NCBI RefSeq assembly: GCF_900119315.1
Contig: NZ_LT827010.1
Location: forward strand, 2,699,001 to 2,763,000
Origin: Actinoplanes sp. SE50/110
Lineage (GTDB): Bacteria > Actinomycetota > Actinomycetes > Mycobacteriales > Micromonosporaceae
Reading direction: 5' to 3'
Length of the DNA: 64,000 nt
The notes beneath the pieces are model-generated. The model did no database searches. It was not told the DNA's origin and was given only the letters and a program-made list of their open reading frames with translations. The translations under genes and the position numbers were made by a program. Of this stretch, positions 1 through 64,000 are shown piece after piece. Each line of letters starts with the position of its first letter. Position 1 is the stretch's first letter.

Positions 1-912
1 ATCGACGGGCTGGACAAGGGCGACCTGACCGTGCGCAGCGGGATCACCACCCGCGACGAGCTCGGCACCATGGCGCAGAGCCTGGACCACACGCTCGACA
101 AGCTGCGTGAGTCGATGATCACCATCGCCAAGGACTCGGACTCGCTGGCCACCGCGGCCACCCAGCTCTCCGCGGTCTCCGGCGAGATCGCCTCCGCGGT
201 CGACAACACCGACCGGCAGAGCAGCTCGGCCGCCACCGAGGCGGACGAGATCTCCCGCAACGTGCAGAGCGTCGCGGCCGGCTCCGAGGAGATGGGCCTG
301 TCGATCCGGGAGATCTCCCGCAACGCGGCCGACGCCGCCCAGGTCGCCTCGGTCGCGGTGGCCGAGGCCGCCCGCGCCACCGAGAGCATCCGCCGGCTCG
401 GCGAGTCGTCCGCCGAGATCGGCAACGTGATCAAGCTGATCACCAGCATCGCCGAGCAGACCAACCTGCTCGCCCTGAACGCCACCATCGAGGCGGCCCG
501 GGCCGGCGACGCCGGCAAGGGCTTCGCCGTGGTGGCCAGCGAGGTCAAGGACCTGGCCCAGGAGACTGCCCGCGCGACCGAGGACATCGGCGCCCGGGTC
601 ACCGCGATCCAGAACGACACCACCGGCGCGGTCGAGGTGATCAACCGGATCTCCGAGGTGATCGCGCAGATCAACGACTTCCAGACGACGATCGCCTCGG
701 CGGTCGAGGAGCAGACCGCCACCACCGGCGAGATGAGCCGCAGCATCGGTGAGGTGGCGGCCGGCTCCAGCCGGATCGCCGCGAACATCAACGACGTGTC
801 GTCGGCCAGCCAGGCGACGGTCAGCGGCGTCAACCAGACCCGGGAGGCGAGCGAGGAGGTCTCCCGGACCGCCGAGGAGCTGCGCGCCCTGGTCGGTGCC
901 TTCAAGTTCTGA
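1..912 (+). CDS. Methyl-accepting chemotaxis protein, C-terminal part (5' end outside window)
   Basis: The reading frame is open from the first base, so only the last 303 residues are present. The first residues look like the end of a HAMP linker (TRDELGTMAQSLDHTLDKL). The rest is the long antiparallel coiled coil of an MCP signalling domain, with the conserved hairpin tip EQTNLLALNATIEAARAG at about residues 152-169 that contacts CheA/CheW. The flanking helices are rich in Ala, Ser and Glu, as methylation helices are. The sensor and membrane segments lie upstream and cannot be judged. The protein ends at GAFKF without a CheR-docking pentapeptide. A strong terminator follows 16 bp after the stop. 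Confidence 0.93.
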   Translation: MDGLDKGDLTVRSGITTRDELGTMAQSLDHTLDKLRESMITIAKDSDSLATAATQLSAVSGEIASAVDNTDRQSSSAATEADEISRNVQSVAAGSEEMGLSIREISRNAADAAQVASVAVAEAARATESIRRLGESSAEIGNVIKLITSIAEQTNLLALNATIEAARAGDAGKGFAVVASEVKDLAQETARATEDIGARVTAIQNDTTGAVEVINRISEVIAQINDFQTTIASAVEEQTATTGEMSRSIGEVAAGSSRIAANINDVSSASQATVSGVNQTREASEEVSRTAEELRALVGAFKF

Positions 913-927
913 TTTCCCGGGTACAAC

Positions 928-963
928 GAGGGCCGGTCACCGTGGTGGCCGGCCCTCTTTCTC
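928..963 (+). terminator. Rho-independent terminator after the MCP gene
   Basis: GAGGGCCGG pairs with CCGGCCCTC. The stem extends to about 13 bp with one G-U pair and a very small loop, followed by TTTCTC. It lies 16 bp after the MCP stop. It would fold over a GTG at 942 that is in frame with the next gene, which argues for that gene's later ATG. Confidence 0.85.
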
Positions 964-995
964 ATGTCCGCGGCACGGCTGCCGATCGGGGGCGT

Positions 996-2024
996 ATGCG
1001 CATCGGAACCGACCGGCTGGACGACTCACTGATCGCCCGGCGCCGGATGGTGGAGATCGCCGCGCTGGTCTGCCGCTGCATCGGCATCGCTGTCGTGCTG
1101 TGCACCGCGCTCGGCGTCCGGGGGTTCGCCGCCGAATCGGTGCCGGGTCCGGTGCTCTATCTGTGCGCTGCTCTTATGGCGTTGTCCTCTGTGATGTCCG
1201 GTTTTTCGGCACGGCACCCTGCCTCGCCGCGGTATGCGATGCTCAGCGCCCTGCAGATCGCTCTGGACACCGCGGTCACCATCGGCTGCGTGGTGTTCAC
1301 CGAGCGGCACACCGGGGCGAACACCTGGCCGGTGCTGAGCCTGCCGATCGCCATCGCCGCGATCCGGCACCAGCTGCCCGGCGCCCTCGCGGTCTGGGCG
1401 GTGACCTCGGCCTCGCTGCTGCTGATGCCGCTCGACCCGGGCGCCGCCGCGCTCGGCGTCTCGCTGAACCTGATGATCGCCGGCATCAGCGGATCCCAGG
1501 CGAGCGCGTTCCAGCGCCAGCTCAGCACCCTGCAGGAGGTCCGGCGGGAACTGCAGCACCAGGCCACCCACGACGCGCTGACCGGGCTGCCGAACCGGGC
1601 GCACCTGGCCGCCTCCGCCGAGCACGACCCGGGCCGGCCCCTCGCGGTGCTGCTGCTCGACCTGAACGGCTTCAAACAGATCAACGACACGCACGGGCAC
1701 GCCGCCGGTGACGTGCTGCTGCACGAGGTGGGCAACCGGCTCGGCACGGTCCTCGGTCCCGGCGATCTGGCCGCGCGGCTGGGCGGCGACGAGTTCGTGG
1801 TGCTGCTGCGCGACGCCGACGCGGCCACGGCCGGGCGCACCGCCCAGCGGATCCGGTCGGTGATCGCGCAGCCGGTCGGGATCGGTCCGGACCGGGCGGT
1901 GCGGGTCGGGGTCAGCGTCGGCGTGGCGATCCGCCCGGCCGGGGATGGCGCCGGGTTGGACGCGCTGATCGCCGATGCGGACGCCGCGATGTACCGGGAG
2001 AAGCACGCCGGACGCGCGGCGTGA
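996..2024 (+). CDS. Membrane-anchored diguanylate cyclase (GGDEF)
   Basis: 342-aa protein that should make cyclic di-GMP from two GTP. Residues ~15-165 contain five or six hydrophobic segments forming an integral membrane sensor. A short coiled coil (LQEVRRELQHQATHD) leads into a GGDEF domain with DALTGLPNR, the metal-binding DLNGFKQIND and an intact LGGDEF active site. The product-inhibition site RxxD expected just before LAARL-GGDEF reads GPGD, so I-site feedback is probably absent. The ATG at 996 follows a GGGGG run at about 6 bp. An in-frame GTG at 942 lies inside the preceding terminator and was not chosen. No EAL domain is present. Confidence 0.9.
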   Translation: MRIGTDRLDDSLIARRRMVEIAALVCRCIGIAVVLCTALGVRGFAAESVPGPVLYLCAALMALSSVMSGFSARHPASPRYAMLSALQIALDTAVTIGCVVFTERHTGANTWPVLSLPIAIAAIRHQLPGALAVWAVTSASLLLMPLDPGAAALGVSLNLMIAGISGSQASAFQRQLSTLQEVRRELQHQATHDALTGLPNRAHLAASAEHDPGRPLAVLLLDLNGFKQINDTHGHAAGDVLLHEVGNRLGTVLGPGDLAARLGGDEFVVLLRDADAATAGRTAQRIRSVIAQPVGIGPDRAVRVGVSVGVAIRPAGDGAGLDALIADADAAMYREKHAGRAA

Positions 2025-2115
2025 TGCACCATCTGACGTTCCGTGTCCGGGGCGTGCCGTTTCCCGCCCGGACGCGTTGATCCCTCACGCGGGTGTGCCG
2101 CGGCAGACGCCGTCC

Positions 2116-2145
2116 AGCCGGGCCGGTCCGGCAAACGGTCCGGCT
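2116..2145. terminator. Possible hairpin between converging genes
   Basis: AGCCGGGCCG and CGGTCCGGCT form a 10-bp stem with one mismatch and a 10-nt loop, in the 131-bp gap between the converging cyclase and racemase genes. There is no T-run, so its role as a bidirectional terminator is tentative. Confidence 0.3.
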
Positions 2146-2155
2146 GGGCGGCCCC

Positions 2156-3223
2156 TCACCGCCAGCCCGCCAGAACCTCCCCGACGGTCGCGGTGGCCGG
2201 TGGTCGCGGTGCCTGATTGGGCGTACGCCCGAATCGCGGAGCCGGGGAAGGCTGAACCTGACCGCCCACCTCGACGAAAGCGGACCTGGCCCGGTTGTGC
2301 GGGTGATCGGGGGCCTCGGCCGGCGTCAGCACCGGGCTCACGCAGGCATCGAGCCGGGCGAAGACCGCGGCCCATTCGTCGCGGGTGCGCGAGCCGATCC
2401 GGTCGGCGAGGATCCGGCGCAACTCCGGCCAGCCGTCCCGGTCGAACTGCCCGGGCAGTTCCGCGTCGTCCAGCCCGAGCCCGCCCAGCAGCGCGCCGTA
2501 GAACTGCGGTTCGATCGCGCCGACCGCCAGGTAGCCGCCGTCCGCGGTCCGGTACGTGTCGTAGAACGGCGCCCCGCCGTCGAGCAGGTTCTCCCCCCGC
2601 CCGCCCGGCCACTGCCCGGCGTCGATCAAACCGCGCAGGAACGTGGTGAGCAGCGCCGAGCCGTCGACCATCGCGGCGTCGACCACCTGCCCGCGCCCGG
2701 ACCGCTCGCGCTCCAGCAGTGCGGCGAGCACCCCGACGGCGAGCAGCATGCCGCCCCCGGCGAAGTCGGCGAGCAGGTTGACCGGGGCGTGCGGCGGCTG
2801 CCCGGACCGGCCGAGCGGCTCCAGGGCACCGGCGATCGCCAGGTAGTCGATGTCGTGCCCGGCCGCTGCGGCCAGCGGACCGTCCTGTCCCCACCCGGTC
2901 ATCCGGGCGTAGACCAGCCGCGGGTTCAGCCCGGCGCAGCGGTCCGGGCCGAAACCGAGGCGTTCGGCCACCCCCGGGCGGTAGCCCTCGACCAGCACGT
3001 CGGCCTTCGCGACCAGGTCGAGCAGACCGGCCAGTCCGTCCGGCGACTTGAGGTCGAGGGTGAGCGTGCGCCGGTTGCGCTGCAGCGGACCGTCCAGTCC
3101 GGTGCCGCCGGGCCGGTCGACCAGCACCACGTCGGCGCCCAGGTCGGCCAGCACCATGCAGCCGAACGGGCCGGGCGCGAGCCCGGCCAGCTCGACCACC
3201 CGCACCCCGCGCAGCGCGGTCAT
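2156..3223 (-). CDS. Alpha-methylacyl-CoA racemase (CaiB/BaiF family III CoA-transferase fold)
   Basis: 355-aa member of the family III CoA-transferase fold. The features match alpha-methylacyl-CoA racemases rather than formyl/carnitine transferases: N-terminal LRGVRVVELAGLAPGPFG, the catalytic-His segment GHDIDYLAIAGAL and the catalytic-Asp segment NLLADFAGGGM. The racemase interconverts (2R)- and (2S)-methylacyl-CoA so that branched acyl chains can enter beta-oxidation. Its ATG overlaps the stop of the hydratase/dehydrogenase gene in an ATGA junction, making it the last gene of a four-gene beta-oxidation operon. That context supports a role in methyl-branched fatty acid or sterol side-chain breakdown. 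Substrate is inferred. Confidence 0.85.
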   Translation of the reverse strand: MTALRGVRVVELAGLAPGPFGCMVLADLGADVVLVDRPGGTGLDGPLQRNRRTLTLDLKSPDGLAGLLDLVAKADVLVEGYRPGVAERLGFGPDRCAGLNPRLVYARMTGWGQDGPLAAAAGHDIDYLAIAGALEPLGRSGQPPHAPVNLLADFAGGGMLLAVGVLAALLERERSGRGQVVDAAMVDGSALLTTFLRGLIDAGQWPGGRGENLLDGGAPFYDTYRTADGGYLAVGAIEPQFYGALLGGLGLDDAELPGQFDRDGWPELRRILADRIGSRTRDEWAAVFARLDACVSPVLTPAEAPDHPHNRARSAFVEVGGQVQPSPAPRFGRTPNQAPRPPATATVGEVLAGWR

Positions 3224-5250
3224 GCCGGGGCGAACCGGTCGCCGTACCGGGCGGCCAGCTCGGCGGCCCGGCCCTTGAAGTCGGGGTGCTGCTCGACGTA
3301 GCGCAGCACGCCGCCGGTCCAGGCCGGGAAGCCGATGCCGAGGATCGAACCGATGTTGCCGTCGGCATCGGTCCGCAGCACGCCCTCGGCCCGGCAGCGC
3401 AACGCGTCCAGCGCCTCGCTGAACAGCAGGCGTTCCTGCACGTCGGCGAAGGGGATGGCGCGGCCCTCGTCGGTGGCGAGCCCGGCCAGGCCGTCCCACA
3501 GTCTGCCGCGCCGGCCGTTCTCGTAGGTGTAGAAGCCCCTGCCGGAGGATCGTCCGGGTCGGTCGTGCCGCTCCAGCATCTCCTGGATCAGCGCGTGCGC
3601 CTTCGCCGGACCGGCGGTGGTCCCGGCCGCCGCGTACGCCTTGTGGATTTTGTGCATCAGCGTCAGCGTCACCTCGTCGGCCAGCGCGAGCGGCCCGGTC
3701 GGGTAGCCGGCCTGCAGCGCCGCCTGCTCGATCGACGCGGCCGGCACCCCCTCGGCCAGCATCGCGACCGCCTCGTTCATGAACTGGCCGATCACCCGGC
3801 TGGTGAAGAAGCCGCGGCCGTCGTTCACCACGATCGGCGTCTTGCCGATCCGGCGGCCCAGGTCGAAGGCGCGGGCGATCGCGGCGTCCGAGGTCTGCTC
3901 GCCGACCATGATCTCCAGCAGCGGCATCTTGCCGACCGGCGAGAAGAAGTGCATGCCGATGAAGTCGCCGGGCCGGGTCACCCCCTCGGCCAGACCGGTG
4001 ATCGGCAGGGTGGAGGTGTTCGAGGCGAGCAGGGCGCCCGCGGCGAGGACCGGCTCGACCTCGGCGAACACCTGGTGCTTGAGCTTCGGGTCCTCGAACA
4101 CCGCCTCGATCACCACGTCGCAGCCGCGCAGGTCCTCGACGTCGGCGGTCGGCGTGATCCGGGCCAGCACGGCCGGGTCACCCTCGGCCACCGCGCGGGC
4201 CGCCGCCTCCCGCGACACGTCCTTGACCACGACCTCCAGGCCGGCTTGCGCACACGCATAGGCGATGCCGGCGCCCATCATCCCGGCACCCAGCACGGCG
4301 ATTCTGGTGGCCGGGGCGACGTCGACCCGCGGCCGGGCGGCGCCGCCGTTGACCGCGCGCATGTCGAAGAAGAACGCGCCGATCATGTTCTTCGCGATCC
4401 GGCCGGTGAGCAGCGTGATCAGCCGTCGGGTCTCGATGGTGAAGGCGGTCTCGATGTCGACCTGGGCGCCCTCCACCGCGGTGGCCAGGATCGCCTCCGG
4501 GGCCGGCATCCGGTTGCCCTTGAGCTGCTTGCGCAGGGTGGCCGGGAAGGCCGGCAGCTGGACCGCGAGCTTCGGGGTGGCCGGGGTGCCGCCGGGCATC
4601 CGGTAGCCCGGCCTGTCCCACGGCTGGGCGGCGTCCGGGTTGGCGGCGATCCACTCCCTGGCCCGGGCCATCATCTCGTCCTGCGATGAGACGACCTCAT
4701 CGATCATTCCGGCTTCCCGGGCCGCGGCCGGCTTCACGCGTTTGCCGGTGAGCAGCCAGACGGTCAGGGCGGGAGCCAGGCCGAGCATCCGGACGGTGCG
4801 GGTCACGCCGCCGGCGCCCGGGAGCAGGCCCAGCGTCACCTCGGGGAAGCCGACCCGGGTGCCGGGGGCGTCCAGGGCGATCCGGTGGTGGCAGGCGAGG
4901 GCGATCTCGAAACCGCCGCCCAGGGCGGCGCCGTTGATCGCGGCGACGACCGGACGACCGTACGTCTCCAATCTCCGGAGGTCCTTCTTGATCGTGCCCA
5001 GCAGGTCGAACAGGGCGCCGGCGTCCTCCGGGCGGGCCCTGCTCATCGTGGGCAGGTCGCCGCCGGCGAAGAAGGTGCTCTTCGCGCTGCTCACGATCAC
5101 GCCGGTGACCTGGTCCCGCTCCGCCTCCAGGCGGTCGAGGGCGGCGCTCATGGCGGCGACGTAGGTGGCATTCATCGTGTTCGCCGATTGGTCCGGGTCA
5201 TTCATCGTCAGCGTGACGATGCCGGCCTCGTCCTTGTCGTAAGAGATCAC
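3220..5250 (-). CDS. Fatty acid oxidation multifunctional protein: enoyl-CoA hydratase / 3-hydroxyacyl-CoA dehydrogenase (FadB/FadJ type)
   Basis: 676-aa fusion. Residues ~1-290 are a crotonase domain with GGGFE and [10 protein letters not shown], supplying the two hydratase glutamates. Residues ~310-490 are an NAD-binding Rossmann domain ([17 protein letters not shown]). Then comes the 3HCDH domain, with catalytic His in [15 protein letters not shown]. It hydrates trans-2-enoyl-CoA and oxidises the resulting 3-hydroxyacyl-CoA. The GTG start at 5250 overlaps the thiolase stop as GTGA, and its own stop overlaps the racemase start as ATGA, so translation is probably coupled. Length and domain order fit FadJ-like alpha subunits. 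Confidence 0.94.
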
Positions 5251-6479
5251 TTGTCGAACTCCGTAACGCGCTCGATGACGGTCGCGACGCCCATGCCGCC
5301 GCCGATGCAGAGGGTGACGACGGCCCGTTTCAGATCGCGGCGCTCCAGCTCGTCGACCACCGTGCCGACCAGCATCGCGCCGGTGGCGCCCAGGGGGTGT
5401 CCGAGAGCGATCGCTCCGCCGTTGACGTTGACCTTGTCCGGGTCCAGTTGCAGATCGCGGATGTACTTGAGGACGACCGCGGCGAAAGCCTCGTTGATCT
5501 CGAAGAGGTCGATATCCGAGATTTCGAGATCCGCTGCTTTCAGGGCCTTGATCGTGGCGGGCGTCGGGCCGGTCAGCATCAGGGTGGGGTCGGCGCCGCT
5601 CACCGCCGCCCCGACGATCCTGGCGCGCGGCGTCAGCCCCAGCTCCCGGCCGGCCCGCTCGGAGCCGACCACGACCAGCGACGCGCCGTCCACGATCCCG
5701 GACGAGTTGCCGGCGTGGTGCACATGCTCGATCGACTCCAGCCAGTGGTACTTCTGCAGCGCCACCGCGTCGAACCCGGCCTGCTCACCGATCCCGGCGA
5801 AGGACGGCCGCAACTTCCCCAGCCCGGCCCGGGTGGTGTCCGGCCGCGGATGCTCGTCGACCGCCAGGATCTCCAGCCCGCTCGGATCGCGCACCGCGAC
5901 GATCGACCGCTGGAACGCGCCCCCGGCGATCGCCTTCGCGGCCCGCTCCTGCGACTGGATCGCATAGGCGTCGACGTCGTCGCGGGTGAACCCTTCCAGG
6001 GTCGCGATCAGGTCGGCGCTGATCCCCTGCGGCACGAAACTGGTGGCCAGCGCCGTCTCCGGGTCGAGGAACCAGGCGCCCCCGTCCGACCCCATCGGGT
6101 TGCGCGACATCGACTCGACCCCGCCGGCCAGGATCAGGTGCTCCCACCCGGACCGGATCCGCGACGCCGCCTGATTCACCGCCTCGAGACCGGAAGCACA
6201 GAAACGATTGAGTTGTACGCCGCCGACCGTGTCCGGCAGCCCCGCGACGAGCGCCGCCGAGCGGGCCAGGTCGCCGCCCTGCTCGCCGATCGGCGTGACG
6301 ATCCCCAGCACCACGTCGTCGATCCGTCGCGGGTCCAGGCCGGGACTGCGCTCGCGTACCGCGTCGATTAGCCCGGTCACCAGGGTGATCGGCTTCGTCC
6401 CGTGCAGGGCGCCGTTGTCCTTGCCTCGTCCGCGCGGGGTCCGGACCGCGTCGTACAGGTAGGCCTGCTCAGAGGACAC
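5247..6479 (-). CDS. Acetyl-CoA C-acyltransferase (thiolase, FadA/FadI type)
   Basis: 410-aa thiolase for the last step of beta-oxidation, cleaving 3-ketoacyl-CoA with CoA. The nucleophilic Cys lies in [14 protein letters not shown], the catalytic His in [15 protein letters not shown], and the second Cys in the C-terminal CIGGGMGVA. The start is a GTG at 6479, 11 nt inside the end of the acyl-CoA dehydrogenase gene. The stop overlaps the next gene, the beta-oxidation fusion, which with this protein would form an alpha/beta trifunctional complex. Confidence 0.94.
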
Positions 6480-7641
6480 GGGCGATCAGCTCCTTCATGA
6501 TCTCGTTGGTGCCGCCGTAGATCTTCTGCACCCGGGCGTCGGCGTACATCCGGGCGATCGGGTACTCGGTGGTGTAGCCGTACCCGCCGAAGATCTGCAG
6601 GCAGCGGTCGACCACCTCGCACTGTCCCTCGGTGAGGAACAGTTTGGCCATCGCCGCGGACGCCACATCCAGTTCACCCCGGGTGTGCCGGGCGATGCAG
6701 TCGTCCAGGAAAACTCGGGACACCCGGGTCCGGGTCGCGCATTCGGCGAGAACCATCCGGGTGTTCTGGTGACCGACCAGCGGTTTGCCGAACGCGGTCC
6801 GCTCCTTCGCGTACGCGGTGGCCAGCTCCACCGCCCGCTGCATCGCCGCGACCGCACCGACCCCGATCACCAGCCGCTCCTGGGGCAGCTGCTGCATCAG
6901 CTGGTAGAAGCCGGTGTTCTCGGCGTCCGGCCCGCCCAGGATGTCGGCGGCCGGCACCCGGAACTCGTCGAAGAACAGCTCCGCGGTGTCGTTCGCGTGC
7001 AACCCGATCTTCTCCAGGTTGCGGCCCCGCCGGAAGCCGGGGGCGTCGTCGTCCAGCTCGCAGACCAGCAGGGAGATGCCGTGCGCCTTGGCGGACTGAT
7101 CGGTCTTCACCGCCAGGACCAATAAGTCCGCCAGATACCCGTTGGTGATGAAGGTTTTCGAACCGGACACCAGGAGGTCCTCGCCGGTCCGGACCGCACG
7201 GGTCCGTATCGCCTGCACGTCGGAACCGCCGTCCGGCTCGGTCATCGCGATCGCGCCGATCAACTCGCCGCTGCACAGGCCCGGCAGCCAGCGGCGCTTC
7301 TGTTCCTCGGTGCCGTAGGCGGCGAGATACCCGGTCACGATCCCGCAGTGCACGGCCAGGCCGAGGCTGCCCTCGCCGGTCAGCTGCTGCTCGTGCAGCA
7401 CGACGGCCTCGTGGGTGAAGTCGCCGCCCCCGCCGCCGTACTCCTGCGGGACCGAAAGCCCGAGCAGGCCGAGCTCGCCGGCCCGGCGGTAGTGCTCCCG
7501 GTCGGGATGGCCCTGCTGTTCGAGGCGGGCCGCGTGCGGCACCACCTCCTTGAGAAAGAAGGTGCGGGCCATCTCGGCCAGGTCGTCGTGTTCCGGCATG
7601 CGCCACGGCTCGGCGTAGCCGTCCAGTCCAGGCGTCGGCAT
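6469..7641 (-). CDS. Acyl-CoA dehydrogenase
   Basis: 390-aa FAD flavoprotein that introduces the alpha-beta double bond, giving enoyl-CoA and passing electrons to ETF. Visible family signatures are [22 protein letters not shown] (central beta domain), the [43 protein letters not shown]-terminal block (in pieces: [20 protein letters not shown]) and RTAFGKPL. The start is the ATG at 7641, preceded by GAGGGTG at about 8 bp; an upstream in-frame extension to 7857 is Arg-rich and non-homologous. It is the first gene of the beta-oxidation operon. Confidence 0.93.
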
Positions 7642-7700
7642 CGATACACCCTCGATCACTATTGGCGCTGTGTCAACAAGGGTGTGATGAATTGGCTTTA
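7642..7700. promoter_or_regulatory. Promoter region of the beta-oxidation operon
   Basis: On the minus strand a consensus -35-like TTGACA lies at 7676-7671, though no convincing -10 is seen 17 bp on. Flanking it is an inverted repeat, ACACCCT (7646-7652) and AGGGTGT (7679-7685), 33 bp apart (about three helical turns). These arms could bind the TetR protein encoded at 8005. That assignment is inferred from position only. Confidence 0.35.
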
Positions 7701-7833
7701 TCCATCGGGAAACCCGCTGACCGCATCGACGCGCACCCGATCTCGGAGCGAGATGGAGGGGTGCGCGACGTACGGTCCGGTTCCGGGCGGGGCGGCAGCG
7801 GCGGGAATGGCGCCCGGGGTCTGCGGTGTCGCG

Positions 7834-7965
7834 GGGGTCCTCGTTTCCGCTGTGCACCTACCGGCCCCGCGATGCGCACCGGGGTTGCCGGGGTGATTGT
7901 TTCTCATGTGACCGCCGTGGCCGGGCGATGCCGATCGGGTTTCCGGGGTGATCGTTTCCGGTGTG
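7834..7965. repeat. Three imperfect direct repeats, 55-56 bp period, upstream of tetR
   Basis: Copies of a GGGGT-n-TCGTTTCC-n-TGTG element start at 7834, 7890 and 7945. Copies two and three also share the preceding GCGATGC and the CGGGGT/CGGGTT stretch, so the unit is about 45-55 bp. The rest of 7701-8004 holds no credible gene. The repeats sit just before the TetR start and may be regulator sites or a small satellite. Confidence 0.6.
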
Positions 7966-8004
7966 TCGGCAGGGGTTTCCGTGATGGGGGAGGATAGCCG
8001 GATC

Positions 8005-8793
8005 ATGGCTGTGAGTGAAGCCGGGCCGGCGCGCCCGCCGATCATCCGCCGCCGGCGTCTCGAACCCGACGCCCGGCGCGAACAGATCCTGTCCGTGGCG
8101 ATCCGCCTCTTCGGCGACCGCCCCTACGCCGACGTCTCCACCACCGACGTCGCCCGCGGCGCCGGTGTAGCCCGCGGCCTGGTGAACCACTACTTCGGGA
8201 CGAAGAAGGAGCTCTACCTGGAGGTCATCCGGGTGATGCTGACCGTCCCCGAGGTCGCCCTCTCCCGCCTCCCGGACGGCGGCCCCGCCGAACGCGCCGA
8301 CGCCATCGTCACCTGGTTCCTCGACGTGGTCTCCCGGCACAGCACGTCCTGGCTGGCCGCCATCACCGCCGGCGGGATGGCCGGCGACCCCGACGTCGAC
8401 GAGGTCATCGCCGAAGCCGTCGACATCGCCGCCGACAGCATCCTGTCCGCCGTCGGCCCGGCCCCGACCGCGTCCAGCGCCACCGCTGCGGCCACCGGGC
8501 CGGCCGGCCCGTCAACCGTCGTTGTCCCTCCGGCGGTCCCGGCCGCAGGTCCTGCCGGCCCGTCATCCGGCATCACGGCCGGTGCCCCGCCGGCTGCCTC
8601 GGCGTCCGGCTCCCCACCGGCCGCTGAGCCGGGAGAGGCGTTGCGCGGCATGGCCCGCGCCTACGTCGGCCTGGCCACCTACACCGCCCGCGAGTGGCTC
8701 CAGCGCGATGCCCTGACCCGCGACCAGGTGCACACGTTGCTCACCACCACGCTGCTGACCATGGTCGAGAAGGTCTTCCCCCGGGCGACCTGA
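8005..8793 (+). CDS. TetR/AcrR family transcriptional regulator
   Basis: 262-aa regulator with an N-terminal helix-turn-helix at residues ~17-65: RREQILSVAIRLFGDRPY, TTDVARGAGVARGLVNHYFGTKKEL. The ligand domain follows. It is unusual in carrying a ~50-residue Pro/Ala/Gly/Ser-rich insert (residues ~150-200: PAPTASSATAAATGPAGP onward) before the last helices (LATYTAREWLQRDALTRDQV). The start ATG at 8005 follows GGGGGAGG at a long 12-bp spacing; ATG 7984 lacks a Shine-Dalgarno. It lies upstream of, and divergent from, the beta-oxidation operon. TetR proteins of the FadR/KstR sort often control such genes, so this is its likely target. Confidence 0.88.
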   Translation: MAVSEAGPARPPIIRRRRLEPDARREQILSVAIRLFGDRPYADVSTTDVARGAGVARGLVNHYFGTKKELYLEVIRVMLTVPEVALSRLPDGGPAERADAIVTWFLDVVSRHSTSWLAAITAGGMAGDPDVDEVIAEAVDIAADSILSAVGPAPTASSATAAATGPAGPSTVVVPPAVPAAGPAGPSSGITAGAPPAASASGSPPAAEPGEALRGMARAYVGLATYTAREWLQRDALTRDQVHTLLTTTLLTMVEKVFPRAT

Positions 8794-9108
8794 CACTGCG
8801 CGCCGCAGCCGACGCGGACCGCGCGGTCCGTCCTCGCGGACGCGGCGGTCCGGATCGGCGGTCCGGTTCGCCGATCACGCCGAAGCGGTCCGAGCATCCC
8901 GCCGTATCGGGGTCAAGCGACTCCACCCCGCATGGCGGTCGAGTCAGCACCGTCCGCCCGGAGAATTCCATGGGCTGGGCTTCGGGACCGGTGGGTGCTC
9001 GGGGGGCGGTGGGCGACCTGGGCCGGTGGGTGACCGGGGGTGGAGGCGCTTGATGCGGACGGAGGCCCGGGGACGATCCCAGAGGAGAGCGACCCCGGGC
9101 TGCCGGCG
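8794..9108. other. Non-coding gap with palindromes
   Basis: No credible gene in this 315-bp gap between the TetR and LLM genes. A 16-bp perfect palindrome (CGGACCGCGCGGTCCG, 8815-8830) sits 22 bp after the TetR stop and could end its transcript. GCCCGGGG (9065-9072) pairs with CCCCGGGC (9093-9100) across a 20-nt loop just beyond the 3' end of the LLM gene. Neither has a T-run. Confidence 0.45.
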
Positions 9109-9879
9109 TTATCCGTTGATCTTGTCGCGCCAGGCGAGGGCTTCGCGCAGCTCGCTCAGGTCGGGCTTCGGGCCGCCGACGCCGACGGTGAACAGCCGGG
9201 CGCCGAGTTCGTGCATCCGGTCGCGGCTGTCCGGCTTGCTCGCCACCGATACCTCGATCTCCGACGGGTCGCGGCCCACGTCGGAGCAGTGCCCGCGGAG
9301 CACGCCCAGCTTGTGCTCCAGGGTTTCCGCGTCGGCGAACGAGTGCCAGATGTCGGCGTGCTTGGCGACCAGGCGCAGCGTCTTCTTCTCGCCGCCGCCA
9401 CCGATCAGCACCGGGATCTTGCGGGTCGGCGGCGGGTTCAGCTTGCCCCAGCGCGACTCGATCCGCGGCAGCGCGCCCGCCAGGTCGTCGAGGCGGCCGC
9501 CGGCGGTGCCGAACTCGTAGCCGTACTCGGTGTAGTCGCGTTCGAACCACCCGGAGCCGATGCCGAGGATCAGCCGGCCGGCGGAGATGTGGTCGACGGT
9601 GCGGGCCATGTCGGCGAGCAGTTCCGGATTGCGGTAGCTGTTGCACGAGACCAGGGCGCCGATCTCGACCCGGGAGGTGGACTCGGCCCAGGCGGCGAGC
9701 ATGGTCCAGCACTCGAAGTGCAGACCGTCCGGCTCGCCGTACAGCGGATAGAAATGGTCCCAGTTGAACAGCACGTCGACGCCGAGGTCCTCGGCCTCGG
9801 CGGCGGTGCGGCGGATGGTGGCGTAATCCATGTGCTGGGGCTGCAGCTGAAGTCCGATGCGGACCGGCCTGTCGATCAT
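9109..9879 (-). CDS. LLM class F420-dependent oxidoreductase
   Basis: 256-aa TIM-barrel enzyme of the bacterial luciferase-like superfamily. Signatures include the N-terminal RIGLQLQPQHMDYATIRR, LFNWDHFYPLYGEPDG, DHISAGRLILGIGSGWFERDYTEYGYEFG and the phosphate-binding IPVLIGGGGEKKTLRL. Proteins with this GIGSGWFERDY pattern are mostly F420-dependent; substrate is unknown. The gene is monocistronic. Its first 31 nt and upstream 84 bp are repeated exactly at 20758-20872, where they cap a decayed paralogue, so this gene marks the left edge of the defence island. Confidence 0.9.
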   Translation of the reverse strand: MIDRPVRIGLQLQPQHMDYATIRRTAAEAEDLGVDVLFNWDHFYPLYGEPDGLHFECWTMLAAWAESTSRVEIGALVSCNSYRNPELLADMARTVDHISAGRLILGIGSGWFERDYTEYGYEFGTAGGRLDDLAGALPRIESRWGKLNPPPTRKIPVLIGGGGEKKTLRLVAKHADIWHSFADAETLEHKLGVLRGHCSDVGRDPSEIEVSVASKPDSRDRMHELGARLFTVGVGGPKPDLSELREALAWRDKING

Positions 9880-9963
9880 AGGAAGCAGGTTACGTGCCGA
9901 TACCGCCCCGGATCGGCTTGATGGTGACGAATCACTGGGCGGCGGCCGCCGGGATGCCGGGTG
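9849..9963. repeat. 115-bp direct repeat, left copy
   Basis: Base-for-base identical to 20758-20872 by eye. It contains the first 31 nt of the LLM gene and its upstream region, and ends in GGGATGCCGGGTG. Both copies have the same orientation and enclose about 10.8 kb. Confidence 0.92.
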
Positions 9964-10006
9964 GCGCCTGCTGCGGATGCGCTGGCGGGAGGGGCGACGG
10001 GTGAGC

Positions 10007-10028
10007 GCCGGGGCCGGTTGGCCCCGGC
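10007..10028. other. Strong hairpin upstream of gajA
   Basis: GCCGGGGCC, loop GGTT, GGCCCCGGC: a perfect 9-bp stem. It lacks a T-run. It lies in the ~220-bp gene-free stretch between the left repeat and gajA and could insulate gajA from the LLM promoter region. No clear sigma-70 promoter is visible between it and gajA. Confidence 0.5.
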
Positions 10029-10186
10029 CCTGGTAGGCAGCCGGTGACTGCGCGACGAGAACGTGTGGCCCCCACCCGATGAGGTGAATTCGACCTTTTG
10101 GGGGACGGCTTCCGATTCACAGGCGTCTAGGCTTCGCCGCCGGATGGCCTGATGGCACACAGCCTGTGAGGAACGGGAGACTGTCG

Positions 10187-12130
10187 ATGAAGATCGTTGC
10201 GTTGAGGCTGAGCAATTTTCAGTCGTTCGGCCCCGAGCCGACAACGATCGATCTTGATGACTTGACCTACATTCTCGGCCCGAATGGCTCCGGCAAGACT
10301 GCCGCTTTGGAGGCGCTTTCCCGGTTGTTCAGTCCACTGGCCGCGCAGCGTCAAATTCAGCCGGAGGACTTTCACGTGCCGGTCGATCGGTCCGCCAGTG
10401 AGGTGCAGGATGCCCAACCGACCCTCTGGCTAGAGGTCGATGTGTTGTGCCCTGAAGCGGGGGCCGGCGGGACACACGCGTCGGTACCGCCGTTCTTCGC
10501 GCACATGAGGATCGATACGGCGGACGGGATCCCGCAGATTCGAGTTCGGCTGACGGCACAACTGGCCGCAGACGGAGTCATCGACGAGAAGATCGAGTAC
10601 GTCCTGCAGGCTGACGCGGCAGGGGTGCCGACCAGCTGCACCCAGATGAGCCGTTTCGACCGCGCGCAGATCGAGGTGTACTACCTTCCAGCCCGCCGTG
10701 ACCCGGTAGATCACATCGCCTATACAGCGGCCTCGCTGATTGGACGTAGCCTGCGAGCAGCGGACTGGACGAGCGAGCGGGAGGTGCTTGGCGATCTATC
10801 TGCACAGATCACCGACACACTGGTCGCCAACGCCGCGGTGGCAGGTATCGGCGTGCACCTGACCAAGCAGTGGCAGAACCTGCACAGCGGCGGCTACTTC
10901 CGAGATCCCTCGATTGCCTTCGGGCGTGGCGATCTTGAGGGGGTGTTGCGTCAACTTACGGTGACGTTTTCCCCATCGCACGGCGGGGCATCCCTGCCAT
11001 TCGACCGGCTCAGTGACGGACAGAAGTCGTTGCTCTACATCTCGCTCGTCCTCTCCTGGCAATCGTTGGTCCGGCGGGTTCTGCGCGGTGAGGAAACTTC
11101 CCTGGATCCAGATCGGCTGCGCCCTCCTGTGCACGTCGTGATCGAGATCGAGGAGCCGGAGAACAGCCTCGCACCGCAGTATCTTGGCCGTATCATCCGT
11201 CAGGTGCGCGGCGCATGCTCGGCCGGCGACGTCCAGGCGCTGATCGCCACGCACGCGCCGGCTCTGCTAAGACGGGTTGACCCGGACACGATTCGCTTCT
11301 TGCGGCTCGACGCCGCCCGGCGGACGACTGTCGAGCGCATCGTTGTTCCGGCGGACGACGTATTGGCCGCGAAGTACGTCCGCGAGGCGGTCCAGGCGTA
11401 CCCGGAGCTGTACTTTTCCCGCCTTGTCGTGCTGGGCGAAGGCGACAGTGAGCAAGTGGTACTGCCCCGAGTCCTCGCCGCAGCCGGCATCGCCGAAGAC
11501 GACGCCTCCGTGTCGGTGGTTCCGCTGGGCGGTCGGCACGTCAACCACTTCTGGCGGCTGCTCAACCAACTCCACATCCCGCACGTCACCCTGCTTGACC
11601 TGGACAGCGGCCGTTATCACGGCGGCTGGGGCAGGGTACGCAACGCCATGCGGCAGCTCAATGCAGTCCAACCCGATACGTTCGCGGAAGCCCAGATCGA
11701 CCAGTTGCCGAAGTGGGATGACGACTGCGATTTTCCGCAGCCCGGATGCGGCCCCGACATCGGCGGTGGGCTCGGCCCGATCGATGTGCTGGAGCAGCAT
11801 GGCGTCTTCTTCTCCCAGCCAGTCGACCTTGACCTCATGATGCTGGCGGCCTATCCGACCGCCTATGCCGTCGACCCTCCCGCAAAACCGGACCCGCAGA
11901 CCGTCGTGGCCGTGCTTGGAAAGAGCCACAAAAACGAGATCCGCCTTCGCAGCGAGGTCCTTGACCTCTTCGACGAGTATCACCGGAAGTTTGACCTCGG
12001 CAGCAAGCCTGCGACACATCTGAGCGCCCTGGCTAGCCTCGACGACCAACACTTGCTCAAAGAATCACCCATGGTGCTTACCAGGATGGTCGAGCATGTG
12101 CGCGCGGTCCTGGGCGGCCTGCCGGAATGA
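10187..12130 (+). CDS. gajA: Gabija anti-phage protein GajA (OLD-family ATPase/TOPRIM nuclease)
   Basis: 647-aa protein. The ATPase domain has Walker A GPNGSGKT (~31-38), ABC-type signature LSDGQKS (~275-281), Walker B VVIEIEEPE (~317-325) and H-loop ATHAP. A C-terminal TOPRIM nuclease follows with LGEGDSEQ (catalytic Glu ~418) and LLDLDSG (DxD ~471-473). GajA of Gabija is a sequence-specific nicking endonuclease assembling with GajB; nucleotide depletion by phage activates it. The helicase gene starts in an ATGA overlap directly behind it, the defining Gabija arrangement. ATG 10187 has GGGAG at ~8 bp and is preferred over GTG 10166. At 647 aa it is somewhat longer than the B. cereus protein. 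A generic OLD nuclease is the alternative. Confidence 0.85.
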   Translation: MKIVALRLSNFQSFGPEPTTIDLDDLTYILGPNGSGKTAALEALSRLFSPLAAQRQIQPEDFHVPVDRSASEVQDAQPTLWLEVDVLCPEAGAGGTHASVPPFFAHMRIDTADGIPQIRVRLTAQLAADGVIDEKIEYVLQADAAGVPTSCTQMSRFDRAQIEVYYLPARRDPVDHIAYTAASLIGRSLRAADWTSEREVLGDLSAQITDTLVANAAVAGIGVHLTKQWQNLHSGGYFRDPSIAFGRGDLEGVLRQLTVTFSPSHGGASLPFDRLSDGQKSLLYISLVLSWQSLVRRVLRGEETSLDPDRLRPPVHVVIEIEEPENSLAPQYLGRIIRQVRGACSAGDVQALIATHAPALLRRVDPDTIRFLRLDAARRTTVERIVVPADDVLAAKYVREAVQAYPELYFSRLVVLGEGDSEQVVLPRVLAAAGIAEDDASVSVVPLGGRHVNHFWRLLNQLHIPHVTLLDLDSGRYHGGWGRVRNAMRQLNAVQPDTFAEAQIDQLPKWDDDCDFPQPGCGPDIGGGLGPIDVLEQHGVFFSQPVDLDLMMLAAYPTAYAVDPPAKPDPQTVVAVLGKSHKNEIRLRSEVLDLFDEYHRKFDLGSKPATHLSALASLDDQHLLKESPMVLTRMVEHVRAVLGGLPE

Positions 12131-13788
12131 TCCGCCCCGAGCACTGGCGGCCCGCAGACGGCCTGACGCTGGAACCGAATGCGCTGAAAGCGGCGACAGC
12201 GGCCGACCTCAACGCGGTGGTCGCCGCCGGGCCCGGCGCAGGGAAGACGGAGTTGCTTGCCCAGCGCGCAGACTTCCTGCTGCGTACCGGTCAGTGTCCG
12301 TACCCGCGCCGCATTCTGGCAGTCTCGTTCAAGGTCGATGCCGCTCGTAATCTGGCCGAACGGGTCCGCCGCCGCTGCGGGCCGACGCTCGCGGACCGGT
12401 TCGACAGTTTCACCTTCCACGCCTTCGCCAAGCGCCTCGTTGACAACTTCCGGCCAACGCTGACCGGTGCCAATGCCCTTGATTCGGATTACCGCATCGA
12501 TCGGCAGGACCGGATTGCCAGCAAACAGATCACGTTCGAAGACTTGGTTCCGCTTGGGCTGGAGATCGTCCAGGCCAACATCTATGCCCGGCGGGGCCTG
12601 GACCAGACCTACAGTCACGTCTTTCTCGACGAGTTCCAAGACTGCACAGCGGACCAGTACGAGCTGATCAAAGCGGTCTTCGGGCCGTCGACCGCCATCG
12701 TGACCGCTGTCGGCGACACCAAGCAGCGGATCATGCTTTGGGCCGGTGCTCTCGACGGAGTGCTGGAGACCTTCGCCGACGACTTCTCCGCCGTGCGTCT
12801 GCCGCTGTATCAGAACTTCCGCTCCGCGCCACGACTGCGGCGCATGCAGAACCGGATGATCGCCCAGATGGACCCCAGTGCCGTCAGCCCTGCGGAGGAT
12901 CTGGTCGGTGATGATGGCGTCATCGACGTCCTCGGCTTCTCTGACGAGTACCAGGAGTCGCGAACAGTCGGCGATCTTCTTTCCGGATGGCTCGGTCAAG
13001 GCGTGCCTCCGGCCGAGATCGCTGTGCTCGTACGCAACCAGCCGCACCTGGTCGCTTCGGTGCTTGGGGACGAACTGCGTGCACGCGGCATCGCCTTCCG
13101 CAACGAGCAGGAGAGTCAGGATCTCACCGCAGAGCCGATCGCGGCCCTCGTACTCAATTTCCTTCGAGTAGTCGCTGACGATCGGCAACCCCACGCCTAC
13201 GCCGACCTGATGAGGATCGTGGCCCGCACGAACGCCTCCGACGACGAGGTCGCACGCTTCGACAGCCAGGTCAAACGAATCATCACCACGGCTCGGATCG
13301 CCGTACGGGCTTCAACATTCACCCCCGACGACTCCGCAGGATGGCGGAACCTCGTCATTGGATTCCTGCGTCTGGTGTCCCGGCCGGTGTTGACCGCATT
13401 GTCGGCCAGCTACCAGCAGGGCAACCGCCTTGACGACCTTATCGTGCAGACGATGGCTGCTTTCGAACGGGAACTCGCCGTAGACGGCAACGCCGTACTA
13501 GCCCTGCGGCGGCTTTCTGAAGCCGACGCCGTGAGAGTCCTAACTATCCACAAGTGCAAGGGCTTAGAATTCGAGAAAGTCGTAGTGCTCGGCGTGGAGA
13601 CTCAGCTCTTCTGGAGTAAAGATTTGACGACGATCATGTCGGAGTTCTTCGTCGCGATCTCCCGCGCGAAACTGCACCTCGTCCTGACTCACGTCGAGCA
13701 CCGCGGCCGGCCGAGCGCCGCCACGAGACGATGGGATGAGCGGCGCTCATCCCATCAGACATTGCTCGGCTTCGCAGCTGAGGATTAA
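12127..13788 (+). CDS. gajB: Gabija protein GajB (UvrD/Rep-like SF1 helicase)
   Basis: 553-aa SF1A helicase: Walker A AAGPGAGKT (~33-41), DEFQD Walker B (167-171), GDTKQ motif III (195-199), QNFRS (228-232), TIHKCKGLEF (~473-482) and FVAISRAK (~508-515). It begins within the gajA stop (ATGA), so the two should be co-translated and form the GajA-GajB complex, in which GajB senses DNA termini and activates GajA. Leu480, inside the conserved HKCKGLEF motif, is encoded by the rare codon TTA (13564-13566). The last 60 bp also encode a 13-bp hairpin. The stop codon overlaps that of the converging gene. Confidence 0.87.
   Translation: MIRPEHWRPADGLTLEPNALKAATAADLNAVVAAGPGAGKTELLAQRADFLLRTGQCPYPRRILAVSFKVDAARNLAERVRRRCGPTLADRFDSFTFHAFAKRLVDNFRPTLTGANALDSDYRIDRQDRIASKQITFEDLVPLGLEIVQANIYARRGLDQTYSHVFLDEFQDCTADQYELIKAVFGPSTAIVTAVGDTKQRIMLWAGALDGVLETFADDFSAVRLPLYQNFRSAPRLRRMQNRMIAQMDPSAVSPAEDLVGDDGVIDVLGFSDEYQESRTVGDLLSGWLGQGVPPAEIAVLVRNQPHLVASVLGDELRARGIAFRNEQESQDLTAEPIAALVLNFLRVVADDRQPHAYADLMRIVARTNASDDEVARFDSQVKRIITTARIAVRASTFTPDDSAGWRNLVIGFLRLVSRPVLTALSASYQQGNRLDDLIVQTMAAFERELAVDGNAVLALRRLSEADAVRVLTIHKCKGLEFEKVVVLGVETQLFWSKDLTTIMSEFFVAISRAKLHLVLTHVEHRGRPSAATRRWDERRSSHQTLLGFAAED
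13730..13756. terminator. Perfect hairpin at the end of gajB, between converging genes
   Basis: GATGGGATGAGCG and CGCTCATCCCATC are perfect 13-base complements around one central base (about 11 bp with a 5-nt loop when folded). It lies inside the gajB coding region, 29 bp before the converging gene's stop. It could terminate the minus-strand CHAT transcript or act in both directions. No T-run on either side. Confidence 0.45.
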
Positions 13789-14471
13789 CCATCCAAGCTG
13801 CCGAGCTTGACGGAGCGGAGGACCGAGGGCAGGTCGGCGCGGTAAGGGATCAGGCCGAGGCGCCGGTGGCGGATGGTGGCGGCGAGGGAGATGTCGGCGT
13901 GGGCCGGGACACCAGCCGGCTTCTTGACGACGATCGTCAGTTCCTCGTCGCCGATCAGTGGCTGGCCGCTGACGGCGCGGAACCTCCATTCGGGGTCGCT
14001 GTCGCGTTCGCCCATGCCGACGAGGAACAGGTCCTCGCGGTTGCCTTGTGGCGCGTACTCAATGGCGGCTTCGGCGACTGTGAGGTTGGCGGTGAGCGCG
14101 ATCCGCCCGGTACGGGGCACCGTACGTACGCGGTGTTTGGGGCTGATCGACCAGGCGATCGGCTGACGGTCGGCGGGTTCGCCGGGAGCCTGCAGGTTGA
14201 CGCCGACGGCTGCGTCAACGATCGGGTCGCCGTTGGGGACGGCCCGGAACGAGCAGAACACGCTCAGCATGAGGTAGTCGTTGTCGGCGGCCTGGGCCTC
14301 AAGGAATTCGCGCCAGCCCGGGTCGGCGGAGATGGTGCCGGCTTCGAGCGGGCGTACCACCGGTGTGCCGAGCGTGACTCGGCCGCTAATTCGGGGTGCT
14401 GCTCCCGGTGACTGCAGGCGGGGTTCCAGCAGGAGGTCGACCTCGTGGATCGAGGTGTCGAGATCAGTCAT
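13785..14471 (-). CDS. Hypothetical companion of the CHAT protein
   Basis: 228-aa protein of unrecognised family. It has no signal peptide, membrane segment or catalytic motif I can name. Alternating hydrophobic residues (DYLMLSVFCSFRAV, GRIALTANLTVAEAAIEYA, EELTIVVKKP, HADISLAATI) suggest an all-beta fold. Its ATG lies 8 nt inside the end of the CHAT gene, so it is translationally coupled and probably a functional partner. It could be a regulator, sensor or proteolytic substrate of the CHAT protease; nothing in the sequence decides between these. It converges on gajB with stop codons overlapping. Confidence 0.75.
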   Translation of the reverse strand: MTDLDTSIHEVDLLLEPRLQSPGAAPRISGRVTLGTPVVRPLEAGTISADPGWREFLEAQAADNDYLMLSVFCSFRAVPNGDPIVDAAVGVNLQAPGEPADRQPIAWSISPKHRVRTVPRTGRIALTANLTVAEAAIEYAPQGNREDLFLVGMGERDSDPEWRFRAVSGQPLIGDEELTIVVKKPAGVPAHADISLAATIRHRRLGLIPYRADLPSVLRSVKLGSLDG

Positions 14472-17400
14472 TGGGCGGCTCCTCGGGGATAGTGGTACGC
14501 CAGTTGCCGACGAACGTGAAGGTGCCCCAGTCGCGGTAGGCGGGATGCCTGTCGCGGGTGCGCTGTTGGGCGGCCCGGAACGCCGAACGCCGGTCGGGGT
14601 CGACGGCCAGCCGTTCGTAGAGGTGGTGGAAGAATTCAGTGGCCACGGTCGGGTGGACGGGCCAGAGGCAGCCGATGACGGCGGTGGCGCCTGCAGAAAG
14701 TAGGGCGGCGGGCAGCCCGCGCAGATTGTCGTTGAGGTCGAAGCGGCCGAGCGCGGATTCGCAGGCGCTCAGGGTGACCAGTTCCACGCCGCGCAGATCG
14801 GTGCGCAGGATGTCGTGGGCGAAGACCCGGCCGCCCGAGAGGTACAGGCACTGGAACCAGGGCGCCCATTCGTTGTGGCTGCCGTGCGCGGCGACGTGGA
14901 CGTACCGTGCCTGGGTCAGGCCGGAGAGGAAGCGTTCGGGTGTAGCCGTGGAGCCGAGTACGGCCTCACCGCCCATCGCTGTGGCGACCTGGGCGGCGTG
15001 GCTCTCCAGGGCGTCCTCGACAGGTAGGCCGTGAGCGGTGCCGCCGCTACCTGAAGCGAACGCGACGAAGCCGCGCCGAACTGACGGTGGCTGTTCGCGG
15101 AGCATTTCGGGACTGGCGATCTGCGTGACGGTCCAGTCGTCGGCGGCCGGTCCTGTTCCGCTGGTGAGCAGGTGGAAGGGGACGTAGTGCAGCGGTCCGT
15201 CGGCCCAGACACACAGGTGACGGCGGCCTTCGGCGTGCCACTGGGGCATGCGGTCGGCGAAACCGGCGAGATAGGAGTCGGGTCGTTCGGACAGGTGCTG
15301 CTGGGCGTCGCGGCTGACGGCCCGGTGCAGCGGGTCGGCGGTGACACTGTTGCGTAGTTGCGCCACTCGGATGCCGAAGGGGGACAGGGCCAGGTGGTGG
15401 CTGCCGCGGTAGAGCCGGATCAGGCTGCCACCAGCGTCCGGGATCAGCAACGTGCGGTATTCGACGGCATCGCGGGTGACCGCCATGGCGTGCAGCGCGC
15501 CGGATGGATCGCCAGACGGTTTGCGGGCTTCACCGAGCATCAGTGACACGAACACCGTCTCCGGTGGCAGCATCGACTGCAGCTCGTCGAGGGGGATCGG
15601 TGGTGGTTGCCATGAACTGCGGGCGGAGGAGAGTTCTGCGCTGATCCGGCGGTCGGCCGCACGTTGCCGGTTGCGGGCCACCGCGTCAGGGCCGGTCTCG
15701 GTCTCGGCTTCACCGGATCCGGCGTACAAGGTCATGACCGTTTCTGCTCCGCCTGGCAGGTCGATGTCGGGCAGGCTTTGCTCGACTGGCATTTCCCGAA
15801 GTTCCCGCAGCAGACGTGGGCTGGCAGTGAACGGCCCGGGGGAATGCAGTGCCGAGGCCAGCCAGCGGCCTTTGGCGGCCTGGTGCAGCATGATCACGGC
15901 GTTGACGTCGACCTGACGGTCGGCGAGATGAAACAAGATCCGCTGGTAGAACTCGAACAGTGCCCAGGCCACAGGCTCACCTGGGGTACCGCTGAGGCCC
16001 GCGGCTGCCCACAGCAGCACGATTGCGGCCGAGCTGGTCTGATCGTTGTCGCAAAGGGTCATCTGAAGCCGCCCGGCGTCGAGGCTCGCGAGCGCCAGGT
16101 CGTGCTGGCGGCAGAGCGCGTACCGCAACGCGGCGGCACCGAATCGGCGGGCCGACTCCGGGTGCGTGCCGTCGTCGGCGGAGCGGGTGGCCAGATCGTA
16201 GGTGAGTCCGGCTTCGAGGTAGTCGATGGCGTCGCCGTGCCATCGCCACAGCTCAGGCGCTTCCTGGTGTGCCTCGGACAGCAGATCGAGAGCGTTGGCG
16301 ATGAGTTCCGGTGTTGCGCCGAAGGCGGTGTGCGCGGCGAGGTGAATAAACGTAGCGGCCAGCTCAGGCCCAGCTGCCACCGCCCGCACCTGGTCGACCA
16401 AGTCGGCGTCGACTCGTAGGTCCGGCGAGCAGGGCAGGACGCCGTCCGCGAGCAGGTGCACCTCGCTGCGCCACCGGACCCGTCGCTGCGCGTCACTCGC
16501 CAGTACGGGCAGGTGGTCGTCGGCAGCGGCGAGTAGCTCGGCCTCCAAATCGGGGCGCATCGCCTCACCGGCGAGCGTGAGCGCCTCGGCAAAGACCGAC
16601 GACGCCTCTGGTATGCCGTACCGGTCCCGCACCGTGGCCAGGGGCATCGCCAACAGCGAGTTCAGGTCGGGGGGCAGGGCGATCTCGCCGAATCGATACA
16701 GCACGCGAAGTACGTAAAGGAAACTGAGCTGGTCACGGGTTGGGTCCAGCAGGTCGAACGCCGTCCGGCACCCCGCCAGTGCCTCATCGTCGGCGGACTC
16801 CTGGCGCATCCCGGCTCGAAACGAATACGCCTCGACGAGCGCCTTGAGAATCCGGCCGCGGTCATGGCCGACGGCCAGGTCGGCTGCCTGCCGCAGATAT
16901 TCGACGGCGCGGTCGGCGGCGACGTCAGGAGGTGGCAAGGGTGTCGGGTCACCCTCGGGGTGGGCGGTCAGCCGGCGCTGATGCCGAGCCAGCCACAATT
17001 GGTGGGCGCCATCGAACGTCAGCCCGGACATTGTTCCTAGATACGGGGTCAGGTAGAGCAGGCCCGCGGCGAACAGGGTGCCGGCGCGCTCGGCGGGCTC
17101 GTCGACGAGCATCGTGAGCTGCCTGGTCGCCACGGCGTGCGCGGCGGCGAGACGATCGGCGTCCGGGTCGTCGAGCAAGCTGTGTCTCACCGCTTCGACG
17201 TAGGCGTCGGCGGCCGTCCACCACGGGCTGTCGCGGGTGGCTCCCCAACGATGTTCCGCCGCGTCCATGGCGAGCCGTGCCACCTCCACGTTCGCCACGG
17301 ATGTGTGGACGGCTAGGTCAATCGCCGTGGCGGATAGCGGGAACGACGGATCGGCGGCGTGCCGGGTCGCCTCCTGGTGTGACAACACTCGGGTCCGGAC

Positions 17401-18312
17401 GTGATCGGCGAGCTGCAGCAACGCGACAGCCTGCCGACGCTCCTCGCCATCCGCTGCGAGCGGGTGCTCCTCAACGGGAACAGATCCGGCGCGGACCTTC
17501 TCCTCGATTCGCAGAGCCATGACTCGCTGCAGATACGGCAGAACCGACGTGTCGCCGTCGGCGGCTCGGCGCAGCCAGCCGACGGCTTCCGTCAACAGCA
17601 CCGACGCCTGCTCTCCGAAGTGTAGGGCGAGCTGGCCCTGCCTCCCGAGTGCCGCCCCGAGTCCCTGGCAGGCGTGGGTGTACGAAGCCGAACCGGCGTC
17701 GAACCGATCGAGGGCGGCACGGTAGGCCGAGACGGCGTTCGTGAGATCGATGGAATCCCGGACAATGTCGAACCGGACCAGATGGGCGTCGCCGAGAAGG
17801 CTGTCACGGAAGCCGGCGTCGCTGGGCTCGTCGAGGTTCTGCAACTGCTCGATGACCGTCGCGACAGCAGCCGGATCGCTGGCCTCTTTCGCATCAACGA
17901 GCAGATCCTTGGCGCGGTCCAGTGGGTCTTGCCAGGGATCGTGGCCGGTCTCGCGGATGAGGTACGGCCACAGATCACGTGGCACCCGGCGGTGATCGAC
18001 CATGAACAGCAGTTCGTAGGTGGCGAGAGCACCAGCGAACTCAACCTCCGCCCGACCCTCCGGGTCCTCGCCCGGACGATCGTGCGTAGCGGTTGTGGAC
18101 TGCCAGACCAGACCACGCGTCCATTGGTATGCCGCGACAGCATGCAGGGCATCAGCGTCGACGTCCTCGCGGCCGGTTATCTCGTGGGTCGCCAGCCGGA
18201 GAAGCTCAGCTGCAGCATCCAGACCGCCGTCGGAGAGAAGCGGCTCCGGGGAGCCGGTTGTATGAAAGTGACGGACCCGGGTCACGAGATCAGCGATCAG
18301 CGCGTCCCGCAC
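14464..18312 (-). CDS. Large TPR-like CHAT-domain (caspase-family) protease
   Basis: 1282-aa protein. The N-terminal ~950 residues are alpha-helical with degenerate TPR-like repeats (for example DAVSAYRAALDRFDAGSASY in shape, and LLDLTRDQLSF-type helices) and no NTPase motif. The C-terminal ~280 residues are a CHAT domain, a clan CD cysteine peptidase related to caspases and separase. The catalytic His lies in YVHVAAHGSHNEW (~1143) and the Cys in LVTLSACESALG (~1184), followed by GLPAALLSAGATAVIGCLWPV in family position. The GTG at 18312 has GGAGG 9 bp upstream, so I prefer it over an in-frame GTG at 18360. TPR-CHAT proteins act as effector proteases in several bacterial immune systems (Craspase/TPR-CHAT, gasdermin loci). 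Its partner is the overlapping 228-aa gene. Confidence 0.88.
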   Translation of the reverse strand: MRDALIADLVTRVRHFHTTGSPEPLLSDGGLDAAAELLRLATHEITGREDVDADALHAVAAYQWTRGLVWQSTTATHDRPGEDPEGRAEVEFAGALATYELLFMVDHRRVPRDLWPYLIRETGHDPWQDPLDRAKDLLVDAKEASDPAAVATVIEQLQNLDEPSDAGFRDSLLGDAHLVRFDIVRDSIDLTNAVSAYRAALDRFDAGSASYTHACQGLGAALGRQGQLALHFGEQASVLLTEAVGWLRRAADGDTSVLPYLQRVMALRIEEKVRAGSVPVEEHPLAADGEERRQAVALLQLADHVRTRVLSHQEATRHAADPSFPLSATAIDLAVHTSVANVEVARLAMDAAEHRWGATRDSPWWTAADAYVEAVRHSLLDDPDADRLAAAHAVATRQLTMLVDEPAERAGTLFAAGLLYLTPYLGTMSGLTFDGAHQLWLARHQRRLTAHPEGDPTPLPPPDVAADRAVEYLRQAADLAVGHDRGRILKALVEAYSFRAGMRQESADDEALAGCRTAFDLLDPTRDQLSFLYVLRVLYRFGEIALPPDLNSLLAMPLATVRDRYGIPEASSVFAEALTLAGEAMRPDLEAELLAAADDHLPVLASDAQRRVRWRSEVHLLADGVLPCSPDLRVDADLVDQVRAVAAGPELAATFIHLAAHTAFGATPELIANALDLLSEAHQEAPELWRWHGDAIDYLEAGLTYDLATRSADDGTHPESARRFGAAALRYALCRQHDLALASLDAGRLQMTLCDNDQTSSAAIVLLWAAAGLSGTPGEPVAWALFEFYQRILFHLADRQVDVNAVIMLHQAAKGRWLASALHSPGPFTASPRLLRELREMPVEQSLPDIDLPGGAETVMTLYAGSGEAETETGPDAVARNRQRAADRRISAELSSARSSWQPPPIPLDELQSMLPPETVFVSLMLGEARKPSGDPSGALHAMAVTRDAVEYRTLLIPDAGGSLIRLYRGSHHLALSPFGIRVAQLRNSVTADPLHRAVSRDAQQHLSERPDSYLAGFADRMPQWHAEGRRHLCVWADGPLHYVPFHLLTSGTGPAADDWTVTQIASPEMLREQPPSVRRGFVAFASGSGGTAHGLPVEDALESHAAQVATAMGGEAVLGSTATPERFLSGLTQARYVHVAAHGSHNEWAPWFQCLYLSGGRVFAHDILRTDLRGVELVTLSACESALGRFDLNDNLRGLPAALLSAGATAVIGCLWPVHPTVATEFFHHLYERLAVDPDRRSAFRAAQQRTRDRHPAYRDWGTFTFVGNWRTTIPEEPPND

Positions 18313-18519
18313 TCCACACCACCTCCACTGACCCGCCCTGGGCGAGTCTAAGCACAACACTCAAGCGTGGCGTTTCGTTCGACGGCGGATGAGGGCTGTT
18401 GGGTCTCGTTGGCTCAACGTGTCAGACCCTGTCGATATCGTGGCGGCCTCGCCGCTGGTTGGTGCCCAGCCATAGTCAGTGAGCGTTCTCAGATGGCTTC
18501 GGTATGGTGTGGAGGTCTT
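18313..18519. promoter_or_regulatory. Divergent promoter region, CHAT operon / EVE-SRA-Shedu gene
   Basis: About 207 bp separate the two divergent starts. It is relatively A/T-rich for the window. Both genes have GGAGG Shine-Dalgarno sequences near their GTG starts (GGAGG at 18511-18515 for the plus gene). No convincing -10/-35 pair or operator palindrome was picked out by eye. Confidence 0.4.
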
Positions 18520-20244
18520 GTGAAACAGTGGTTGATGGTGGCCGAAGGTGGCCCGGCTGCCTACGAAAGTCCACACCATCGAGTCACCCGTGGATGGGAG
18601 ACGTCCTACTGCCGTAGCCGCGACGAACACGACGTGGCGGAGGTCGCGGAAGGCGACGGGATCGCATTGATCCGGGTAGGCCGTTATGGAGGTGTTGTTG
18701 CGCACGGCCGTGCTACCTCGGTGATCGCAGAGCATCACCGCGATGGAGGAAAGCGGCTGGGATGCCAACCGCGCGAGATCACGGTCCGGTTCGACAAGAC
18801 CTACCTCAGCGCACCGGTGCCGATGCGCCTGCTGTCGGACATCGGCGGGCTGACAAAAGCCCGGTACGTTCGGGCTGCTCGCTACATGCCGGCGGCACCG
18901 CTTGAGATCACTGTTGAGACGTGGGAGTCATTGCTGCGGGGAACGCAGGCTCCGGGCCCGTATGAATGGCCGATGGGCTGGGATCTCGACGCCGGCACCA
19001 TCGTCGGGCGCGGAGATGTGCACGACGTTTATGGCGGTCAACGGCAGGGGAGCATCGGGCGCAGCGGCACCACCCCCAACACATTTCTGTTCCTTGGGGC
19101 CGGAAGCCACGGCGTGCCGTTTACCCACCGTTGGGCCGACGACGGTGCGCTGGTGCTTGTCGGCAAGCCGGAAGATATTGGTCGCGGCGAGCCGCCCGCA
19201 ACTCCTGCGGGTTTCGAAAACCGGCTCGTTCTGCGGCACCTGCGCTCGGGGCTTCCTCTGCGAGTCTTTCAAAGCAACGGCAGGAAATCGGTCACCTACC
19301 TCGGTGAGGTGATCATTGATCAGGAGCACCCGGTCGAAGGCTGGATCGAGGCGGCAGCCCCGCCTCAGCCGCCCTCGTTGCCGCCGCCCTATACGGACCC
19401 GGGTAATCCGCCCACGGCTCGGCAGTTCAGAGCGCCGTTGCTGCGCGTACACCCGGTTACCTCGCTCACCCCGTTCGTGTCAGCGGAGCAGCAACCGCGG
19501 AGTCAACGTCAGAGACTACGGCTGAGGGTGATTCGGTCGGCCAGCGAGCCGGTATCGGGTCCCGCAACGCGGTCGGTGTCAGACTCCGAGCTTTACCGGC
19601 AGGCCGCCGATCGGTTACGGGAAGCGCCAGCCGGGGCAGCACCAGAACTGGCGGACGTCGCCGAGTTCGCTGAACTGGTGATCCGGCGGGGTCGGGCCGC
19701 CGGGCTGGCCGAGCTACGACGTCTTGTCCTCGATCCCGGCACCCGAGAGCCAGCCATTCAGCGCATCCTTGAGCAGCACTCCTGGGTGTTCGGAGGCGAA
19801 TTCATGGGTGTCGCCGCTCGGCGAGCGCTGTCGTTGAGCGATCAGCTCGACATCCCACTTATCCGCGGCGACGGCACCCTTCATGGTGTCGAGATCAAAC
19901 GCGCGTGCATCGCGAAACTTGTCGTTGCTCATCGGGGCCGAGCCGTCGTCGGTGAACCAGTCCACGAGGCTGTCGTCCAAGCCATGAACTACCTTCGTGG
20001 CTTGGACGAGCAGCGCCACACCGTTCTCAACGAGTACGGTGTCGACGCCCGCCGAGCGTCGATGACTGTCGTCATCGGCGCCCCTGCGTTCGTTCGCGAG
20101 CAGTTCACCCGGCAGGAGATCGCCGAGGCAATCCGCACCTACAACTCCCATCTGAGCCGGGTCAAAGTGGTCACCTATCCCGAGCTGCTTGCAGCCGCAG
20201 AAAGGATGCTGCAGCTTGCTGCGCCCCCGCAGGCCCGCCGGTGA
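18520..20244 (+). CDS. EVE/PUA-like + SRA-like + Shedu-type (DUF4263) nuclease fusion
   Basis: 574-aa protein with three apparent modules. Residues ~2-110 (KQWLMVAEGGPA, GWETSY, EGDGIALIRVG, VVAHGRATS, VRFDKTYL) resemble the EVE/PUA-like readers found on HNH/McrA nucleases. Residues ~158-267 (GTIVGRGDVHDVYGGQRQGSI, RWADDGALVLVG, LRHLRSGLPLRVFQ) resemble the ScoMcrA-type SRA domain, which recognises modified DNA. Residues ~408-560 match Shedu DUF4263: EPAIQRILEQHSWVFGGEF, then LDIPLI, VEIKR (D444, E458, K460 as PD-(D/E)xK residues) and the helical VVQAMNYLRGL. GTG 18520 follows GGAGG by 4 nt and starts exactly where the first domain begins. Leu366 uses TTA. It probably cleaves modified phage DNA; domain calls are by eye. 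Confidence 0.8.
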   Translation: MKQWLMVAEGGPAAYESPHHRVTRGWETSYCRSRDEHDVAEVAEGDGIALIRVGRYGGVVAHGRATSVIAEHHRDGGKRLGCQPREITVRFDKTYLSAPVPMRLLSDIGGLTKARYVRAARYMPAAPLEITVETWESLLRGTQAPGPYEWPMGWDLDAGTIVGRGDVHDVYGGQRQGSIGRSGTTPNTFLFLGAGSHGVPFTHRWADDGALVLVGKPEDIGRGEPPATPAGFENRLVLRHLRSGLPLRVFQSNGRKSVTYLGEVIIDQEHPVEGWIEAAAPPQPPSLPPPYTDPGNPPTARQFRAPLLRVHPVTSLTPFVSAEQQPRSQRQRLRLRVIRSASEPVSGPATRSVSDSELYRQAADRLREAPAGAAPELADVAEFAELVIRRGRAAGLAELRRLVLDPGTREPAIQRILEQHSWVFGGEFMGVAARRALSLSDQLDIPLIRGDGTLHGVEIKRACIAKLVVAHRGRAVVGEPVHEAVVQAMNYLRGLDEQRHTVLNEYGVDARRASMTVVIGAPAFVREQFTRQEIAEAIRTYNSHLSRVKVVTYPELLAAAERMLQLAAPPQARR

Positions 20245-20373
20245 TCGGATCGTTGGTCCGAATCTCCGACCCAGAATTCCATCGGATCCAGTGAATGTTC
20301 TTGCGTTTGCGGGTACGACTGAGACCTCGACTGGGTTTCAGCACACTATTCGGTGACGTCCCCGCCGCAGCAC

Positions 20374-20790
20374 CTATGCGTTGCGCTGGTCGCGCCAGGT
20401 GAGAAACTCACGGAGTTCGGTGAGGTCGGGGGTGGGGCCGCCGGTGTGGATGGTGAACAGGCGGGCGCCCAGCTCGTACATCTTGTCGCGGTCTTCGGTC
20501 TTGCCCATCACGGAGATCTCGATCTCGGAGGGGTCGCGGCTGATGTCGGCGCAGTGCTGCCCGAGGACGCCGAGTTTGCGTTCCAGGGTTTCCGAGTCGG
20601 AGAAGCTGTGCCAGATGTTCGCGTGCTTGGCCGTGAGGCGGAGCGTCTTCTTCTCGCCTCCCTGCCGATCAGGACGGGGATGTCGCGGGTCGGCTTCGGG
20701 TTCAACTTCTCCCAGCGGGATTCGATGCGGGGGAGTGCGGTCGCTGGCGCTGCAGTCGAAGTCCGATGCGGACCGGCCTGTCGATCATAG
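20374..20790 (-). pseudogene. Decayed LLM oxidoreductase, chimeric with the 9.1-kb gene's 5' end
   Basis: The minus strand encodes the C-terminal half of a paralogue of the 9109-9879 enzyme (NPKPTRDIPVLIG, then ETLE-like and DRDKMYELGARLFTI-like segments in another frame). There is a 1-bp deletion around 20660 where the family has IPVLIGGGGEKK. The central ~120 residues are missing. The remaining first ten codons and upstream DNA are identical to the intact gene. The body differs at many positions, so this is an old paralogue later fused to, or gene-converted by, the intact copy. It cannot make a functional enzyme. Confidence 0.85.
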
Positions 20791-20872
20791 GAAGCAGGTT
20801 ACGTGCCGATACCGCCCCGGATCGGCTTGATGGTGACGAATCACTGGGCGGCGGCCGCCGGGATGCCGGGTG
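20758..20872. repeat. 115-bp direct repeat, right copy
   Basis: Identical to 9849-9963. It covers the first ten codons of the truncated LLM copy and its upstream region, and runs straight into the 65-bp tandem repeats. A partial unit of that repeat (GGGATGCCGGGTG) also closes the left copy. Confidence 0.92.
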
Positions 20873-21070
20873 CGGGGCGGATCAGTGGACGTCGGAGGTG
20901 GCGGATCACCGGGTGGGGGCCGCCGGGTGCGGGGCGGATCAGTGGACGCCGGAGGTGGCGGATCACCGGGTGGCGGCCGGCGGGATGCCGGGTGCGGGGC
21001 GGATCAGCGGACGCCGGAGGTGGCGGATCACCCGGCGGCACCCGCCGGGATGCCGGGTGCGGGGCGGATC
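20871..21070. repeat. 65-bp tandem repeats (three units plus a partial)
   Basis: Units start at 20871 (57 bp, internally shortened), 20928 (65 bp) and 20993 (65 bp), with a partial fourth at 21058. The shared core is TGCGGGGCGGATCAGTGGAC, then GCCGGAGGTGGCGGATCAC and GGGATGCCGGG. The third and fourth units overlap the stop codon and last ~14 codons of the following membrane-protein gene. Spacer-less tandem copies rule out a CRISPR array. Confidence 0.85.
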
Positions 21071-22485
21071 GCCCGGGCGCCGAGGGTGACGGTGAGCGCG
21101 GCCAGCGCGCCGAGGAACAGCCGGTCCTGGAGCGTGTCGGCGTTGGCGATCAGGCCGAACACGGTGTGCCCGGTGAGCGCGCCGAAGCAGGCGGCGAGCC
21201 GGTGGGCGGCGGTCCAGGTCGGTGCGGCACGCCACCGGCGCAGGGCGCGGGCGATCAGGAGCACGATGACCGCGGCGCCGGCCATCGGGAGCAGCACCCA
21301 GGTGCCGTGGGTGAAGAACGGCTGGCGGGCGCCGGCGAACGGGAAGATCAGGGCCAGGAAGCCGAGGGCGGCGGCACCGGTCCACCCGGCGATCACGGCG
21401 GGGGCCGGCGCGGCGGCCGCGGCGGGGACGGGGGCCGGTGCGGCGGCCGCGGCGGGGGCGGGGCCGCGGCGGGCGGGCTTACGGCGTACACCATAGGCGG
21501 CGGCGGCGAGCAACGCCGCGACCGTGAGAAAAAGGACCGCCGGGAGCAGTGGCACCTGGTAGCCGGGATCCATGGTGGGCGGCACCGCGATCCGGAGCAG
21601 GCCGGCGCCGAGCGCCGCGACGACCGCGGTGCTGATCAACCCGCCCCGTCGCAGATAGGGCCGGTCACCGTGAGTGCGGAAGAGATGCTCGGTCAGGGTG
21701 ATCGGGATCAGCACGCTGAACACCGGATGATAGATCAGGTTCAATTCTGCGTACGCCGTGTTCAGTCCCAGGAGGCGAGGCGCCCAGTCCGCCGCGTGAT
21801 ACAGGTGCGGGCTGGTCAGGCCCTGCAGGGCGAGACCCTCCTCGAGGATGCCGTAGGCCAGGCCGAGCAGCAGCAGGCCGGCCGTTCCGCCGCCGAGACG
21901 CCGGGTGGTCTCGCGGATGAGCAGCGCCCCGGCGCCGTAGATCGGGATGAAGATCGGAAAGTAGATCAGGTCACGCAGCGCCACATTGCCCATGGTCAGC
22001 TCGGCGACGACCGGGGTGAGCAGGATCAGGGTCCAGGCGGCGCGACCGTTGCGGGGGCGCGGGTCGGGCGGGACCGGGGCGTCGAAGGCGGACCGGACGG
22101 TCCGCAGGTTGACCGTGATGACGAGGGCGGCGAGCACCACCAACTGGCCGATCTGGATCGCGCGGAGCCAGGCCGGATACGCGGCGCTGACCAGCAGCCA
22201 GCAGACACCCGCCAGGCCGGCGGCGGAGACGATCCGAACGCGGCGCAGGGCCCGCGGATCGCCACGGAGCAGTTGGCGTACGAAGCGGGCGTACAGGATC
22301 GCGACGACGAACACGGTCAGCGGCCGGGTCCACAACGTGCGGGACAGGGCAGCCGGATCGGCGTGCGGCTGGTGGGCGCGCTGGTAGCCGAGGATCGGGG
22401 CGTGCAGCAGCAGGGTCAGCACCGCGCCGAGCAGGCTGATCGCGAGGCCGGTCAGGAGCAGCGCGGCAACCGTCTTCTTCGTCAT
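21028..22485 (-). CDS. Multi-pass membrane protein of unknown function
   Basis: 485-aa integral membrane protein with roughly 12-14 hydrophobic segments. A recognisable actinobacterial block, GAGALLIRETTRRLGGG followed by GLAYGILEEGLALQGLTSP, contains an EE pair in a membrane-adjacent helix, recalling CPBP-type intramembrane proteases; that link is weak. A Pro/Ala stretch near residues 345-370 separates the last four helices. The C-terminal IRPAPGIPAGAAG is encoded by the 65-bp tandem repeat, so the natural end of the gene was probably replaced. It lies 66 bp downstream of the response regulator, in the same orientation, and may be its target or co-operonic partner. Confidence 0.75.
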   Translation of the reverse strand: MTKKTVAALLLTGLAISLLGAVLTLLLHAPILGYQRAHQPHADPAALSRTLWTRPLTVFVVAILYARFVRQLLRGDPRALRRVRIVSAAGLAGVCWLLVSAAYPAWLRAIQIGQLVVLAALVITVNLRTVRSAFDAPVPPDPRPRNGRAAWTLILLTPVVAELTMGNVALRDLIYFPIFIPIYGAGALLIRETTRRLGGGTAGLLLLGLAYGILEEGLALQGLTSPHLYHAADWAPRLLGLNTAYAELNLIYHPVFSVLIPITLTEHLFRTHGDRPYLRRGGLISTAVVAALGAGLLRIAVPPTMDPGYQVPLLPAVLFLTVAALLAAAAYGVRRKPARRGPAPAAAAAPAPVPAAAAAPAPAVIAGWTGAAALGFLALIFPFAGARQPFFTHGTWVLLPMAGAAVIVLLIARALRRWRAAPTWTAAHRLAACFGALTGHTVFGLIANADTLQDRLFLGALAALTVTLGARAIRPAPGIPAGAAG

Positions 22486-22551
22486 GCCCCGACGGTAGGA
22501 ATGTCCGGGCCGTCGATCCTCCGGCGCGAGACGGGTCTCCGGTCTCCTCCT

Positions 22552-23214
22552 TCAGGATGAGCGCGGGCGCACCACACCCAGGTCGTAGGCCAGGACGACC
22601 GCCTGAACCCGGTCGCGGACATCGAGTTTGCGCAGCACCGCCGAGACGTGCGTCTTGACGGTGGCCTCCGTGACGGTCAGCCGGGTGGCGATCTCGGCGT
22701 TCGAGGCGCCGCGGCCCAACAGCTCCAGGACCTCCCGTTCCCGGGCGGTGAGCCGGTCCAGCCGGACGTCGGCGCCGGGCGGCGTCATGTCGGCGGCGAC
22801 GAAACGGTCCAGCAGGCGGCGGGTCGCGGTGGGCGCCAGCAGCGCCTCCCCGCGGGCGACCACCCGGATCGCCTCGGCCAGATCGCCCGGGCGGACGTCC
22901 TTGAGCAGGAAGCCGCTGGCCCCGGCGCGCAGGGCGGCGTAGAGGGACTCGTCCAGGTCGTACGTGGTCAGCATGATCACCCGCGGGGCGTCCGGGAGGG
23001 CGGTGAGCCGGGCGGTGGCGGCCAGGCCGTCCATGCCGGGCATCCGGACGTCCATCAGCACGACGTCCGGACGGGTCTGGGCGGCGAGGCGGAGGGCCTG
23101 CTCGCCGTCGCCGGCCTCGCCCACCACCTGAAGGTCGTCGCGGGCTTCGATGATCATGCGGAAACCGACGCGGACCAGTGCCTGGTCGTCGACGATCAGG
23201 ACCCGGACGGTCAT
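22552..23214 (-). CDS. Two-component response regulator, NarL/LuxR family
   Basis: 220-aa regulator. The receiver domain (1-120) has the acidic pair VDD (9-10), phospho-acceptor Asp55 in LMDVRMPG, conserved Thr in MLTTYD and Lys in FLLKD. The LuxR-type helix-turn-helix (~150-210) reads LTAREREVLELLGRGASNAEIA and TVKTHVSAVLRKL. Its ATG sits in an ATGA overlap with a 40-codon reading frame that in turn overlaps the kinase gene. It should be phosphorylated by that kinase. Confidence 0.95.
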   Translation of the reverse strand: MTVRVLIVDDQALVRVGFRMIIEARDDLQVVGEAGDGEQALRLAAQTRPDVVLMDVRMPGMDGLAATARLTALPDAPRVIMLTTYDLDESLYAALRAGASGFLLKDVRPGDLAEAIRVVARGEALLAPTATRRLLDRFVAADMTPPGADVRLDRLTAREREVLELLGRGASNAEIATRLTVTEATVKTHVSAVLRKLDVRDRVQAVVLAYDLGVVRPRSS

Positions 23215-23333
23215 CCGGCGGCCTCCCGTTCCGGGCTCTTCATGCGGCGGCCGGCCGGCCTCCGGTGGGGGCCTGTCGGGGCGGTTCCGGCCTTTTCGAC
23301 GAGGATCTTCACGACCTCCGCGCGGGCTGTCAT
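23211..23333 (-). CDS. 40-aa micro-ORF between kinase and response regulator
   Basis: Begins at an ATG overlapping the kinase stop (ATGA, 23330-23333) and ends in a TGA overlapping the regulator's ATG (ATGA, 23211-23214). Continuous translational coupling is therefore possible across what would otherwise be a 115-bp gap. The product (MTARAEVVKILVEKAGTAPT, then a basic GPHRRPAGRR tract) has a short amphipathic helix and an Arg-rich tail. It may be a small partner protein or only a coupling device. It matches no family I recognise. Confidence 0.5.
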   Translation of the reverse strand: MTARAEVVKILVEKAGTAPTGPHRRPAGRRMKSPEREAAG

Positions 23334-24415
23334 GCGGTGGCCTGCCAGGGGAGGCGGGCGGTGACGAGGAAGCCGCCGCCGGGGCGCGGGGCCGCGGTGA
23401 GGGTGCCGCCGGTCAGCACGGCGCGTTCCCGCATCCCGCGGATGCCGTTGCCGGCCGTGACCGGCCCGGTAGCGGACCCGTTGTCGGACACCTCCACCTC
23501 GACCTCGGCCGGACCGATCCTGATCAGCACGCCGGCCTCCGTCGCTCCGGCGTGCCGCACCGTGTTGGTCAGAGCCTCCTGCACGATCCGGTAGGCGCAC
23601 AGCTGCACCCCCGCCGGCGGCTCCCCGTCCCCCTCGCGACGCAGAGCGACCGTGAGCCCGCCGGTGCCCATCGTGGACACCAGCCGTTCGACCCCGGCCA
23701 GCGACGGCTGGGGCGGGGCGTCGTGCGGCTCGGCGTCGCCGTCCCGGACGGTGCGCAGGAAGGTGCGCAGCTCGGCGAGCGCCTCCCGGCCGGCCGCCTC
23801 GGTGCGGCGGATCGCCGCCCGGGCCTGCGCCGGGTTCAGGTCGAAGACGTCGTCGGCGGCCGCGGCCTGCACCACCATCACCGACACCGTGTGCGACAGC
23901 ACGTCGTGCAGCTCCCGGGCGATTCGGCCGCGTTCCTCCAGCACGGCCCGGCGGCGTTCGGCCTCGTGCCGGGCGGACCGGGCCCGGCCCAGCGCACCCC
24001 AGCTCCAGGCCAGCAGCGAGGCGCCGATCCAGCCGGCGACGAGCGGCCAGCGGCCCTGGGCGGCGGCCGGGGTGCCGACCGCGACGATCGTCCCGGTCAG
24101 CGCCCACAGGCTCTCCGGGGCCGGTCGGGCCCAGGCGTAGGTGGAGAGCACCACGAAGGCCAGGCCCGGCCCGAGGCCGGGGATGACGAACGAGAGGGCC
24201 GTGCCGGCGACCAGGATGCCGGCGGTGGCCAGGCGGGGCGCGCGGTCCAGCCGTCGCAGCGCGACGATCTGGGCGGCGGCCAGCGCGATCGCGGTGGCCC
24301 GGCCGACCGGGCCACCGGCCGCGGGCAGCCAGAGGGCGGGCGCGAGCAGGCCGGCGGCGACCAGGAGCAGCGCTCGGCGCCACCGCGGCGACAGCGTGGC
24401 CTGGTAACCGTCCAT
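23330..24415 (-). CDS. Sensor histidine kinase (HisKA_3 / NarX-DesK type)
   Basis: 361-aa membrane kinase. The N-terminal ~150 residues hold about five hydrophobic helices with no extracellular domain, typical of intramembrane sensors. The dimerisation/phosphotransfer helix has RGRIARELHDVLSHTVSVM with phospho-acceptor His. The HATPase_c domain shows YRIVQEALTNTVRHAGA (N box), DNGSA and GNGIRGMRERAVLTGG (G boxes). The cognate regulator is downstream, via the overlapping micro-ORF. The signal is unknown; the membrane protein after the regulator may be involved. Confidence 0.92.
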   Translation of the reverse strand: MDGYQATLSPRWRRALLLVAAGLLAPALWLPAAGGPVGRATAIALAAAQIVALRRLDRAPRLATAGILVAGTALSFVIPGLGPGLAFVVLSTYAWARPAPESLWALTGTIVAVGTPAAAQGRWPLVAGWIGASLLAWSWGALGRARSARHEAERRRAVLEERGRIARELHDVLSHTVSVMVVQAAAADDVFDLNPAQARAAIRRTEAAGREALAELRTFLRTVRDGDAEPHDAPPQPSLAGVERLVSTMGTGGLTVALRREGDGEPPAGVQLCAYRIVQEALTNTVRHAGATEAGVLIRIGPAEVEVEVSDNGSATGPVTAGNGIRGMRERAVLTGGTLTAAPRPGGGFLVTARLPWQATA

Positions 24416-24524
24416 GCGGCGACTGTATCGGTCAGGAACACGCCTAGCCTCCTAGGATGCTATAGCGGCGGTGGCGTCGGACTCGCGGGTGCCGGAACTC
24501 CCATGGGGTGAAGCGGGGTGGACA

Positions 24525-26423
24525 ATGCGGCCGGATGCGGAGCAGCGTCAGATCATGGCTGACTACCGGCAGACGTACGAGCGCAGCATCACCGACCCCG
24601 AGGCGTTCTGGCGCGCCGCCGCCGCCGGCATCACCTGGTCCGTCGCGCCCACCCGGATCCTGGACGACAGTGAGGCGCCGATCTTCCGCTGGTTTCCCGA
24701 CGCCGAGCTGAACACCTGCCACAACGCCCTGGATCGGCACGTCGAGGCCGGTCACGGGGACCGCACCGCGCTGATCTACGACAGTCCGGTCACCGGCACC
24801 GTCCGCACCTACAGCTATGCCGGGCTGCGTGCCGAGGTCGCCCTGTTCGCCGGGGCGCTGCGCCGGCTGGGGGTGGAGCGCGGCGACCGGGTGGTGATCT
24901 ACATGGCGACGGTTCCGGAGACGGTGATCGCGATGCTGGCCTGTGCCCGGCTGGGCGCCGTGCACTCGGTGGTGTTCGGTGGGTTCGGGGCGGGTGAGCT
25001 GGCCGCCCGGATCGACGACGCCCGGCCGAAGGTGATCGTCGCGACGTCGTGCGGGATCGAGGCCGGCCGGGTGGTGCCGTATCAGCCGATGCTCGACGCG
25101 GCGCTGCGCGCGGCCTCCCACCAACCGGGCCGCTGTGTGTGGCTGCAGCGGCCCGAGCAGCCCGCCCCGCTGCTCGAGGAGCGGGATCTGACCTGGGCGG
25201 AGGCGGTCGCCGACGCGGTGCCGGCGGAGTGTGTCCCGGTCCGGGCGACCGACCCGCTCTACATCCTTTACACCTCGGGCACCACCGGCCGGCCCAAGGG
25301 TGTGGTGCGGGACAACGGCGGGCACGCGGTGGCGCTGCACTGGTCGATGGAGCACATCTTCGACGTGCGGCCGGGCGAGGTGTTCTGGGCGGCCTCCGAC
25401 GTGGGCTGGGTGGTCGGCCACTCGTACATCGTCTATGCGCCGTTGCTGGCCGGCGCGGCGACGGTGCTCTACGAGGGCAAGCCGGTCGGCACCCCGGACG
25501 CCGGGGCGTTCTGGCGGGTGGCCGCCGAGCACCGGGTGGTCTGCCTGTTCACCGCGCCGACCGCGGTGCGCGCGATCCGCAAGGAGGATCCGGACGGCAA
25601 ACACCTGTCCGGGTACGACCTGGGCGCCCTGCGACTGCTGTTCCTGGCCGGGGAGCGGCTCGATCCGCAGACCTACCGGTGGGCCGGTGACCTGCTCGGG
25701 GTCCCGGTGGTGGACAACTGGTGGCAGACCGAGACGGGTTGGCCGATCGCGGCGAGCCCGCGCGGGATCGAGGCGTTGCCGACCAGGCCGGGGTCGCCGT
25801 CGCTGCCGATGCCGGGGTATCGGGTGCGGGTGGTGGACGCCTCCGGCAACGATCTGCCGCCCGGGGCGGAGGGCGCGATCGTGATCGGGTTGCCGCTGCC
25901 GCCGGGCTGTCTGCCGACGCTGTGGCAGGACGACGAGCGGTATGTCCGGTCGTATCTGTCGGCGTTCCAGGGAAACTTCTCGACCGGCGACGGCGGCCGG
26001 TTCGACGAGGACGGTTACCTGTACGTGCTGGGCCGCACCGACGATGTGATCAACGTGGCCGGGCACCGGCTGTCGACGGGTGCGATGGAGGAGGTGCTGG
26101 CCGGGCATCCGGCGGTGGCCGAGTGCGCGGTGATCGGCGTGCACGATCCGGTGCGGGGGCAGGTGCCGCGGGCGTTCGTGGTGCTCAAGTCCGGGGCGTC
26201 GGCGGACGGTGTGGCGGCGGAGTTGATCGCCCTGGTGCGTGGACGGATCGGTCCGGTGGCCGCGCTGCGCCGGGTGGACGTGGTCGCGGCGTTGCCGAAG
26301 ACCCGGTCCGGGAAGATTCTGCGCGGCACCATGCGGGGGATCGCGGACGGCGCCGAGCCCGCGGTCCCCTCGACGATCGAGGATCCCGCGGTGCTCGACG
26401 CCCTGCGCCCGCTACTGCGGTGA
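24525..26423 (+). CDS. prpE: Propionyl-CoA synthetase (AMP-forming acyl-CoA ligase)
   Basis: 632-aa ANL-superfamily ligase activating propionate (or acetate/acrylate) with ATP and CoA. It has the N-terminal cap MADYRQTYERSITDPEAFW, P-loop YILYTSGTTGRPKGVVRD, SDVGWVVGHSYIVYAPLL typical of PrpE/Acs, the A5-like WWQTETGWPI, GRTDDVINVAGHRLSTGAMEE, and catalytic Lys in LPKTRSGKILRGTM. ATG 24525 follows GGGGTGG and gives the usual PrpE length. An in-frame upstream start at 24471 and a downstream ATG at 24555 are alternatives. It is monocistronic and divergent from the kinase; acetyl-CoA synthetase is the second choice. Confidence 0.88.
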   Translation: MRPDAEQRQIMADYRQTYERSITDPEAFWRAAAAGITWSVAPTRILDDSEAPIFRWFPDAELNTCHNALDRHVEAGHGDRTALIYDSPVTGTVRTYSYAGLRAEVALFAGALRRLGVERGDRVVIYMATVPETVIAMLACARLGAVHSVVFGGFGAGELAARIDDARPKVIVATSCGIEAGRVVPYQPMLDAALRAASHQPGRCVWLQRPEQPAPLLEERDLTWAEAVADAVPAECVPVRATDPLYILYTSGTTGRPKGVVRDNGGHAVALHWSMEHIFDVRPGEVFWAASDVGWVVGHSYIVYAPLLAGAATVLYEGKPVGTPDAGAFWRVAAEHRVVCLFTAPTAVRAIRKEDPDGKHLSGYDLGALRLLFLAGERLDPQTYRWAGDLLGVPVVDNWWQTETGWPIAASPRGIEALPTRPGSPSLPMPGYRVRVVDASGNDLPPGAEGAIVIGLPLPPGCLPTLWQDDERYVRSYLSAFQGNFSTGDGGRFDEDGYLYVLGRTDDVINVAGHRLSTGAMEEVLAGHPAVAECAVIGVHDPVRGQVPRAFVVLKSGASADGVAAELIALVRGRIGPVAALRRVDVVAALPKTRSGKILRGTMRGIADGAEPAVPSTIEDPAVLDALRPLLR

Positions 26424-26445
26424 CGGCGCGGTGACCGGCGAGGGG

Positions 26446-28209
26446 TCAGTGGCTGGCGCCGCCGGGACCCATCGCGGTGAGGAACTTGTCGCGGAAGGCG
26501 TTCATCGGCCACACCGGCGCGTTCGCGGCCGGCTTCACCCCGTCGGTCCATCCCCAGCCGGCGATCCGGTCGATGACGGCGGGGTCCTTGGCGATGATCG
26601 TGATCGGCACGTCGTGGCTGGCGTTGTCGCCGGTCACCACCGGGGACGGCTGGTGGTCGCCCAGGTAGATCATCACCAGGTTGTCCTTGCCGTACTTGGC
26701 CACCCAGTCGGTCAGCGTGGTGACCGTGTACTGGATCGACTTGCCGTATTCCTGGCGCACCGTGTCGGAGGCCTTCCAGATTTCCGCCTTGCTCGGCTGG
26801 TTGGCCACGATCGCGTTGTAGATCGAGCCGTCGCCGACCTGGTCCCAGTCGACGAAGGACGGGATCGGTGCCCACGGGGTGTGGCTGGAGACCAGCGGCA
26901 TCTCGACGAACAGCGGCTGGCGTCCCGGCTTGGCGTACTCCACCTCGTTGAACTTCTTCAGGGTGTACTGGTCGGGCATCGGGGCCCAGCTGAACCGGGG
27001 CCCGTTGTAGCCGAGGTTGCGGGAGTCCCAGATCCGGTTGAAGCCGTAGAAGTTGCCTTCCGGCCAGGCCCGGGTGGCGCCCGGCATGACGCTGACGGTG
27101 TCCCAGCCGGCCTGCCGGAACAGGTTCGGCAGGGTGATCCGGTTGCTGGCGGTCAGGTTCCGGTACCGGCGCTGGTTGTCGATCCACAGCCCGGACATGG
27201 TGGTGGAGTGGGCCAGCCAGCTGCCGCCGCCGAAGGTGGGTGAGGTCAGCCAGCCGCTGCGCGAGGTGAAGCCGGCCGCCTTGAGCTTGGCGGTGGCGGT
27301 GTCGAGGACCGGGTCGACGCCGTCGGAGAGCGGGGGCACCTCGACCGCGTTGCGGCCGTAGCTCTCCACGAAGGTGAGCATCACGTCCTTGCCGGCCAGG
27401 CCGGTGAGCAACTGGTCGGACGGGACGTTCTTGAACGCGTCGACCTGCACCTCGCGGCTGAACGCGGCCTCGTTGCGGATGCCGGCGCGGGCCTGCCCGG
27501 CGCGGTCCCAGGCGTACATCACCGTGGTGCGGGCGGCGACCGGCACGCCGGGCAGCAGGGTGGGGATGCCGAAGGCGACGGCCAGGCCCCAGGCGACGGC
27601 GATGAAGCCGGCGGTGAAAGCCGATTTGCGCCGGTCCTGGCCGAGCAGCCGGGTGATCCGCAACACCGCCCAGGTGGTGCCGCCGAGGATCACGGCGATC
27701 AGCGCGATCAGGGCGGCCACGGCGCCGATCGCGCCGCCGGTGCCGTAGGTGGAGACCACGAAGTCGTACGCGTCGTCGAAGAGCACCCAGTCGAGGACCG
27801 GGTCGAACGGCCGGTTGAGCACCTGGAAGAAGCCGATGTCCAGGCATTTCTCGATGACCACCCAGCCGAGGCCGGCGCCGGCCAGTACGGCGGCGATCCG
27901 CCGGGGGCGCCCGGGCAGCACGACCAGCACGGCGATGCCGATCGCGGCCTCGATCGGGATGCGCAGGAAGCTGCCCGGGTTGAGCCGGTTGAGGATGTTC
28001 GGGAAGAGCAGCTCCACGAAGACGATCAGGCAGGCCAGGACGGTGACGCCGTGGCTGATCGCCGGCCGGCGCAGGAACTGCCGCAGGCCGGCGGACCGGC
28101 GCAGGAGCCGCCGCAGGCGCGAGGCTTCGGGCGCGGCCGGGGGCTGTTCGTCGGCGAGGTCATTCGATTGCACGTCTGAGGAAACGGCCTGCCGCCGAGG
28201 ATGGTTCAA
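26446..28209 (-). CDS. Membrane sulfatase-superfamily protein (LTA synthase / phosphoglycerol transferase-like)
   Basis: 587-aa protein with a cytosolic Pro-rich N-terminus and five membrane helices between residues ~50 and 235. A large extracytoplasmic alkaline-phosphatase-fold domain follows. Motifs are LTFVESYGR at its start, SPTFGGGSWLAHST (probable nucleophile Ser/Thr), SSHTPWAPIP, and the metal ligands in MIYLGDHQPSPVV. Relatives transfer phosphoglycerol or phosphoethanolamine to cell-envelope glycolipids or polymers. The start is uncertain: TTG 28209 is the longest, GTG 28173 an option, and neither has a good Shine-Dalgarno. It faces away from the ABC transporter operon. Confidence 0.8.
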   Translation of the reverse strand: MNHPRRQAVSSDVQSNDLADEQPPAAPEASRLRRLLRRSAGLRQFLRRPAISHGVTVLACLIVFVELLFPNILNRLNPGSFLRIPIEAAIGIAVLVVLPGRPRRIAAVLAGAGLGWVVIEKCLDIGFFQVLNRPFDPVLDWVLFDDAYDFVVSTYGTGGAIGAVAALIALIAVILGGTTWAVLRITRLLGQDRRKSAFTAGFIAVAWGLAVAFGIPTLLPGVPVAARTTVMYAWDRAGQARAGIRNEAAFSREVQVDAFKNVPSDQLLTGLAGKDVMLTFVESYGRNAVEVPPLSDGVDPVLDTATAKLKAAGFTSRSGWLTSPTFGGGSWLAHSTTMSGLWIDNQRRYRNLTASNRITLPNLFRQAGWDTVSVMPGATRAWPEGNFYGFNRIWDSRNLGYNGPRFSWAPMPDQYTLKKFNEVEYAKPGRQPLFVEMPLVSSHTPWAPIPSFVDWDQVGDGSIYNAIVANQPSKAEIWKASDTVRQEYGKSIQYTVTTLTDWVAKYGKDNLVMIYLGDHQPSPVVTGDNASHDVPITIIAKDPAVIDRIAGWGWTDGVKPAANAPVWPMNAFRDKFLTAMGPGGASH

Positions 28210-28235
28210 CTACGACGCGGATCACCTTGCCTTTC

Positions 28236-28259
28236 TCCTATGGAACCTATAGGAAATAC
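28236..28259 (+). promoter_or_regulatory. Dyad operator TCCTAT-n7-ATAGGA before the organosulfur operon
   Basis: TCCTAT (28236-28241) and ATAGGA (28249-28254) are inverted repeats spaced by 7 nt, about 22 bp before the lipoprotein start. The right arm continues ATAGGAAATAC. Related ATAGGA elements stand before both divergent sulfur-transport operons at 50.2 kb, suggesting a shared (perhaps CymR/Rrf2-like) regulator. The regulator is not identified. Confidence 0.5.
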
Positions 28260-28275
28260 GGAGAGGAGGACGTCC

Positions 28276-29901
28276 ATGCGCCGCATGACCATCGCGACCG
28301 TCACCACCCTGCTGTTGCTCGCCGGTTGTTCCTCGGGTACCTCGGGCAGCACCGCCGACGCCGGGAAGCCGGTCAGCGGCGGTGCGCTGACCTGGGCCGT
28401 CGAGACCGAGCCGATCACCTTCAACCCCCACCAGTACGCCCAGGCCAAGGCTCGCCTGCTGGTCTGGAACAGTTTCGAGGCCCTGCTCACCCACGACGAC
28501 AAGGGCGGCTACCTGCCCTGGCTGGCCACCGGCTACGAGGTGTCGCCGGACGGCAGGACGTACACCTTCAAGCTGCGCACCGATGCCAGCTTCTCGGACG
28601 GCACCAAGTTCGACGCCGCCGCGGTGAAGGCCAACATCGATCAACTGCTGACCCCGGGGTACGCGCCGGGCGTCGCCGCCGTGCAGCTACGCAACCTGGA
28701 CAAGGTCGAGGTCAAGGACCCGGCCACGGTCGTCTTCCAGCTCAAGCGTCCGGACGTGCTGATCCTGGACTTCGTCTCGTCGCCGCAGGGCGCCCAGATC
28801 TCCCCGCAGTCGCTGAAAGCGGCCAAGAACCTCAAGGCCGGCGGCCCCGAGCTGGCCGGCACCGGCCCGTTCGTCCTGGATCGCTACACGCCCGGCCAGG
28901 AGGTGCACTTCACGAAGAACCCGAACTACAACTGGGCGCCGGCCAACGCCGGGCACACCGGACCGGCGTACCTCAACGAGATCACCTACCGGTTCCTGAA
29001 GGAATCCTCGGTCCGGGTAGGCGCGCTCACCTCGGGCCAGGCCCAGGTGATCGAAGGGGTGCCGGCCACCGACGAGTCGCTGATCAAGGCGAACCCGGAC
29101 CTCAGGTTGCAGCGCGGGCTGAACTCGGGCTCGGCGTACGCGTACTACTTCAACACCGCGCACGCGCCGTTCGACGACGTCAGGGTGCGCCAGGCGTTCC
29201 GGGAGGCGCTCGACGTGCCCGCGGTGCTGGGCGGGGTGTACCGGAACACCGCGACCCGGGCGTGGAGCGTGATCGGACCGACCAGTCCCTTCTACGACAG
29301 GTCCCTCGAAGGCGCCTACGGCGGCGATGCCGCCAAGGCCAACCAGCTGCTGGACCAGGCGGGCTGGTCGGCCAGGGACGCCGAGGGCTACCGGGTCAAG
29401 GACGGAAAGCGATTGACGGTACGCATCGTGCAGTCCGCCCCGTTCGTCCGGGACCGCCGTGACGTCCTCGCCCAGGCCGTGCAGGCCGCGGTCAAGCAGA
29501 GCGCCGGCATCGACCTGCAGGTGCAGCTGGTCGACCAGGGCACCGCCACCAAGGCGCTGGCCGACGGCGCCTACGAGGTGTTCGACAACTCCCGGGCCGA
29601 CACCGACGCCGGCGCGGCGCTCAACCTGCTGCTCTACTCCACCGGCGCGATCAACCGGACCGGCTTCAAGAGCCCGGAGCTGGACAGGCTGCTCGACGAC
29701 GGCATCGCCACCACCGATCCGGCCAAGCGGGCGCAGGCGTACCGGGCCCTGCAGAAGCTGGTGATCACCGACCAGGCGCTGGTGTTGCCGCTCTACGCGC
29801 CGCAGGACCAGATCGCGACCGCGGGCACCGTGGGCGGGGCGCACTTCGAGCCGACCGCGGGCGTTCCGGGCAGCGCGTACAACCTCTGGCTCCGCAAGTG
29901 A
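28276..29901 (+). CDS. ABC transporter substrate-binding lipoprotein, family 5 (peptide/opine/nickel type)
   Basis: 541-aa secreted lipoprotein. The signal peptide MRRMTIATVTTLLLLAGCSS has lipobox LAGC. A family 5 solute-binding fold follows: LTWAVETEPITFNPH, YLPWLATGYEVSPDGRTYTF, LRTDASFSDGTKFDAAAVKAN, VRVRQAFREALDV-like. The start ATG has GAGGAGGA at 7 bp. It opens an operon running unbroken to 37555: two permeases, a double ATPase and four LLM monooxygenases. This context argues for uptake of an organosulfur or related compound that the monooxygenases degrade, rather than of peptides. Confidence 0.93.
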   Translation: MRRMTIATVTTLLLLAGCSSGTSGSTADAGKPVSGGALTWAVETEPITFNPHQYAQAKARLLVWNSFEALLTHDDKGGYLPWLATGYEVSPDGRTYTFKLRTDASFSDGTKFDAAAVKANIDQLLTPGYAPGVAAVQLRNLDKVEVKDPATVVFQLKRPDVLILDFVSSPQGAQISPQSLKAAKNLKAGGPELAGTGPFVLDRYTPGQEVHFTKNPNYNWAPANAGHTGPAYLNEITYRFLKESSVRVGALTSGQAQVIEGVPATDESLIKANPDLRLQRGLNSGSAYAYYFNTAHAPFDDVRVRQAFREALDVPAVLGGVYRNTATRAWSVIGPTSPFYDRSLEGAYGGDAAKANQLLDQAGWSARDAEGYRVKDGKRLTVRIVQSAPFVRDRRDVLAQAVQAAVKQSAGIDLQVQLVDQGTATKALADGAYEVFDNSRADTDAGAALNLLLYSTGAINRTGFKSPELDRLLDDGIATTDPAKRAQAYRALQKLVITDQALVLPLYAPQDQIATAGTVGGAHFEPTAGVPGSAYNLWLRK

Positions 29902-30812
29902 TCATCGGCATTCTGCGCCGGGTGGCGGCGGGCGCGCTGGTCCTCTGGGCCGCCGCGACCGCCGCCTACCTGGCGCTGCTCCTGGCGCCGGGCAGCGCGG
30001 TCGACGCGATCATCGGCGACGGCGCCGACACTCCGGCGATCCGCGCGCAGATCATCCAGGAGTGGCACCTGGACAGCCCGGCCGTGGTGCAGTACCTGGA
30101 TTTCCTGGGGCGCCTGCTGCACGGTGACCTGGGCCGCTCCTACCTGCTGCAGCGGCCGGTCGCCGACGTGATCGGCAGCGAGCTCGGGCCGACCCTGCAA
30201 CTGGCCGCCGCCGCGGCCGGCTTCGGGATCACCCTCGCGCTGGTCCTGGCCCTGGTCGCCCGGCGTCCGTGGGTGCGTCGGCTCAGCTCGACCACCGAGC
30301 TGGTGCTGGTCTCCACCCCGCCGTTCCTGATCGGGATCGTGCTGCTCAGCGTCTTCTCGTTCCGGCTCGGCTGGTTCCCGGTCTCCGGGGCGCGCGACGC
30401 CGCCGCCCTGGTGCTGCCGGCGATCACCATGGGGCTGCCGATCGCCGGCACCCTGGCCCAGGTGCTGCGCGACGGCCTGGACCGGGCCCTCGACGAGCCG
30501 TTCGCGGTCACCGCCCGGGCCCGCGGCCTGCGGGAGAGCGCGGTCCTGGTGCGGCACGCGCTCAAGCACGCGCTGCTGCCCGCCATCACCATGCTCAGCT
30601 GGTCGTTCGGCGTGCTGATCGCGGGCACCGTGATCATCGAGACGGTCTTCGGCCGGCCGGGCATCGGCCAGATCACCGTGAACGCGGTCAACTCCAGCGA
30701 CCTGCCCGTGGTGCTCGCCGTGGTGATCCTGTCCGCGGCGGTGTTCGTCGCCATCAACACGCTGACCGACCTGGCGTACCTGCTCATCGATCCCCGGCTG
30801 CGAAGGAGCTGA
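29898..30812 (+). CDS. ABC transporter permease (DppB-like)
   Basis: 304-aa inner-membrane permease with six hydrophobic segments. It carries the N-terminal signature of DppB/OppB proteins (RRVAAGALVLWAAATAAYLALLLAPGS, AIRAQIIQEWHLDSPAVVQYLDFLGRLLHGDLGRSYLL). The EAA loop reads ARARGLRESAVLVRHALKHALLPAITM. The GTG start overlaps the lipoprotein stop (GTGA). Confidence 0.94.
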   Translation: MIIGILRRVAAGALVLWAAATAAYLALLLAPGSAVDAIIGDGADTPAIRAQIIQEWHLDSPAVVQYLDFLGRLLHGDLGRSYLLQRPVADVIGSELGPTLQLAAAAAGFGITLALVLALVARRPWVRRLSSTTELVLVSTPPFLIGIVLLSVFSFRLGWFPVSGARDAAALVLPAITMGLPIAGTLAQVLRDGLDRALDEPFAVTARARGLRESAVLVRHALKHALLPAITMLSWSFGVLIAGTVIIETVFGRPGIGQITVNAVNSSDLPVVLAVVILSAAVFVAINTLTDLAYLLIDPRLRRS

Positions 30813-30814
30813 CG

Positions 30815-31669
30815 ATGACCGTCGCGCTGACCCGGCCCCGGGCGGTCCGGCCGGCCGGCCTGCGGGCGCCCCGGCCGGGGGTCGCCCTGGCCGTGGTGTT
30901 CCTGCTGCTGGCCCTGACCGCCGCGGTGGCCCCGGCCCTGTTCGCCGGCGACCCGCTGGCCGCCGACCCGCTGCACACTCTGCAGGCGCCGTCCGGCCGG
31001 CACTGGTTCGGCACCGATCAGCTGGGCCGCGACGTGTTCGCCCGGGTGGTGCACGGCGCCCGGCACTCGCTGTCGATCGGGGTGACCGCCACCCTGATCG
31101 CGGTCGGCGCCGGCATCCTGCTCGGTCTGCTCGCCGGGCTCAGCCACCGGGTCGCCGACGAGGCGCTGAGCCGCTCCTTCGACGCGCTGTCGGCGTTTCC
31201 GCTGGTGCTGCTCGCGCTGCTGTTCATCACGATCGCCGGGACCGGCACGGCCAGCCTGATCGTGGCGATCGGGGTGTCGCTGATCCCGCACTTCGCCCGG
31301 GTGGTGCGGGCGCAGACGTTCGTGGTGCGTCGCGCCGCCTACGTCACCCACGCGGTCGCCTTCGGCGCCTCCCGGCCCCGGCTGGTGATCCGGCACGTGC
31401 TGCCCAACGTGCTGGGTCCGATCCCGGTGCTGGCGGTGATCGGCCTCGGCGAGACGGTGCTGCTGGCGGCCGGGCTGAGCTTTCTCGGCATGGGACCACA
31501 GCCGCCCTCCCCGGAATGGGGCGCGATGATCTCCGACGGCCGCGGCTACCTGCACATCGCCTGGTGGGCGTCGATCCTGCCGGGCCTGGTCGTCACCGCC
31601 ACGATCGTCTCGCTCACCGTCGTCGGCCGCTTCCTGCAGCGGCGTTTCGAAGGCCGGGAGACGGCATGA
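30815..31669 (+). CDS. ABC transporter permease (DppC-like)
   Basis: 284-aa second permease. It has DppC hallmarks: HWFGTDQLGRDVFARVVHGARHSLSIG after the first helix (given here as HWFGTDQLGRDVFARVV), the EAA loop AVAFGASRPRLVIRHVLPNVLGP, and LSFLGMGPQPPSPEWGAMI. ATG 30815 lies just after the DppB-like stop with AAGGAG at 8 bp. Forms the channel with the preceding permease. Confidence 0.94.
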   Translation: MTVALTRPRAVRPAGLRAPRPGVALAVVFLLLALTAAVAPALFAGDPLAADPLHTLQAPSGRHWFGTDQLGRDVFARVVHGARHSLSIGVTATLIAVGAGILLGLLAGLSHRVADEALSRSFDALSAFPLVLLALLFITIAGTGTASLIVAIGVSLIPHFARVVRAQTFVVRRAAYVTHAVAFGASRPRLVIRHVLPNVLGPIPVLAVIGLGETVLLAAGLSFLGMGPQPPSPEWGAMISDGRGYLHIAWWASILPGLVVTATIVSLTVVGRFLQRRFEGRETA

Positions 31670-31707
31670 ACCAGGGCGACCGGCGGCCCCGCGAAGGAAC
31701 AGCATGA
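31666..31707 (+). CDS. 13-codon micro-ORF coupling permease and ATPase genes
   Basis: ATG at 31666 overlaps the permease stop (ATGA), and its TGA at 31705-31707 overlaps the ATPase ATG (ATGA). The peptide would be [13 protein letters not shown]. It probably serves translational coupling rather than making a functional peptide; the ATPase also has its own GAAGGA Shine-Dalgarno. Confidence 0.3.
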   Translation: MNQGDRRPREGTA

Positions 31708-33236
31708 TCAACGTTGAGGATCTGACGGTCACCTTCCACCTGCCGCGGCGCACCGTCGAGGCGGTGCGTGGGGTGAGCTTCGACATCGAGGCCGGCGAGT
31801 GCGTGGCGATCGTCGGTGAATCCGGCTCGGGCAAGAGCGTGACCGCCCGCAGCCTGCTCGGACTGGCCGGTCCGGGCGCCCGGGTGCAGGCCGCCCGGCT
31901 GGAGGTGGACGGCCGGGACGCCCGCCGCTTCGCGCCGCGCGACTGGCGCCGGCTGCGCGGCGGCTTCGCCGGGCTGGTGCTGCAGGACGCGCTGGTCTCG
32001 CTCGATCCGCTGCGCACGGTGGGTGCGGAGATCGCCGAGGTGCTGCGCGTCCACGGGCAGGGTTCGCGAGCGGGACGGACGTCGCAGGCCCACCGGCTGT
32101 TGCGCGACGTGCACGTGCCCGAGCCCGAGCGGCGGGCCACGCAGTATCCGCACCAGCTCTCCGGCGGTCTGCGGCAGCGCGCGCTGATCGCCACCGCCCT
32201 GGCCGGTGGTCCGAAACTGCTCATCGCCGACGAGCCCACCACCGCGCTCGACGCCACCGTGCAGGCGCAGATCCTGACCCTGCTGGCCGAACGCCGGGCG
32301 GCCGGCGAGACCCTGCTGCTGATCAGTCACGACCTGGCCGTGGTGTCCCGGCTCGCCGACCGGGTGCTGGTGATGAAGGACGGCCGGATCGTCGAGAGCG
32401 GTCCGACGAGGCGGCTGCTGACCGGCGCCGATCACGCGTACACCAGGCAGTTGATCGCCGCCGCCAGCGGCCGGAAGCGGACCGCGGACACCGCGCCGGG
32501 ACCGGTGGTGGCCGAGGCGAGGGCGCTGCGCAAGGTGTACGGCGACCGGGCGGTGGTCCGCGACGTGGACGTCACGATCGCCCGCGGCGAGATCGTCGGC
32601 CTGGTCGGCGAGTCCGGCTCCGGCAAGACCACCGTGGCCCAGCTGCTGTTCGGGCTCGTCGAACCCACCTCCGGCCAGGTCCGCTTCGAGGGCAGCCGGT
32701 TCAGTGGGGTGCCCGAGCGGGCCCGTCGCCCGCTGCGCCGGCGCCTGCAGTTCATCGCCCAGGACCCGCTGTCGGCCTTCGACCCGCGCTGGACGGTGCG
32801 CCGGATCGTCGCCGAGGCGCTGCCCCGCGGCGCCGACGTGGTGCCGGTCCTGGAGCGCGTCGGGCTCGGCGCGGACGTGCTGGACCGCTATCCGCGGCAG
32901 CTCTCCGGCGGTCAGCGGCAGCGCGTCGCGATCGCCCGGGCCATCGCCCCGCGACCGAGCCTGATCATCTGCGACGAGCCCGTCTCGGCGCTCGACGTGT
33001 CGGTGCAGGCGCAGGTCCTCGATCTGCTCGCCGACATCCGGGAGACCGACGGGACCGCCCTGCTGTTCATCTCGCACGACCTCGGGGTGATCCGCGACCT
33101 GGCCGACCGGGTGCTCGTCATGCGGGACGGCCGGGTCGTCGAGCAGGGACCCGTGAAGACCGTTTTCGACCAGCCCACCGACGACTACACCCGGCAGCTT
33201 CTCGCCGCCGTGCCCACTCTGGAGGTTCTCCCGTGA
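31704..33236 (+). CDS. ABC transporter ATP-binding protein with two nucleotide-binding domains (DppD-DppF fusion)
   Basis: 510-aa fusion of two ATPases that are usually separate. The first half has Walker A GESGSGKS, signature LSGGLRQR and Walker [13 protein letters not shown]. The second half has [16 protein letters not shown] and [12 protein letters not shown]. Both carry H-loops ([16 protein letters not shown]). It energises the two upstream permeases. It starts from ATG 31704 and ends in a GTGA overlap with the first LLM monooxygenase gene, tying transport to catabolism. Confidence 0.95.
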
Positions 33237-34162
33237 CCCTGCACGTTGCCGTCGGGCTCGACGGCGATTCGTTCGCCGCATCGGATTGGGTGGCCGCGGC
33301 GCGGCAGGCCGACGAGGCGCGCCTCGACTTCGCCACCTTCGAGGACCGGTTCGGCCGGCGCGGCCCGGACGCGGTCCTGGTCGCCGCCCGGGTCGCGCCG
33401 GTCACCCGGCACCTGGGCCTGGTCCCGGTCGCCACCACCACGCACACCGAGCCGTTCCACCTGTCCACCGCGCTGGCCACGCTCGATCACGTGAGCCGGG
33501 GGCGGGCCGGCTGGCAGGTGCGGGTCTCGTCCGACCCGGCCGAGGCGGCCCTGCTCGGCCGCCGTGCGCCGCTCGGCTTCGACGACCTGTTCGCCGAGGC
33601 GGCCGACGCGATCACCGTGGTCCGCCGGCTCTGGGACAGCTGGGAGGACGACGCGATCATCAAGGACGTCGCCACCGGCCGGTTCATCGATCGGGAGAAA
33701 CTGCACTACCTCGACTTCACCGGCGCGTACTTCTCGGTCAAGGGCCCGTCGATCGTGCCGCGCCCGCCGCAGGGCCAGCCGGTGATCGCCGCGCTCACCC
33801 ACACCGCCCAGGTCGCGGAGCGCCTCGACGTCGACGTCTACTTCGTGACCCCGCAGACCCTCGACGAGGCCGCCGGGATCGTCACCCGGCTGCCCGGCAA
33901 GCTGGTCTTCGCCGACCTGGAGGTCACCGCCGACGCCGGCCCGGCCGAACTGGCCGGCCGGATCGCGGCGTGGGAACCGGCCGGGATCGCCGGGGTCCGG
34001 CTGCTGCCGGCCACCCCGGACGCGCTCACCCGGATCACCCGCGACCTGGTCCCCGAACTCCGCGACCGGGGCATCTTCACCCCCTCGACCGCCACCACGC
34101 TGCGCGAACGCCTCGGGCTGCCGCAGGCCGTCAACCACTTCCAGGAGGCCGCCCGTGCCTAA
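33233..34162 (+). CDS. LLM class flavin-dependent monooxygenase (first of four)
   Basis: 309-aa luciferase-like TIM barrel: LHVAVGLDGDSFAASDW, LDFATFEDRFG, LSTALATLDHVSRGRAGWQVRV and PRPPQGQPVIAAL. It lacks the C-terminal extension of the longer neighbour. FMN rather than F420 use is inferred from the NtaA/SnaA-like companion. Short and divergent relative to family, it may be a partner or a substrate-specific variant. GTG start overlaps the ATPase stop. Confidence 0.85.
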   Translation: MTLHVAVGLDGDSFAASDWVAAARQADEARLDFATFEDRFGRRGPDAVLVAARVAPVTRHLGLVPVATTTHTEPFHLSTALATLDHVSRGRAGWQVRVSSDPAEAALLGRRAPLGFDDLFAEAADAITVVRRLWDSWEDDAIIKDVATGRFIDREKLHYLDFTGAYFSVKGPSIVPRPPQGQPVIAALTHTAQVAERLDVDVYFVTPQTLDEAAGIVTRLPGKLVFADLEVTADAGPAELAGRIAAWEPAGIAGVRLLPATPDALTRITRDLVPELRDRGIFTPSTATTLRERLGLPQAVNHFQEAARA

Positions 34163-35423
34163 GCAGATCATCCTCGCCGCCCACTTCCCGGGCGTGAACA
34201 ACACCACCGTCTGGAGCGACCCCCGCTCCGGCAGCCAGATCGACTTCGCCTCGTTCGAACACCTGGCCCGCACCGCCGAGCGCGGCAGGTTCGACTTCTT
34301 CTTCCTCGCCGAGGGGCTGCGGCTGCGCGAGCAGCGCGGGCTGATCCACGACCTGGACGTGGTCGGCCGCCCGGACACGCTGACCGTGCTCACCGCCCTG
34401 GCCGCGGTCACCGAGCACCTCGGCCTGGCCGGCACGCTCAACGCCACCTTCCACGAGCCCTACGAACTGGCCCGGCAACTGGCCACCCTGGACCACCTGT
34501 CCGGCGGCCGGGCCGCGTGGAACGTGGTCACCTCGCACGGCGCCTTCTACGGCGAGAACTTCCGGCGCGGCGGCTTCCTCGACCACGCCGACCGGTACGT
34601 GCGGGCCGGCGAATTCATCGAAGCGGCCCGCACCCTGTGGGACTCCGACGGCGGCGACTTCGCCATCCACAGCTCGCAGTTCGGCATCGAGGGCCGCTTC
34701 GGGGTGCCGCGCAGCCCGCAGGGTCACCCGGTGATCCTGCAGGCCGGCGACTCCGACGAGGGCCGCGAGCTGGCCGCCCGGCACGCCGACGCGATCTTCT
34801 CCCGGCACCACAAGCTCGACGACGCGCGGCAGTTCTACCGCGACGTCAAGGACCGGCTGGGCCGATACGGCCGGGAACGGGACTCACTGAAGATCATCCC
34901 GGGCGTCTCCTACGTGCTGGGCGACACCGACGCCGACGCCCAGGAGAAGGCCCACCACATCCGGCGCCAGCAGGTCAGCCCACAGACCGCGATCCTGTTG
35001 CTGGAACAACTGTGGAACCGGGACCTGTCGGCGTACGACCCGGAGGGGCCGCTACCCACCGCCGACCCGGTCCTCGACGAGGACGACTCGATCGTCAAGG
35101 GCCGGGCCGGGATGTTCCCCGACCGGATCAAGACCGCCAACGAGTGGCGGGCGCTGGCCGAGGCGAAGAAGCTGTCGATCCGCGACCTGGTGATCGAGGT
35201 GACCGGCCGGCAGAACTTCATCGGCACCGCCGACCGGATCGCCACCGAACTCAACGAGTACGTGCAGACCGAGGCCTGCGACGGCTTCATCCTGGTCTCC
35301 CACCTGACCCCGGGCGGGCTCGACGACTTCGTCGACCAGGTGGTCCCGCTGCTGCAGGAACGCGGCGTGTTCCGCACCGAGTACGAGACCACCACGCTGC
35401 GCGGGCACCTGGGGCTGGCGTGA
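34155..35423 (+). CDS. FMN-dependent monooxygenase, NtaA/SnaA/DszA (SoxA) family
   Basis: 422-aa group C two-component flavin monooxygenase: QIILAAHFPGVNNTTVWSDP, FEHLARTAERGRFDFFFLAEGLRLRE (as two segments), LSGGRAAWNVVTS, FGVPRSPQGHPVILQAGDSDEGRELAARHADAIF-type core, and the C-terminal GFILVSHLTPGGLDDFVDQVVPLLQERGVFRTEY (family ending). Relatives oxidise nitrilotriacetate, dibenzothiophene sulfone and other xenobiotics using FMNH2 from a separate reductase. No reductase gene is seen in this operon. GTG start with GGAGG at 6 bp. Confidence 0.92.
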   Translation: MPKQIILAAHFPGVNNTTVWSDPRSGSQIDFASFEHLARTAERGRFDFFFLAEGLRLREQRGLIHDLDVVGRPDTLTVLTALAAVTEHLGLAGTLNATFHEPYELARQLATLDHLSGGRAAWNVVTSHGAFYGENFRRGGFLDHADRYVRAGEFIEAARTLWDSDGGDFAIHSSQFGIEGRFGVPRSPQGHPVILQAGDSDEGRELAARHADAIFSRHHKLDDARQFYRDVKDRLGRYGRERDSLKIIPGVSYVLGDTDADAQEKAHHIRRQQVSPQTAILLLEQLWNRDLSAYDPEGPLPTADPVLDEDDSIVKGRAGMFPDRIKTANEWRALAEAKKLSIRDLVIEVTGRQNFIGTADRIATELNEYVQTEACDGFILVSHLTPGGLDDFVDQVVPLLQERGVFRTEYETTTLRGHLGLA

Positions 35424-36433
35424 AGTTCCTGCTGCTCAGCCTGATCACGCACTTCGACCGGGAGAAGAGCCCGGCGCAGCGGCTGCGCGAGGTGGTCGAC
35501 GCGGCCGTGCTCGGCGAACAGCTCGGCTATGACGGCTTCGCCGTCGGGGAGCGGCACGAGCGGCCCTTCCTGTCCTCGTCGCCGCCGGTCGTGCTCAGTC
35601 ACATCGCCGCGAAGACCTCGACGATCGAGCTGTGGACCGGGGTGACCACGCTCAGCCTGCTCGACCCGGTGCGCGCCTTCGAGGACTACAGCACCCTGGA
35701 CAACCTGTCCGGCGGGCGCCTGCAGCTGATCGTCGGCAAGGGCAACGGCGCCGCGCAGGCCCAGCTGTTCCACGTCACCGTCGACGACCAGTGGGAGCGC
35801 CAGCGGGAGAGCTACGAACTGTTCCGCCGGCTCTGGCGCGAACCGAAAGTGACCTGGGAGGGTAGGTTCCGGCCCTCGCTCACCGATGCGGAGACCTGGC
35901 CGCGCCCGCTGCAGCAGCCGATCACCGTGTGGCACGGCAGCGCCACCAGCAGGGCCTCGGTCGAGCTGGCGGCGCGGTACGGGGATCCGCTGTTCTCCGC
36001 CAATGTCACCAATCCCGTCGACCCGTACGCCCAATTGATTGATTTCTATCGGGAGAGGTGGGCCTTCCACGGCCATGACCCGGCGAAGATCCGGATCGGG
36101 GCGGGCAGCGCCGGCTTCTACGTCACCCGCACCTCGCAGGAGGCGCTCGACGTGTACCGGCCGATCTGGCAGGCCCGGATCGACCAGTTCCGCAAGGTCG
36201 GCGTCGAGCCGGTCTTCCCCACCATCGAGGACGCGATCGAGCGCAGCTCGGCGCTGATCGGCAGCCCCCAGCAGATCATCGACAAGGTGCACCGCTACCA
36301 CGAACGGTTCGGCCACGAGGTGACCCACCTGGCCGCCGACACCGAAGGTCTGACCGAGAAACAACAGCGCGCCAGCCTGGAACTGTTCGCCAGTGAGGTC
36401 GCGCCCGTGCTGCGCCAGCTGAAAGGGTGGTAA
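35420..36433 (+). CDS. LLM class flavin-dependent oxidoreductase (third)
   Basis: 337-aa luciferase-like protein: YDGFAVGERHERPFLSSSPPVVLSHIAAKTS in family position, LDNLSGGRLQLIVGKGN, ITVWHGSATSRASVELAARYG, and a C-terminal LIGSPQQIIDKVHRYHERFGHE. The GTG start is within the previous stop (GTGA). The YxxFAVGERH pattern is seen in flavin-dependent (alkanal-type) members. Substrate is unknown but should match the operon's transported compound. Confidence 0.9.
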   Translation: MKFLLLSLITHFDREKSPAQRLREVVDAAVLGEQLGYDGFAVGERHERPFLSSSPPVVLSHIAAKTSTIELWTGVTTLSLLDPVRAFEDYSTLDNLSGGRLQLIVGKGNGAAQAQLFHVTVDDQWERQRESYELFRRLWREPKVTWEGRFRPSLTDAETWPRPLQQPITVWHGSATSRASVELAARYGDPLFSANVTNPVDPYAQLIDFYRERWAFHGHDPAKIRIGAGSAGFYVTRTSQEALDVYRPIWQARIDQFRKVGVEPVFPTIEDAIERSSALIGSPQQIIDKVHRYHERFGHEVTHLAADTEGLTEKQQRASLELFASEVAPVLRQLKGW

Positions 36434-36439
36434 CCGCCG

Positions 36440-37555
36440 ATGCCCGTACCCCTGTCAATCCTGGACCTGGCCCCGCTGGTCTCCGGCGGCGACGTCGGCG
36501 ACGCCCTGCGCCGCACCCTGGACCTGGCGCGCAGCGCCGAACAGTTCGGCTACCACCGGTACTGGGTCGCCGAACACCACTTCACCCCGGGCGTCGCCTC
36601 CGCACAGCCGGCCCTGCTGCTCGGTCAGATCGCCGCGGTCACCTCCCGGATCCGGCTCGGCTCCGGCGCGGTGCAGACCGGCCACCAGACCGCACTGTCC
36701 ATCGTGGAGCAGTTCGGGCTGCTGGACGCGCTCTACCCGGGTCGGTTCGACCTGGGCCTGGGCCGCTCCGGGCAGGCCAAGAAGGAAGCCCTCGCCGGCT
36801 CTGCGGAAGAGACCGCTGAGGAGGTGACCGTCGTCGACGGGCTGCTGATCCCGAAGCCGTTCTCCTGGGCGCCGATCTTCGCCTCCGAACGCAGCGCCCT
36901 GATCGGCCGGCTCCTGCAGCAGCCCGGCGCCGAGCCGCTCGGCCTCGGCGAGATCCTCGACCAGATCACCGGCCTGCTCGCCGGCCCGTACGGCGACGGT
37001 AAAGGCGCCGAGGTCACCGCGGTGCCCGGCGCCGGCGCCGACGTCCAGCTGTGGCTGCTGGGCAGCAGCGGCGGCGAGAGCGCCCGCACGGCCGGCGCCC
37101 GGGGCCTGCCTTTCGTCGCCAATTACCACGTGGCCCCGGCCAAGGTGCTGGAGGCGGCGGCGGCCTACCGGGCGGCGTTCCGCCCGTCGGCCGCCCTGGC
37201 CGAGCCGTACCTGGTGGTCTCCGCCGACGTGGTCGTCGCCGAGGACGACGAGACCGCCCGCCGGCTGGCCGCGCCGTACCCGCTGTGGGTCCGCAGCATC
37301 CGCACCGGCGCCGGGGCGATCCCGTTCCCCAGCCCGGCGGAGGCGGCCGCGTTCGAGTGGACCGACCACGACCGCAAGCTGGTCGAGGACCGGGTCGCCA
37401 CCCAGTTCGTCGGCTCGCCGGCCACCGTCGCCGGCAGGCTGGACACGCTGCGCCGGGTGACCGGCGCCGACGAACTGCTGGTGACCACGATCACCCACGA
37501 CCACGCGGACCGGGTCCGCTCCTTCGAACTGCTGGCCAAGGAGTGGGCCGGCTAG
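36440..37555 (+). CDS. LLM class flavin-dependent oxidoreductase (fourth, MsnO8-like)
   Basis: 371-aa luciferase-like protein: PLSILDLAPLVSGG at the N-terminus, YHRYWVAEHHFTPGVASAQP, IRLGSGAVQTGHQTALSIVEQFGLLDALYPGRFDLGLGRS in family position, and WLLGSSGGESARTAGARGLPF. MsnO8-type members fit this length and the WVAEHH motif. It is the last gene of the transporter/monooxygenase operon; its stop overlaps that of the converging quinone oxidoreductase gene. Confidence 0.92.
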   Translation: MPVPLSILDLAPLVSGGDVGDALRRTLDLARSAEQFGYHRYWVAEHHFTPGVASAQPALLLGQIAAVTSRIRLGSGAVQTGHQTALSIVEQFGLLDALYPGRFDLGLGRSGQAKKEALAGSAEETAEEVTVVDGLLIPKPFSWAPIFASERSALIGRLLQQPGAEPLGLGEILDQITGLLAGPYGDGKGAEVTAVPGAGADVQLWLLGSSGGESARTAGARGLPFVANYHVAPAKVLEAAAAYRAAFRPSAALAEPYLVVSADVVVAEDDETARRLAAPYPLWVRSIRTGAGAIPFPSPAEAAAFEWTDHDRKLVEDRVATQFVGSPATVAGRLDTLRRVTGADELLVTTITHDHADRVRSFELLAKEWAG

Positions 37556-38493
37556 ACCTCCAGGACGAGCTTGCCGCGGGTGCGGCCGGTGGCCAGGCGG
37601 CGGTGTGCCTCTCCCGCCTCGGCCAGCGGCAGTACCCCGGCCACCTCCACCCGCACGTGGCCGGCCTCGATCAGCCCGGCGATCGCGCCCAGCGCCGCGC
37701 CGTCCGGCTCCACCAGGAACGGCACGGCGCGCTTGCCCTGCTCGGCGGCGGCCCGCGCGACGGCCGGCGCCACGCCGCCCGGCACCGCGATCAGCAGCCC
37801 GCCCGGTGCCAGCGCGGTCACCGAACGCAGCCCGGTGTCCTCGTCGCCGACCAGGTCCAGCACCAGGTCGGCCTCCTTGACGGCGTCCTCGAACCGGGTG
37901 GTCGTGTAGTCGATCACCTCGTCGGCGCCCAGCTCGCGCAGCCAGTCGTGGCGCGCCGCGCGGGCGGTGCCGATGACGTGCGCCCCGAGATGCCGGGCGA
38001 ACTGCACGGCGAAGTGGCCGACCCCACCGGCCGCCGCGTGGATCAGCACCCGCTGACCGGCGGTGACCGTGGTCGCGTCGGTCAGCGCCTGCCACGCGGT
38101 GAGCGCGGCCAGCGGCACCCCGGCCGCCTCGACGTGCGACAGGTTCGCGGGCTTGCGGGCGAACTGGCGCGACGGGGCGGTCACGTACTCGGCGTACGCG
38201 CCGGCCTGCCGCGGGAACCACGGCATGCCGTACACCTCGTCACCGGGCCGCAGGGTGTGCACGCCGAAGCCGGTCTCCTCGACCACCCCGGAGACGTCCC
38301 AGCCCAGGATGAACGGTGGCGCGCCGAGCACGCCGGCCATGCCGGCGCCCTCCCGGGTCTTGTGGTCGACCGGATTGACCCCGGCCGCGACCACCCGGAC
38401 CAGCACCTCGGTGGGCAGCGGACGGGGCTTCGGCGCCTCGGCCAGGTGCAGGACCGACGGATCCCCGAACTCGTGCTGCGTGACGACGCGCAT
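37552..38493 (-). CDS. NAD(P)-dependent zinc-less alcohol dehydrogenase / quinone oxidoreductase
   Basis: 313-aa MDR-superfamily enzyme: MRVVTQHEFGDPSVL, GVNPVDHKTREGAGMAG, FILGWDVSGVVEETG, the nucleotide-binding VLIHAAAGGVGHFAVQFARHLGAHVIGTA and C-terminal GRTRGKLVLEV. Zinc-ligand cysteines are absent, as in quinone oxidoreductases. It is divergent from an HxlR regulator with palindromes between them, a pairing common for electrophile/quinone stress. Confidence 0.92.
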   Translation of the reverse strand: MRVVTQHEFGDPSVLHLAEAPKPRPLPTEVLVRVVAAGVNPVDHKTREGAGMAGVLGAPPFILGWDVSGVVEETGFGVHTLRPGDEVYGMPWFPRQAGAYAEYVTAPSRQFARKPANLSHVEAAGVPLAALTAWQALTDATTVTAGQRVLIHAAAGGVGHFAVQFARHLGAHVIGTARAARHDWLRELGADEVIDYTTTRFEDAVKEADLVLDLVGDEDTGLRSVTALAPGGLLIAVPGGVAPAVARAAAEQGKRAVPFLVEPDGAALGAIAGLIEAGHVRVEVAGVLPLAEAGEAHRRLATGRTRGKLVLEV

Positions 38494-38540
38494 GACGACC
38501 TTCTTTCTCTCTGGGTCAGGGCTCCGAAGCTATCCGCAGG

Positions 38541-38584
38541 GTGGTAGTTACCCGCAAGGGCGACTACTATCCTTTGGTAACCAA
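38541..38584. promoter_or_regulatory. HxlR operator candidates in the divergent promoter
   Basis: Two dyads. GTAGT...ACTAC spans about 38543-38566, and the perfect palindrome TTGGTAACCAA lies at 38574-38584. They occupy the gap between the oxidoreductase start (38493) and the regulator's AAGGAGG. GGTAAC-type dyads fit HxlR/YodB-like autoregulation; binding is inferred. Confidence 0.45.
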
Positions 38585-38597
38585 GGAGGCCAGGCTG

Positions 38598-38957
38598 ATG
38601 ACCGCGGTGTGCCCGACCGGCGAGCACGACAAGCACGACGTCTTCGCCGAGCTCTGCCCCTGCCGGGGGCTGCTCGACCTGATCGCCAACAAGTGGACGA
38701 CCCTGGCGGTCGGCGCGCTCGAGGGCGGCCCGCTGCGCTTCGGTGTGCTGCAGCGGCACCTGGAGGGGATCAGCCCCAAGGTCCTCACCCAGACGCTGCG
38801 CCGGATGGAGGATGCCGGCCTGCTCACCCGCACCGTCTATCCCGCGGTCCCGCTGCACGTCGAATATGAGCTGACCGCGGTCGGCCGCAGCCTGGTCACC
38901 CCGCTGCGCGGCCTGCGCGACTGGGCCGAGCGGTACCTGCACGAGCTGCAGCTCTAG
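38598..38957 (+). CDS. HxlR-family (MarR/DUF24-like) transcriptional regulator
   Basis: 119-aa winged-helix regulator: CPCRGLLDLIANKWTTLAVGAL, LRFGVLQRHLEGISPKVLTQTLRRMEDAGLLTR (two segments), VEYELTAVGRSLVTPL. A conserved N-terminal cysteine lies before the DNA-binding core (CPC), as in redox/electrophile-sensing HxlR proteins. ATG 38598 has AAGGAGG at about 8 bp; an in-frame GTG at 38541 overlaps the operator region. It probably controls the divergent quinone oxidoreductase. Confidence 0.93.
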   Translation: MTAVCPTGEHDKHDVFAELCPCRGLLDLIANKWTTLAVGALEGGPLRFGVLQRHLEGISPKVLTQTLRRMEDAGLLTRTVYPAVPLHVEYELTAVGRSLVTPLRGLRDWAERYLHELQL

Positions 38958-38981
38958 AGAACCCGGCGATCGGGTAACGGG

Positions 38982-39854
38982 GTGTCCGTGAGCGAAACAC
39001 GTTGGTGGCAGTCGGGCCGCCGTGCCGGTTGGTGGGCGCACCTGGTCCGGGCCGGGAAGCGGTACGACGAGGCGGACGGGGGCCGGCTCGCCGCGGCGGT
39101 CACCTACTACTCCTTCTTCGCCACCTTCTCGCTCGGACTGCTCGGCTTCGCGATCTTCGGTTTCGTGCTCGACGACCAGGCGGTACTGCACGCGGCGCAG
39201 CGATACGCCGCACAGAACCTGCCCCACGTCGACGTGCAGTCGTTTCGCGACGCCCGCAACACCGTCGGCGTCATCGCCTTCATCGGCCTTCCGGTCTCCG
39301 GCTGGTTCTGGGTGGACGTGCTGCGCTCGTCGATCCGCCGGATGTGGCGGTTGCCGGAGTACCCGGGGCGGCTCGTCGTCCGCATCCTCGTCGACATGCT
39401 GGTGCTGGCCGGCCTGGGGGTGCTGCTGAGCGGGTCGCTCGCGATCGCCTACGAGACGTCGGTGATCGTGAACCGGGTGATCGTCGCCGCCGGCGCCGGC
39501 ACCACGCCGTCGCGGGTGGTGGTGTCGGCCGTCGGGCTGCTCTCCGGCCTGACGGTGAACGCCCTGCTGGCCACCGCCCTGCTGACCGGGCTGCCCCGGA
39601 TCCGGATGCCGTGGCGTCGCGTGCTCGGCCCGGCCGTGCTGGTGGCGGCCGGATTCGAATTCCTCACCACGCTAGGCCGCGTCTACGTCGAGCGCACCCA
39701 GACGAATCCCACCTACCACCTGGTCGCCGGATCGGTCGGCCTGCTGGTCTTCCTCAACGCGGTCAATCAGCTGGTCCTGTTCGCCGCGGCGCTGACCGCC
39801 ACCAGCGAGACCGGCCACGCCGGCGATCTGGCCGCCGAGCCTCAGCTTTCCTGA
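38982..39854 (+). CDS. YihY/BrkB-family membrane protein
   Basis: 290-aa integral membrane protein with about six hydrophobic helices. The family signature RLAAAVTYYSFFATFSLGLLGFAIFGFVL sits near residues 35-63, and the C-terminal LNAVNQLVLFAAALTATSE is also typical. Once called RNase BN or BrkB, this family has no settled function; transport is suspected. GTG 38982 is the longest start; GTG 38988 has a GGGG at 6 bp and is equally likely. The 3' end overlaps the converging PadR gene by 13 bp. Confidence 0.88.
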   Translation: MSVSETRWWQSGRRAGWWAHLVRAGKRYDEADGGRLAAAVTYYSFFATFSLGLLGFAIFGFVLDDQAVLHAAQRYAAQNLPHVDVQSFRDARNTVGVIAFIGLPVSGWFWVDVLRSSIRRMWRLPEYPGRLVVRILVDMLVLAGLGVLLSGSLAIAYETSVIVNRVIVAAGAGTTPSRVVVSAVGLLSGLTVNALLATALLTGLPRIRMPWRRVLGPAVLVAAGFEFLTTLGRVYVERTQTNPTYHLVAGSVGLLVFLNAVNQLVLFAAALTATSETGHAGDLAAEPQLS

Positions 39855-40405
39855 CCCGGCCACGCGAGGGCCCCGGAGCGGGTGCGCCGGGCGGTCGCGT
39901 CCAGCCAGGCGTGCTCCCGCTGAAGCTGGTCGCGGTAGAAGTGGATCTCGATCATGTGCAGTTCCGGGACACCCGTGGCCGCGTCGAGAGCGTGCGCGAG
40001 CCGTTCCTGTTCATGGTGGACGCGGCCGGCCCGGATCTCCAGGGTCGCAGCCGCCGCATCCGGGGTCAGGATCCCGAGGTAGGCCAGCGCGGTCAGGAAG
40101 GCGGTGCGGTCGCCGAGGGCGCCGTCCCGGATCTCCCGCTCCACCCGCTCGGCCAGGGCCTGCCGCCCCGCGGGGGTCAGCCGGAACTCCTGCCGATCGG
40201 TCCCGACCGGCGTCGGGCGCAGCCAGCCGGCGTCGACGAGCGTGTTCAGCAGCGTGTAGACGGTCGAGTTCCGGACGCCGAGATAGGTGTAGCGCGACCG
40301 CAGCTCGCTGAACAGGGCGTAGGCGTGCCGGGGGCGCTCGGCCAGCAGCCCGAGGATGGGCAGCACGAGCGGGTTCGCGAGCGCGTTGGTCGGCACCCGG
40401 TCCAC
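39842..40405 (-). CDS. PadR-family transcriptional regulator
   Basis: 187-aa protein. The N-terminal PadR winged helix is PLVLPILGLLAERPRHAYALFSELRSRYTYLGVRNSTVYTLLNTLVDAGWLRP (seen as NSTVYTLLNTLVDAGWL core), and FRLTPAGRQAL closes the wing. The C-terminal helices resemble PadR-C/Vir (FLTALAYLGILTPDAAAATLE, RVHHEQERL). It is divergent from a glycosidase gene, with two CCGTATACGG palindromes between them. Confidence 0.92.
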   Translation of the reverse strand: MDRVPTNALANPLVLPILGLLAERPRHAYALFSELRSRYTYLGVRNSTVYTLLNTLVDAGWLRPTPVGTDRQEFRLTPAGRQALAERVEREIRDGALGDRTAFLTALAYLGILTPDAAAATLEIRAGRVHHEQERLAHALDAATGVPELHMIEIHFYRDQLQREHAWLDATARRTRSGALAWPGQES

Positions 40406-40419
40406 GGTAGCGAAGTCAC

Positions 40420-40456
40420 CCGTATACGGCTATGGTGACGACCTATCCGTATACGG
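40420..40456. promoter_or_regulatory. Twin PadR operators CCGTATACGG
   Basis: Perfect 10-bp palindromes at 40420-40429 and 40447-40456, 27 bp centre to centre, each followed by CTA. They lie between the divergent PadR start (40405) and the glycosidase GTG (40474). The second is immediately before the glycosidase Shine-Dalgarno (GAGGAGGG). Strong candidates for autoregulation and repression of the neighbour. Confidence 0.65.
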
Positions 40457-40473
40457 CTAGTGAGGAGGGCGCC

Positions 40474-41406
40474 GTGTGGTACGGCATCTGGCCCGGAGTG
40501 GTCGCGGCTGACCTGGTGGACCTGACGCCGCTGGCGACACCGCCGGAGGACGTGGCGCGCACGAGCGTCGCCCTCGACCGGCTGCAGGGTGGCGCGGCGT
40601 CGTTCTACATCCGCTGCTATCGGCACTACCGGGGCGCGGCCGCCTCGGAACCGGGCGGGGACCCGGCGCCGGCCGACCCCGGGCGGTACACCGGGCGCGG
40701 GCGGCTGATCGACCTGGTGGCCTGCTATCGCGCCACCGCGCCCGACCCGGCGGGCTACGCGGAGTTCGTCCGCCGGGCGGTTCGCGACGTCGCCGGGTGG
40801 GGTGGCGGAAAGGTGCAGGTGGGCGAGGAGCTCAATGTGCCCGCTCCGCTGGACGGTGGCTTTCCCGGTTGCTTCGAGGCGGTCGCCGCCGGCGTGGCCG
40901 CCGGGCTCGACGAACGCGATCGTCTCGGCGCGGCCGTGGCGATCGGCGTGAACGGCGCCGGCGTCGCCGACCCGGCGTTCTGGGCCAGGATGACCGGCGC
41001 CCTGGGGCCGGTCTCGACCGCTCGGCTCGACTTCGTCGGCCTGGACATGTTCCCCGACGTCTTCCGTCCGATCCCGGAGGACGACATCGGGGCCGGCGTG
41101 CGGTTCCTCGTCCGGACTCTGCGCCGGGTCACCCGCGACGCCGGGATCTCCGGGCGCACACCGCTGCACGTGACCGAGACCGGCTGGCCCACCGGCCGTG
41201 CCCGGGACGAGGCGAAGCAGGCGCGCGTGCTGCGGGCCGTCGCCGAGGCGGTGCTCGCGACCGGTGAGGTCAGCGTGTACGAACTGTTCTCGCTCCGGGA
41301 CGGGATCAGCGACGGCGGCTGGCAGAACGGGTTCGGGCTGCTGCGCGACGACTATCGTCCGAAACCGGCCTACGACGTGGTACGGCGGCTCATCGCCACC
41401 TCGTGA
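40474..41406 (+). CDS. Glycoside hydrolase-like protein, clan GH-A fold
   Basis: 310-aa protein without signal peptide. KVQVGEELNVPAPLDGG supplies an acid/base Glu next to Asn (clan A pattern), and PLHVTETGWPTGRARDEAKQARVLRAV supplies the nucleophile Glu in a GH17/GH53-like setting (core TETGWPTG). The C-terminal GGWQNGFGLLRDDYRPKPAYDVVRRL is common in such enzymes. GTG 40474 has GAGGAGGG at 6 bp; an in-frame ATG at 40432 lies inside the operators. Substrate unknown. Confidence 0.7.
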   Translation: MWYGIWPGVVAADLVDLTPLATPPEDVARTSVALDRLQGGAASFYIRCYRHYRGAAASEPGGDPAPADPGRYTGRGRLIDLVACYRATAPDPAGYAEFVRRAVRDVAGWGGGKVQVGEELNVPAPLDGGFPGCFEAVAAGVAAGLDERDRLGAAVAIGVNGAGVADPAFWARMTGALGPVSTARLDFVGLDMFPDVFRPIPEDDIGAGVRFLVRTLRRVTRDAGISGRTPLHVTETGWPTGRARDEAKQARVLRAVAEAVLATGEVSVYELFSLRDGISDGGWQNGFGLLRDDYRPKPAYDVVRRLIATS

Positions 41407-41409
41407 CGG

Positions 41410-42384
41410 CTACCGGGTGCGGGTGGTGCCGTGCGCGGCGAACGAGCGGCGGTCGCCCCGCCAGGCGGTGCGCGGGGCGACCGACTCCAGGGTGGCCAGG
41501 TCGGCGGGCGTGAGGGTGAGCCGGGCGGCGGCCGCGTTCTCGGCGACCCGGGCCGGATCGCGGGTGCCGGGGATCGGGACCACGTCGTCACCCTGGGCGT
41601 GCAGCCAGGCGAGGGCGAGCTGGCCGACCGTCACGTCGTACGACCGGGCCACCTCCCGGAGAGCCTCGACCAGCGTGCGGTTGCCCTTGAGCTCGGGGCC
41701 GGCGAAGCGCGGGTCGCCGGCCCGGAAGTCGCCGGGGGCGAACGGGCCGGCCGGCAGCGCGCCGGTGAGCAGGCCGCGGCCGAGCGGGCTGTAGGCGACC
41801 AGGCCGGCGCCGCCCGCGCGGGCCGCCGGGACGATGTCGTCCTCCGGCTCGCGCCAGGCCAGGGACCACTCCGTCTGCACCGCCGCGATCGGGTGCACCG
41901 CGCGGGCCGCGGCGAACCGCTCCGGACCCACCTCGGACAGGCCCAGGTGGCGCACCTTGCCGGCGGCGACCAGCTCAGCCATCGCGCCGACCGTGTCCGC
42001 GATCGGCACCCGCGGGTCGGCGCGGTGCAGGTAGTACAGGTCGATCACGTCGGTGCCGAGCCGGCGCAGCGACGCTTCGCAGTAGCCGGCGACCCGGTCC
42101 GGGTGGGCGTCGAGGCGCACGCCGTCGTCGCCGCGGACGATGCCGAACTTGGTGGCCAGCAGCACCCGGTCGCGGCGGCCGGCGACGGCCCGGCCGACCA
42201 GCCGCTCGTTGTGCCCGGCGCCGTAACTCATCGCGGTGTCCAGCAAGGTCACCCCGTGCTCCAGCGCCGCCCGTATGGTGAGGATCGAGGAATCGTCGTC
42301 GGCCGGCCCGTACGCCTGGGAGAACCCCATGCAGCCGAGGCCGATCGCCGAGCAGGTCAGGGTGCCGAGCTTCGCGGTGGGCAT
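41410..42384 (-). CDS. Aldo/keto reductase
   Basis: 324-aa NADPH-dependent TIM-barrel reductase. LGTLTCSAIGLGCMGFSQAYG opens it. Catalytic residues are visible: Asp and Tyr in TLLDTAMSYGAGHNE, Lys in LLATKFG, His in YYLHRADP. VVPIPGTRDPARVAENAAAARLTL is the cofactor-binding C-terminus. The ATG at 42384 precedes a LysR gene reading the other way, its probable regulator. Confidence 0.93.
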   Translation of the reverse strand: MPTAKLGTLTCSAIGLGCMGFSQAYGPADDDSSILTIRAALEHGVTLLDTAMSYGAGHNERLVGRAVAGRRDRVLLATKFGIVRGDDGVRLDAHPDRVAGYCEASLRRLGTDVIDLYYLHRADPRVPIADTVGAMAELVAAGKVRHLGLSEVGPERFAAARAVHPIAAVQTEWSLAWREPEDDIVPAARAGGAGLVAYSPLGRGLLTGALPAGPFAPGDFRAGDPRFAGPELKGNRTLVEALREVARSYDVTVGQLALAWLHAQGDDVVPIPGTRDPARVAENAAAARLTLTPADLATLESVAPRTAWRGDRRSFAAHGTTRTR

Positions 42385-42438
42385 GACCCCAGACTGGTAT
42401 CCGACGATTGATATGTCCAAGACACGTTCCCGATGGCA

Positions 42439-42459
42439 TTCATCGTGCGCCACGATGAA
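42439..42459. promoter_or_regulatory. LysR box (ATC-N9-GAT) between LysR and aldo/keto reductase genes
   Basis: TTCATCGT and ACGATGAA are perfect 8-bp inverted arms spaced by GCGCC, containing ATC-N9-GAT, the classical LysR recognition pattern. The site ends 3 bp before the preferred GTG start of the LysR gene, consistent with autoregulation, and argues against the ATG at 42433. Confidence 0.6.
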
Positions 42460-42462
42460 CGG

Positions 42463-43377
42463 GTGGAGCTTCGACAACTCAGCTACGTGGAGGCGGTGGC
42501 CCGGTACGGCGGGTTCACCCGGGCGGCGGAACGTCTGCACGTCGCCCAGTCGGCGGTCTCCGCACAGATCCGGGCCCTGGAGGCCGAGCTCGGCGTGACC
42601 CTGTTCGCCCGTACCACCCGGCGGGTCGCGCTCACTCCGGCCGGCGAGATGTTCGTCGCCCGGGCCCGCCGCATCCTCGCCGAGTTGGACGGCGCCCGCC
42701 TCGAGATGGGCGAGATCACCACGGTGGTCACCGGCCGGGTCACCGTCGGCGCCACCTCGGTGCTCGGCAACTACGACCTGCCGGCCGCCCTCGCCCGCTT
42801 CCACGACCGGTTTCCCGGCATCGCCCTGCGGCTGCGTTCCGGCCTGGTCACCGGGCTGCTCGGCGCCCTCGACAGCGGCGAGTTGGACCTGGTCGTCGGG
42901 CCGGTGCACGCCGACCTGCCACCCCGCTTCGAAGCTCTGCCGCTCGCCGACGAACAGCTGGTGCTGGCCCTGCCGGTCGGGCATCCGCTCAGCGGCACCG
43001 GCCGGCTCACCCTGGGCGAGTTCCGCGACGAGCCGTTCGTCTGCCTGTCCGAGGGCAGCGGCCTGCGCTGGATCCTCGACGACGCGGCCCGCACCGCCGG
43101 CTTCGCACCCCGGGTGCAATTCGAGACGCACAGTCCGCGCAGCATCCGGGAGCTGGTCGCCGCCGGCCTCGGGGTGGCGCTGCTGGCCCGCTCGGTGGCC
43201 GAACAGGAGCAGGGCCCGGCCATCACGGTCCGCCACCTGCACGCGCCGCCGGCCCATCCGCCGATCGGGGTGATCCACCACCGGGACCGGCCGCTGACCC
43301 CCGCGGTCCAGGCCTGCCGACACTGCCTGCTGGACCTGGTCCCGCAGCGTGGCACTCACCCGGCCGCGGTGGAATAG
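42463..43377 (+). CDS. LysR-family transcriptional regulator
   Basis: 304-aa regulator. Helix-turn-helix: LRQLSYVEAVARYGGFTRAAERLHVAQSAVSAQIRALEAELGVTLFARTTRRVALTPAG in canonical spacing (core AAERLHVAQSAVSAQIRALE). The effector domain follows (VTVGATSVLGNYDLPAALARFHDRFPGI). GTG 42463 gives the family's VELRQL start. Divergent from the aldo/keto reductase with an intervening LysR box. Confidence 0.93.
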   Translation: MELRQLSYVEAVARYGGFTRAAERLHVAQSAVSAQIRALEAELGVTLFARTTRRVALTPAGEMFVARARRILAELDGARLEMGEITTVVTGRVTVGATSVLGNYDLPAALARFHDRFPGIALRLRSGLVTGLLGALDSGELDLVVGPVHADLPPRFEALPLADEQLVLALPVGHPLSGTGRLTLGEFRDEPFVCLSEGSGLRWILDDAARTAGFAPRVQFETHSPRSIRELVAAGLGVALLARSVAEQEQGPAITVRHLHAPPAHPPIGVIHHRDRPLTPAVQACRHCLLDLVPQRGTHPAAVE

Positions 43378-43605
43378 GCCGCCGTCTACTCACTGTGATG
43401 ATCGCCGTTTCGGGGATGTTCATGGCGCCGCCCAAAAGATTGCCTTTTTACCCAGGATTTCGATTGTTAAACCGGCACGTGAAAGAGGCTTCTGCGACAT
43501 GCGATGTGCATATGCAGACTGCAGGCAGCGTTGTGAATACTGCGCTAGGCTCAATTCACCGATGGTTGAACTCGGACAGTTTTAACGGAGAGTAGTGGGG
43601 CCGGT
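43378..43605. promoter_or_regulatory. A/T-rich non-coding region before the XRE/DUF5753 gene
   Basis: This 228-bp stretch is markedly A/T-rich against its surroundings (CCTTTTTACCC, GATTGTTAAAC, GACAGTTTTAACGG). It holds small dyads such as TGCATATGCA at about 43508-43517. Short reading frames here show no Shine-Dalgarno or recognisable protein. It is probably a regulated promoter for the downstream regulator gene. Confidence 0.4.
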
Positions 43606-44496
43606 ATGGGCGTAGGGGAGCGGCGAGCGGCGGCACTGGAACGGAAACGACTGACCAGACGGCTCTACCGGATCCGGCTGGAGCGGGGGCTCACCCAGGC
43701 GCAGGTGGCCGAGCGGATGCGCTGGTCGCAGTCCAAGGTGCATCGGATCGAGACCGGCGAGAACAGCATCTCGTACGCCGATCTCAAGGTCCTTCTCGGC
43801 GTCTACGAGGTCGACGACCAGCTCGCGGAGGAGTTGACGGCGATGGCCGACGCGGCGCGGCAGCGGAGCCTGCCGGAGATGAGTGACATCCATTCGAAGG
43901 ATTTCCGGGATTTTCTGGAGAGCGAGCTCATCGCCGATCGGGAGTACGAGTTCGAGAACTCGTTCGTCCCCGGCCTGCTGCAGACCCGGGAGTACGCCGA
44001 GACCGTGGTGCGCAAGCTGCTCTACGCCGACTCCTGTGCCGAGAGCGAGCGGGAGGCCGTCCTGGAGCAGGTCCGCCGGATCGTCAGCCTGCGGGAGATG
44101 CGCCAGCAGGTCTTCGCCGAGGGGGGCATCTCGCAGGCCCGGTTCGTGCTGGACGAGGCGGTGCTGCGCCGGGTGGTCGGCGGCGGCGCGGTGATGCGCC
44201 AGCAGCTTGAGCACCTGCGCAAGATGAGCCGGCACCCCCGGGTCGACCTGCGGGTGCTGCCGTTCTCGACCGGCGCCCACGTGGCGATGGCCGGCCCCTT
44301 CGTGATCCTGGAGTTCCCGGATGCCGAGGACCGCCCGTTGCTCTACCTGGAGAACGCGGCCGGCGAGTTCCTGACCAAGCACGACGAGCGGCTGCTGGCC
44401 CGCTTCGCCGCCAACTTCGAGGAGCTGCGGGCCGCCGCGCACGGAGCGGACAGGTTGGACGCGCTGCTGGACGGCGCGCTTGCCGCCCTCGGCTGA
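43606..44496 (+). CDS. XRE-family helix-turn-helix protein with DUF5753 domain
   Basis: 296-aa actinobacterial regulator of the WhiJ/BldB-associated type. The N-terminal HTH (TRRLYRIRLERGLTQAQVAERMRWSQSKVHRIETGE core LTQAQVAERM, SKVHRIETGE) is followed by a DUF5753 domain (FVPGLLQTREYAETVV, RQQVFAEGGISQARFVLDEAVLRRVVGG, HPRVDLRVLPFSTGAH, FLTKHDERLLARF). Such proteins usually pair with a small DUF397 protein and act in development or antibiotic control. A DUF397 gene lies 850 bp downstream rather than adjacent. Confidence 0.93.
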   Translation: MGVGERRAAALERKRLTRRLYRIRLERGLTQAQVAERMRWSQSKVHRIETGENSISYADLKVLLGVYEVDDQLAEELTAMADAARQRSLPEMSDIHSKDFRDFLESELIADREYEFENSFVPGLLQTREYAETVVRKLLYADSCAESEREAVLEQVRRIVSLREMRQQVFAEGGISQARFVLDEAVLRRVVGGGAVMRQQLEHLRKMSRHPRVDLRVLPFSTGAHVAMAGPFVILEFPDAEDRPLLYLENAAGEFLTKHDERLLARFAANFEELRAAAHGADRLDALLDGALAALG

Positions 44497-44543
44497 GGGT
44501 GGTGTCACACGCGCCCTGATCAGGGGAGGGGAGGCGCGAGCCG

Positions 44544-44849
44544 GTGACCGAGATCGACCGCGAACTGCACATCGACCCGCGCGCGCCGCGCGGCCGCCGG
44601 CGGGGTGGTGGCCTCGTGGGGGTGCTGCATGCCGCCCTGGACCTGGCGACCGGCATCGTGACGAAACCCGAGAACTTCGTCCGGGCGCTGCTGCTGGTGT
44701 GGTCGCTGGTGCTGATCGGCGCCCTGCTGCTGCGGGACGTGCAAATGCTCAGCGTCGCGGTGGCCGCGATGGTGGTGCTGTCGACGTGGGCGGCGGCCCG
44801 GCTGATGCGGGCCCGGGTCAGGCCTCGGGACCGCGACGACCATCGATGA
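44544..44849 (+). CDS. Small membrane protein, unknown function
   Basis: 101-aa protein with a basic N-terminus (RAPRGRRRGG) and two hydrophobic helices (ALLLVWSLVLIGALLL and LSVAVAAMVVLSTWAAARL). GTG 44544 follows GGGGAGGGGAGG. It has no recognised family. It lies 47 bp after the DUF5753 gene, and its 3' end overlaps a possible converging small gene. Confidence 0.55.
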   Translation: MTEIDRELHIDPRAPRGRRRGGGLVGVLHAALDLATGIVTKPENFVRALLLVWSLVLIGALLLRDVQMLSVAVAAMVVLSTWAAARLMRARVRPRDRDDHR

Positions 44850-45108
44850 ACTGCTGCCACCGCCGCAGGACCGGATCGCAGGCGAGGCCGGCGGCGACAC
44901 TGACCGGTAAGGCGATGACGGCGAGCGCCGCGGCTCTCGCCGAGGTGCTCGTGAAGAATGTGGATCCGAATGCCCGGCCCGACCCGAGAGCGATCGCCCC
45001 GGTGCAGATGGCGTAAACCGCGAGGCGGATCGGGGAGGCGGGGTCGGCGGGTGGCTCGCTCGGTCGAACAGGCGCTTGCCCGAGGGAAGGAGCAGGTCGC
45101 ACAGCCAC
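44818..45108 (-). CDS. Possible small membrane protein
   Basis: 96-aa reading frame with two hydrophobic stretches (IRLAVYAICTGAIALGSG; AAALAVIALPVSVAAGLA) and a Pro-rich N-terminus. GTG start at 45108 has only a weak Shine-Dalgarno (GACGAG). No family recognised. It converges on the 44544 gene with a 32-bp overlap. The membrane-like pattern and G+C-biased third positions suggest a gene, but support is modest. Confidence 0.4.
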   Translation of the reverse strand: MAVRPAPSLGQAPVRPSEPPADPASPIRLAVYAICTGAIALGSGRAFGSTFFTSTSARAAALAVIALPVSVAAGLACDPVLRRWQQFIDGRRGPEA

Positions 45109-45341
45109 CTCGTCATCGTGCGGGACCGCTGCCTGCGGCCGGATCGTCCTGGTGACTCGGATCGTACAAGAACCGCCGGGGGCATCCGGGAATCGTGACC
45201 CGAGCGGACTAATCCGATCCGGGGTGCATATTCCTTACAGTTCCACGGTCCTGATCAGACTGGCCCGGGGATCGAGGAGAATCTACACTCTGGGGCGTCG
45301 CCGACGCGGGTGATAAAGATCCGTCCGACCAGGGAGGCGTC

Positions 45342-45563
45342 TTGGGCGACACGTCGCCGAGGCACACTGTGTGGCGCAGGAGCGCCCGTTGCGGGACCGG
45401 GAACTGTGTCGAGGTCGCGACCGTCGGGGACACCGTGCTGATCCGGGACAGCAAGGATCCGTCGGCCGGCTCGATCACCTGCACCGCCGGCCAGTGGGCC
45501 GGTTTCCTCTCCGCGATCCGGTCCGGTGTCTTCGGTCCCGCAGGCGACCGTCCACTGTCCTGA
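45342..45563 (+). CDS. DUF397 domain protein
   Basis: 73-aa protein matching the small DUF397 family: VWRRSARCGTGNCVEVATVGDTVLIRDSKDP, then TCTAGQWAGFLSAIRSGVF (cores NCVEVA, VLIRDSKDP). These are small partners of XRE/DUF5753 regulators in actinomycetes. The start is TTG 45342 with GGGAGG 5 bp upstream. The 230 bp before it are comparatively A/T-rich and hold no other gene. A hairpin follows 9 bp after the stop. Confidence 0.85.
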   Translation: MGDTSPRHTVWRRSARCGTGNCVEVATVGDTVLIRDSKDPSAGSITCTAGQWAGFLSAIRSGVFGPAGDRPLS

Positions 45564-45571
45564 AGGATGAC

Positions 45572-45599
45572 GCCCCGTCGGCCGGGTGGCCGGCGGGGC
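45572..45599. terminator. Terminator-like hairpin after the DUF397 gene
   Basis: GCCCCGTCGGCC and GGCCGGCGGGGC form a 12-bp stem with one G-U pair and loop GGGT. No T-run. It separates the DUF397 gene from a converging small gene. Confidence 0.65.
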
Positions 45600-45616
45600 G
45601 GTGTGCAGACTGTGGG

Positions 45617-45799
45617 TCAGCGGGCCGTCCGGTCGGTCCGCCGGCGCCGCCGCGTCCAGCGGCGGATCCGGGTCACGAGCAGGACCACACTCGCCACGCC
45701 GCCGCACAGGGCGGCCAGGAACTTGAGGATCACGGTGAGCGCCTCCAGGAGTGCGAGGTGCTCGGTGGTCATGAGGGACGAGATGAAGAGCTCGATCAC
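45617..45799 (-). CDS. Small single-span membrane protein with basic tail
   Basis: 60-aa product: a short N-terminus, then one hydrophobic helix (LTVILKFLAALCGGVASVVLLV without break), then a strongly basic C-terminus (RIRRWTRRRRRTDRTAR). GTG 45799 has AAAGGA about 10 bp upstream. It lies between the DUF397 and HTH/TPR genes on the opposite strand. No family recognised; the architecture is that of small membrane-anchored or toxin-like peptides, but no antitoxin partner is evident. Confidence 0.5.
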   Translation of the reverse strand: MIELFISSLMTTEHLALLEALTVILKFLAALCGGVASVVLLVTRIRRWTRRRRRTDRTAR

Positions 45800-45926
45800 C
45801 GCGGTGCCGTCCTTTCCGTGCCGTGCGCCTGCCGGGATGAGAGCCAGCGTGCGCCCGTTCCCGGGGTGGCCGGCAGAGGCCGGGACATGGACGTGGCCGG
45901 TGGCCGGAACCGGCCGTCCAGGGCCG

Positions 45927-45942
45927 CCGGACACGTGTCCGG
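45927..45942. promoter_or_regulatory. 16-bp palindrome CCGGACACGTGTCCGG upstream of the HTH/TPR gene
   Basis: Perfect palindrome, with a second related half (GGACACGTCC) at about 45976-45985, just before the HTH/TPR start at 45998. Likely an operator for that protein or for the upstream regulators. It shares the core ACACGTGT with the site at 57477. Confidence 0.5.
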
Positions 45943-45997
45943 GGCCGTCCCCGCGGGCTCGTGGACAGTGGACGGGACACGTCCGGGACAGCGCCGC

Positions 45998-46843
45998 ATG
46001 AGCACGCCGCGCCCGGCGGACGACGCCCTGCTGCAGCGGTTCCGGGACGCCCGGACCGCCGAGGAGCTTCTCACCGCCCTGAACTGGTACCGCACCGAGC
46101 GCAACCGCTCGCAGCGGCAGGTGGCGGAGAAGGCGGTGGGAACCCCGGGACTCTCCAAGACCCGGGTGAACGATCTGCTGACCGGGCGCTACTCGAGCAT
46201 CGACGGCCAGCTGCTGCGCCCGCTGGCGCAAGCGTGCGGCGTCGATCGGGAGGAACTGCTGGAGGCGCTGGACGAAGCGTGGCGGCGGATCGTCCAGAAC
46301 GCCGCACGGGAGCGCAGCCACCGGGCCAACCAACGGCCGGCGCCACCGCCGCGGCCGAGCCCGGACGCGCACCTCAGGACGCTCAGCGTGATGGCCGAGA
46401 TCGCCGGCCGGATGACCGACCCGGACACGCTGCCGCTGGCGCAGGAGATCTACGAGCGGGTGCTGGAGCAGCGCCGCCTCCTGCTCGGCGAGGACGACCC
46501 GCTGACCCTGACCACCCAGCACAACCTCGGCGTGGTCCACTTCGCGCGGGACAATCTGCGGGCCGCGTACAACGCGTTGAAGATCGCCTACGAGGCGCGG
46601 CTGGCCACCCTGGGCGAGTCGGCGATGGCCACCCTGACCTCTCAGGAGTCGCTGGCGGTGGTCTGCTCCGAGATGGGCGAGACGTTCCGGGCGGAGCAGC
46701 TGCTCGCGGAATGTCTCGCCCACCGCCAGGAGTGGCTGGCTCAGGCGCCGACCGAGGCCGAGCGCGCCCGGCTGCGGGTGGCCGCGCAGAAGACCGCGGA
46801 CAACCTGCGGGCGGTCAGGAGCCAGCTCGGCGGTACGCGGTGA
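45998..46843 (+). CDS. Helix-turn-helix protein with TPR-like C-terminal region
   Basis: 281-aa protein. An XRE-like N-terminal DNA-binding region is present (LLTALNWYRTERNRSQRQVAEKAV, LSKTRVNDLLTGRYSSIDGQLLRPLAQACGV in two parts). After a Pro-rich linker the C-terminus carries tetratricopeptide-like repeats (LPLAQEIYERVLEQRRLLLGEDDPLTLTTQHNLGVVHFARDN; LGVVHFARDNLRAAYNALK). The GEDDPLTLTTQHNLG pattern is typical of actinobacterial NB-ARC/TPR proteins, here without the NTPase. It is a regulator of unknown target. Its 3' end overlaps the converging acetyltransferase by 29 bp. Confidence 0.8.
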   Translation: MSTPRPADDALLQRFRDARTAEELLTALNWYRTERNRSQRQVAEKAVGTPGLSKTRVNDLLTGRYSSIDGQLLRPLAQACGVDREELLEALDEAWRRIVQNAARERSHRANQRPAPPPRPSPDAHLRTLSVMAEIAGRMTDPDTLPLAQEIYERVLEQRRLLLGEDDPLTLTTQHNLGVVHFARDNLRAAYNALKIAYEARLATLGESAMATLTSQESLAVVCSEMGETFRAEQLLAECLAHRQEWLAQAPTEAERARLRVAAQKTADNLRAVRSQLGGTR

Positions 46844-47513
46844 AGTCCACCGTGCGGCGTAGCTGGAAACCGATCGCCTCGTAGAGGCGGATCGCGGTCG
46901 TGTTGGCCGCCCCGGTGTGCAGGAACGGGGTGGCGCCGCGGGCGCGGATGCCGGCCGCCACCGCGCGGACCAGCCGGGTGGCCAGGCCGCGGCCGCGGTA
47001 GGCGGCGTCCGTGCAGACCGCGCTGATCTCCGTCCAGCCCGGTGGCCGCAGGCGTTCGCCGGCCATCGCGACCAGCCGGCCCTCGTCCCGGAAGCCGAGG
47101 TAGGTGCCGAGTTCGATGGTGCGCCGCAGGTACGGGCCGGGCTGGGTGCGGGCGATCAGGTCGAGGATCTCCGGCACGTCGTCCGGGGTGAGCACGACCA
47201 GGTTCGGGTCCGGTTCGGCGCGCAGTGACACGTCGACCAGCTGAACGCCGTCGATGCTGCGGTCGATTTCCCAGCCGGGGCCGGGCCGGGCGCCCAGCCC
47301 GGCGAGCATCACCGGCTCGCCGGGCGGGACGAAGGCGTTCAGGTCGGACCAGGCCCGCGGGTCCTCCGGCGCGCCCAGCGCGTGGAACGGTGCCACGTCA
47401 CTGTGGTAGCGCGCTGCCAGGCCGTGGACCTGGGCGAACCGGGCGTGGTCGCCGTGCAGGGCGAGCCACGCCGGGTTGTCCAGCACCCGGTCGTCGGTGA
47501 CCGCGGAGGTCAC
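46815..47513 (-). CDS. GNAT-family N-acetyltransferase
   Basis: 232-aa FR47-like acetyltransferase. The acetyl-CoA binding motif is EISAVCTDAAYRGRGLATRLVRAVAAGI (core YRGRGLATRL), followed by TPFLHTGAANTTAIRLYEAIGF. The substrate is unknown. The GTG start overlaps the stop of the binding-protein gene (GTGA), making it the last gene of the amino-acid ABC transporter operon. It might acetylate the imported amino acid or its analogue; that is inference. Confidence 0.9.
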   Translation of the reverse strand: MTSAVTDDRVLDNPAWLALHGDHARFAQVHGLAARYHSDVAPFHALGAPEDPRAWSDLNAFVPPGEPVMLAGLGARPGPGWEIDRSIDGVQLVDVSLRAEPDPNLVVLTPDDVPEILDLIARTQPGPYLRRTIELGTYLGFRDEGRLVAMAGERLRPPGWTEISAVCTDAAYRGRGLATRLVRAVAAGIRARGATPFLHTGAANTTAIRLYEAIGFQLRRTVDFTAYRRAGS

Positions 47514-48487
47514 TTGTTCGCCTTGGGCAGACCCTGCGGGTTGATCTCGGACTTGTCGACCGCCTCGTTGGTCAGGTTCCAGCGCTGCAGGATCCTGGTG
47601 TAGTCGCCGGTCTCGATCAGCTTGTTGACCGCCGCGCCGAGCGCCTTGACCAGGCCGTCGTCCTTCTTGGTGGTCAGTGCGATCTTGCCCTGCAGGGTGG
47701 CGCCGGCGCCCGAGTAGGTGCCCACGATCTCCAGTTTGCCATCGACCGCGACCTGGTAGGCGACGCTCGGGTTCGGGCCGAGGTAGGCGTCGATCTGCCC
47801 GGAGCCCAGCGCCAGGTAGGTGGCCTGGTTGGTCTGGTAGTACTTGATGTTGACCGGCTTGAGGCCCTGCTTCTCGGCCTCCTTGCTCCACTCGACCAGG
47901 ATCTTCTCCTGGTTGGTCCCGGAGCTCACCGCGATCGTCTTGCCGGCCACGTCGGCCGGGCCGGCGATCTTCCAGCCGCTGCCCTTCTTCGCCGCGAAGG
48001 CCAGGTTGTCCAGGCGGTAGGTGGCGAAGTCGTACTTCTCCTTGCGCTCCTCGGTGACCGTGATGTTGGAGATGCCGACGTTGTACTTGGCGCTGTCCAG
48101 GCCGATGAACAGGTTCTCCCAGGAGGTGTTCTCGATCTCCGGCTGCAGGCCGAGGACACCGGCGACCGCGTAGGCGATGTCCGGCTCGTTGCCGATCAGC
48201 GTCTTGTTGTCGGTCGCGGTGAACGCCAGCGGCGGCGAGCCGGAACCGGCCGCGCCCACGCCGATCGTCAGCTTGCCGGTGGCCCGGATGTCCGCCGGGA
48301 CGAGTGCCGCGATCGCGTCGTCCTTGGCCGGGACGATCCGGTTCTGGTCGGGGCTGATGTTGATGCCGGGCCCGGCCGACGCGCCCGGGGCGGCGGCCGC
48401 GGCCGCCGGGGACTCGTCCGGCGCGGCGCAGGCGGTCAGGCCCAGCGCCGCCACTGCGGCAAAAACGATGGCGACTCTTGTACGCAT
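47510..48487 (-). CDS. ABC transporter substrate-binding lipoprotein (polar amino acid type, family 3)
   Basis: 325-aa lipoprotein. Signal MRTRVAIVFAAVAALGLTACAA has lipobox LTAC. The family 3 fold shows GKLTIGVGAAGSGSPPLAF, LIGNEPDIAYAVAGVLGL, WENLFIGLDSAKYNVGISNITVTEERKEKYDF in order (core NITVTEERKEKYDFATY) and GKTIAVSSGTNQEK. Divergence from ssuCAB and the shared ATAGGA motif suggest cystine or another sulfur amino acid as ligand; the sequence alone does not prove it. Confidence 0.92.
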   Translation of the reverse strand: MRTRVAIVFAAVAALGLTACAAPDESPAAAAAAPGASAGPGINISPDQNRIVPAKDDAIAALVPADIRATGKLTIGVGAAGSGSPPLAFTATDNKTLIGNEPDIAYAVAGVLGLQPEIENTSWENLFIGLDSAKYNVGISNITVTEERKEKYDFATYRLDNLAFAAKKGSGWKIAGPADVAGKTIAVSSGTNQEKILVEWSKEAEKQGLKPVNIKYYQTNQATYLALGSGQIDAYLGPNPSVAYQVAVDGKLEIVGTYSGAGATLQGKIALTTKKDDGLVKALGAAVNKLIETGDYTRILQRWNLTNEAVDKSEINPQGLPKANK

Positions 48488-48502
48488 GGATGACTCCGTT
48501 TG

Positions 48503-49270
48503 TTAGACGAGAACTGCCGAGAGGAATGCTTTGGTCCGCTCGTGGCGGGGGTTGTCGAGGACCTCGGCCGGCGGGCCCTGTTCGACGATCCGGCCCTCGT
48601 CGATGAAGATGACGGTGTCGGCGGCCTCCCGGGCGAAGCCGATCTCGTGGGTCACCACGATCATCGTGGTGCCCGCCGCGGCCAGGTCGCGCAGCACGTC
48701 GAGCACCTCGCCGACCAGTTCCGGGTCGAGCGCCGAGGTCGGCTCGTCGAACAGGATCAGCCGCGGCTCCAGGGCCAGCGCGCGGGCGATCGCCACCCGC
48801 TGCTGCTGGCCGCCGGAGAGCTGCCGGGGATAGACGTCCGCCTTGTCGGCCAGGCCCACCCGGTCGAGCAGGGCGCGGGCCTGCGCGTACGTCGACGCCC
48901 TGTTCTTCTTCAGCGCCGAGATCGGCGCCTCCGCCACGTTCTCCAGGGCCGTGAGGTGTGGGAACAGGTTGAAGTTCTGGAACACGAAGCCGATCCGGGC
49001 GCGCTGCTTGAGGATCTGCCGCTCGCCGAGTTCGTGCAGCTTCTCGCCGGCCTCGCGGTAACCGATCAGCTCGCCGTCGACCCGGACCCGGCCGCGGTCC
49101 ACCTTCTCGAGGTGGTTGATGCTGCGCAGCAGGGTGGACTTGCCGGAGCCGGACGGGCCGAGGATCACGGTCACCGTGCCGGCCTGCGCGGTCAGGTCGA
49201 TGCCGCGCAGCACCTCGAGGGTGCCGAACGACTTGTGCACGCCGGTGAGCTCGACCACGGGGGTGCTCAT
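48503..49270 (-). CDS. Amino acid ABC transporter ATP-binding protein
   Basis: 255-aa ATPase of the GlnQ/TcyC type: Walker A ILGPSGSGKST, Q-loop FVFQNFNLFPHLTALENV, signature [15 protein letters not shown], Walker B LILFDEPTSALDPELVGEV, H-loop IVVTHEIGFAREAAD. The ATG overlaps the permease stop (ATGA). Works with the adjacent permease and binding protein. Confidence 0.95.
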   Translation of the reverse strand: MSTPVVELTGVHKSFGTLEVLRGIDLTAQAGTVTVILGPSGSGKSTLLRSINHLEKVDRGRVRVDGELIGYREAGEKLHELGERQILKQRARIGFVFQNFNLFPHLTALENVAEAPISALKKNRASTYAQARALLDRVGLADKADVYPRQLSGGQQQRVAIARALALEPRLILFDEPTSALDPELVGEVLDVLRDLAAAGTTMIVVTHEIGFAREAADTVIFIDEGRIVEQGPPAEVLDNPRHERTKAFLSAVLV

Positions 49271-50178
49271 CGCTTGATCGCCGCCTTGAGTCGCTGGAAC
49301 GGGGTGGGCGGCAGGGTCCGCACGGCGCCGCGGGCGAAATAGCGCTCCACGTAGAACTGCAGGATCGACAGCAGCGCGGTCAGCACCACGTACCAGACGG
49401 TGGCGACCATCAGCAGCGGCACCACCCGCCCGTTGCGGCCGTAGACGACCTGCACCTGGTAGAACAGCTCGCCGATGGCCAGCACGTACACGATCGACGT
49501 GCTCTTGAGCAGGTCGACCAGCAGGTTGGCGGCGTTCGGCAGGATGGCCCGCATCGCCTGCGGCAGCACGATCCGGAAGAACTGCCGGTGCCGGGGCAGG
49601 CCGAGTGCCGCAGCCGCCTCGTGCTGGCCCTGGTCGACGCTGAGCAGGCCGGAGCGGATGATCTCGCCGGCGAACGCCGCCTCGTGCAGCGCCAGGCCGA
49701 GCAGGGCGGCGCCGAACGAACCGATCAGGTCCTTGGTGGCGAACGACCAGCCGGGCCCGAACGGCAGCCCGAACTGCAGTTTCTCGTAGAGGTAGCCCAG
49801 GTTGGCCCAGAACAGCAGCTGCACGATCAGCGGCACGGACCGGAACACCCAGGTGTAGGTCCAGCTGACGGTGCGCAGGATCGGGCTGGGTGACAGGCGC
49901 ATGGCGGCCAGTGGGATGCCGCCGAGGAAGCCGAGTGCCGCGCCCGCGATGGTCAGCTCGAGGGTGACCAGCAGGGCGTGCAGCACCGACTTCTCGAAGA
50001 TGTAGCCGGTGAAGGTGTGCCACTCCCAGCCGGGGTTGGTGGCCAGACCGTGGACGAACTGGGCGAGCAGGACCAGCACCAGGGCGGCTCCGGCCCAGCG
50101 CCAGGGGTGCCGAGCGGGCACCACGCGGGTGTCGTCGCCGGCCTGTGCGGTCGGACGCGGTGGGGAGAGGACGCTCAC
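49267..50178 (-). CDS. Amino acid ABC transporter permease
   Basis: 303-aa HisM-type permease. About five membrane helices; VLHALLVTLELTIAGAALGFLGGIPLAAMRLS, YTWVFRSVPLIVQLLFW, and the EAA loop EAAAALGLPRHRQFFRIVLPQAMRAILP mark the family. GTG 50178 is the operon start. An ATAGGA motif lies about 40 bp upstream on its strand. Confidence 0.95.
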   Translation of the reverse strand: MSVLSPPRPTAQAGDDTRVVPARHPWRWAGAALVLVLLAQFVHGLATNPGWEWHTFTGYIFEKSVLHALLVTLELTIAGAALGFLGGIPLAAMRLSPSPILRTVSWTYTWVFRSVPLIVQLLFWANLGYLYEKLQFGLPFGPGWSFATKDLIGSFGAALLGLALHEAAFAGEIIRSGLLSVDQGQHEAAAALGLPRHRQFFRIVLPQAMRAILPNAANLLVDLLKSTSIVYVLAIGELFYQVQVVYGRNGRVVPLLMVATVWYVVLTALLSILQFYVERYFARGAVRTLPPTPFQRLKAAIKR

Positions 50179-50216
50179 GACGCTGACGCTAGGTTTCCAT
50201 GGCGGTAACCCACAAG

Positions 50217-50301
50217 TCCTATCGAGCGAATATGTTTTACGAGCTTGTTACCGCCACCCCATGGGACCGGTATTGCGATAAAGCCCATCGGTACGATAGG
50301 A
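50217..50301. promoter_or_regulatory. Divergent sulfur-regulon promoter with two CGATAGGA motifs
   Basis: CGATAGGA reads leftward at 50224-50217 (toward the amino-acid transporter) and rightward at 50294-50301 (toward ssuC). Each sits about 40 bp before its start. The rightward copy continues ATACC, much like the ATAGGAAATAC before the 28.2-kb operon. A hairpin (CCAGGCA...TGCCTGG, 50305-50332) lies just before the ssuC Shine-Dalgarno and could modulate its translation. Confidence 0.5.
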
Positions 50302-50340
50302 ATACCAGGCATTGCCACATGCCTCTGCCTGGAGATATCC

Positions 50341-51189
50341 GTGACCACCTTGCTCGCTCCTGCCGGCGCCACCGCGCCGGTCGCCACCACGGCGCTCGCG
50401 CCCGGTGGCGGACTGCGCCGCCGCCTCGTTCTCCGGCTGGTCGCTCTGGTCGCGCTGGGCCTGCTGTGGGAGATCGCGGCCCGGGTGCTGAACAACCCGG
50501 CCTTCATCCCGTCGCCCGGCGCCGTCTGGCACCAGCTGATCCTCACCTCCACCGTGCACGACGGCGTCCGTGGATACAGCGGCCACCTGCTCATCGAACA
50601 CCTCGGCGTCAGCCTCCGGCGGATCGTCATCGGCTCGGCCATCGGCATCGCCGGCGGCCTGCTGATCGGCGTGCTCCTCGGCACGGTCGGCTGGCTGCGG
50701 GTGATCGCCGAGCCGGTGGTCACCTTCGTCCGGGCGCTGCCGCCGCTCGCCTACTTCAGCCTGTTCATCATCTGGTTCGGCATCGACGAGACCCCGAAGC
50801 TGTGGCTGCTCTCGATCGCCGCGCTGCCCCCGGTCGCGGTCGCCACCGCCGCCGCGGTGCACGGCGCGCCGGCCGGACTGATCGAGGCGGCCCGCGCGCT
50901 CGGCGCCGGCCGCTGGCAGTCGATCCGCGACGTGGTGCTGCCCAGCGCGCTGCCGGAGATCTTCACCGGCATCCGGCTCGCGGTCGGCGTCGCATACTCC
51001 TCGGTGGTCGCCGCCGAGACGATCAACGGGGTGCCCGGGATCGGCGGCATGATCCGCGACGCGCAGCGCTACTCGCAGACCGACGTGGTCGTGCTCGGAC
51101 TTTTCGCCATCGGCCTCTCCGGCCTGCTCATCGACGCCCTGCTGCGGGTAGCCGAACAACGGCTGATCCCGTGGCGGGGCATTAGCTAA
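50341..51189 (+). CDS. ssuC: Aliphatic sulfonate ABC transporter permease
   Basis: 282-aa SsuC/TauC-type permease with about six helices. Family pieces: LLWEIAARVLNNPAFIPSPGAVWHQL, SLRRIVIGSAIGIAGGLLIGVLLG, FVRALPPLAYFSLFIIWFGIDETPKLWLL, and the EAA loop EAARALGAGRWQSIRDVVLPSALPEIFTGIR. GTG 50341 has GGAG 7 bp upstream. First gene of ssuCAB. Confidence 0.9.
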   Translation: MTTLLAPAGATAPVATTALAPGGGLRRRLVLRLVALVALGLLWEIAARVLNNPAFIPSPGAVWHQLILTSTVHDGVRGYSGHLLIEHLGVSLRRIVIGSAIGIAGGLLIGVLLGTVGWLRVIAEPVVTFVRALPPLAYFSLFIIWFGIDETPKLWLLSIAALPPVAVATAAAVHGAPAGLIEAARALGAGRWQSIRDVVLPSALPEIFTGIRLAVGVAYSSVVAAETINGVPGIGGMIRDAQRYSQTDVVVLGLFAIGLSGLLIDALLRVAEQRLIPWRGIS

Positions 51190-51203
51190 AAGGAACGTTC
51201 CCC

Positions 51204-52235
51204 ATGAAGAGACTGCTCGCTGCCGCCTCCGCCCTGTCCCTGCTGCTGGTCGCCGCCTGCGGCAGCGGCGGCGCCGCCAGCGGGGGCGGCGACGCCTCCA
51301 AGAAGGCCATCCGCATCGCCTACCAGGCGTTCCCCAGCGGCGACCTGATCGTCAAGAACCAGGGGCTGCTGGAGAAGGCGCTGCCCGACTACAAGATCAC
51401 CTGGACGAAGTTCGACTCCGGGGCGTCGATCAACACGGCGTTCGTCGCCAAGAGCGTCGACATCGCCGCGATCGGCTCCAGCCCGGTCGCCCGCGGGCTG
51501 TCCGCGCCGCTGAACATCCCCTACCAGGTCGCCTTCGTGCTCGACGTGGCCGGCGACAACGAGGCGCTGGTCGCCCGCAACGGCACCGGGATCACCGACG
51601 TGGCCGGGCTGCGCGGCAGGAAGGTCGCCACCCCGTTCGCGTCCACCTCGCACTACAGCCTGCTCGCCGCGCTCGACCAGGCCGGGGTCAAGGAGTCCGA
51701 GGTGACCATCGTCGACCTGGAGCCGCAGGACATCCAGGCCGCGTGGACCCGCGGCGATCTGGACGCGGCGTACACCTGGCTGCCGTCCCTCGACGAGATC
51801 AAGAAGACCGGCAAGGTGCTGATCAGCAGTCGCCAGCTGGCCACCGCCGGCAAGCCGACGCTGGACCTGGGCGTGGTGTCGACGCCGTTCGCCGGAGCCC
51901 ACCCGGAGGCGGTCGACGCCTGGCGCAAGGTCGAGGCGCAGGCGCTGAACACCATCGCCACCGACCCGGCCGCGGCGGCCAAGGCGGTCGGCGCCGAACT
52001 CAACCTGTCCGCCGACGACGCCGCGCACCAGCTGCAGCAGGGCGTGTTTCTCAAGCCGGCGGACATCTCGTCGCCGGACTGGCTGGGCACCGACGGCAAG
52101 GTGGGCAAGATCGCGGACAACCTGGTGAGCGCGGCCGAGTTCCTCAAGTCGCAGCAGAAGATCGACGCGGTGCCGAGCCTCGACGCGGCGCAGAAGGCGA
52201 TCTATGTGAAGGGTCTGCCCAGTGCCCTCGGCTGA
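51204..52235 (+). CDS. ssuA: Sulfonate ABC transporter substrate-binding lipoprotein
   Basis: 343-aa lipoprotein. Signal MKRLLAAASALSLLLVAACGSGG has lipobox VAAC. The SsuA/TauA/NMT1-like fold shows IAYQAFPSGDLIVKNQGLLEKAL, FDSGASINTAFVAKSVDIAAIGSSPVARGLS and GRKVATPFASTSHYSLLAALDQAGV. AAAGGAACG Shine-Dalgarno. Taurine is an alternative substrate. Confidence 0.9.
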   Translation: MKRLLAAASALSLLLVAACGSGGAASGGGDASKKAIRIAYQAFPSGDLIVKNQGLLEKALPDYKITWTKFDSGASINTAFVAKSVDIAAIGSSPVARGLSAPLNIPYQVAFVLDVAGDNEALVARNGTGITDVAGLRGRKVATPFASTSHYSLLAALDQAGVKESEVTIVDLEPQDIQAAWTRGDLDAAYTWLPSLDEIKKTGKVLISSRQLATAGKPTLDLGVVSTPFAGAHPEAVDAWRKVEAQALNTIATDPAAAAKAVGAELNLSADDAAHQLQQGVFLKPADISSPDWLGTDGKVGKIADNLVSAAEFLKSQQKIDAVPSLDAAQKAIYVKGLPSALG

Positions 52236-53031
52236 CATCGGTCTCGCCGCCGGCTCCACCGCCGCTGTCTCCGGCGCCGGGGCCGCGGCCGTGCGGCTCG
52301 ACGCGGTGACGCATGCCTACGGGGACGTCACCGCGGTCGGGCCGGTCGACCTGACCGTGCCGGCCGGTGAGTTCCTGGTGCTGGTCGGGGCGTCCGGCTG
52401 CGGCAAGAGCACGCTGCTGCGGCTCATCGCCGGCTTCGAGCAGCCCACCTCCGGCACGGTGCGGACCGCCGGGTCGCCACCGGTGCCCGGGCGCGGCGCC
52501 GGCCTGGTCTTCCAGCAGCCCCGCCTGTTCCCGTGGAAGACCGTCGGCGGCAACATCGCGCTCGCCCTGAGATACGCCGGGCAGCCGGCCACCGGCGGCC
52601 GGATCGACGAACTGCTGGAACGGGTCGGCCTGCACGACGTCGCCAACCGGCGCACCTGGCAGATCTCCGGCGGCCAGCAGCAGCGGGTCGCGATCGCCCG
52701 CGCCCTCGCCGTCGACAACCCGCTGCTGCTGCTCGACGAGCCGTTCGCGGCACTCGACGCGCTCACCCGGGAACGCCTGCAGGCCGACCTGCGCAAGGTG
52801 AGCGCCGAATCCGGGCGGACCTGCGTGTTCGTGACGCACAGCGTGGACGAGGCGGTCTTCCTGGGCAGCCGGGTCGTGGTCCTCACCCCGCGGCCCGGGC
52901 AGATCGCCCTCGACCTGCCGATCGCCCTGCCCCGCACCGGGGTCGCGGCCGACGAGCTGCGCGGCTCGCCGGAGTTCGCCGCCCTGCGCGCCGAGGTCGG
53001 CCACGCCATCCGCGACCGCGCCACCGTCTGA
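52222..53031 (+). CDS. ssuB: Sulfonate ABC transporter ATP-binding protein
   Basis: 269-aa ATPase: Walker A LVGASGCGKSTLLRLIAG, signature [15 protein letters not shown], Walker B LLLLDEPFAALDALTRERL, H-loop FVTHSVDEAVFLGSRVVVL, all in the SsuB/TauB/NrtD style. The GTG start overlaps the end of ssuA by 14 nt with GAAGGG upstream. Hairpin terminator 8 bp downstream. Confidence 0.92.
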   Translation: MPSADIGLAAGSTAAVSGAGAAAVRLDAVTHAYGDVTAVGPVDLTVPAGEFLVLVGASGCGKSTLLRLIAGFEQPTSGTVRTAGSPPVPGRGAGLVFQQPRLFPWKTVGGNIALALRYAGQPATGGRIDELLERVGLHDVANRRTWQISGGQQQRVAIARALAVDNPLLLLDEPFAALDALTRERLQADLRKVSAESGRTCVFVTHSVDEAVFLGSRVVVLTPRPGQIALDLPIALPRTGVAADELRGSPEFAALRAEVGHAIRDRATV

Positions 53032-53039
53032 CCGGCCGC

Positions 53040-53078
53040 CCCCGTGGTGGTGTCGCACGTCCGGGCACCACCGCGGGG
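53040..53078 (+). terminator. Hairpin after ssuB
   Basis: CCCCGTGGTGGTG and CACCACCGCGGGG form a 13-bp stem with one G-U pair and a 13-nt loop, 8 bp after the ssuB stop. No T-run. The following 120 bp to the converging GGDEF-EAL gene hold nothing recognisable. Confidence 0.65.
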
Positions 53079-53199
53079 CCTCGGGCGCTGAGCACGCCGG
53101 GGCCGCGAGTCGAACTCATCGCCAGAATCCGCTGCCTCGATCTCCGGCTCGCCGGGCCACCGCGGGGTCAGGCGGCCGGGACCGGTCCGCCGGCGGGAC

Positions 53200-55662
53200 T
53201 CAGATCGTGGCCGGGGTGTGGTCGAGGGCGGCGTCGATCAGGGCGGCGGGTCCGGGCTTGGCGAAGTAGTAGCCCTGGGCGTAGCGGTAGCCCAGCGCCT
53301 CCAGGCGGATGGCCTGTTCGCGGGTTTCGACGCCCTCGGCGACCGCGCGCAGGCCGAGCGTGGCGGCGATCGTGCTCAGCGAGGTGGCGATCGCCTCCTG
53401 TTCGGCGGTGCCGTTGAGTTCGTCGATGAACGACTTGTCGACCTTGAGGGTGGTGACCGGGCAGGTGCGCAGCAGGGTGAGCGAGCTCTGGCCGGTGCCG
53501 AAGTCGTCGAGGGCCACCCCGACGCCCAGGTCGCGCAGGTCGCGGACGGTGTTCAGGGCGGCGCCGCCGCCGAACACGGCGGTTTCGGTGATCTCCAGGG
53601 TGATCTTGTCGGGGTCCAGGTGGTAGCGGGCCATCGTGGCGGCGACCTGGTCGGGCAGGTCCGGGTCGAGCAGCTGACGGGCCGAGACGTTGATGTTGAC
53701 CCGGGGCGCGTCGACGCCGTGCCGGAGCTGCCAGCGGGCGGCGTCCGCGCAGGCGGTCTCGATCACCCAGAGGCCGAGGTCGAGGATCAGGCCGGTCTGT
53801 TCGGCGACCGGGATGAACTCGGCCGGGGAGACCGGCGGGCCGTCCGCCGGGTGCCAGCGGACCAGCGCCTCGACGCCGGTGATCCGGCCGCCGGGCAGCT
53901 CGACGATCGGCTGGTAGACCAGGCGGAACTCGCCCCTGTCCAGACCGCGGCGCAGCGCGGCGGCCAGGTCGGCGTCGTGCTGGGCGGTGCTGTCCATCTC
54001 GTCGGTGTGCTCGGTGTGCCGGTTGGCACCGGCCCGCTTGGCGGCCTTGAGCGCGAGCTCGGCCCGGCGCAGCAGGTCGGGGACCTCGTCGTCGCGGCCG
54101 GCGGCCACCCCGACGGTCACCGTGACCAGCAGGTCGTGGCCGTCCACCTGCAGCGGCAGCCGGAACGCCCGGACCAGCCGCTCACCCAGCGATCCGGAGC
54201 CGGGCAGGCCGGTGGTCGAGGCGAGCGGGGCCGGGGGTCCGGAGCCGGGCAGCCCGGTGGCCGGGAGGACCGCGCCGGTGGGGAGCAGGATGCCGAATTC
54301 GTCGCCGAGCAGGCGGGCGACGACCGCGTCCGGCCCGAAGGTTGCGGTGATGCGGGCGGCCGCCGCGCGCAGCAGGGCGTCGCCGCGGGCGTCGCCGAGC
54401 CGGTCGTTGAGGGTGCCGAAGCCGTCCAGGTCGCAGACCGCCACGGTGACCGGGTCGGTCCGGTCCTGCAGGGTCGCACTGAACATGCGGCGGTTCGGCA
54501 GGCCGGTCAGATCGTCGTGGTTGGCCTGCTCCTCCAGCCGGTCGACCAGCACCGTGTTGTCGGACAGCGCGGTCAGCTGGCGGATCACCACCAGGGTGGT
54601 CAGCGCCACCGAGCCGCCGGCCAGGCCGGGCGGGAGGAAGCCGAGGTGCAGGGTGACGAAGACGAGCATGCCGACGGTGACGACGACGGCGGCGACCGGA
54701 ACCACGCTGACCCGGCGCCAGCGCTGCACCCAGGGCGGGCCGACCCGGCGGACCGGGGGGTGGTCGACGTGCCGGAGCTGGGCGCGGGTGGCCAGGGCGA
54801 ACATCAGTCCGAGCGGCGGCATCACGATCGCGGTGACCGACAGGTGCGGCCAGTCGCGGACCGCCGGGTAGATCAGCCAGGAGATCGGGGCGAGCAGGCC
54901 GAGCGGGGCGAGGTACCACAGGGCCGGCCCGTGCACGCCGCCCGCGCCGGTGATCCCGACCCGGATCACCGCGACCACCGCGGTGATCGCGGTGACCAGG
55001 ACGATCAGCATCAGGCCGGCGGCCAGGCCGAGCTGCGGCATCGGGCCGGGCGGCATGTCGCCGGCCGGCATCGGGCCACCCGTCGGCGGGCCGCCGGGCA
55101 CCGGCATCGACCAGAGGAAGTGCGTGATGACCACGGCCGAGGCGACGCCGACGATGGCGATGTCGAGGCAGATCGCGAGATTGGCGCGCCAGGTCCGCGG
55201 CGGGTGCGGGAGGCGGATCATGGCGTACGCGGTTCCGGCCACCGAGCCGAGATAGCACACCGCGCTCAGGGTGTTCATCGGCATGGGATGCCCGGCCAGG
55301 GTGGTCCGGATGGCGTGGCTGACGGTGCCGAGGGTCAGCACGCAGGCCGAGATGGTCAGCCGCCGCCAGAACCGGTGCGCGTCGCCCTCGGTGCCGGCCG
55401 CCGCGGTGTGGGCAGCCCACGCCGCGGTGGCGGCCGCCGCGATCCCGGTGGGCCAGAGCAGCCAGGCCGGCGGGTGGTCGCTGAGCATGCCGGCGATCCC
55501 GAGCACGATGCTCAGCCCGGCCCAGACACAGGCCAGGAGCAGAATGCGCCCGGCCGTGCGGGCCGGTCGTCCCACTGGTCGCATGTCCGGCACGATCGGC
55601 GGCATCCCGGGTGAGCTGAGAAGAGTCGCAGAAGGGGTGCGGCCATCGGCGTACCGGCGCAT
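53200..55662 (-). CDS. Membrane GGDEF-EAL protein, probable c-di-GMP phosphodiesterase
   Basis: 820-aa protein with about eight N-terminal membrane helices (residues ~40-350), a GGDEF domain with degenerate site (RLLGDEFGILL; first Gly is Leu), and a C-terminal EAL domain. EAL residues look intact: GVEALVRWHP, NINVSARQL, LEITETAVF, LDDFGTGQSSL, KVDKSFI, AEGVETREQA. So hydrolysis of c-di-GMP is likely while cyclase activity is doubtful. An insertion after the GGDEF site repeats TGLPGSG. ATG 55662 is a guess; ATG 55605 and 55584 are possible, none with a clear Shine-Dalgarno. Confidence 0.88.
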   Translation of the reverse strand: MRRYADGRTPSATLLSSPGMPPIVPDMRPVGRPARTAGRILLLACVWAGLSIVLGIAGMLSDHPPAWLLWPTGIAAAATAAWAAHTAAAGTEGDAHRFWRRLTISACVLTLGTVSHAIRTTLAGHPMPMNTLSAVCYLGSVAGTAYAMIRLPHPPRTWRANLAICLDIAIVGVASAVVITHFLWSMPVPGGPPTGGPMPAGDMPPGPMPQLGLAAGLMLIVLVTAITAVVAVIRVGITGAGGVHGPALWYLAPLGLLAPISWLIYPAVRDWPHLSVTAIVMPPLGLMFALATRAQLRHVDHPPVRRVGPPWVQRWRRVSVVPVAAVVVTVGMLVFVTLHLGFLPPGLAGGSVALTTLVVIRQLTALSDNTVLVDRLEEQANHDDLTGLPNRRMFSATLQDRTDPVTVAVCDLDGFGTLNDRLGDARGDALLRAAAARITATFGPDAVVARLLGDEFGILLPTGAVLPATGLPGSGPPAPLASTTGLPGSGSLGERLVRAFRLPLQVDGHDLLVTVTVGVAAGRDDEVPDLLRRAELALKAAKRAGANRHTEHTDEMDSTAQHDADLAAALRRGLDRGEFRLVYQPIVELPGGRITGVEALVRWHPADGPPVSPAEFIPVAEQTGLILDLGLWVIETACADAARWQLRHGVDAPRVNINVSARQLLDPDLPDQVAATMARYHLDPDKITLEITETAVFGGGAALNTVRDLRDLGVGVALDDFGTGQSSLTLLRTCPVTTLKVDKSFIDELNGTAEQEAIATSLSTIAATLGLRAVAEGVETREQAIRLEALGYRYAQGYYFAKPGPAALIDAALDHTPATI

Positions 55663-55676
55663 CGTGTGTTGATCTT

Positions 55677-55733
55677 GAAAAGGATAAAGTGCGGGTGTGA
55701 CGCTCACCCCCCAAGGCACGTCACACCCGCACT
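55677..55733 (-). terminator. Rho-independent terminator of the alpha-glucosidase gene
   Basis: Perfect 14-bp stem, AGTGCGGGTGTGAC (55688-55701) with GTCACACCCGCACT (55720-55733), 18-nt loop. On the minus strand it is followed by TTTATCCTTTT. It lies 47 bp after the glucosidase stop and before the GGDEF-EAL promoter. Confidence 0.88.
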
Positions 55734-55779
55734 CCCGCCCACCCGTACCGTCCACGGGTGGCCGGGCCGGTTTCCAGGC

Positions 55780-57453
55780 TTAGACGGACCACCACACGGT
55801 GGTGTCCGGCGGCAGCTCGACCTCGTCCGGGCCGAGCTCGATCGGGCCGCTGGCCAGCAGCGGCGTGCCGGGGCGGGCGACGGTCACCGGCTGGTCGCCC
55901 ATGTTGACCGTGCAGCGGAACACCGGGGCGCCCTCGACGGACCGCTCGAAGGCGAGCACCCCGGCCGGCGCGCTGAGCCAGCGCAGGTTGTCGATCGGCT
56001 GCAGCGCCGGGTTGACCCGCCGCTCGGCGAGCGCGGCACGGTACAGCTCCAGGGTCGAGCCGGGCGTCCCGGCCTGCGCGGAGACGCTGAGCCCGGCCCA
56101 CGAGGCGGGCTGCGGGAGCCAGCTGCCGCCGCCGTCCGGCCCGAAGCCGTACGGCGCGGTGTCGCCGCTCCACGGGATCGGCACCCGGCAGCCGTCGCGG
56201 TAGCCGTCCTGCCCGGTCGCCCGGTGGAAGGCCGGGTCCTGGCGGACCTCCGGCGGCAGGTCGAGCACCTCGGGCAGGCCGAGCTCCTCACCCTGGTAGA
56301 GGTAGGCCGAGCCGGGCAGGGCCAGCATCAGCGCGCTGGCCGCCCGGGCCCGGCGCAGGCCGGCCGCCTCGTCGACGGCGACCGCTTTGCGGCCGGCCAC
56401 CTCGCCGTCCGCGGTCTGCATCAGCCGGGTGGTGTGCCGGACCACGTCGTGGTTGGACAGCGTCCAGGTGGTCGGGGCGCCGACGGCGCGCATCGCGGCC
56501 AGCGAGTCCTCGATCATCTGCTGCTGCTCGTGCACGTTCCACGCGGTGCCCAGGTAGCTGAAGTTGAACGCCTGGTGCAGCTCGTCGTCGCGGACGTAGT
56601 CGGCCACCCGGGCCAGGGTCGGCGCCCACGCCTCGGCGACCGCGACCCGGTCGCCCGGGTACTCGTCGAGGATCCGCCGCCACGAGCGGTAGATCTCGTG
56701 CACTCCGTCGCGGTCGAAGCACGGGCTCTCGCCGACGCCCAGCAGGTGCCATTCGGCGTGCGAGCCGACGTCCGGCAGGCCGGCCTCCTTGACCAGGCCG
56801 TGCGCCACGTCGATGCGGAAACCGTCGACGCCGAGGTCGAGCCAGAACCGCAGGATGGTCTTGAACTCGTCGCGGACCGCCGGGTGCTCCCAGTTGAAGT
56901 CGGGCTGCTCCGGGGCGAACAGGTGCAGGTACCACTCGCCGTCGGCGACCCGGGTCCAGGCCGGCCCGCCGAAGATGCTCGGCCAGTCGTTGGGCGGCAG
57001 CTCACCGTTCTCGCCCTTGCCGGGGCGGAAGTGGTAGCGCTCGCGGAACAGCGAACCGGGGCCCTCGGCGATCGCCTTCTGGAACCACTCGTGCTGGTCG
57101 GAGGAGTGGTTCGGGACCAGGTCGACGATCACCCGCAGGCCCAGCGCGTGCGCGCCGGCGATCAGCTCGGAGGCGTCCGCGACGGTGCCGAAGATCGGGT
57201 CGACGGTGCGGTAGTCGGAGACGTCGTAGCCGGCGTCGGCCTGCGGCGACGCGTAGAACGGGGAGAGCCAGACCGCGTCGACGCCCAGATCCTTCAGGTA
57301 CGGCAGGCGGCTGCTGATGCCCGGCAGGTCGCCGATGCCGTCGCCGTTGGAGTCGGCGAAGCTGCGGGGATAGATCTGGTAGATGACCGCGTTGCGCCAC
57401 CAGGAAGCCGGCGGCGCCTCGACAGTGGGCGGTGCGATCAGTTGGTCGGTCAT
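55780..57453 (-). CDS. Alpha-glucosidase, GH13 family
   Basis: 557-aa intracellular GH13 enzyme hydrolysing alpha-glucosidic bonds of maltose-type or isomaltose-type sugars. Motifs: WWRNAVIYQIYPRSFADSNGDGIGDL (core IYPRSFADSNGDGIGDL), VIVDLVPNHSSDQHEWF, GFRIDVAHGLVKE (nucleophile Asp), VAVAEAWAP (acid/base Glu), TLSNHDVVRHTTR (third Asp). The ATG at 57453 lacks a Shine-Dalgarno. It lies just downstream of a LacI regulator gene and a TAACACGTGTTA palindrome. Confidence 0.93.
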   Translation of the reverse strand: MTDQLIAPPTVEAPPASWWRNAVIYQIYPRSFADSNGDGIGDLPGISSRLPYLKDLGVDAVWLSPFYASPQADAGYDVSDYRTVDPIFGTVADASELIAGAHALGLRVIVDLVPNHSSDQHEWFQKAIAEGPGSLFRERYHFRPGKGENGELPPNDWPSIFGGPAWTRVADGEWYLHLFAPEQPDFNWEHPAVRDEFKTILRFWLDLGVDGFRIDVAHGLVKEAGLPDVGSHAEWHLLGVGESPCFDRDGVHEIYRSWRRILDEYPGDRVAVAEAWAPTLARVADYVRDDELHQAFNFSYLGTAWNVHEQQQMIEDSLAAMRAVGAPTTWTLSNHDVVRHTTRLMQTADGEVAGRKAVAVDEAAGLRRARAASALMLALPGSAYLYQGEELGLPEVLDLPPEVRQDPAFHRATGQDGYRDGCRVPIPWSGDTAPYGFGPDGGGSWLPQPASWAGLSVSAQAGTPGSTLELYRAALAERRVNPALQPIDNLRWLSAPAGVLAFERSVEGAPVFRCTVNMGDQPVTVARPGTPLLASGPIELGPDEVELPPDTTVWWSV

Positions 57454-57476
57454 GGCGAGGAACGGTAGCAGGCAAC

Positions 57477-57529
57477 TAACACGTGTTACATAGCCTGACG
57501 GCTGCTTTCTTTCAGCAAGTTCTTGCAAG
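57477..57529. promoter_or_regulatory. Alpha-glucosidase promoter with LacI-type operator candidates
   Basis: A 12-bp perfect palindrome TAACACGTGTTA (57477-57488) lies 24 bp before the glucosidase ATG. AAGTTCTTGCAAG (57517-57529), a TTGCAAG-rich element like known actinobacterial maltose-operon operators, follows. An almost identical AAGTTCTTGCAGG occurs at 58591-58603 at the 5' end of the LacI gene. Either could bind the adjacent regulator. Confidence 0.5.
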
Positions 57530-57535
57530 CCGTCG

Positions 57536-58621
57536 TTATGCGGGTTTTGCGGTGGAATTTCGCACGATCAGGGAGGTCCCGAGCGTCTGCTGCGGGTGCT
57601 GATCCTCGCCCCGCATGGCCGACACGAGGAACTCGGCGGCCATCCGGCCCTTGGTCACGATCGGCTGGCGCACGGTGGTCAGCCGGGGTCGGAACCAGGC
57701 GGACTCGGCCAGGTCGTCGAAACCGGTCACCGACACCTGGCCGGGGACGTCGACGCCGAGCTCCTGCAGCGCATCCACGGCGCCGTAGGCCAGGACGTCG
57801 GAAAGGGCCAGGATCGCGGTCGGTTTCGCGTCGGACATCAGCGCCTTCGTCGCCCGGTATCCGTCGCCGCGGGTCACCGGCACCTCGGCCAGCTGCACGT
57901 CGGCGAGGGTGAGCCCGACCTCGGCGAGCGCATCGGTGATCCCGGCCAGCCGGCGCGCGAGCGGTCCCCGGTGCCCGTCCGCCGACCGCGGTCCCAGGGA
58001 GAGCACCGCGATCCGCCGATGGCCGAGTTCCAGCAGGTGGCGGGCGACCTCGCGGGCGCCGCCGCGATCGTCGACCTCGACGTGCGGGGCACCCTCGTGC
58101 CGGTCCGAGTCGATCAGCACGAACGGGATCCCGCGCCGGTCCAGCTCGGCCACCTCGCCCCGGTCGATCTCCAGGCCGCAGACGATGAAGCCGTCCACCG
58201 CGGCGTACGGGATGGCCTTGAGCACCGAGTCCTGCAGCGGCGGGGTGAGCAGCAGGGTGTAACCCTCGCGGTCGCAGACCTGGCCGGCACCCATCAGGAA
58301 GCGCGCGAAGTACGGGTTCTCCATGACCTGCGCCAGCCGCTGCGGCAGCAGCACCCCGATCGAGTTGGTGGTGCCGGCCTGCAGCATCCGGCCCAGCGTG
58401 CTCGGGGTGTAGCCGAGCTCCTCGGCGACCGCCAGGATCCGCTCCCGGGTGGCGGTCGAGATCCGCTGCGGATTGTTGAACGCGAACGACACCGCGGACC
58501 GTGACACGCCGGCCGCCGCGGCCACGTCACTCGACGTCGGTTTGCCACCTTTTGCGATTTTTTCTGGCACGCTGCCGGCCTTGTTGATGAAAGTTCTTGC
58601 AGGTGCCTTCCTGGACGGCAT
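57536..58621 (-). CDS. LacI-family transcriptional regulator
   Basis: 361-aa repressor. The LacI helix-turn-helix is at residues ~28-75 (KPTSSDVAAAAGVSRSAVSFAFNN, RISTATRERILAVAEELGYTPS), followed by a periplasmic-binding-like sugar domain (NSIGVLLPQRLAQVMENPYFARFL, GFIVCGLEIDRGEV, FVLIDSDRHEGAPHVEVDDRGG, AILALSDVLAYGAVDALQELGV, VTGFDDLAESAW). ATG 58621 has GGGGAG at 6 bp. It likely controls the downstream alpha-glucosidase. Confidence 0.94.
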   Translation of the reverse strand: MPSRKAPARTFINKAGSVPEKIAKGGKPTSSDVAAAAGVSRSAVSFAFNNPQRISTATRERILAVAEELGYTPSTLGRMLQAGTTNSIGVLLPQRLAQVMENPYFARFLMGAGQVCDREGYTLLLTPPLQDSVLKAIPYAAVDGFIVCGLEIDRGEVAELDRRGIPFVLIDSDRHEGAPHVEVDDRGGAREVARHLLELGHRRIAVLSLGPRSADGHRGPLARRLAGITDALAEVGLTLADVQLAEVPVTRGDGYRATKALMSDAKPTAILALSDVLAYGAVDALQELGVDVPGQVSVTGFDDLAESAWFRPRLTTVRQPIVTKGRMAAEFLVSAMRGEDQHPQQTLGTSLIVRNSTAKPA

Positions 58622-58742
58622 GCACGCTCCCCGGATCGGCGCCCACCATAACCCGCTGTGACCGATGAGGCGCGGATGCATGGAGCGCGCCGCCTCGGGG
58701 TACCAGACAGTTCGACACGACTTCACCACCTGGAGGTATGAG

Positions 58743-58916
58743 ATGGCTTTCGACGACAAGGTGGACAACAAGGCCGAGGAGCTCGGCGGCAAGGTCAAGG
58801 AGGGCGTCGGCAAGGCGACCGACGACGAGCAGCTCGAGGCCGAGGGTCACGCCGACCAGGCCAGCGCGAACATCAAGCAGGCCGGCGAGAAGATCAAGGA
58901 CGTCTTCAAGTCCTGA
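58743..58916 (+). CDS. CsbD-family stress protein
   Basis: 57-aa hydrophilic protein: FDDKVDNKAEELGGKVKEGVGKATDDEQLEAEG with the CsbD core KVKEGVGKATDDEQLEAEG, ending KIKDVFKS. The family is general-stress induced and of unknown biochemistry. ATG 58743 has TGGAGG at 8 bp. Monocistronic with a strong terminator 12 bp after the stop. Confidence 0.95.
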   Translation: MAFDDKVDNKAEELGGKVKEGVGKATDDEQLEAEGHADQASANIKQAGEKIKDVFKS

Positions 58917-58928
58917 GCGGTACGACGT

Positions 58929-58964
58929 GAGCGGGCCGGGACGGACCATCGTCCCGGCCCGCTC
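58929..58964 (+). terminator. Strong hairpin terminator after the csbD-like gene
   Basis: Perfect 15-bp stem GAGCGGGCCGGGACG / CGTCCCGGCCCGCTC with loop GACCAT. No T-run follows, as is common in actinomycetes. Confidence 0.85.
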
Positions 58965-59046
58965 GCGTGCCACGGCGTACCCCCAGGAGACGATCGTGAC
59001 CAGCGGCGGACCGTGATCCGAATCGCGCACCTCGCCTATCTGTTAC

Positions 59047-60219
59047 ATGGGTTTTCTGGATAAGCTCCCGGGCATGGACTTCCACTGGTTTCTGCCCACC
59101 AACGGCGACAGCCGGGACATCGTGGGTGGCGGTCACGGCACACCGGTCGGCTCGGCCGGCGGAGTGCGCCCGCTGACCATCGGCTACCTCGGCCAGATCG
59201 CGCGCAGCGCCGAACAGCTCGGCTTCGTCGGCGCGCTCACCCCCACCGGCGCGTGGTGCGAGGACGCCTGGCTGACCACCGCGATGCTCACCGAGGTCAC
59301 CGAGCGGCTCAAGTTCCTGGTCGCGTTCCGCCCCGGGCTGATCTCGCCCACCCTGGCCGCGCAGATGTCGTCGACCTTCCAGCGGCTCTCCGGCGGCCGG
59401 CTGCTGCTCAACGTGGTCACCGGCGGCGAGTCCGCCGAGCAGCGCCAGTTCGGCGACTTCCTGGACAAGGACGCGCGCTACGCGCGGACCGCGGAATTCC
59501 TCACGGTGGTCCGCGGGTTGCTGCGCGGCGAGACCATTTCGTACGACGGTACGCACGTCAAGGTGGAGAACGCGCGCCTCGCCCGGGTCCCGGACATCGC
59601 ACCCACCGTGTATTTCGGCGGGTCGTCGAAAGCCGCGGGCCCGGTCGCGGCCGAACACGCCGACGTGTATCTGACCTGGGGCGAGCCGCCCGCGCAGGTG
59701 GCCGAGAAACTCGCCTGGATCCGGACGCTGAAGCCGGACATGCGGTTCGGCATCCGGCTGCACGTGATCACCCGGGACACCGCCGAGGCCGCCTGGGCCG
59801 AGGCCGACCGGCTGCTGCAGAACGTGTCCGAGGCCGACATCGCCGGCGTGCAGGCCGGCCTGCGCACCAGCGAGTCCGAGGGGCAGCGGCGAATGCTCGA
59901 ACTGCACGGCGGCAACCGGGACGGGCTGCTTGTCGCGCCCAACCTGTGGGCCGGCGTCGGTCTGGTCCGCGGCGGCGCGGGCACCGCGCTGGTGGGCAGC
60001 CACACCGAGGTGGCCGACCGGATCGAGGAGTATGCCGCGCTCGGCATCTCCGAGTTCATCCTCAGCGGGTACCCGCACCTGGAAGAGGCGTACTGGTTCG
60101 GCGAAGGTGTACTGCCCGAGCTCCGCCGCCGGGGCCTGTGGCGGCACCCGGCGGGGGAGAAGGACACGGCGCCGGCGGCGATCCCGTTCGCCGGGGTGCC
60201 CAGCCTCGCTAAGCGCTGA
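59047..60219 (+). CDS. ssuD: FMNH2-dependent alkanesulfonate monooxygenase
   Basis: 390-aa enzyme releasing sulfite from alkanesulfonates with FMNH2 and O2. It aligns by eye with E. coli SsuD throughout: MDFHWFLPTNGD, GALTPTGAWCEDAW (active-site Cys), VTERLKFLVAFRPGLISPT, PTVYFGGSSKAAG, ADVYLTWGEPPAQV, RFGIRLHVITRDT (conserved Arg/His), SPNLWAGVGLVRGGAGTALVG-like, and LSGYPHLEEAYWFGEG (Tyr). ATG 59047 has no Shine-Dalgarno; ATG 59074 begins exactly at the homologous region. It lies away from ssuCAB at 50-53 kb, and no flavin reductase is adjacent. Confidence 0.93.
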   Translation: MGFLDKLPGMDFHWFLPTNGDSRDIVGGGHGTPVGSAGGVRPLTIGYLGQIARSAEQLGFVGALTPTGAWCEDAWLTTAMLTEVTERLKFLVAFRPGLISPTLAAQMSSTFQRLSGGRLLLNVVTGGESAEQRQFGDFLDKDARYARTAEFLTVVRGLLRGETISYDGTHVKVENARLARVPDIAPTVYFGGSSKAAGPVAAEHADVYLTWGEPPAQVAEKLAWIRTLKPDMRFGIRLHVITRDTAEAAWAEADRLLQNVSEADIAGVQAGLRTSESEGQRRMLELHGGNRDGLLVAPNLWAGVGLVRGGAGTALVGSHTEVADRIEEYAALGISEFILSGYPHLEEAYWFGEGVLPELRRRGLWRHPAGEKDTAPAAIPFAGVPSLAKR

Positions 60220-62164
60220 TCAACTCCGGCGCGTTCGGCGCGGCGCTGTGCGGCCGGCCCGGCCACCAGAACCGGTCACCGAGGATGGTGGCCAGGGCCG
60301 GCACCAGCACCGTGCGGACCAGGAGCGTGTCCAGCAGGACGCCGATCATGACGATCACGCCGATCTGGGTCAGTGTGATCACCGGCAGCACGCCCAGCAC
60401 CGCGAAGACCGCGGCCAGCAGGATGCCGGCACTCGTGATCACCGCGCCGGTGACCGCGACCGCGTGCACCATGCCGTCCCGGGTGCCACGCTTGCCGGCC
60501 TCCTCCCGGGCCCGGGTGACCAGGAAGATGTTGTAGTCGACGCCGAGCGCCACCAGGAACAGGAACGAGAACAGCGGCACCTGGTTGTCCAGGGCGTGCC
60601 CGAACAGGAACGATCCGGCCCCGAGCGCCGCGCCGAAACTGATGATCACCGTGACGATCAGCAGCAGCGGGGCGACCAGCGCGCGCAGCAGCACGACCAG
60701 CACGAGCAGCACCACCAGCAGGATCACCGGGACGATCACCCGCAGGTCGTGTCGGGTCGCGTCGCGGGTGTCCAGACTGGTCGCGACGCTGCCACCCACC
60801 AGGGCCCGGCCAGCCAGACTCGTCCGCAGCGTGCGGATCGCGTCGAACGCCTCCTTCGTGTCCGGCGCCGCGTTCAGGATCACCTGAATGGAGCCCTGCT
60901 CCACGACCCGTGCCTGCGCCACGCCGGGCGTGCCGGACACCGTGGCCAGCACCGCCTGCGCCTGATCGGGGCCGGTCAGCACCACGGTCGGGCTGGCCGC
61001 GCCGGCCGGGAAGTGTGTCGACAGGGTCTCCAGGCCGGCCACCGACTCCGACTTCACCCGGAACTGCTCGGTCTGCGACAGGCCCAGCCGGGTGCCGAGA
61101 CCGCCCGCGGACAGTACGCCCAGGACGATGATCGAGACGATCGTCACCGCGACCGGCTTGCGGGACACCGCCCGGCCGACCCGGGCCCAGACACCCTTCT
61201 CCGCCTCGACGCCGTCCTGGCCGACCCGCGGCACGAACGGCCAGAACAGGCCGCGCCCGCAGACCACCAGTGCGGCCGGGAGCACCAGCAGCGCGAACAG
61301 TGCCGCCACCGCGATCCCGGCGGCCGCCGTGACCCCCAGTGACACGTTGCTCTCCAGGCTGGCCAGCAGCAGGGTGAGCAGGCTCAGGATCACCGTGCCG
61401 GCACTGGCCGCGATCGCCGGACCGGCCCCACGCAGCGCCCGGCGCATCGCCTCGAAGCGGTCGTCGACGGCGTGCAACTCCTCCCGGTACCGCGAGATCA
61501 GCAGCAGTGCGTAGTCGGTGCCGGCGCCGAAGACCAGCACCGTGACGATGCCCGTGGTGGAACCGTTGATCGGCAGGCTGGTGTGCTGCGAGATCAGCGA
61601 GATCAGGCCGGTGGTGACCCGGTCGGCCAGGCCCACCACGATCAGCGGGACCAGCCAGAGCAGCGGGCTGCGATAGGTCACCAGCAGCAGCAGCGCCACC
61701 ACGACGACGGTGACCAGCAGCAGCCGGGTGTTCGCCCCGGTGAAGCTGTCGGCCAGGTCGGCGGAGAACCCGGCGCCACCGGTGACCTGGGCGGTCACCC
61801 CGGCCGGCAGGCCGGCCCGCACCCTGGTGCGCAGATCGCGGACCTGCTTGATGGTCTCGTCCGACGAGACGCCGGACGGCAGCGGCACCGAGACGATCGC
61901 CGCCCTGCGGTCCTGGCTGACGATCGGCTGGCCCAGCGGGGTGACGGTGACCAGGTCGCCGTCGGCCAGCGGCTGGCCGCCCCTGGCGACCACCACCAGG
62001 GCCGCGGTGGGGCGGCCTGCTTGCGCCCGCGCGACCCGGGTCGACTCGGCCGAGGACGGCAGCGAGGCGGTGGGGTCGTTGTCGACCCGGGTTTCACCGG
62101 CGAGGCCGATGACCAGGCCGCCCAGCAGCAGGGCCAGGAGCAGGGAAACCCATGCCCGTCTCAT
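60209..62164 (-). CDS. MMPL-family RND transporter
   Basis: 651-aa exporter with two repeats, each of one helix, a soluble loop and five or six helices. Conserved intramembrane motifs are VFGAGTDYALLLISRYREEL and VALGVDYNIFLVTRAREEA (Asp-Tyr pairs for proton coupling). Such proteins export lipids, siderophores or drugs. ATG 62164 with GGAGG. It is divergent from a MarR regulator with a 23-bp palindrome between, so drug or lipid efflux under MarR control is likely. Its 3' end overlaps ssuD by 11 bp. Confidence 0.94.
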   Translation of the reverse strand: MRRAWVSLLLALLLGGLVIGLAGETRVDNDPTASLPSSAESTRVARAQAGRPTAALVVVARGGQPLADGDLVTVTPLGQPIVSQDRRAAIVSVPLPSGVSSDETIKQVRDLRTRVRAGLPAGVTAQVTGGAGFSADLADSFTGANTRLLLVTVVVVALLLLVTYRSPLLWLVPLIVVGLADRVTTGLISLISQHTSLPINGSTTGIVTVLVFGAGTDYALLLISRYREELHAVDDRFEAMRRALRGAGPAIAASAGTVILSLLTLLLASLESNVSLGVTAAAGIAVAALFALLVLPAALVVCGRGLFWPFVPRVGQDGVEAEKGVWARVGRAVSRKPVAVTIVSIIVLGVLSAGGLGTRLGLSQTEQFRVKSESVAGLETLSTHFPAGAASPTVVLTGPDQAQAVLATVSGTPGVAQARVVEQGSIQVILNAAPDTKEAFDAIRTLRTSLAGRALVGGSVATSLDTRDATRHDLRVIVPVILLVVLLVLVVLLRALVAPLLLIVTVIISFGAALGAGSFLFGHALDNQVPLFSFLFLVALGVDYNIFLVTRAREEAGKRGTRDGMVHAVAVTGAVITSAGILLAAVFAVLGVLPVITLTQIGVIVMIGVLLDTLLVRTVLVPALATILGDRFWWPGRPHSAAPNAPELISA

Positions 62165-62180
62165 GAATCCTCCATGAATA

Positions 62181-62203
62181 AGAATCTCGATAATCGAGAT
62201 TCT
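62181..62203. promoter_or_regulatory. 23-bp MarR operator palindrome
   Basis: Perfect dyad: arms GAATCTCGAT and ATCGAGATTC around a single A, extended by A/T on the outside. It is centred between the MMPL start (62164) and the MarR start (62239). Typical of MarR autoregulation and repression of a divergent efflux gene. Confidence 0.8.
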
Positions 62204-62238
62204 CCACGAGGGTTGCGGGATCTGCAACACTTACCCCC

Positions 62239-62742
62239 GTGGAGGACACGAGAGCGCCCGACGAAGCGGACAAGGCAGAACGCCAGCGACTCCGGTCACG
62301 GCTTGTCGACCTGCTCAACTCCTATTCCAGCGAGGCCAACCACATCGGGCACGCCTTCGCCGGACGCCACCGGCTGCACGGGCCCGACCTGCACGCGCTC
62401 CTCGCCGTCATGCACGCGGAGCGCGCCGGGGAGCCGCTCACACCCGGGCGGCTCGGCGAGACGATGGGACTGTCCTCCGGGGCGACGACCGCGATGATCG
62501 ACCGTCTGGAGCGGGGCGGGCATCTGCGGCGCAGCCGGGAGAGCAGCGATCGGCGAGTCGTCCACCTGCGGTATGCGGAGGCGGGAATGGCGCTGGCCGC
62601 GGCGTTCTTTCAGCCGTTGGCGCCGCGCACGGATGCGGTCATGGCCCGGTTCGATACCGAAGAGCTGCAGGTGGTGGAGCGTTTCGTGCGGGGGATGGTG
62701 GAGGCGCTGCTCGCCTACCGGGACGAGCTCCGCGCGGAATAA
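62239..62742 (+). CDS. MarR-family transcriptional regulator
   Basis: 167-aa winged-helix regulator: HRLHGPDLHALLAVMHAERAGEPLTPGRLGETMGLSSGATTAMIDRLERGGHLRRSRESSDRRVVHLR, with the core LGETMGLSSGATTAMIDRLE and wing RESSDRRVVHL. GTG 62239 has no obvious Shine-Dalgarno, so it may be leaderless. Divergent from the MMPL transporter. Confidence 0.93.
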   Translation: MEDTRAPDEADKAERQRLRSRLVDLLNSYSSEANHIGHAFAGRHRLHGPDLHALLAVMHAERAGEPLTPGRLGETMGLSSGATTAMIDRLERGGHLRRSRESSDRRVVHLRYAEAGMALAAAFFQPLAPRTDAVMARFDTEELQVVERFVRGMVEALLAYRDELRAE

Positions 62743-62805
62743 CGCAACCCGGTCGCAACGTGGGAATCGCCGAGGTCGGCGCGGCCCCGGCCGATCTTCA
62801 GCCTC

Positions 62806-63651
62806 GTGCGAACCGAGCCCCTCCTCTCCCAGGCCGACGACCTCCTCGACCGCGGTCGTGCCGAGAACGCCGCCCACCTGCTGGCGCCGATCGTCGGCCG
62901 GCAACCGGAGAACGTCGACGCCTGGCACCGGATGGCCCGGGCGCACCTGGAGATGGGCGACCTCGACGGCGGTCTGCGCGCCGCCAAGGCCGCCTGGCAC
63001 TTCGACCCGCACGGGCCGGAAACCCTGTACTGGCTCAGCCGCGCCGCCACCGAACTCGGCCGGCACCGCGAAGCGATCGAAGCCGCGGCCGCGGCCTGCC
63101 GCGAGGACCCGGGCAACCCGCGGCTGCACAACCGCCTGGCCGACGCCCAGCTCGCCGCCGGCCACGTCGGTGACGCCCTGGACAACCTGAAGATCGCCGT
63201 CGAGCTCGCCGACTACGACGCCGACCTGCACGTCACCTTCGGCCGCGCCCTGTTCGCCGCCGGCCGCCCGCTCAGCGCCCGGGAATCCGTCGGCCGCGCC
63301 CTGGCCCTCGAACCGGGGCACGCCGCCGCGCACCGCACCCTGGCCCTGTTCGAGATCGCCATGGAGCCGGTGGTGGACGCCGCCTCCCTGGCGCAGGCCG
63401 CCGACGGATTCGCCGAGTCACTCCGGGTCGGGCCGACCGGCCGCGTCGACGAGCGCGCCGTCCTGGCCAAGGACGCCATCGGCTACGTCGCGCGGGTGGC
63501 CCTGACCTGGTGCCTGGTCGCCCTGCTGGTCCTCGGCGTCCTCGCCGCGACATCGCTGGTCACCCTGCCGGCCGGCCTGTACCTGACCATCCTCTGCCTG
63601 GGCGCCGTAGCCGGCTGCGGCGCGATCGCCTTCCGCCGCTCCCTCCTCTGA
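62806..63651 (+). CDS. TPR protein with C-terminal membrane anchor
   Basis: 281-aa protein. About four tetratricopeptide repeats fill residues ~5-190 (AENAAHLLAPIVGRQPENVDAWHRMARAHLEMGD; ALDNLKIAVELADYDADLHVTFGRALFAAGR). Two hydrophobic helices follow at the C-terminus (VALTWCLVALLVLGVLAATSLV; GLYLTILCLGAVAGCGAIAF). This gives a cytosolic scaffold held at the membrane; partners unknown. GTG start without a strong Shine-Dalgarno. Confidence 0.82.
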   Translation: MRTEPLLSQADDLLDRGRAENAAHLLAPIVGRQPENVDAWHRMARAHLEMGDLDGGLRAAKAAWHFDPHGPETLYWLSRAATELGRHREAIEAAAAACREDPGNPRLHNRLADAQLAAGHVGDALDNLKIAVELADYDADLHVTFGRALFAAGRPLSARESVGRALALEPGHAAAHRTLALFEIAMEPVVDAASLAQAADGFAESLRVGPTGRVDERAVLAKDAIGYVARVALTWCLVALLVLGVLAATSLVTLPAGLYLTILCLGAVAGCGAIAFRRSLL

Positions 63652-63670
63652 CCCCTCCCCGAGCCCGCCC

Positions 63671-63856
63671 AACTCTCGCGCCGCCCAATCCTCGCGCCGC
63701 GCGATCCTTGGACCCCCCGCGCCGCTCAACCCTCGCGCCGCTCAACCCTCGCGCCGCTCAACCCTCGCGCTGCCCTACCCTCGCGCTGCCGCACCCTCGC
63801 GCTGCCGCACCCTCGCGCTGCCCTACCCTCGCGCTGCCCCACCCTCGCGCCGGGCG
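63671..63856. repeat. 16-bp tandem repeats
   Basis: Seven contiguous 16-bp units (63728-63839) of AACCCTCGCGCCGCTC / CACCCTCGCGCTGCCC type, with degenerate copies on either side (63671, 63687, 63840). No spacers. The stretch 63652-63968 holds no gene. Confidence 0.9.
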
Positions 63857-63968
63857 ATCGTTGGCCGCGCGATCCCCGCGCTGTTCGATCTCCAGGCCGC
63901 TCATCGCGCGCGCCGGGCGTTTCACCCGTCGTGCCGGAGTGCCTGGTCGGCGGTGTGGGAGTGCGCGG

Positions 63969-64000
63969 TCAGGTGAGCTGGCGGAGGATGCGGGCGAGCT
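63969..64000 (-). CDS. Possible 3' end of a minus-strand gene
   Basis: The last 32 bases can be read leftward as LARILRQLT followed by TGA, a plausible protein end. Too short to identify. Confidence 0.3.
   Translation of the reverse strand, partial: LARILRQLT

What the first reader, a model, noticed from the sequence alone, without database searches (positions are those of the whole stretch)
18520..20244. EVE/PUA-like, SRA-like and Shedu-type nuclease in one protein
Three modules read in order: a first domain like the EVE readers on McrA-type nucleases, a GRGDVHDVYGGQRQG...ADDG...LRVFQ block like the ScoMcrA SRA domain, and a DUF4263/Shedu PD-(D/E)xK nuclease (LDIPLI...VEIKR). Shedu proteins carry varied N-terminal sensors. 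Two modified-base readers on one Shedu nuclease would make it a single-gene modification-dependent restriction factor, a version I do not recognise as characterised.
Basis: partly seen in the sequence, partly recalled or inferred. Interest (0 to 1): 0.82.

Follow-up and report, generated by a model that had tools for sequence, protein, structure and literature searches.

The report
Shedu nuclease with EVE-SRA sensor
A one-gene bacterial anti-phage nuclease of the Shedu family carries, in place of its usual sensor, two domains of the kind that feel chemically marked DNA bases, but one of the two has lost the residues normally used to hold such a base, so what it senses has to be tested.

Summary
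The ORF at 18520-20244 encodes 574 aa: an EVE-like domain (~1-140), a ScoMcrA-type SRA domain (~148-315) and a Shedu PD-(D/E)XK nuclease (~366-574; D444, E458, K460 kept). Shedu: Pfam 2.6e-10, PADLOC 3.3e-73. SRA: a Shedu-only profile finds free SRA proteins (best 2e-16); the predicted fold matches ScoMcrA SRA (Z 12.0). EVE: weaker; no Pfam or PDB match and no usable model, but one profile-profile comparison gives 93%.

The architecture was found in 4 of 354 genomes of the host family, plus one truncated gene; the five group together on the Shedu tree. All four intact copies lie within about 5 kb of known or candidate defence genes (here Gabija and a CHAT protein).

'Two modified-base readers' is only partly supported. 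The Y/acid/Y residues that hold a flipped cytosine are kept in 24 of 24 free SRA relatives (12 of them fetched without a pattern that demands the second Y), but the acid is gone in 5 of 5 Shedu relatives. Best reading: the EVE-like domain may read a modified base, the SRA module grips DNA or reads something else, and both gate the nuclease. New sensor architecture on a known nuclease; activity untested; the 2025 Shedu survey could not be read.

The parts
18511..18515 (+). GGAGG ribosome-binding site, 4 bases before the GTG start
   Evidence: read directly
18520..20244 (+). EVE-SRA-Shedu gene, 574 aa
   Evidence: relatives L001, L004, L033 align over the whole length
18520..18939 (+). EVE-like domain, residues ~1-140
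   Evidence: hhalign against EVE proteins prob 93.1, E 3.2e-7; no Pfam hit, no PDB hit, AF2 models uninformative
18961..19464 (+). ScoMcrA-type SRA domain, residues ~148-315
   Evidence: sequence; its family to 5zmm/5zmn; fold
19120..19158 (+). changed SRA base pocket: F201, H203, L213 where free SRA relatives have Y, D/E, Y
   Evidence: alignment; pocket roles from PMC6212794 passages
19465..19614 (+). linker, residues ~316-365, poorly conserved
   Evidence: 34-46% identity in four pairs
19615..20241 (+). Shedu (SduA/DUF4263) PD-(D/E)XK nuclease, residues ~366-574
   Evidence: PF14082 at 409-557; PDLC00401 at 386-565; family profile hits PDB 8ps4 Shedu effector, E 2.3e-6
19849..19899 (+). catalytic motif D444 ... 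E458-x-K460
   Evidence: invariant in 5 of 5 relatives; that these are the catalytic residues is from knowledge of the PD-(D/E)XK fold
10166..12130 (+). neighbour: GajA (Gabija)
   Evidence: PADLOC 1.2e-233
12127..13788 (+). neighbour: GajB (Gabija)
   Evidence: PADLOC 3.1e-195
14464..18360 (-). neighbour, divergent: 1298-aa CHAT protein (TPR-like N-terminus presumed, not shown)
   Evidence: PF12770 CHAT 4.9e-38; PADLOC BovA 1.9e-8 on the CHAT part
9834..9963 (.). left copy of a 130-base direct repeat bounding the island
   Evidence: 98% identical, 10,909 bases apart
20743..20872 (.). right copy of the 130-base direct repeat

Best explanation
It is a single-gene anti-phage nuclease of the Shedu family whose N-terminal sensor has been replaced, probably once, by two PUA-superfamily DNA-reading domains. 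Shown: a Shedu nuclease with its motif residues kept, an SRA-family domain, remote but controlled similarity of the first domain to EVE, grouping of the five relatives on the Shedu tree, defence genes nearby, and loss of the canonical SRA pocket residues. Inferred: the two N-terminal domains bind DNA; the EVE-like domain is the likelier reader of a modified (probably pyrimidine) base in invading DNA; the SRA domain, its cytosine pocket gone, serves as a second DNA grip or reads a different feature; engagement of DNA by this pair releases the Shedu nuclease from an inhibited state and it cuts near the bound site.
For: Shedu nuclease. SRA. EVE. Same architecture in L001/L003, L004, L033 (and truncated L036). 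One group on the Shedu tree: support 90/86 for five, 98/91 for the four intact. Known or candidate defence genes within about 5 kb of 4 of 4 intact copies: Gabija and CHAT; C5 methylase, MzaB-like ATPase and Vsr; PDC-S48 and, about 3 kb off, a phage integrase; PDC-M02A/B homologues. Third codon positions differ more than second in every domain of four pairs. Precedents: EVE-HNH VcaM4I flips 5mC/5hmC (PMC7897488 passages); HHPV4I is a modification-dependent enzyme with a seemingly inactive SRA and another domain doing the reading (PMC10101028 passages). Shedu autoinhibition is relieved when the N-terminal clamp binds DNA ends (PMC12904381 passages).
Against: No activity data. The EVE assignment rests on one kind of profile comparison with small profiles; other EVE sets scored 0.5-9%, Pfam and PDB give nothing, models fail, and EVE pocket residues were not mapped. 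In L033 a Glu lies next to the gapped acid column, so a different gap placement could restore an acid there. Two of five host genomes carry a C5 cytosine methylase, one 4-5 kb from the gene, so a nuclease that cut at any 5mC would harm those hosts. Reported Shedu recognise DNA ends, not modified bases, so the fused domains may be plain clamps. No background rate of defence genes was measured for the neighbourhood claim.
Confidence: 0.5

Rival explanations
1. The EVE-SRA pair is a DNA-end or DNA-structure clamp, as in other Shedu, and does not read base modification at all; PUA folds were recruited only for their DNA-binding surface.
For: EcSduA acts at DNA ends through an N-terminal clamp (PMC12904381 passages); the SRA pocket acid is gone in 5 of 5; other relatives of the same nuclease carry quite different N-termini.
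Against: Two base-reader folds in tandem would be an odd choice for end binding; EVE domains recur in modification-dependent nucleases (PMC7641849 passages and section 9).
Confidence: 0.27
2. One reading: both domains read modified cytosine (or phosphorothioate), making a two-reader type IV restriction enzyme.
For: Domain content; the window's genome and two of the other four hosts have no C5 methylase match, so 5mC would be foreign there.
Against: SRA pocket acid 0 of 5 versus 24 of 24 in free relatives; a C5 methylase in 2 of 5 hosts; no sulfur-binding domain listed, no dndC match in 5 of 5.
Confidence: 0.1
3. The SRA pocket has been remodelled to take a different, bulkier or non-cytosine base, and this domain is the specific reader.
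For: The pocket changed in all five relatives while a neighbouring Trp and the G and N positions stay; the window and L001 have an insertion after the pocket loop.
Against: The replacing residues differ among the five relatives (F/H/L, F/F/F, S/gap/V, H/gap/V, I/A/V), which looks more like relaxed constraint than a new shared pocket.
Confidence: 0.1

Closest known systems
Shedu (SduA, DUF4263), PADLOC subfamily PDLC00401; EcSduA
   Same: C-terminal PD-(D/E)XK nuclease with D, E-x-K; single gene; variable N-terminus; defence neighbourhoods
   Different: L007 matches PDLC00401 over 1-400 of 404 and so carries that subfamily's own N-terminal region; here 365 aa of EVE-like plus SRA precede the nuclease
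ScoMcrA (5zmm/5zmn)
   Same: SRA domain of the same sequence family and fold
   Different: ScoMcrA is SBD-SRA-HNH (abstract of PMC7461809 in the listing); here neither SBD nor HNH is listed by Pfam, and the Y, D, Y seen by eye in ScoMcrA's printed stretch are changed
SRA-HNH (TagI, ScoA3IV) and SRA-PD-(D/E)XK (MspJI, PvuRts1I) enzymes
   Same: SRA sensor fused to a nuclease
   Different: TagI has Y55/D58/Y67 (PMC6212794 passages); here F/H/L, and the nuclease is Shedu-type
EVE-HNH VcaM4I and EVE-PD-(D/E)XK proteins
   Same: EVE sensor on a nuclease (PMC7897488 passages; PMC7641849 section 9)
   Different: a second PUA-fold domain and a Shedu nuclease; the EVE match is remote
L025, uncharacterised 735-aa protein of another actinobacterial genome
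   Same: looks by eye to combine an EVE-like N-terminus, an SRA domain and a nuclease-like C-terminus
   Different: nuclease is not Shedu by eye; SRA pocket intact; the EVE-HNH-like set that contains its N-terminus scored 27% against the EVE set
HHPV4I (archaeal virus)
   Same: two sensor-type domains, SRA apparently inactive (PMC10101028 passages)
   Different: other reader is a winged helix, nuclease is HNH

Membership tests
Shedu (SduA) | C-terminal SduA/DUF4263 nuclease domain | tested here: met
   PF14082 41.2 bits against cut-off 27; PDLC00401 E 3.3e-73
Shedu (SduA) | PD-(D/E)XK motif residues | tested here: met
   D444, E458, K460 invariant in 5 of 5
Shedu (SduA) | variable N-terminal domain, defence neighbourhood | tested here: met
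   no background rate measured
Shedu (SduA) | oligomeric, autoinhibited nuclease that restricts phage | not testable with these tools
   needs protein and phage assays
ScoMcrA-type SRA domain | sequence family | tested here: met
   Shedu-only profile finds SRA-family proteins at E 2.0e-16 to 1.5e-5 in 5 of 396 genomes; that family (12 rows, no Shedu) finds 5zmn at 1.3e-8; adding three Shedu rows weakens this to 1.1e-7
ScoMcrA-type SRA domain | SRA fold | tested here: met
   model 154-312, ten-residue mean pLDDT 61-89; Foldseek ScoMcrA E 1.5e-4, prob 1.00; 5zmn_A Z 12.0, rmsd 3.4, 135 aligned; 12 of the 14 rows behind the model were free SRA domains, which favours this fold
ScoMcrA-type SRA domain | Tyr/acid/Tyr pocket for the flipped modified cytosine | tested here: not met
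   F201, H203, L213; acid 0 of 5 versus 24 of 24
EVE domain | Pfam PF01878 match | tested here: not met
   no family for any of 4 members at E up to 10
EVE domain | profile similarity to accepted EVE proteins | tested here: met
   prob 93.1, score 45.6; best of 60 column shuffles 17.6; Shedu 12.4 and SRA 14.0 as real controls; but 0.5-9% with other sets
EVE domain | EVE fold | tested here: inconclusive
   pLDDT 36.5 with two sequences
Type IV modification-dependent restriction enzyme | cleavage depends on DNA modification | not testable with these tools
   needs assay
Type IV modification-dependent restriction enzyme | host DNA lacks the target modification | tested here: inconclusive
   C5 methylase in 2 of 5 hosts, none in 3 of 5 including the window's genome; dndC in 0 of 5, though no control genome passed that model's cut-off either
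ScoMcrA enzyme | sulfur-binding and HNH domains | tested here: not met
   Pfam at E up to 1 lists only SduA_C and one sub-threshold hit

The most novel reading that the evidence does not exclude
A Shedu nuclease under two-key control: the EVE-like domain reads a modified base and the SRA domain, with a rebuilt or emptied pocket, checks a second feature (another modification, a DNA end or strand state), so the nuclease fires only on DNA that shows both. This would link Shedu immunity with type IV restriction.
Probability: 0.25. Interest if true: 0.78.

Novelty: new variant of a known kind. Interest (0 to 1): 0.55.

Why it matters
Shedu varies its N-terminal sensor, and what many of these sensors detect is not known to me. 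Here the sensor is made of two domains whose relatives have known base-flipping chemistry, so the question 'what does a Shedu sensor feel?' becomes a direct binding and restriction test. The lost SRA pocket gives a clear prediction that separates the two domains. If modification-dependent, it would join single-gene Shedu immunity to type IV restriction.

Tried and rejected
Phosphorothioate sensing: no sulfur-binding domain listed, no dndC match in 5 of 5 hosts (that model passed its cut-off in 0 of 14 control genomes, so the negative is soft). A constant partner gene: the neighbours that I examined differ among the four intact copies, so the divergent CHAT gene is not a constant partner. Pseudogene: open frame, kept motif residues and codon-position pattern argue against it for the window copy; L036 (G518) ends soon after VHEAVTQA and was described only. 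Empty site for the island: the gene right of it has a match in 17 of 60 genomes of the genus, own included; in the 11 loci of other genomes that I examined (about 1.5 kb of flank) none had the luciferase-like gene, so no empty site was shown. Viral relatives by pattern scan: none for the whole protein, the EVE-like part, the Shedu part or the EVE set; 13 for free SRA. Plasmids: 3 records, Shedu part only; phages none. PDB: the whole protein finds only one chance-level chain (E 0.28); the N-terminal profile only chance-level ones (best 0.89). Structure of the EVE-like part failed twice.

EVE comparison in full: the four N-termini scored 1.2% against the EVE-HNH-like set, 0.5% against small Pfam-EVE, 78.5% against L088+L089 and 9.0% against EVE-HNH-like plus L088+L089. 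I then enlarged the set that scored best (L089 homologues), so the 93% follows a choice made after a first look. Combinations gave 52-93%. EVE groups also score low against each other (4.5% with small Pfam-EVE, 27% with the EVE-HNH-like set, whose EVE nature I presumed), so these profiles are weak.

Pocket count: 12 of the 24 free SRA rows came from a scan whose pattern requires the second Tyr, so only the other 12 (fetched by similarity; Y 12 of 12, acid 12 of 12, Y 12 of 12) are free of that bias for that column. One near-duplicate viral row (L078) was left out. The acid column is two residues after the first Tyr in most members of this SRA family, three after it in UHRF1/TagI, so the match to D469/D58 rests on alignment.

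Literature, listings only unless said: Shedu with 'SRA domain' 0 papers; with 'EVE domain' 1 paper, whose passages do not describe this fusion; DUF4263 5 papers (not opened for this); broader searches. The two main 2025 Shedu papers (Loeff et al. Cell; Gu et al. Mol Cell) are not held. I recall that Gu et al. list dozens of N-terminal types in several classes; EVE or SRA may be among them, so I do not claim the architecture is unreported.

Full report
What is there. Window 18520-20244 (+) encodes a 574-residue protein. GGAGG lies four bases before the GTG start, and three full-length relatives start at the same residue. It is a single match in a 9.24-Mb, one-contig genome.

Nuclease. Residues 409-557 match Pfam SduA_C (2.6e-10, 41.2 bits against a cut-off of 27) and 386-565 match PADLOC SduA PDLC00401 (3.3e-73). 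A profile of eight relatives finds the solved 'Shedu effector protein' 8ps4 (2.3e-6). D444, E458 and K460 are invariant in 5 of 5 relatives of the same architecture.

SRA domain. No Pfam model matches the middle region of this protein. Searched with the whole protein, 397 genomes of the order gave seven places that match only within residues 143-281, and a profile made from three Shedu relatives only (residues 1-290) found proteins in five further genomes of 396 of the phylum at 2.0e-16 to 1.5e-5, all confined to the middle region. By eye their C-termini differ, some reading as PD-(D/E)XK or HNH nucleases. A profile of 12 of these, without Shedu rows, finds ScoMcrA in the PDB (5zmn 1.3e-8, 5zmm 2.5e-8) and SUVH5 SRA (0.0096); with three Shedu rows added the hits weaken to 1.1e-7 and 0.41. 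One member, L021, hits Pfam SAD_SRA at 1.7e-4, below that model's cut-off. The AlphaFold model of residues 1-320 is usable only from about 154 to 312 (ten-residue means 61-89); Foldseek gives AspBHI and ScoMcrA at E 1.5e-4, probability 1.00, and SUVH5, and VIA-align ranks the ScoMcrA SRA first with Z 12.0, rmsd 3.4, 135 aligned. Twelve of the 14 rows behind the model were free SRA domains, so it is not independent of the sequence result.

EVE-like domain. Pfam finds nothing in any of four N-termini at E up to 10, the PDB search gives only chance-level hits, and two structure predictions fail (pLDDT under 50). Profile-profile comparison of five N-termini with eight EVE sequences (L088 and L089, which pass the Pfam EVE cut-off, and six homologues of L089) gives probability 93.1%, E 3.2e-7, score 45.6 over 104 columns. 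Sixty column shuffles reach at most 17.6; the Shedu and SRA families score 12.4 and 14.0. In an earlier round other sets scored 0.5%, 1.2% and 9.0%, and L088+L089 alone 78.5%; I enlarged the set that scored best. EVE groups score only 4.5% and 27% against each other, so low scores say little. I call it EVE-like, with support of a single kind.

The pocket. In TagI and UHRF1 the flipped base is held by two tyrosines and an acid (TagI Y55, D58, Y67; PMC6212794 passages). In 24 of 24 SRA relatives outside Shedu the matching columns are Y, D or E, and Y. In the five Shedu relatives an acid is present in 0 of 5; the first column is aromatic (F) in 2 of 5, the second (F) in 1 of 5; the window has F201, H203, L213. 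The neighbouring Trp is kept in 5 of 5. Caveats: 12 of the 24 were fetched with a pattern that requires the second Tyr, so for that column only the other 12 of 12 count; in L033 a Glu stands beside the gapped acid column; the acid column is two residues after the first Tyr in most of this family and three in UHRF1/TagI. So the domain keeps its fold but, most likely, not the usual means to select cytosine. HHPV4I offers a precedent: its SRA seems inactive and another domain reads the base (PMC10101028 passages).

Distribution and origin. Full-length matches: 3 of 397 order genomes including the window's own and 4 of 354 family genomes including its own, plus a truncated fifth in G518. These searches scored only three first-look candidates per genome (six), so the counts are lower bounds. 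None by pattern scan in viral contigs; none in phages; plasmids only the Shedu part. One named relative is Micromonospora sp. KC606 (65% identity). Of 37 Shedu ORFs collected, 34 had more than 60 residues before the nuclease by my crude domain start; their N-termini fall into clusters of 14, 5 (EVE-SRA), 5, 3 (XhoI-like) and 2, plus five singletons, some cut short by a misplaced domain start. In an unrooted tree of 33 nuclease domains (four short ones dropped, the short L036 kept) the EVE-SRA group is one side of a branch, support 90/86, which misses the tool's 95/80 mark; the four intact members have 98/91. Codon positions: third-position differences exceed second in every domain of four pairs, the linker included, by small margins in the distant pairs; the SRA part is less conserved than the nuclease in 4 of 4 pairs, the EVE-like part in 3 of 4 with one tie.

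Neighbourhood. In the window the gene lies in a stretch of lower GC (63-69% against 69-76% in the 4 kb to the left and 7 kb to the right) with Gabija GajA and GajB (1.2e-233, 3.1e-195), a 228-aa protein without Pfam match and a divergent 1298-aa CHAT protein (CHAT 4.9e-38). A 130-base direct repeat, 98% identical, bounds the block at 9834-9963 and 20743-20872, next to a luciferase-like monooxygenase gene and a 77% identical partial copy. An empty site was looked for and not found. The other intact copies: L001 within about 4 kb of a C5 methylase, MzaB-like ATPase and Vsr; L004/L060 about 1 kb from PDC-S48 (3.5e-174) and 3 kb from a phage integrase; L033/L061 within about 3 kb of PDC-M02A/B homologues, the B match being partial. 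So 4 of 4 lie near known or candidate defence genes; I scanned chosen neighbours only and measured no background rate. No partner was common to the four.

Self and target. A C5 methylase match is present in 2 of 5 host genomes and absent in 3 of 5, including the window's own; dndC is absent in 5 of 5, with no control genome over that model's cut-off. A nuclease that cuts at any 5mC would be harmful in the two hosts with a C5 methylase; 5hmC, another base or a context-limited 5mC remain open.

Mechanism. The best-supported reading is a Shedu nuclease in which an EVE-SRA pair replaces the usual N-terminal sensor. EcSduA binds DNA ends through its N-terminal clamp, which relieves inhibition (PMC12904381 passages); EVE and SRA domains in restriction enzymes bind DNA and flip bases (PMC7897488 passages; PMC7641849 passages and section 9). 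I infer that the EVE-like domain is the likelier base reader and the SRA domain a grip or a reader of something else. The chief rival is a plain end or structure clamp.

Novelty. The nuclease, the SRA and the EVE domain are known kinds; I saw no report of the combination on Shedu in the listings. The key 2025 survey of Shedu N-termini could not be read, so prior listing of the architecture is possible.

Noticed in passing
window 10166-13788: Both Gabija genes (GajA, GajB) upstream in the same island.
   Followed up: partly
window 13785-18360 (-): 1298-aa CHAT protein with an overlapping 228-aa gene of no Pfam family, divergent from the Shedu gene; the CHAT part weakly matches Csx29 and BovA models.
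   Followed up: partly
window 9834-9963 and 20743-20872: 130-base direct repeat (98%) bounding the defence block, with a 77% partial copy of a luciferase-like monooxygenase gene at about 20375-20744; mode of insertion unknown.
   Followed up: partly
L044:685-2076, L048, L050: Shedu nucleases with an XhoI-like restriction-endonuclease N-terminus (L044: Pfam XhoI 2.7e-22 and SduA_C 1.7e-16; the other two by clustering): two nuclease folds on one protein.
   Followed up: partly
L025:925-3132 (-): 735-aa protein that by eye joins an EVE-like N-terminus, an SRA domain with intact pocket and a nuclease-like C-terminus.
   Followed up: no
L001:126-4061: C5 methylase, MzaB-like GHKL ATPase and Vsr endonuclease cluster near the Micromonospora copy.
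   Followed up: no
L066:1366-2445: SRA domain followed by a C-terminal part with a GVELHIEVKG motif in another actinobacterial family.
   Followed up: no
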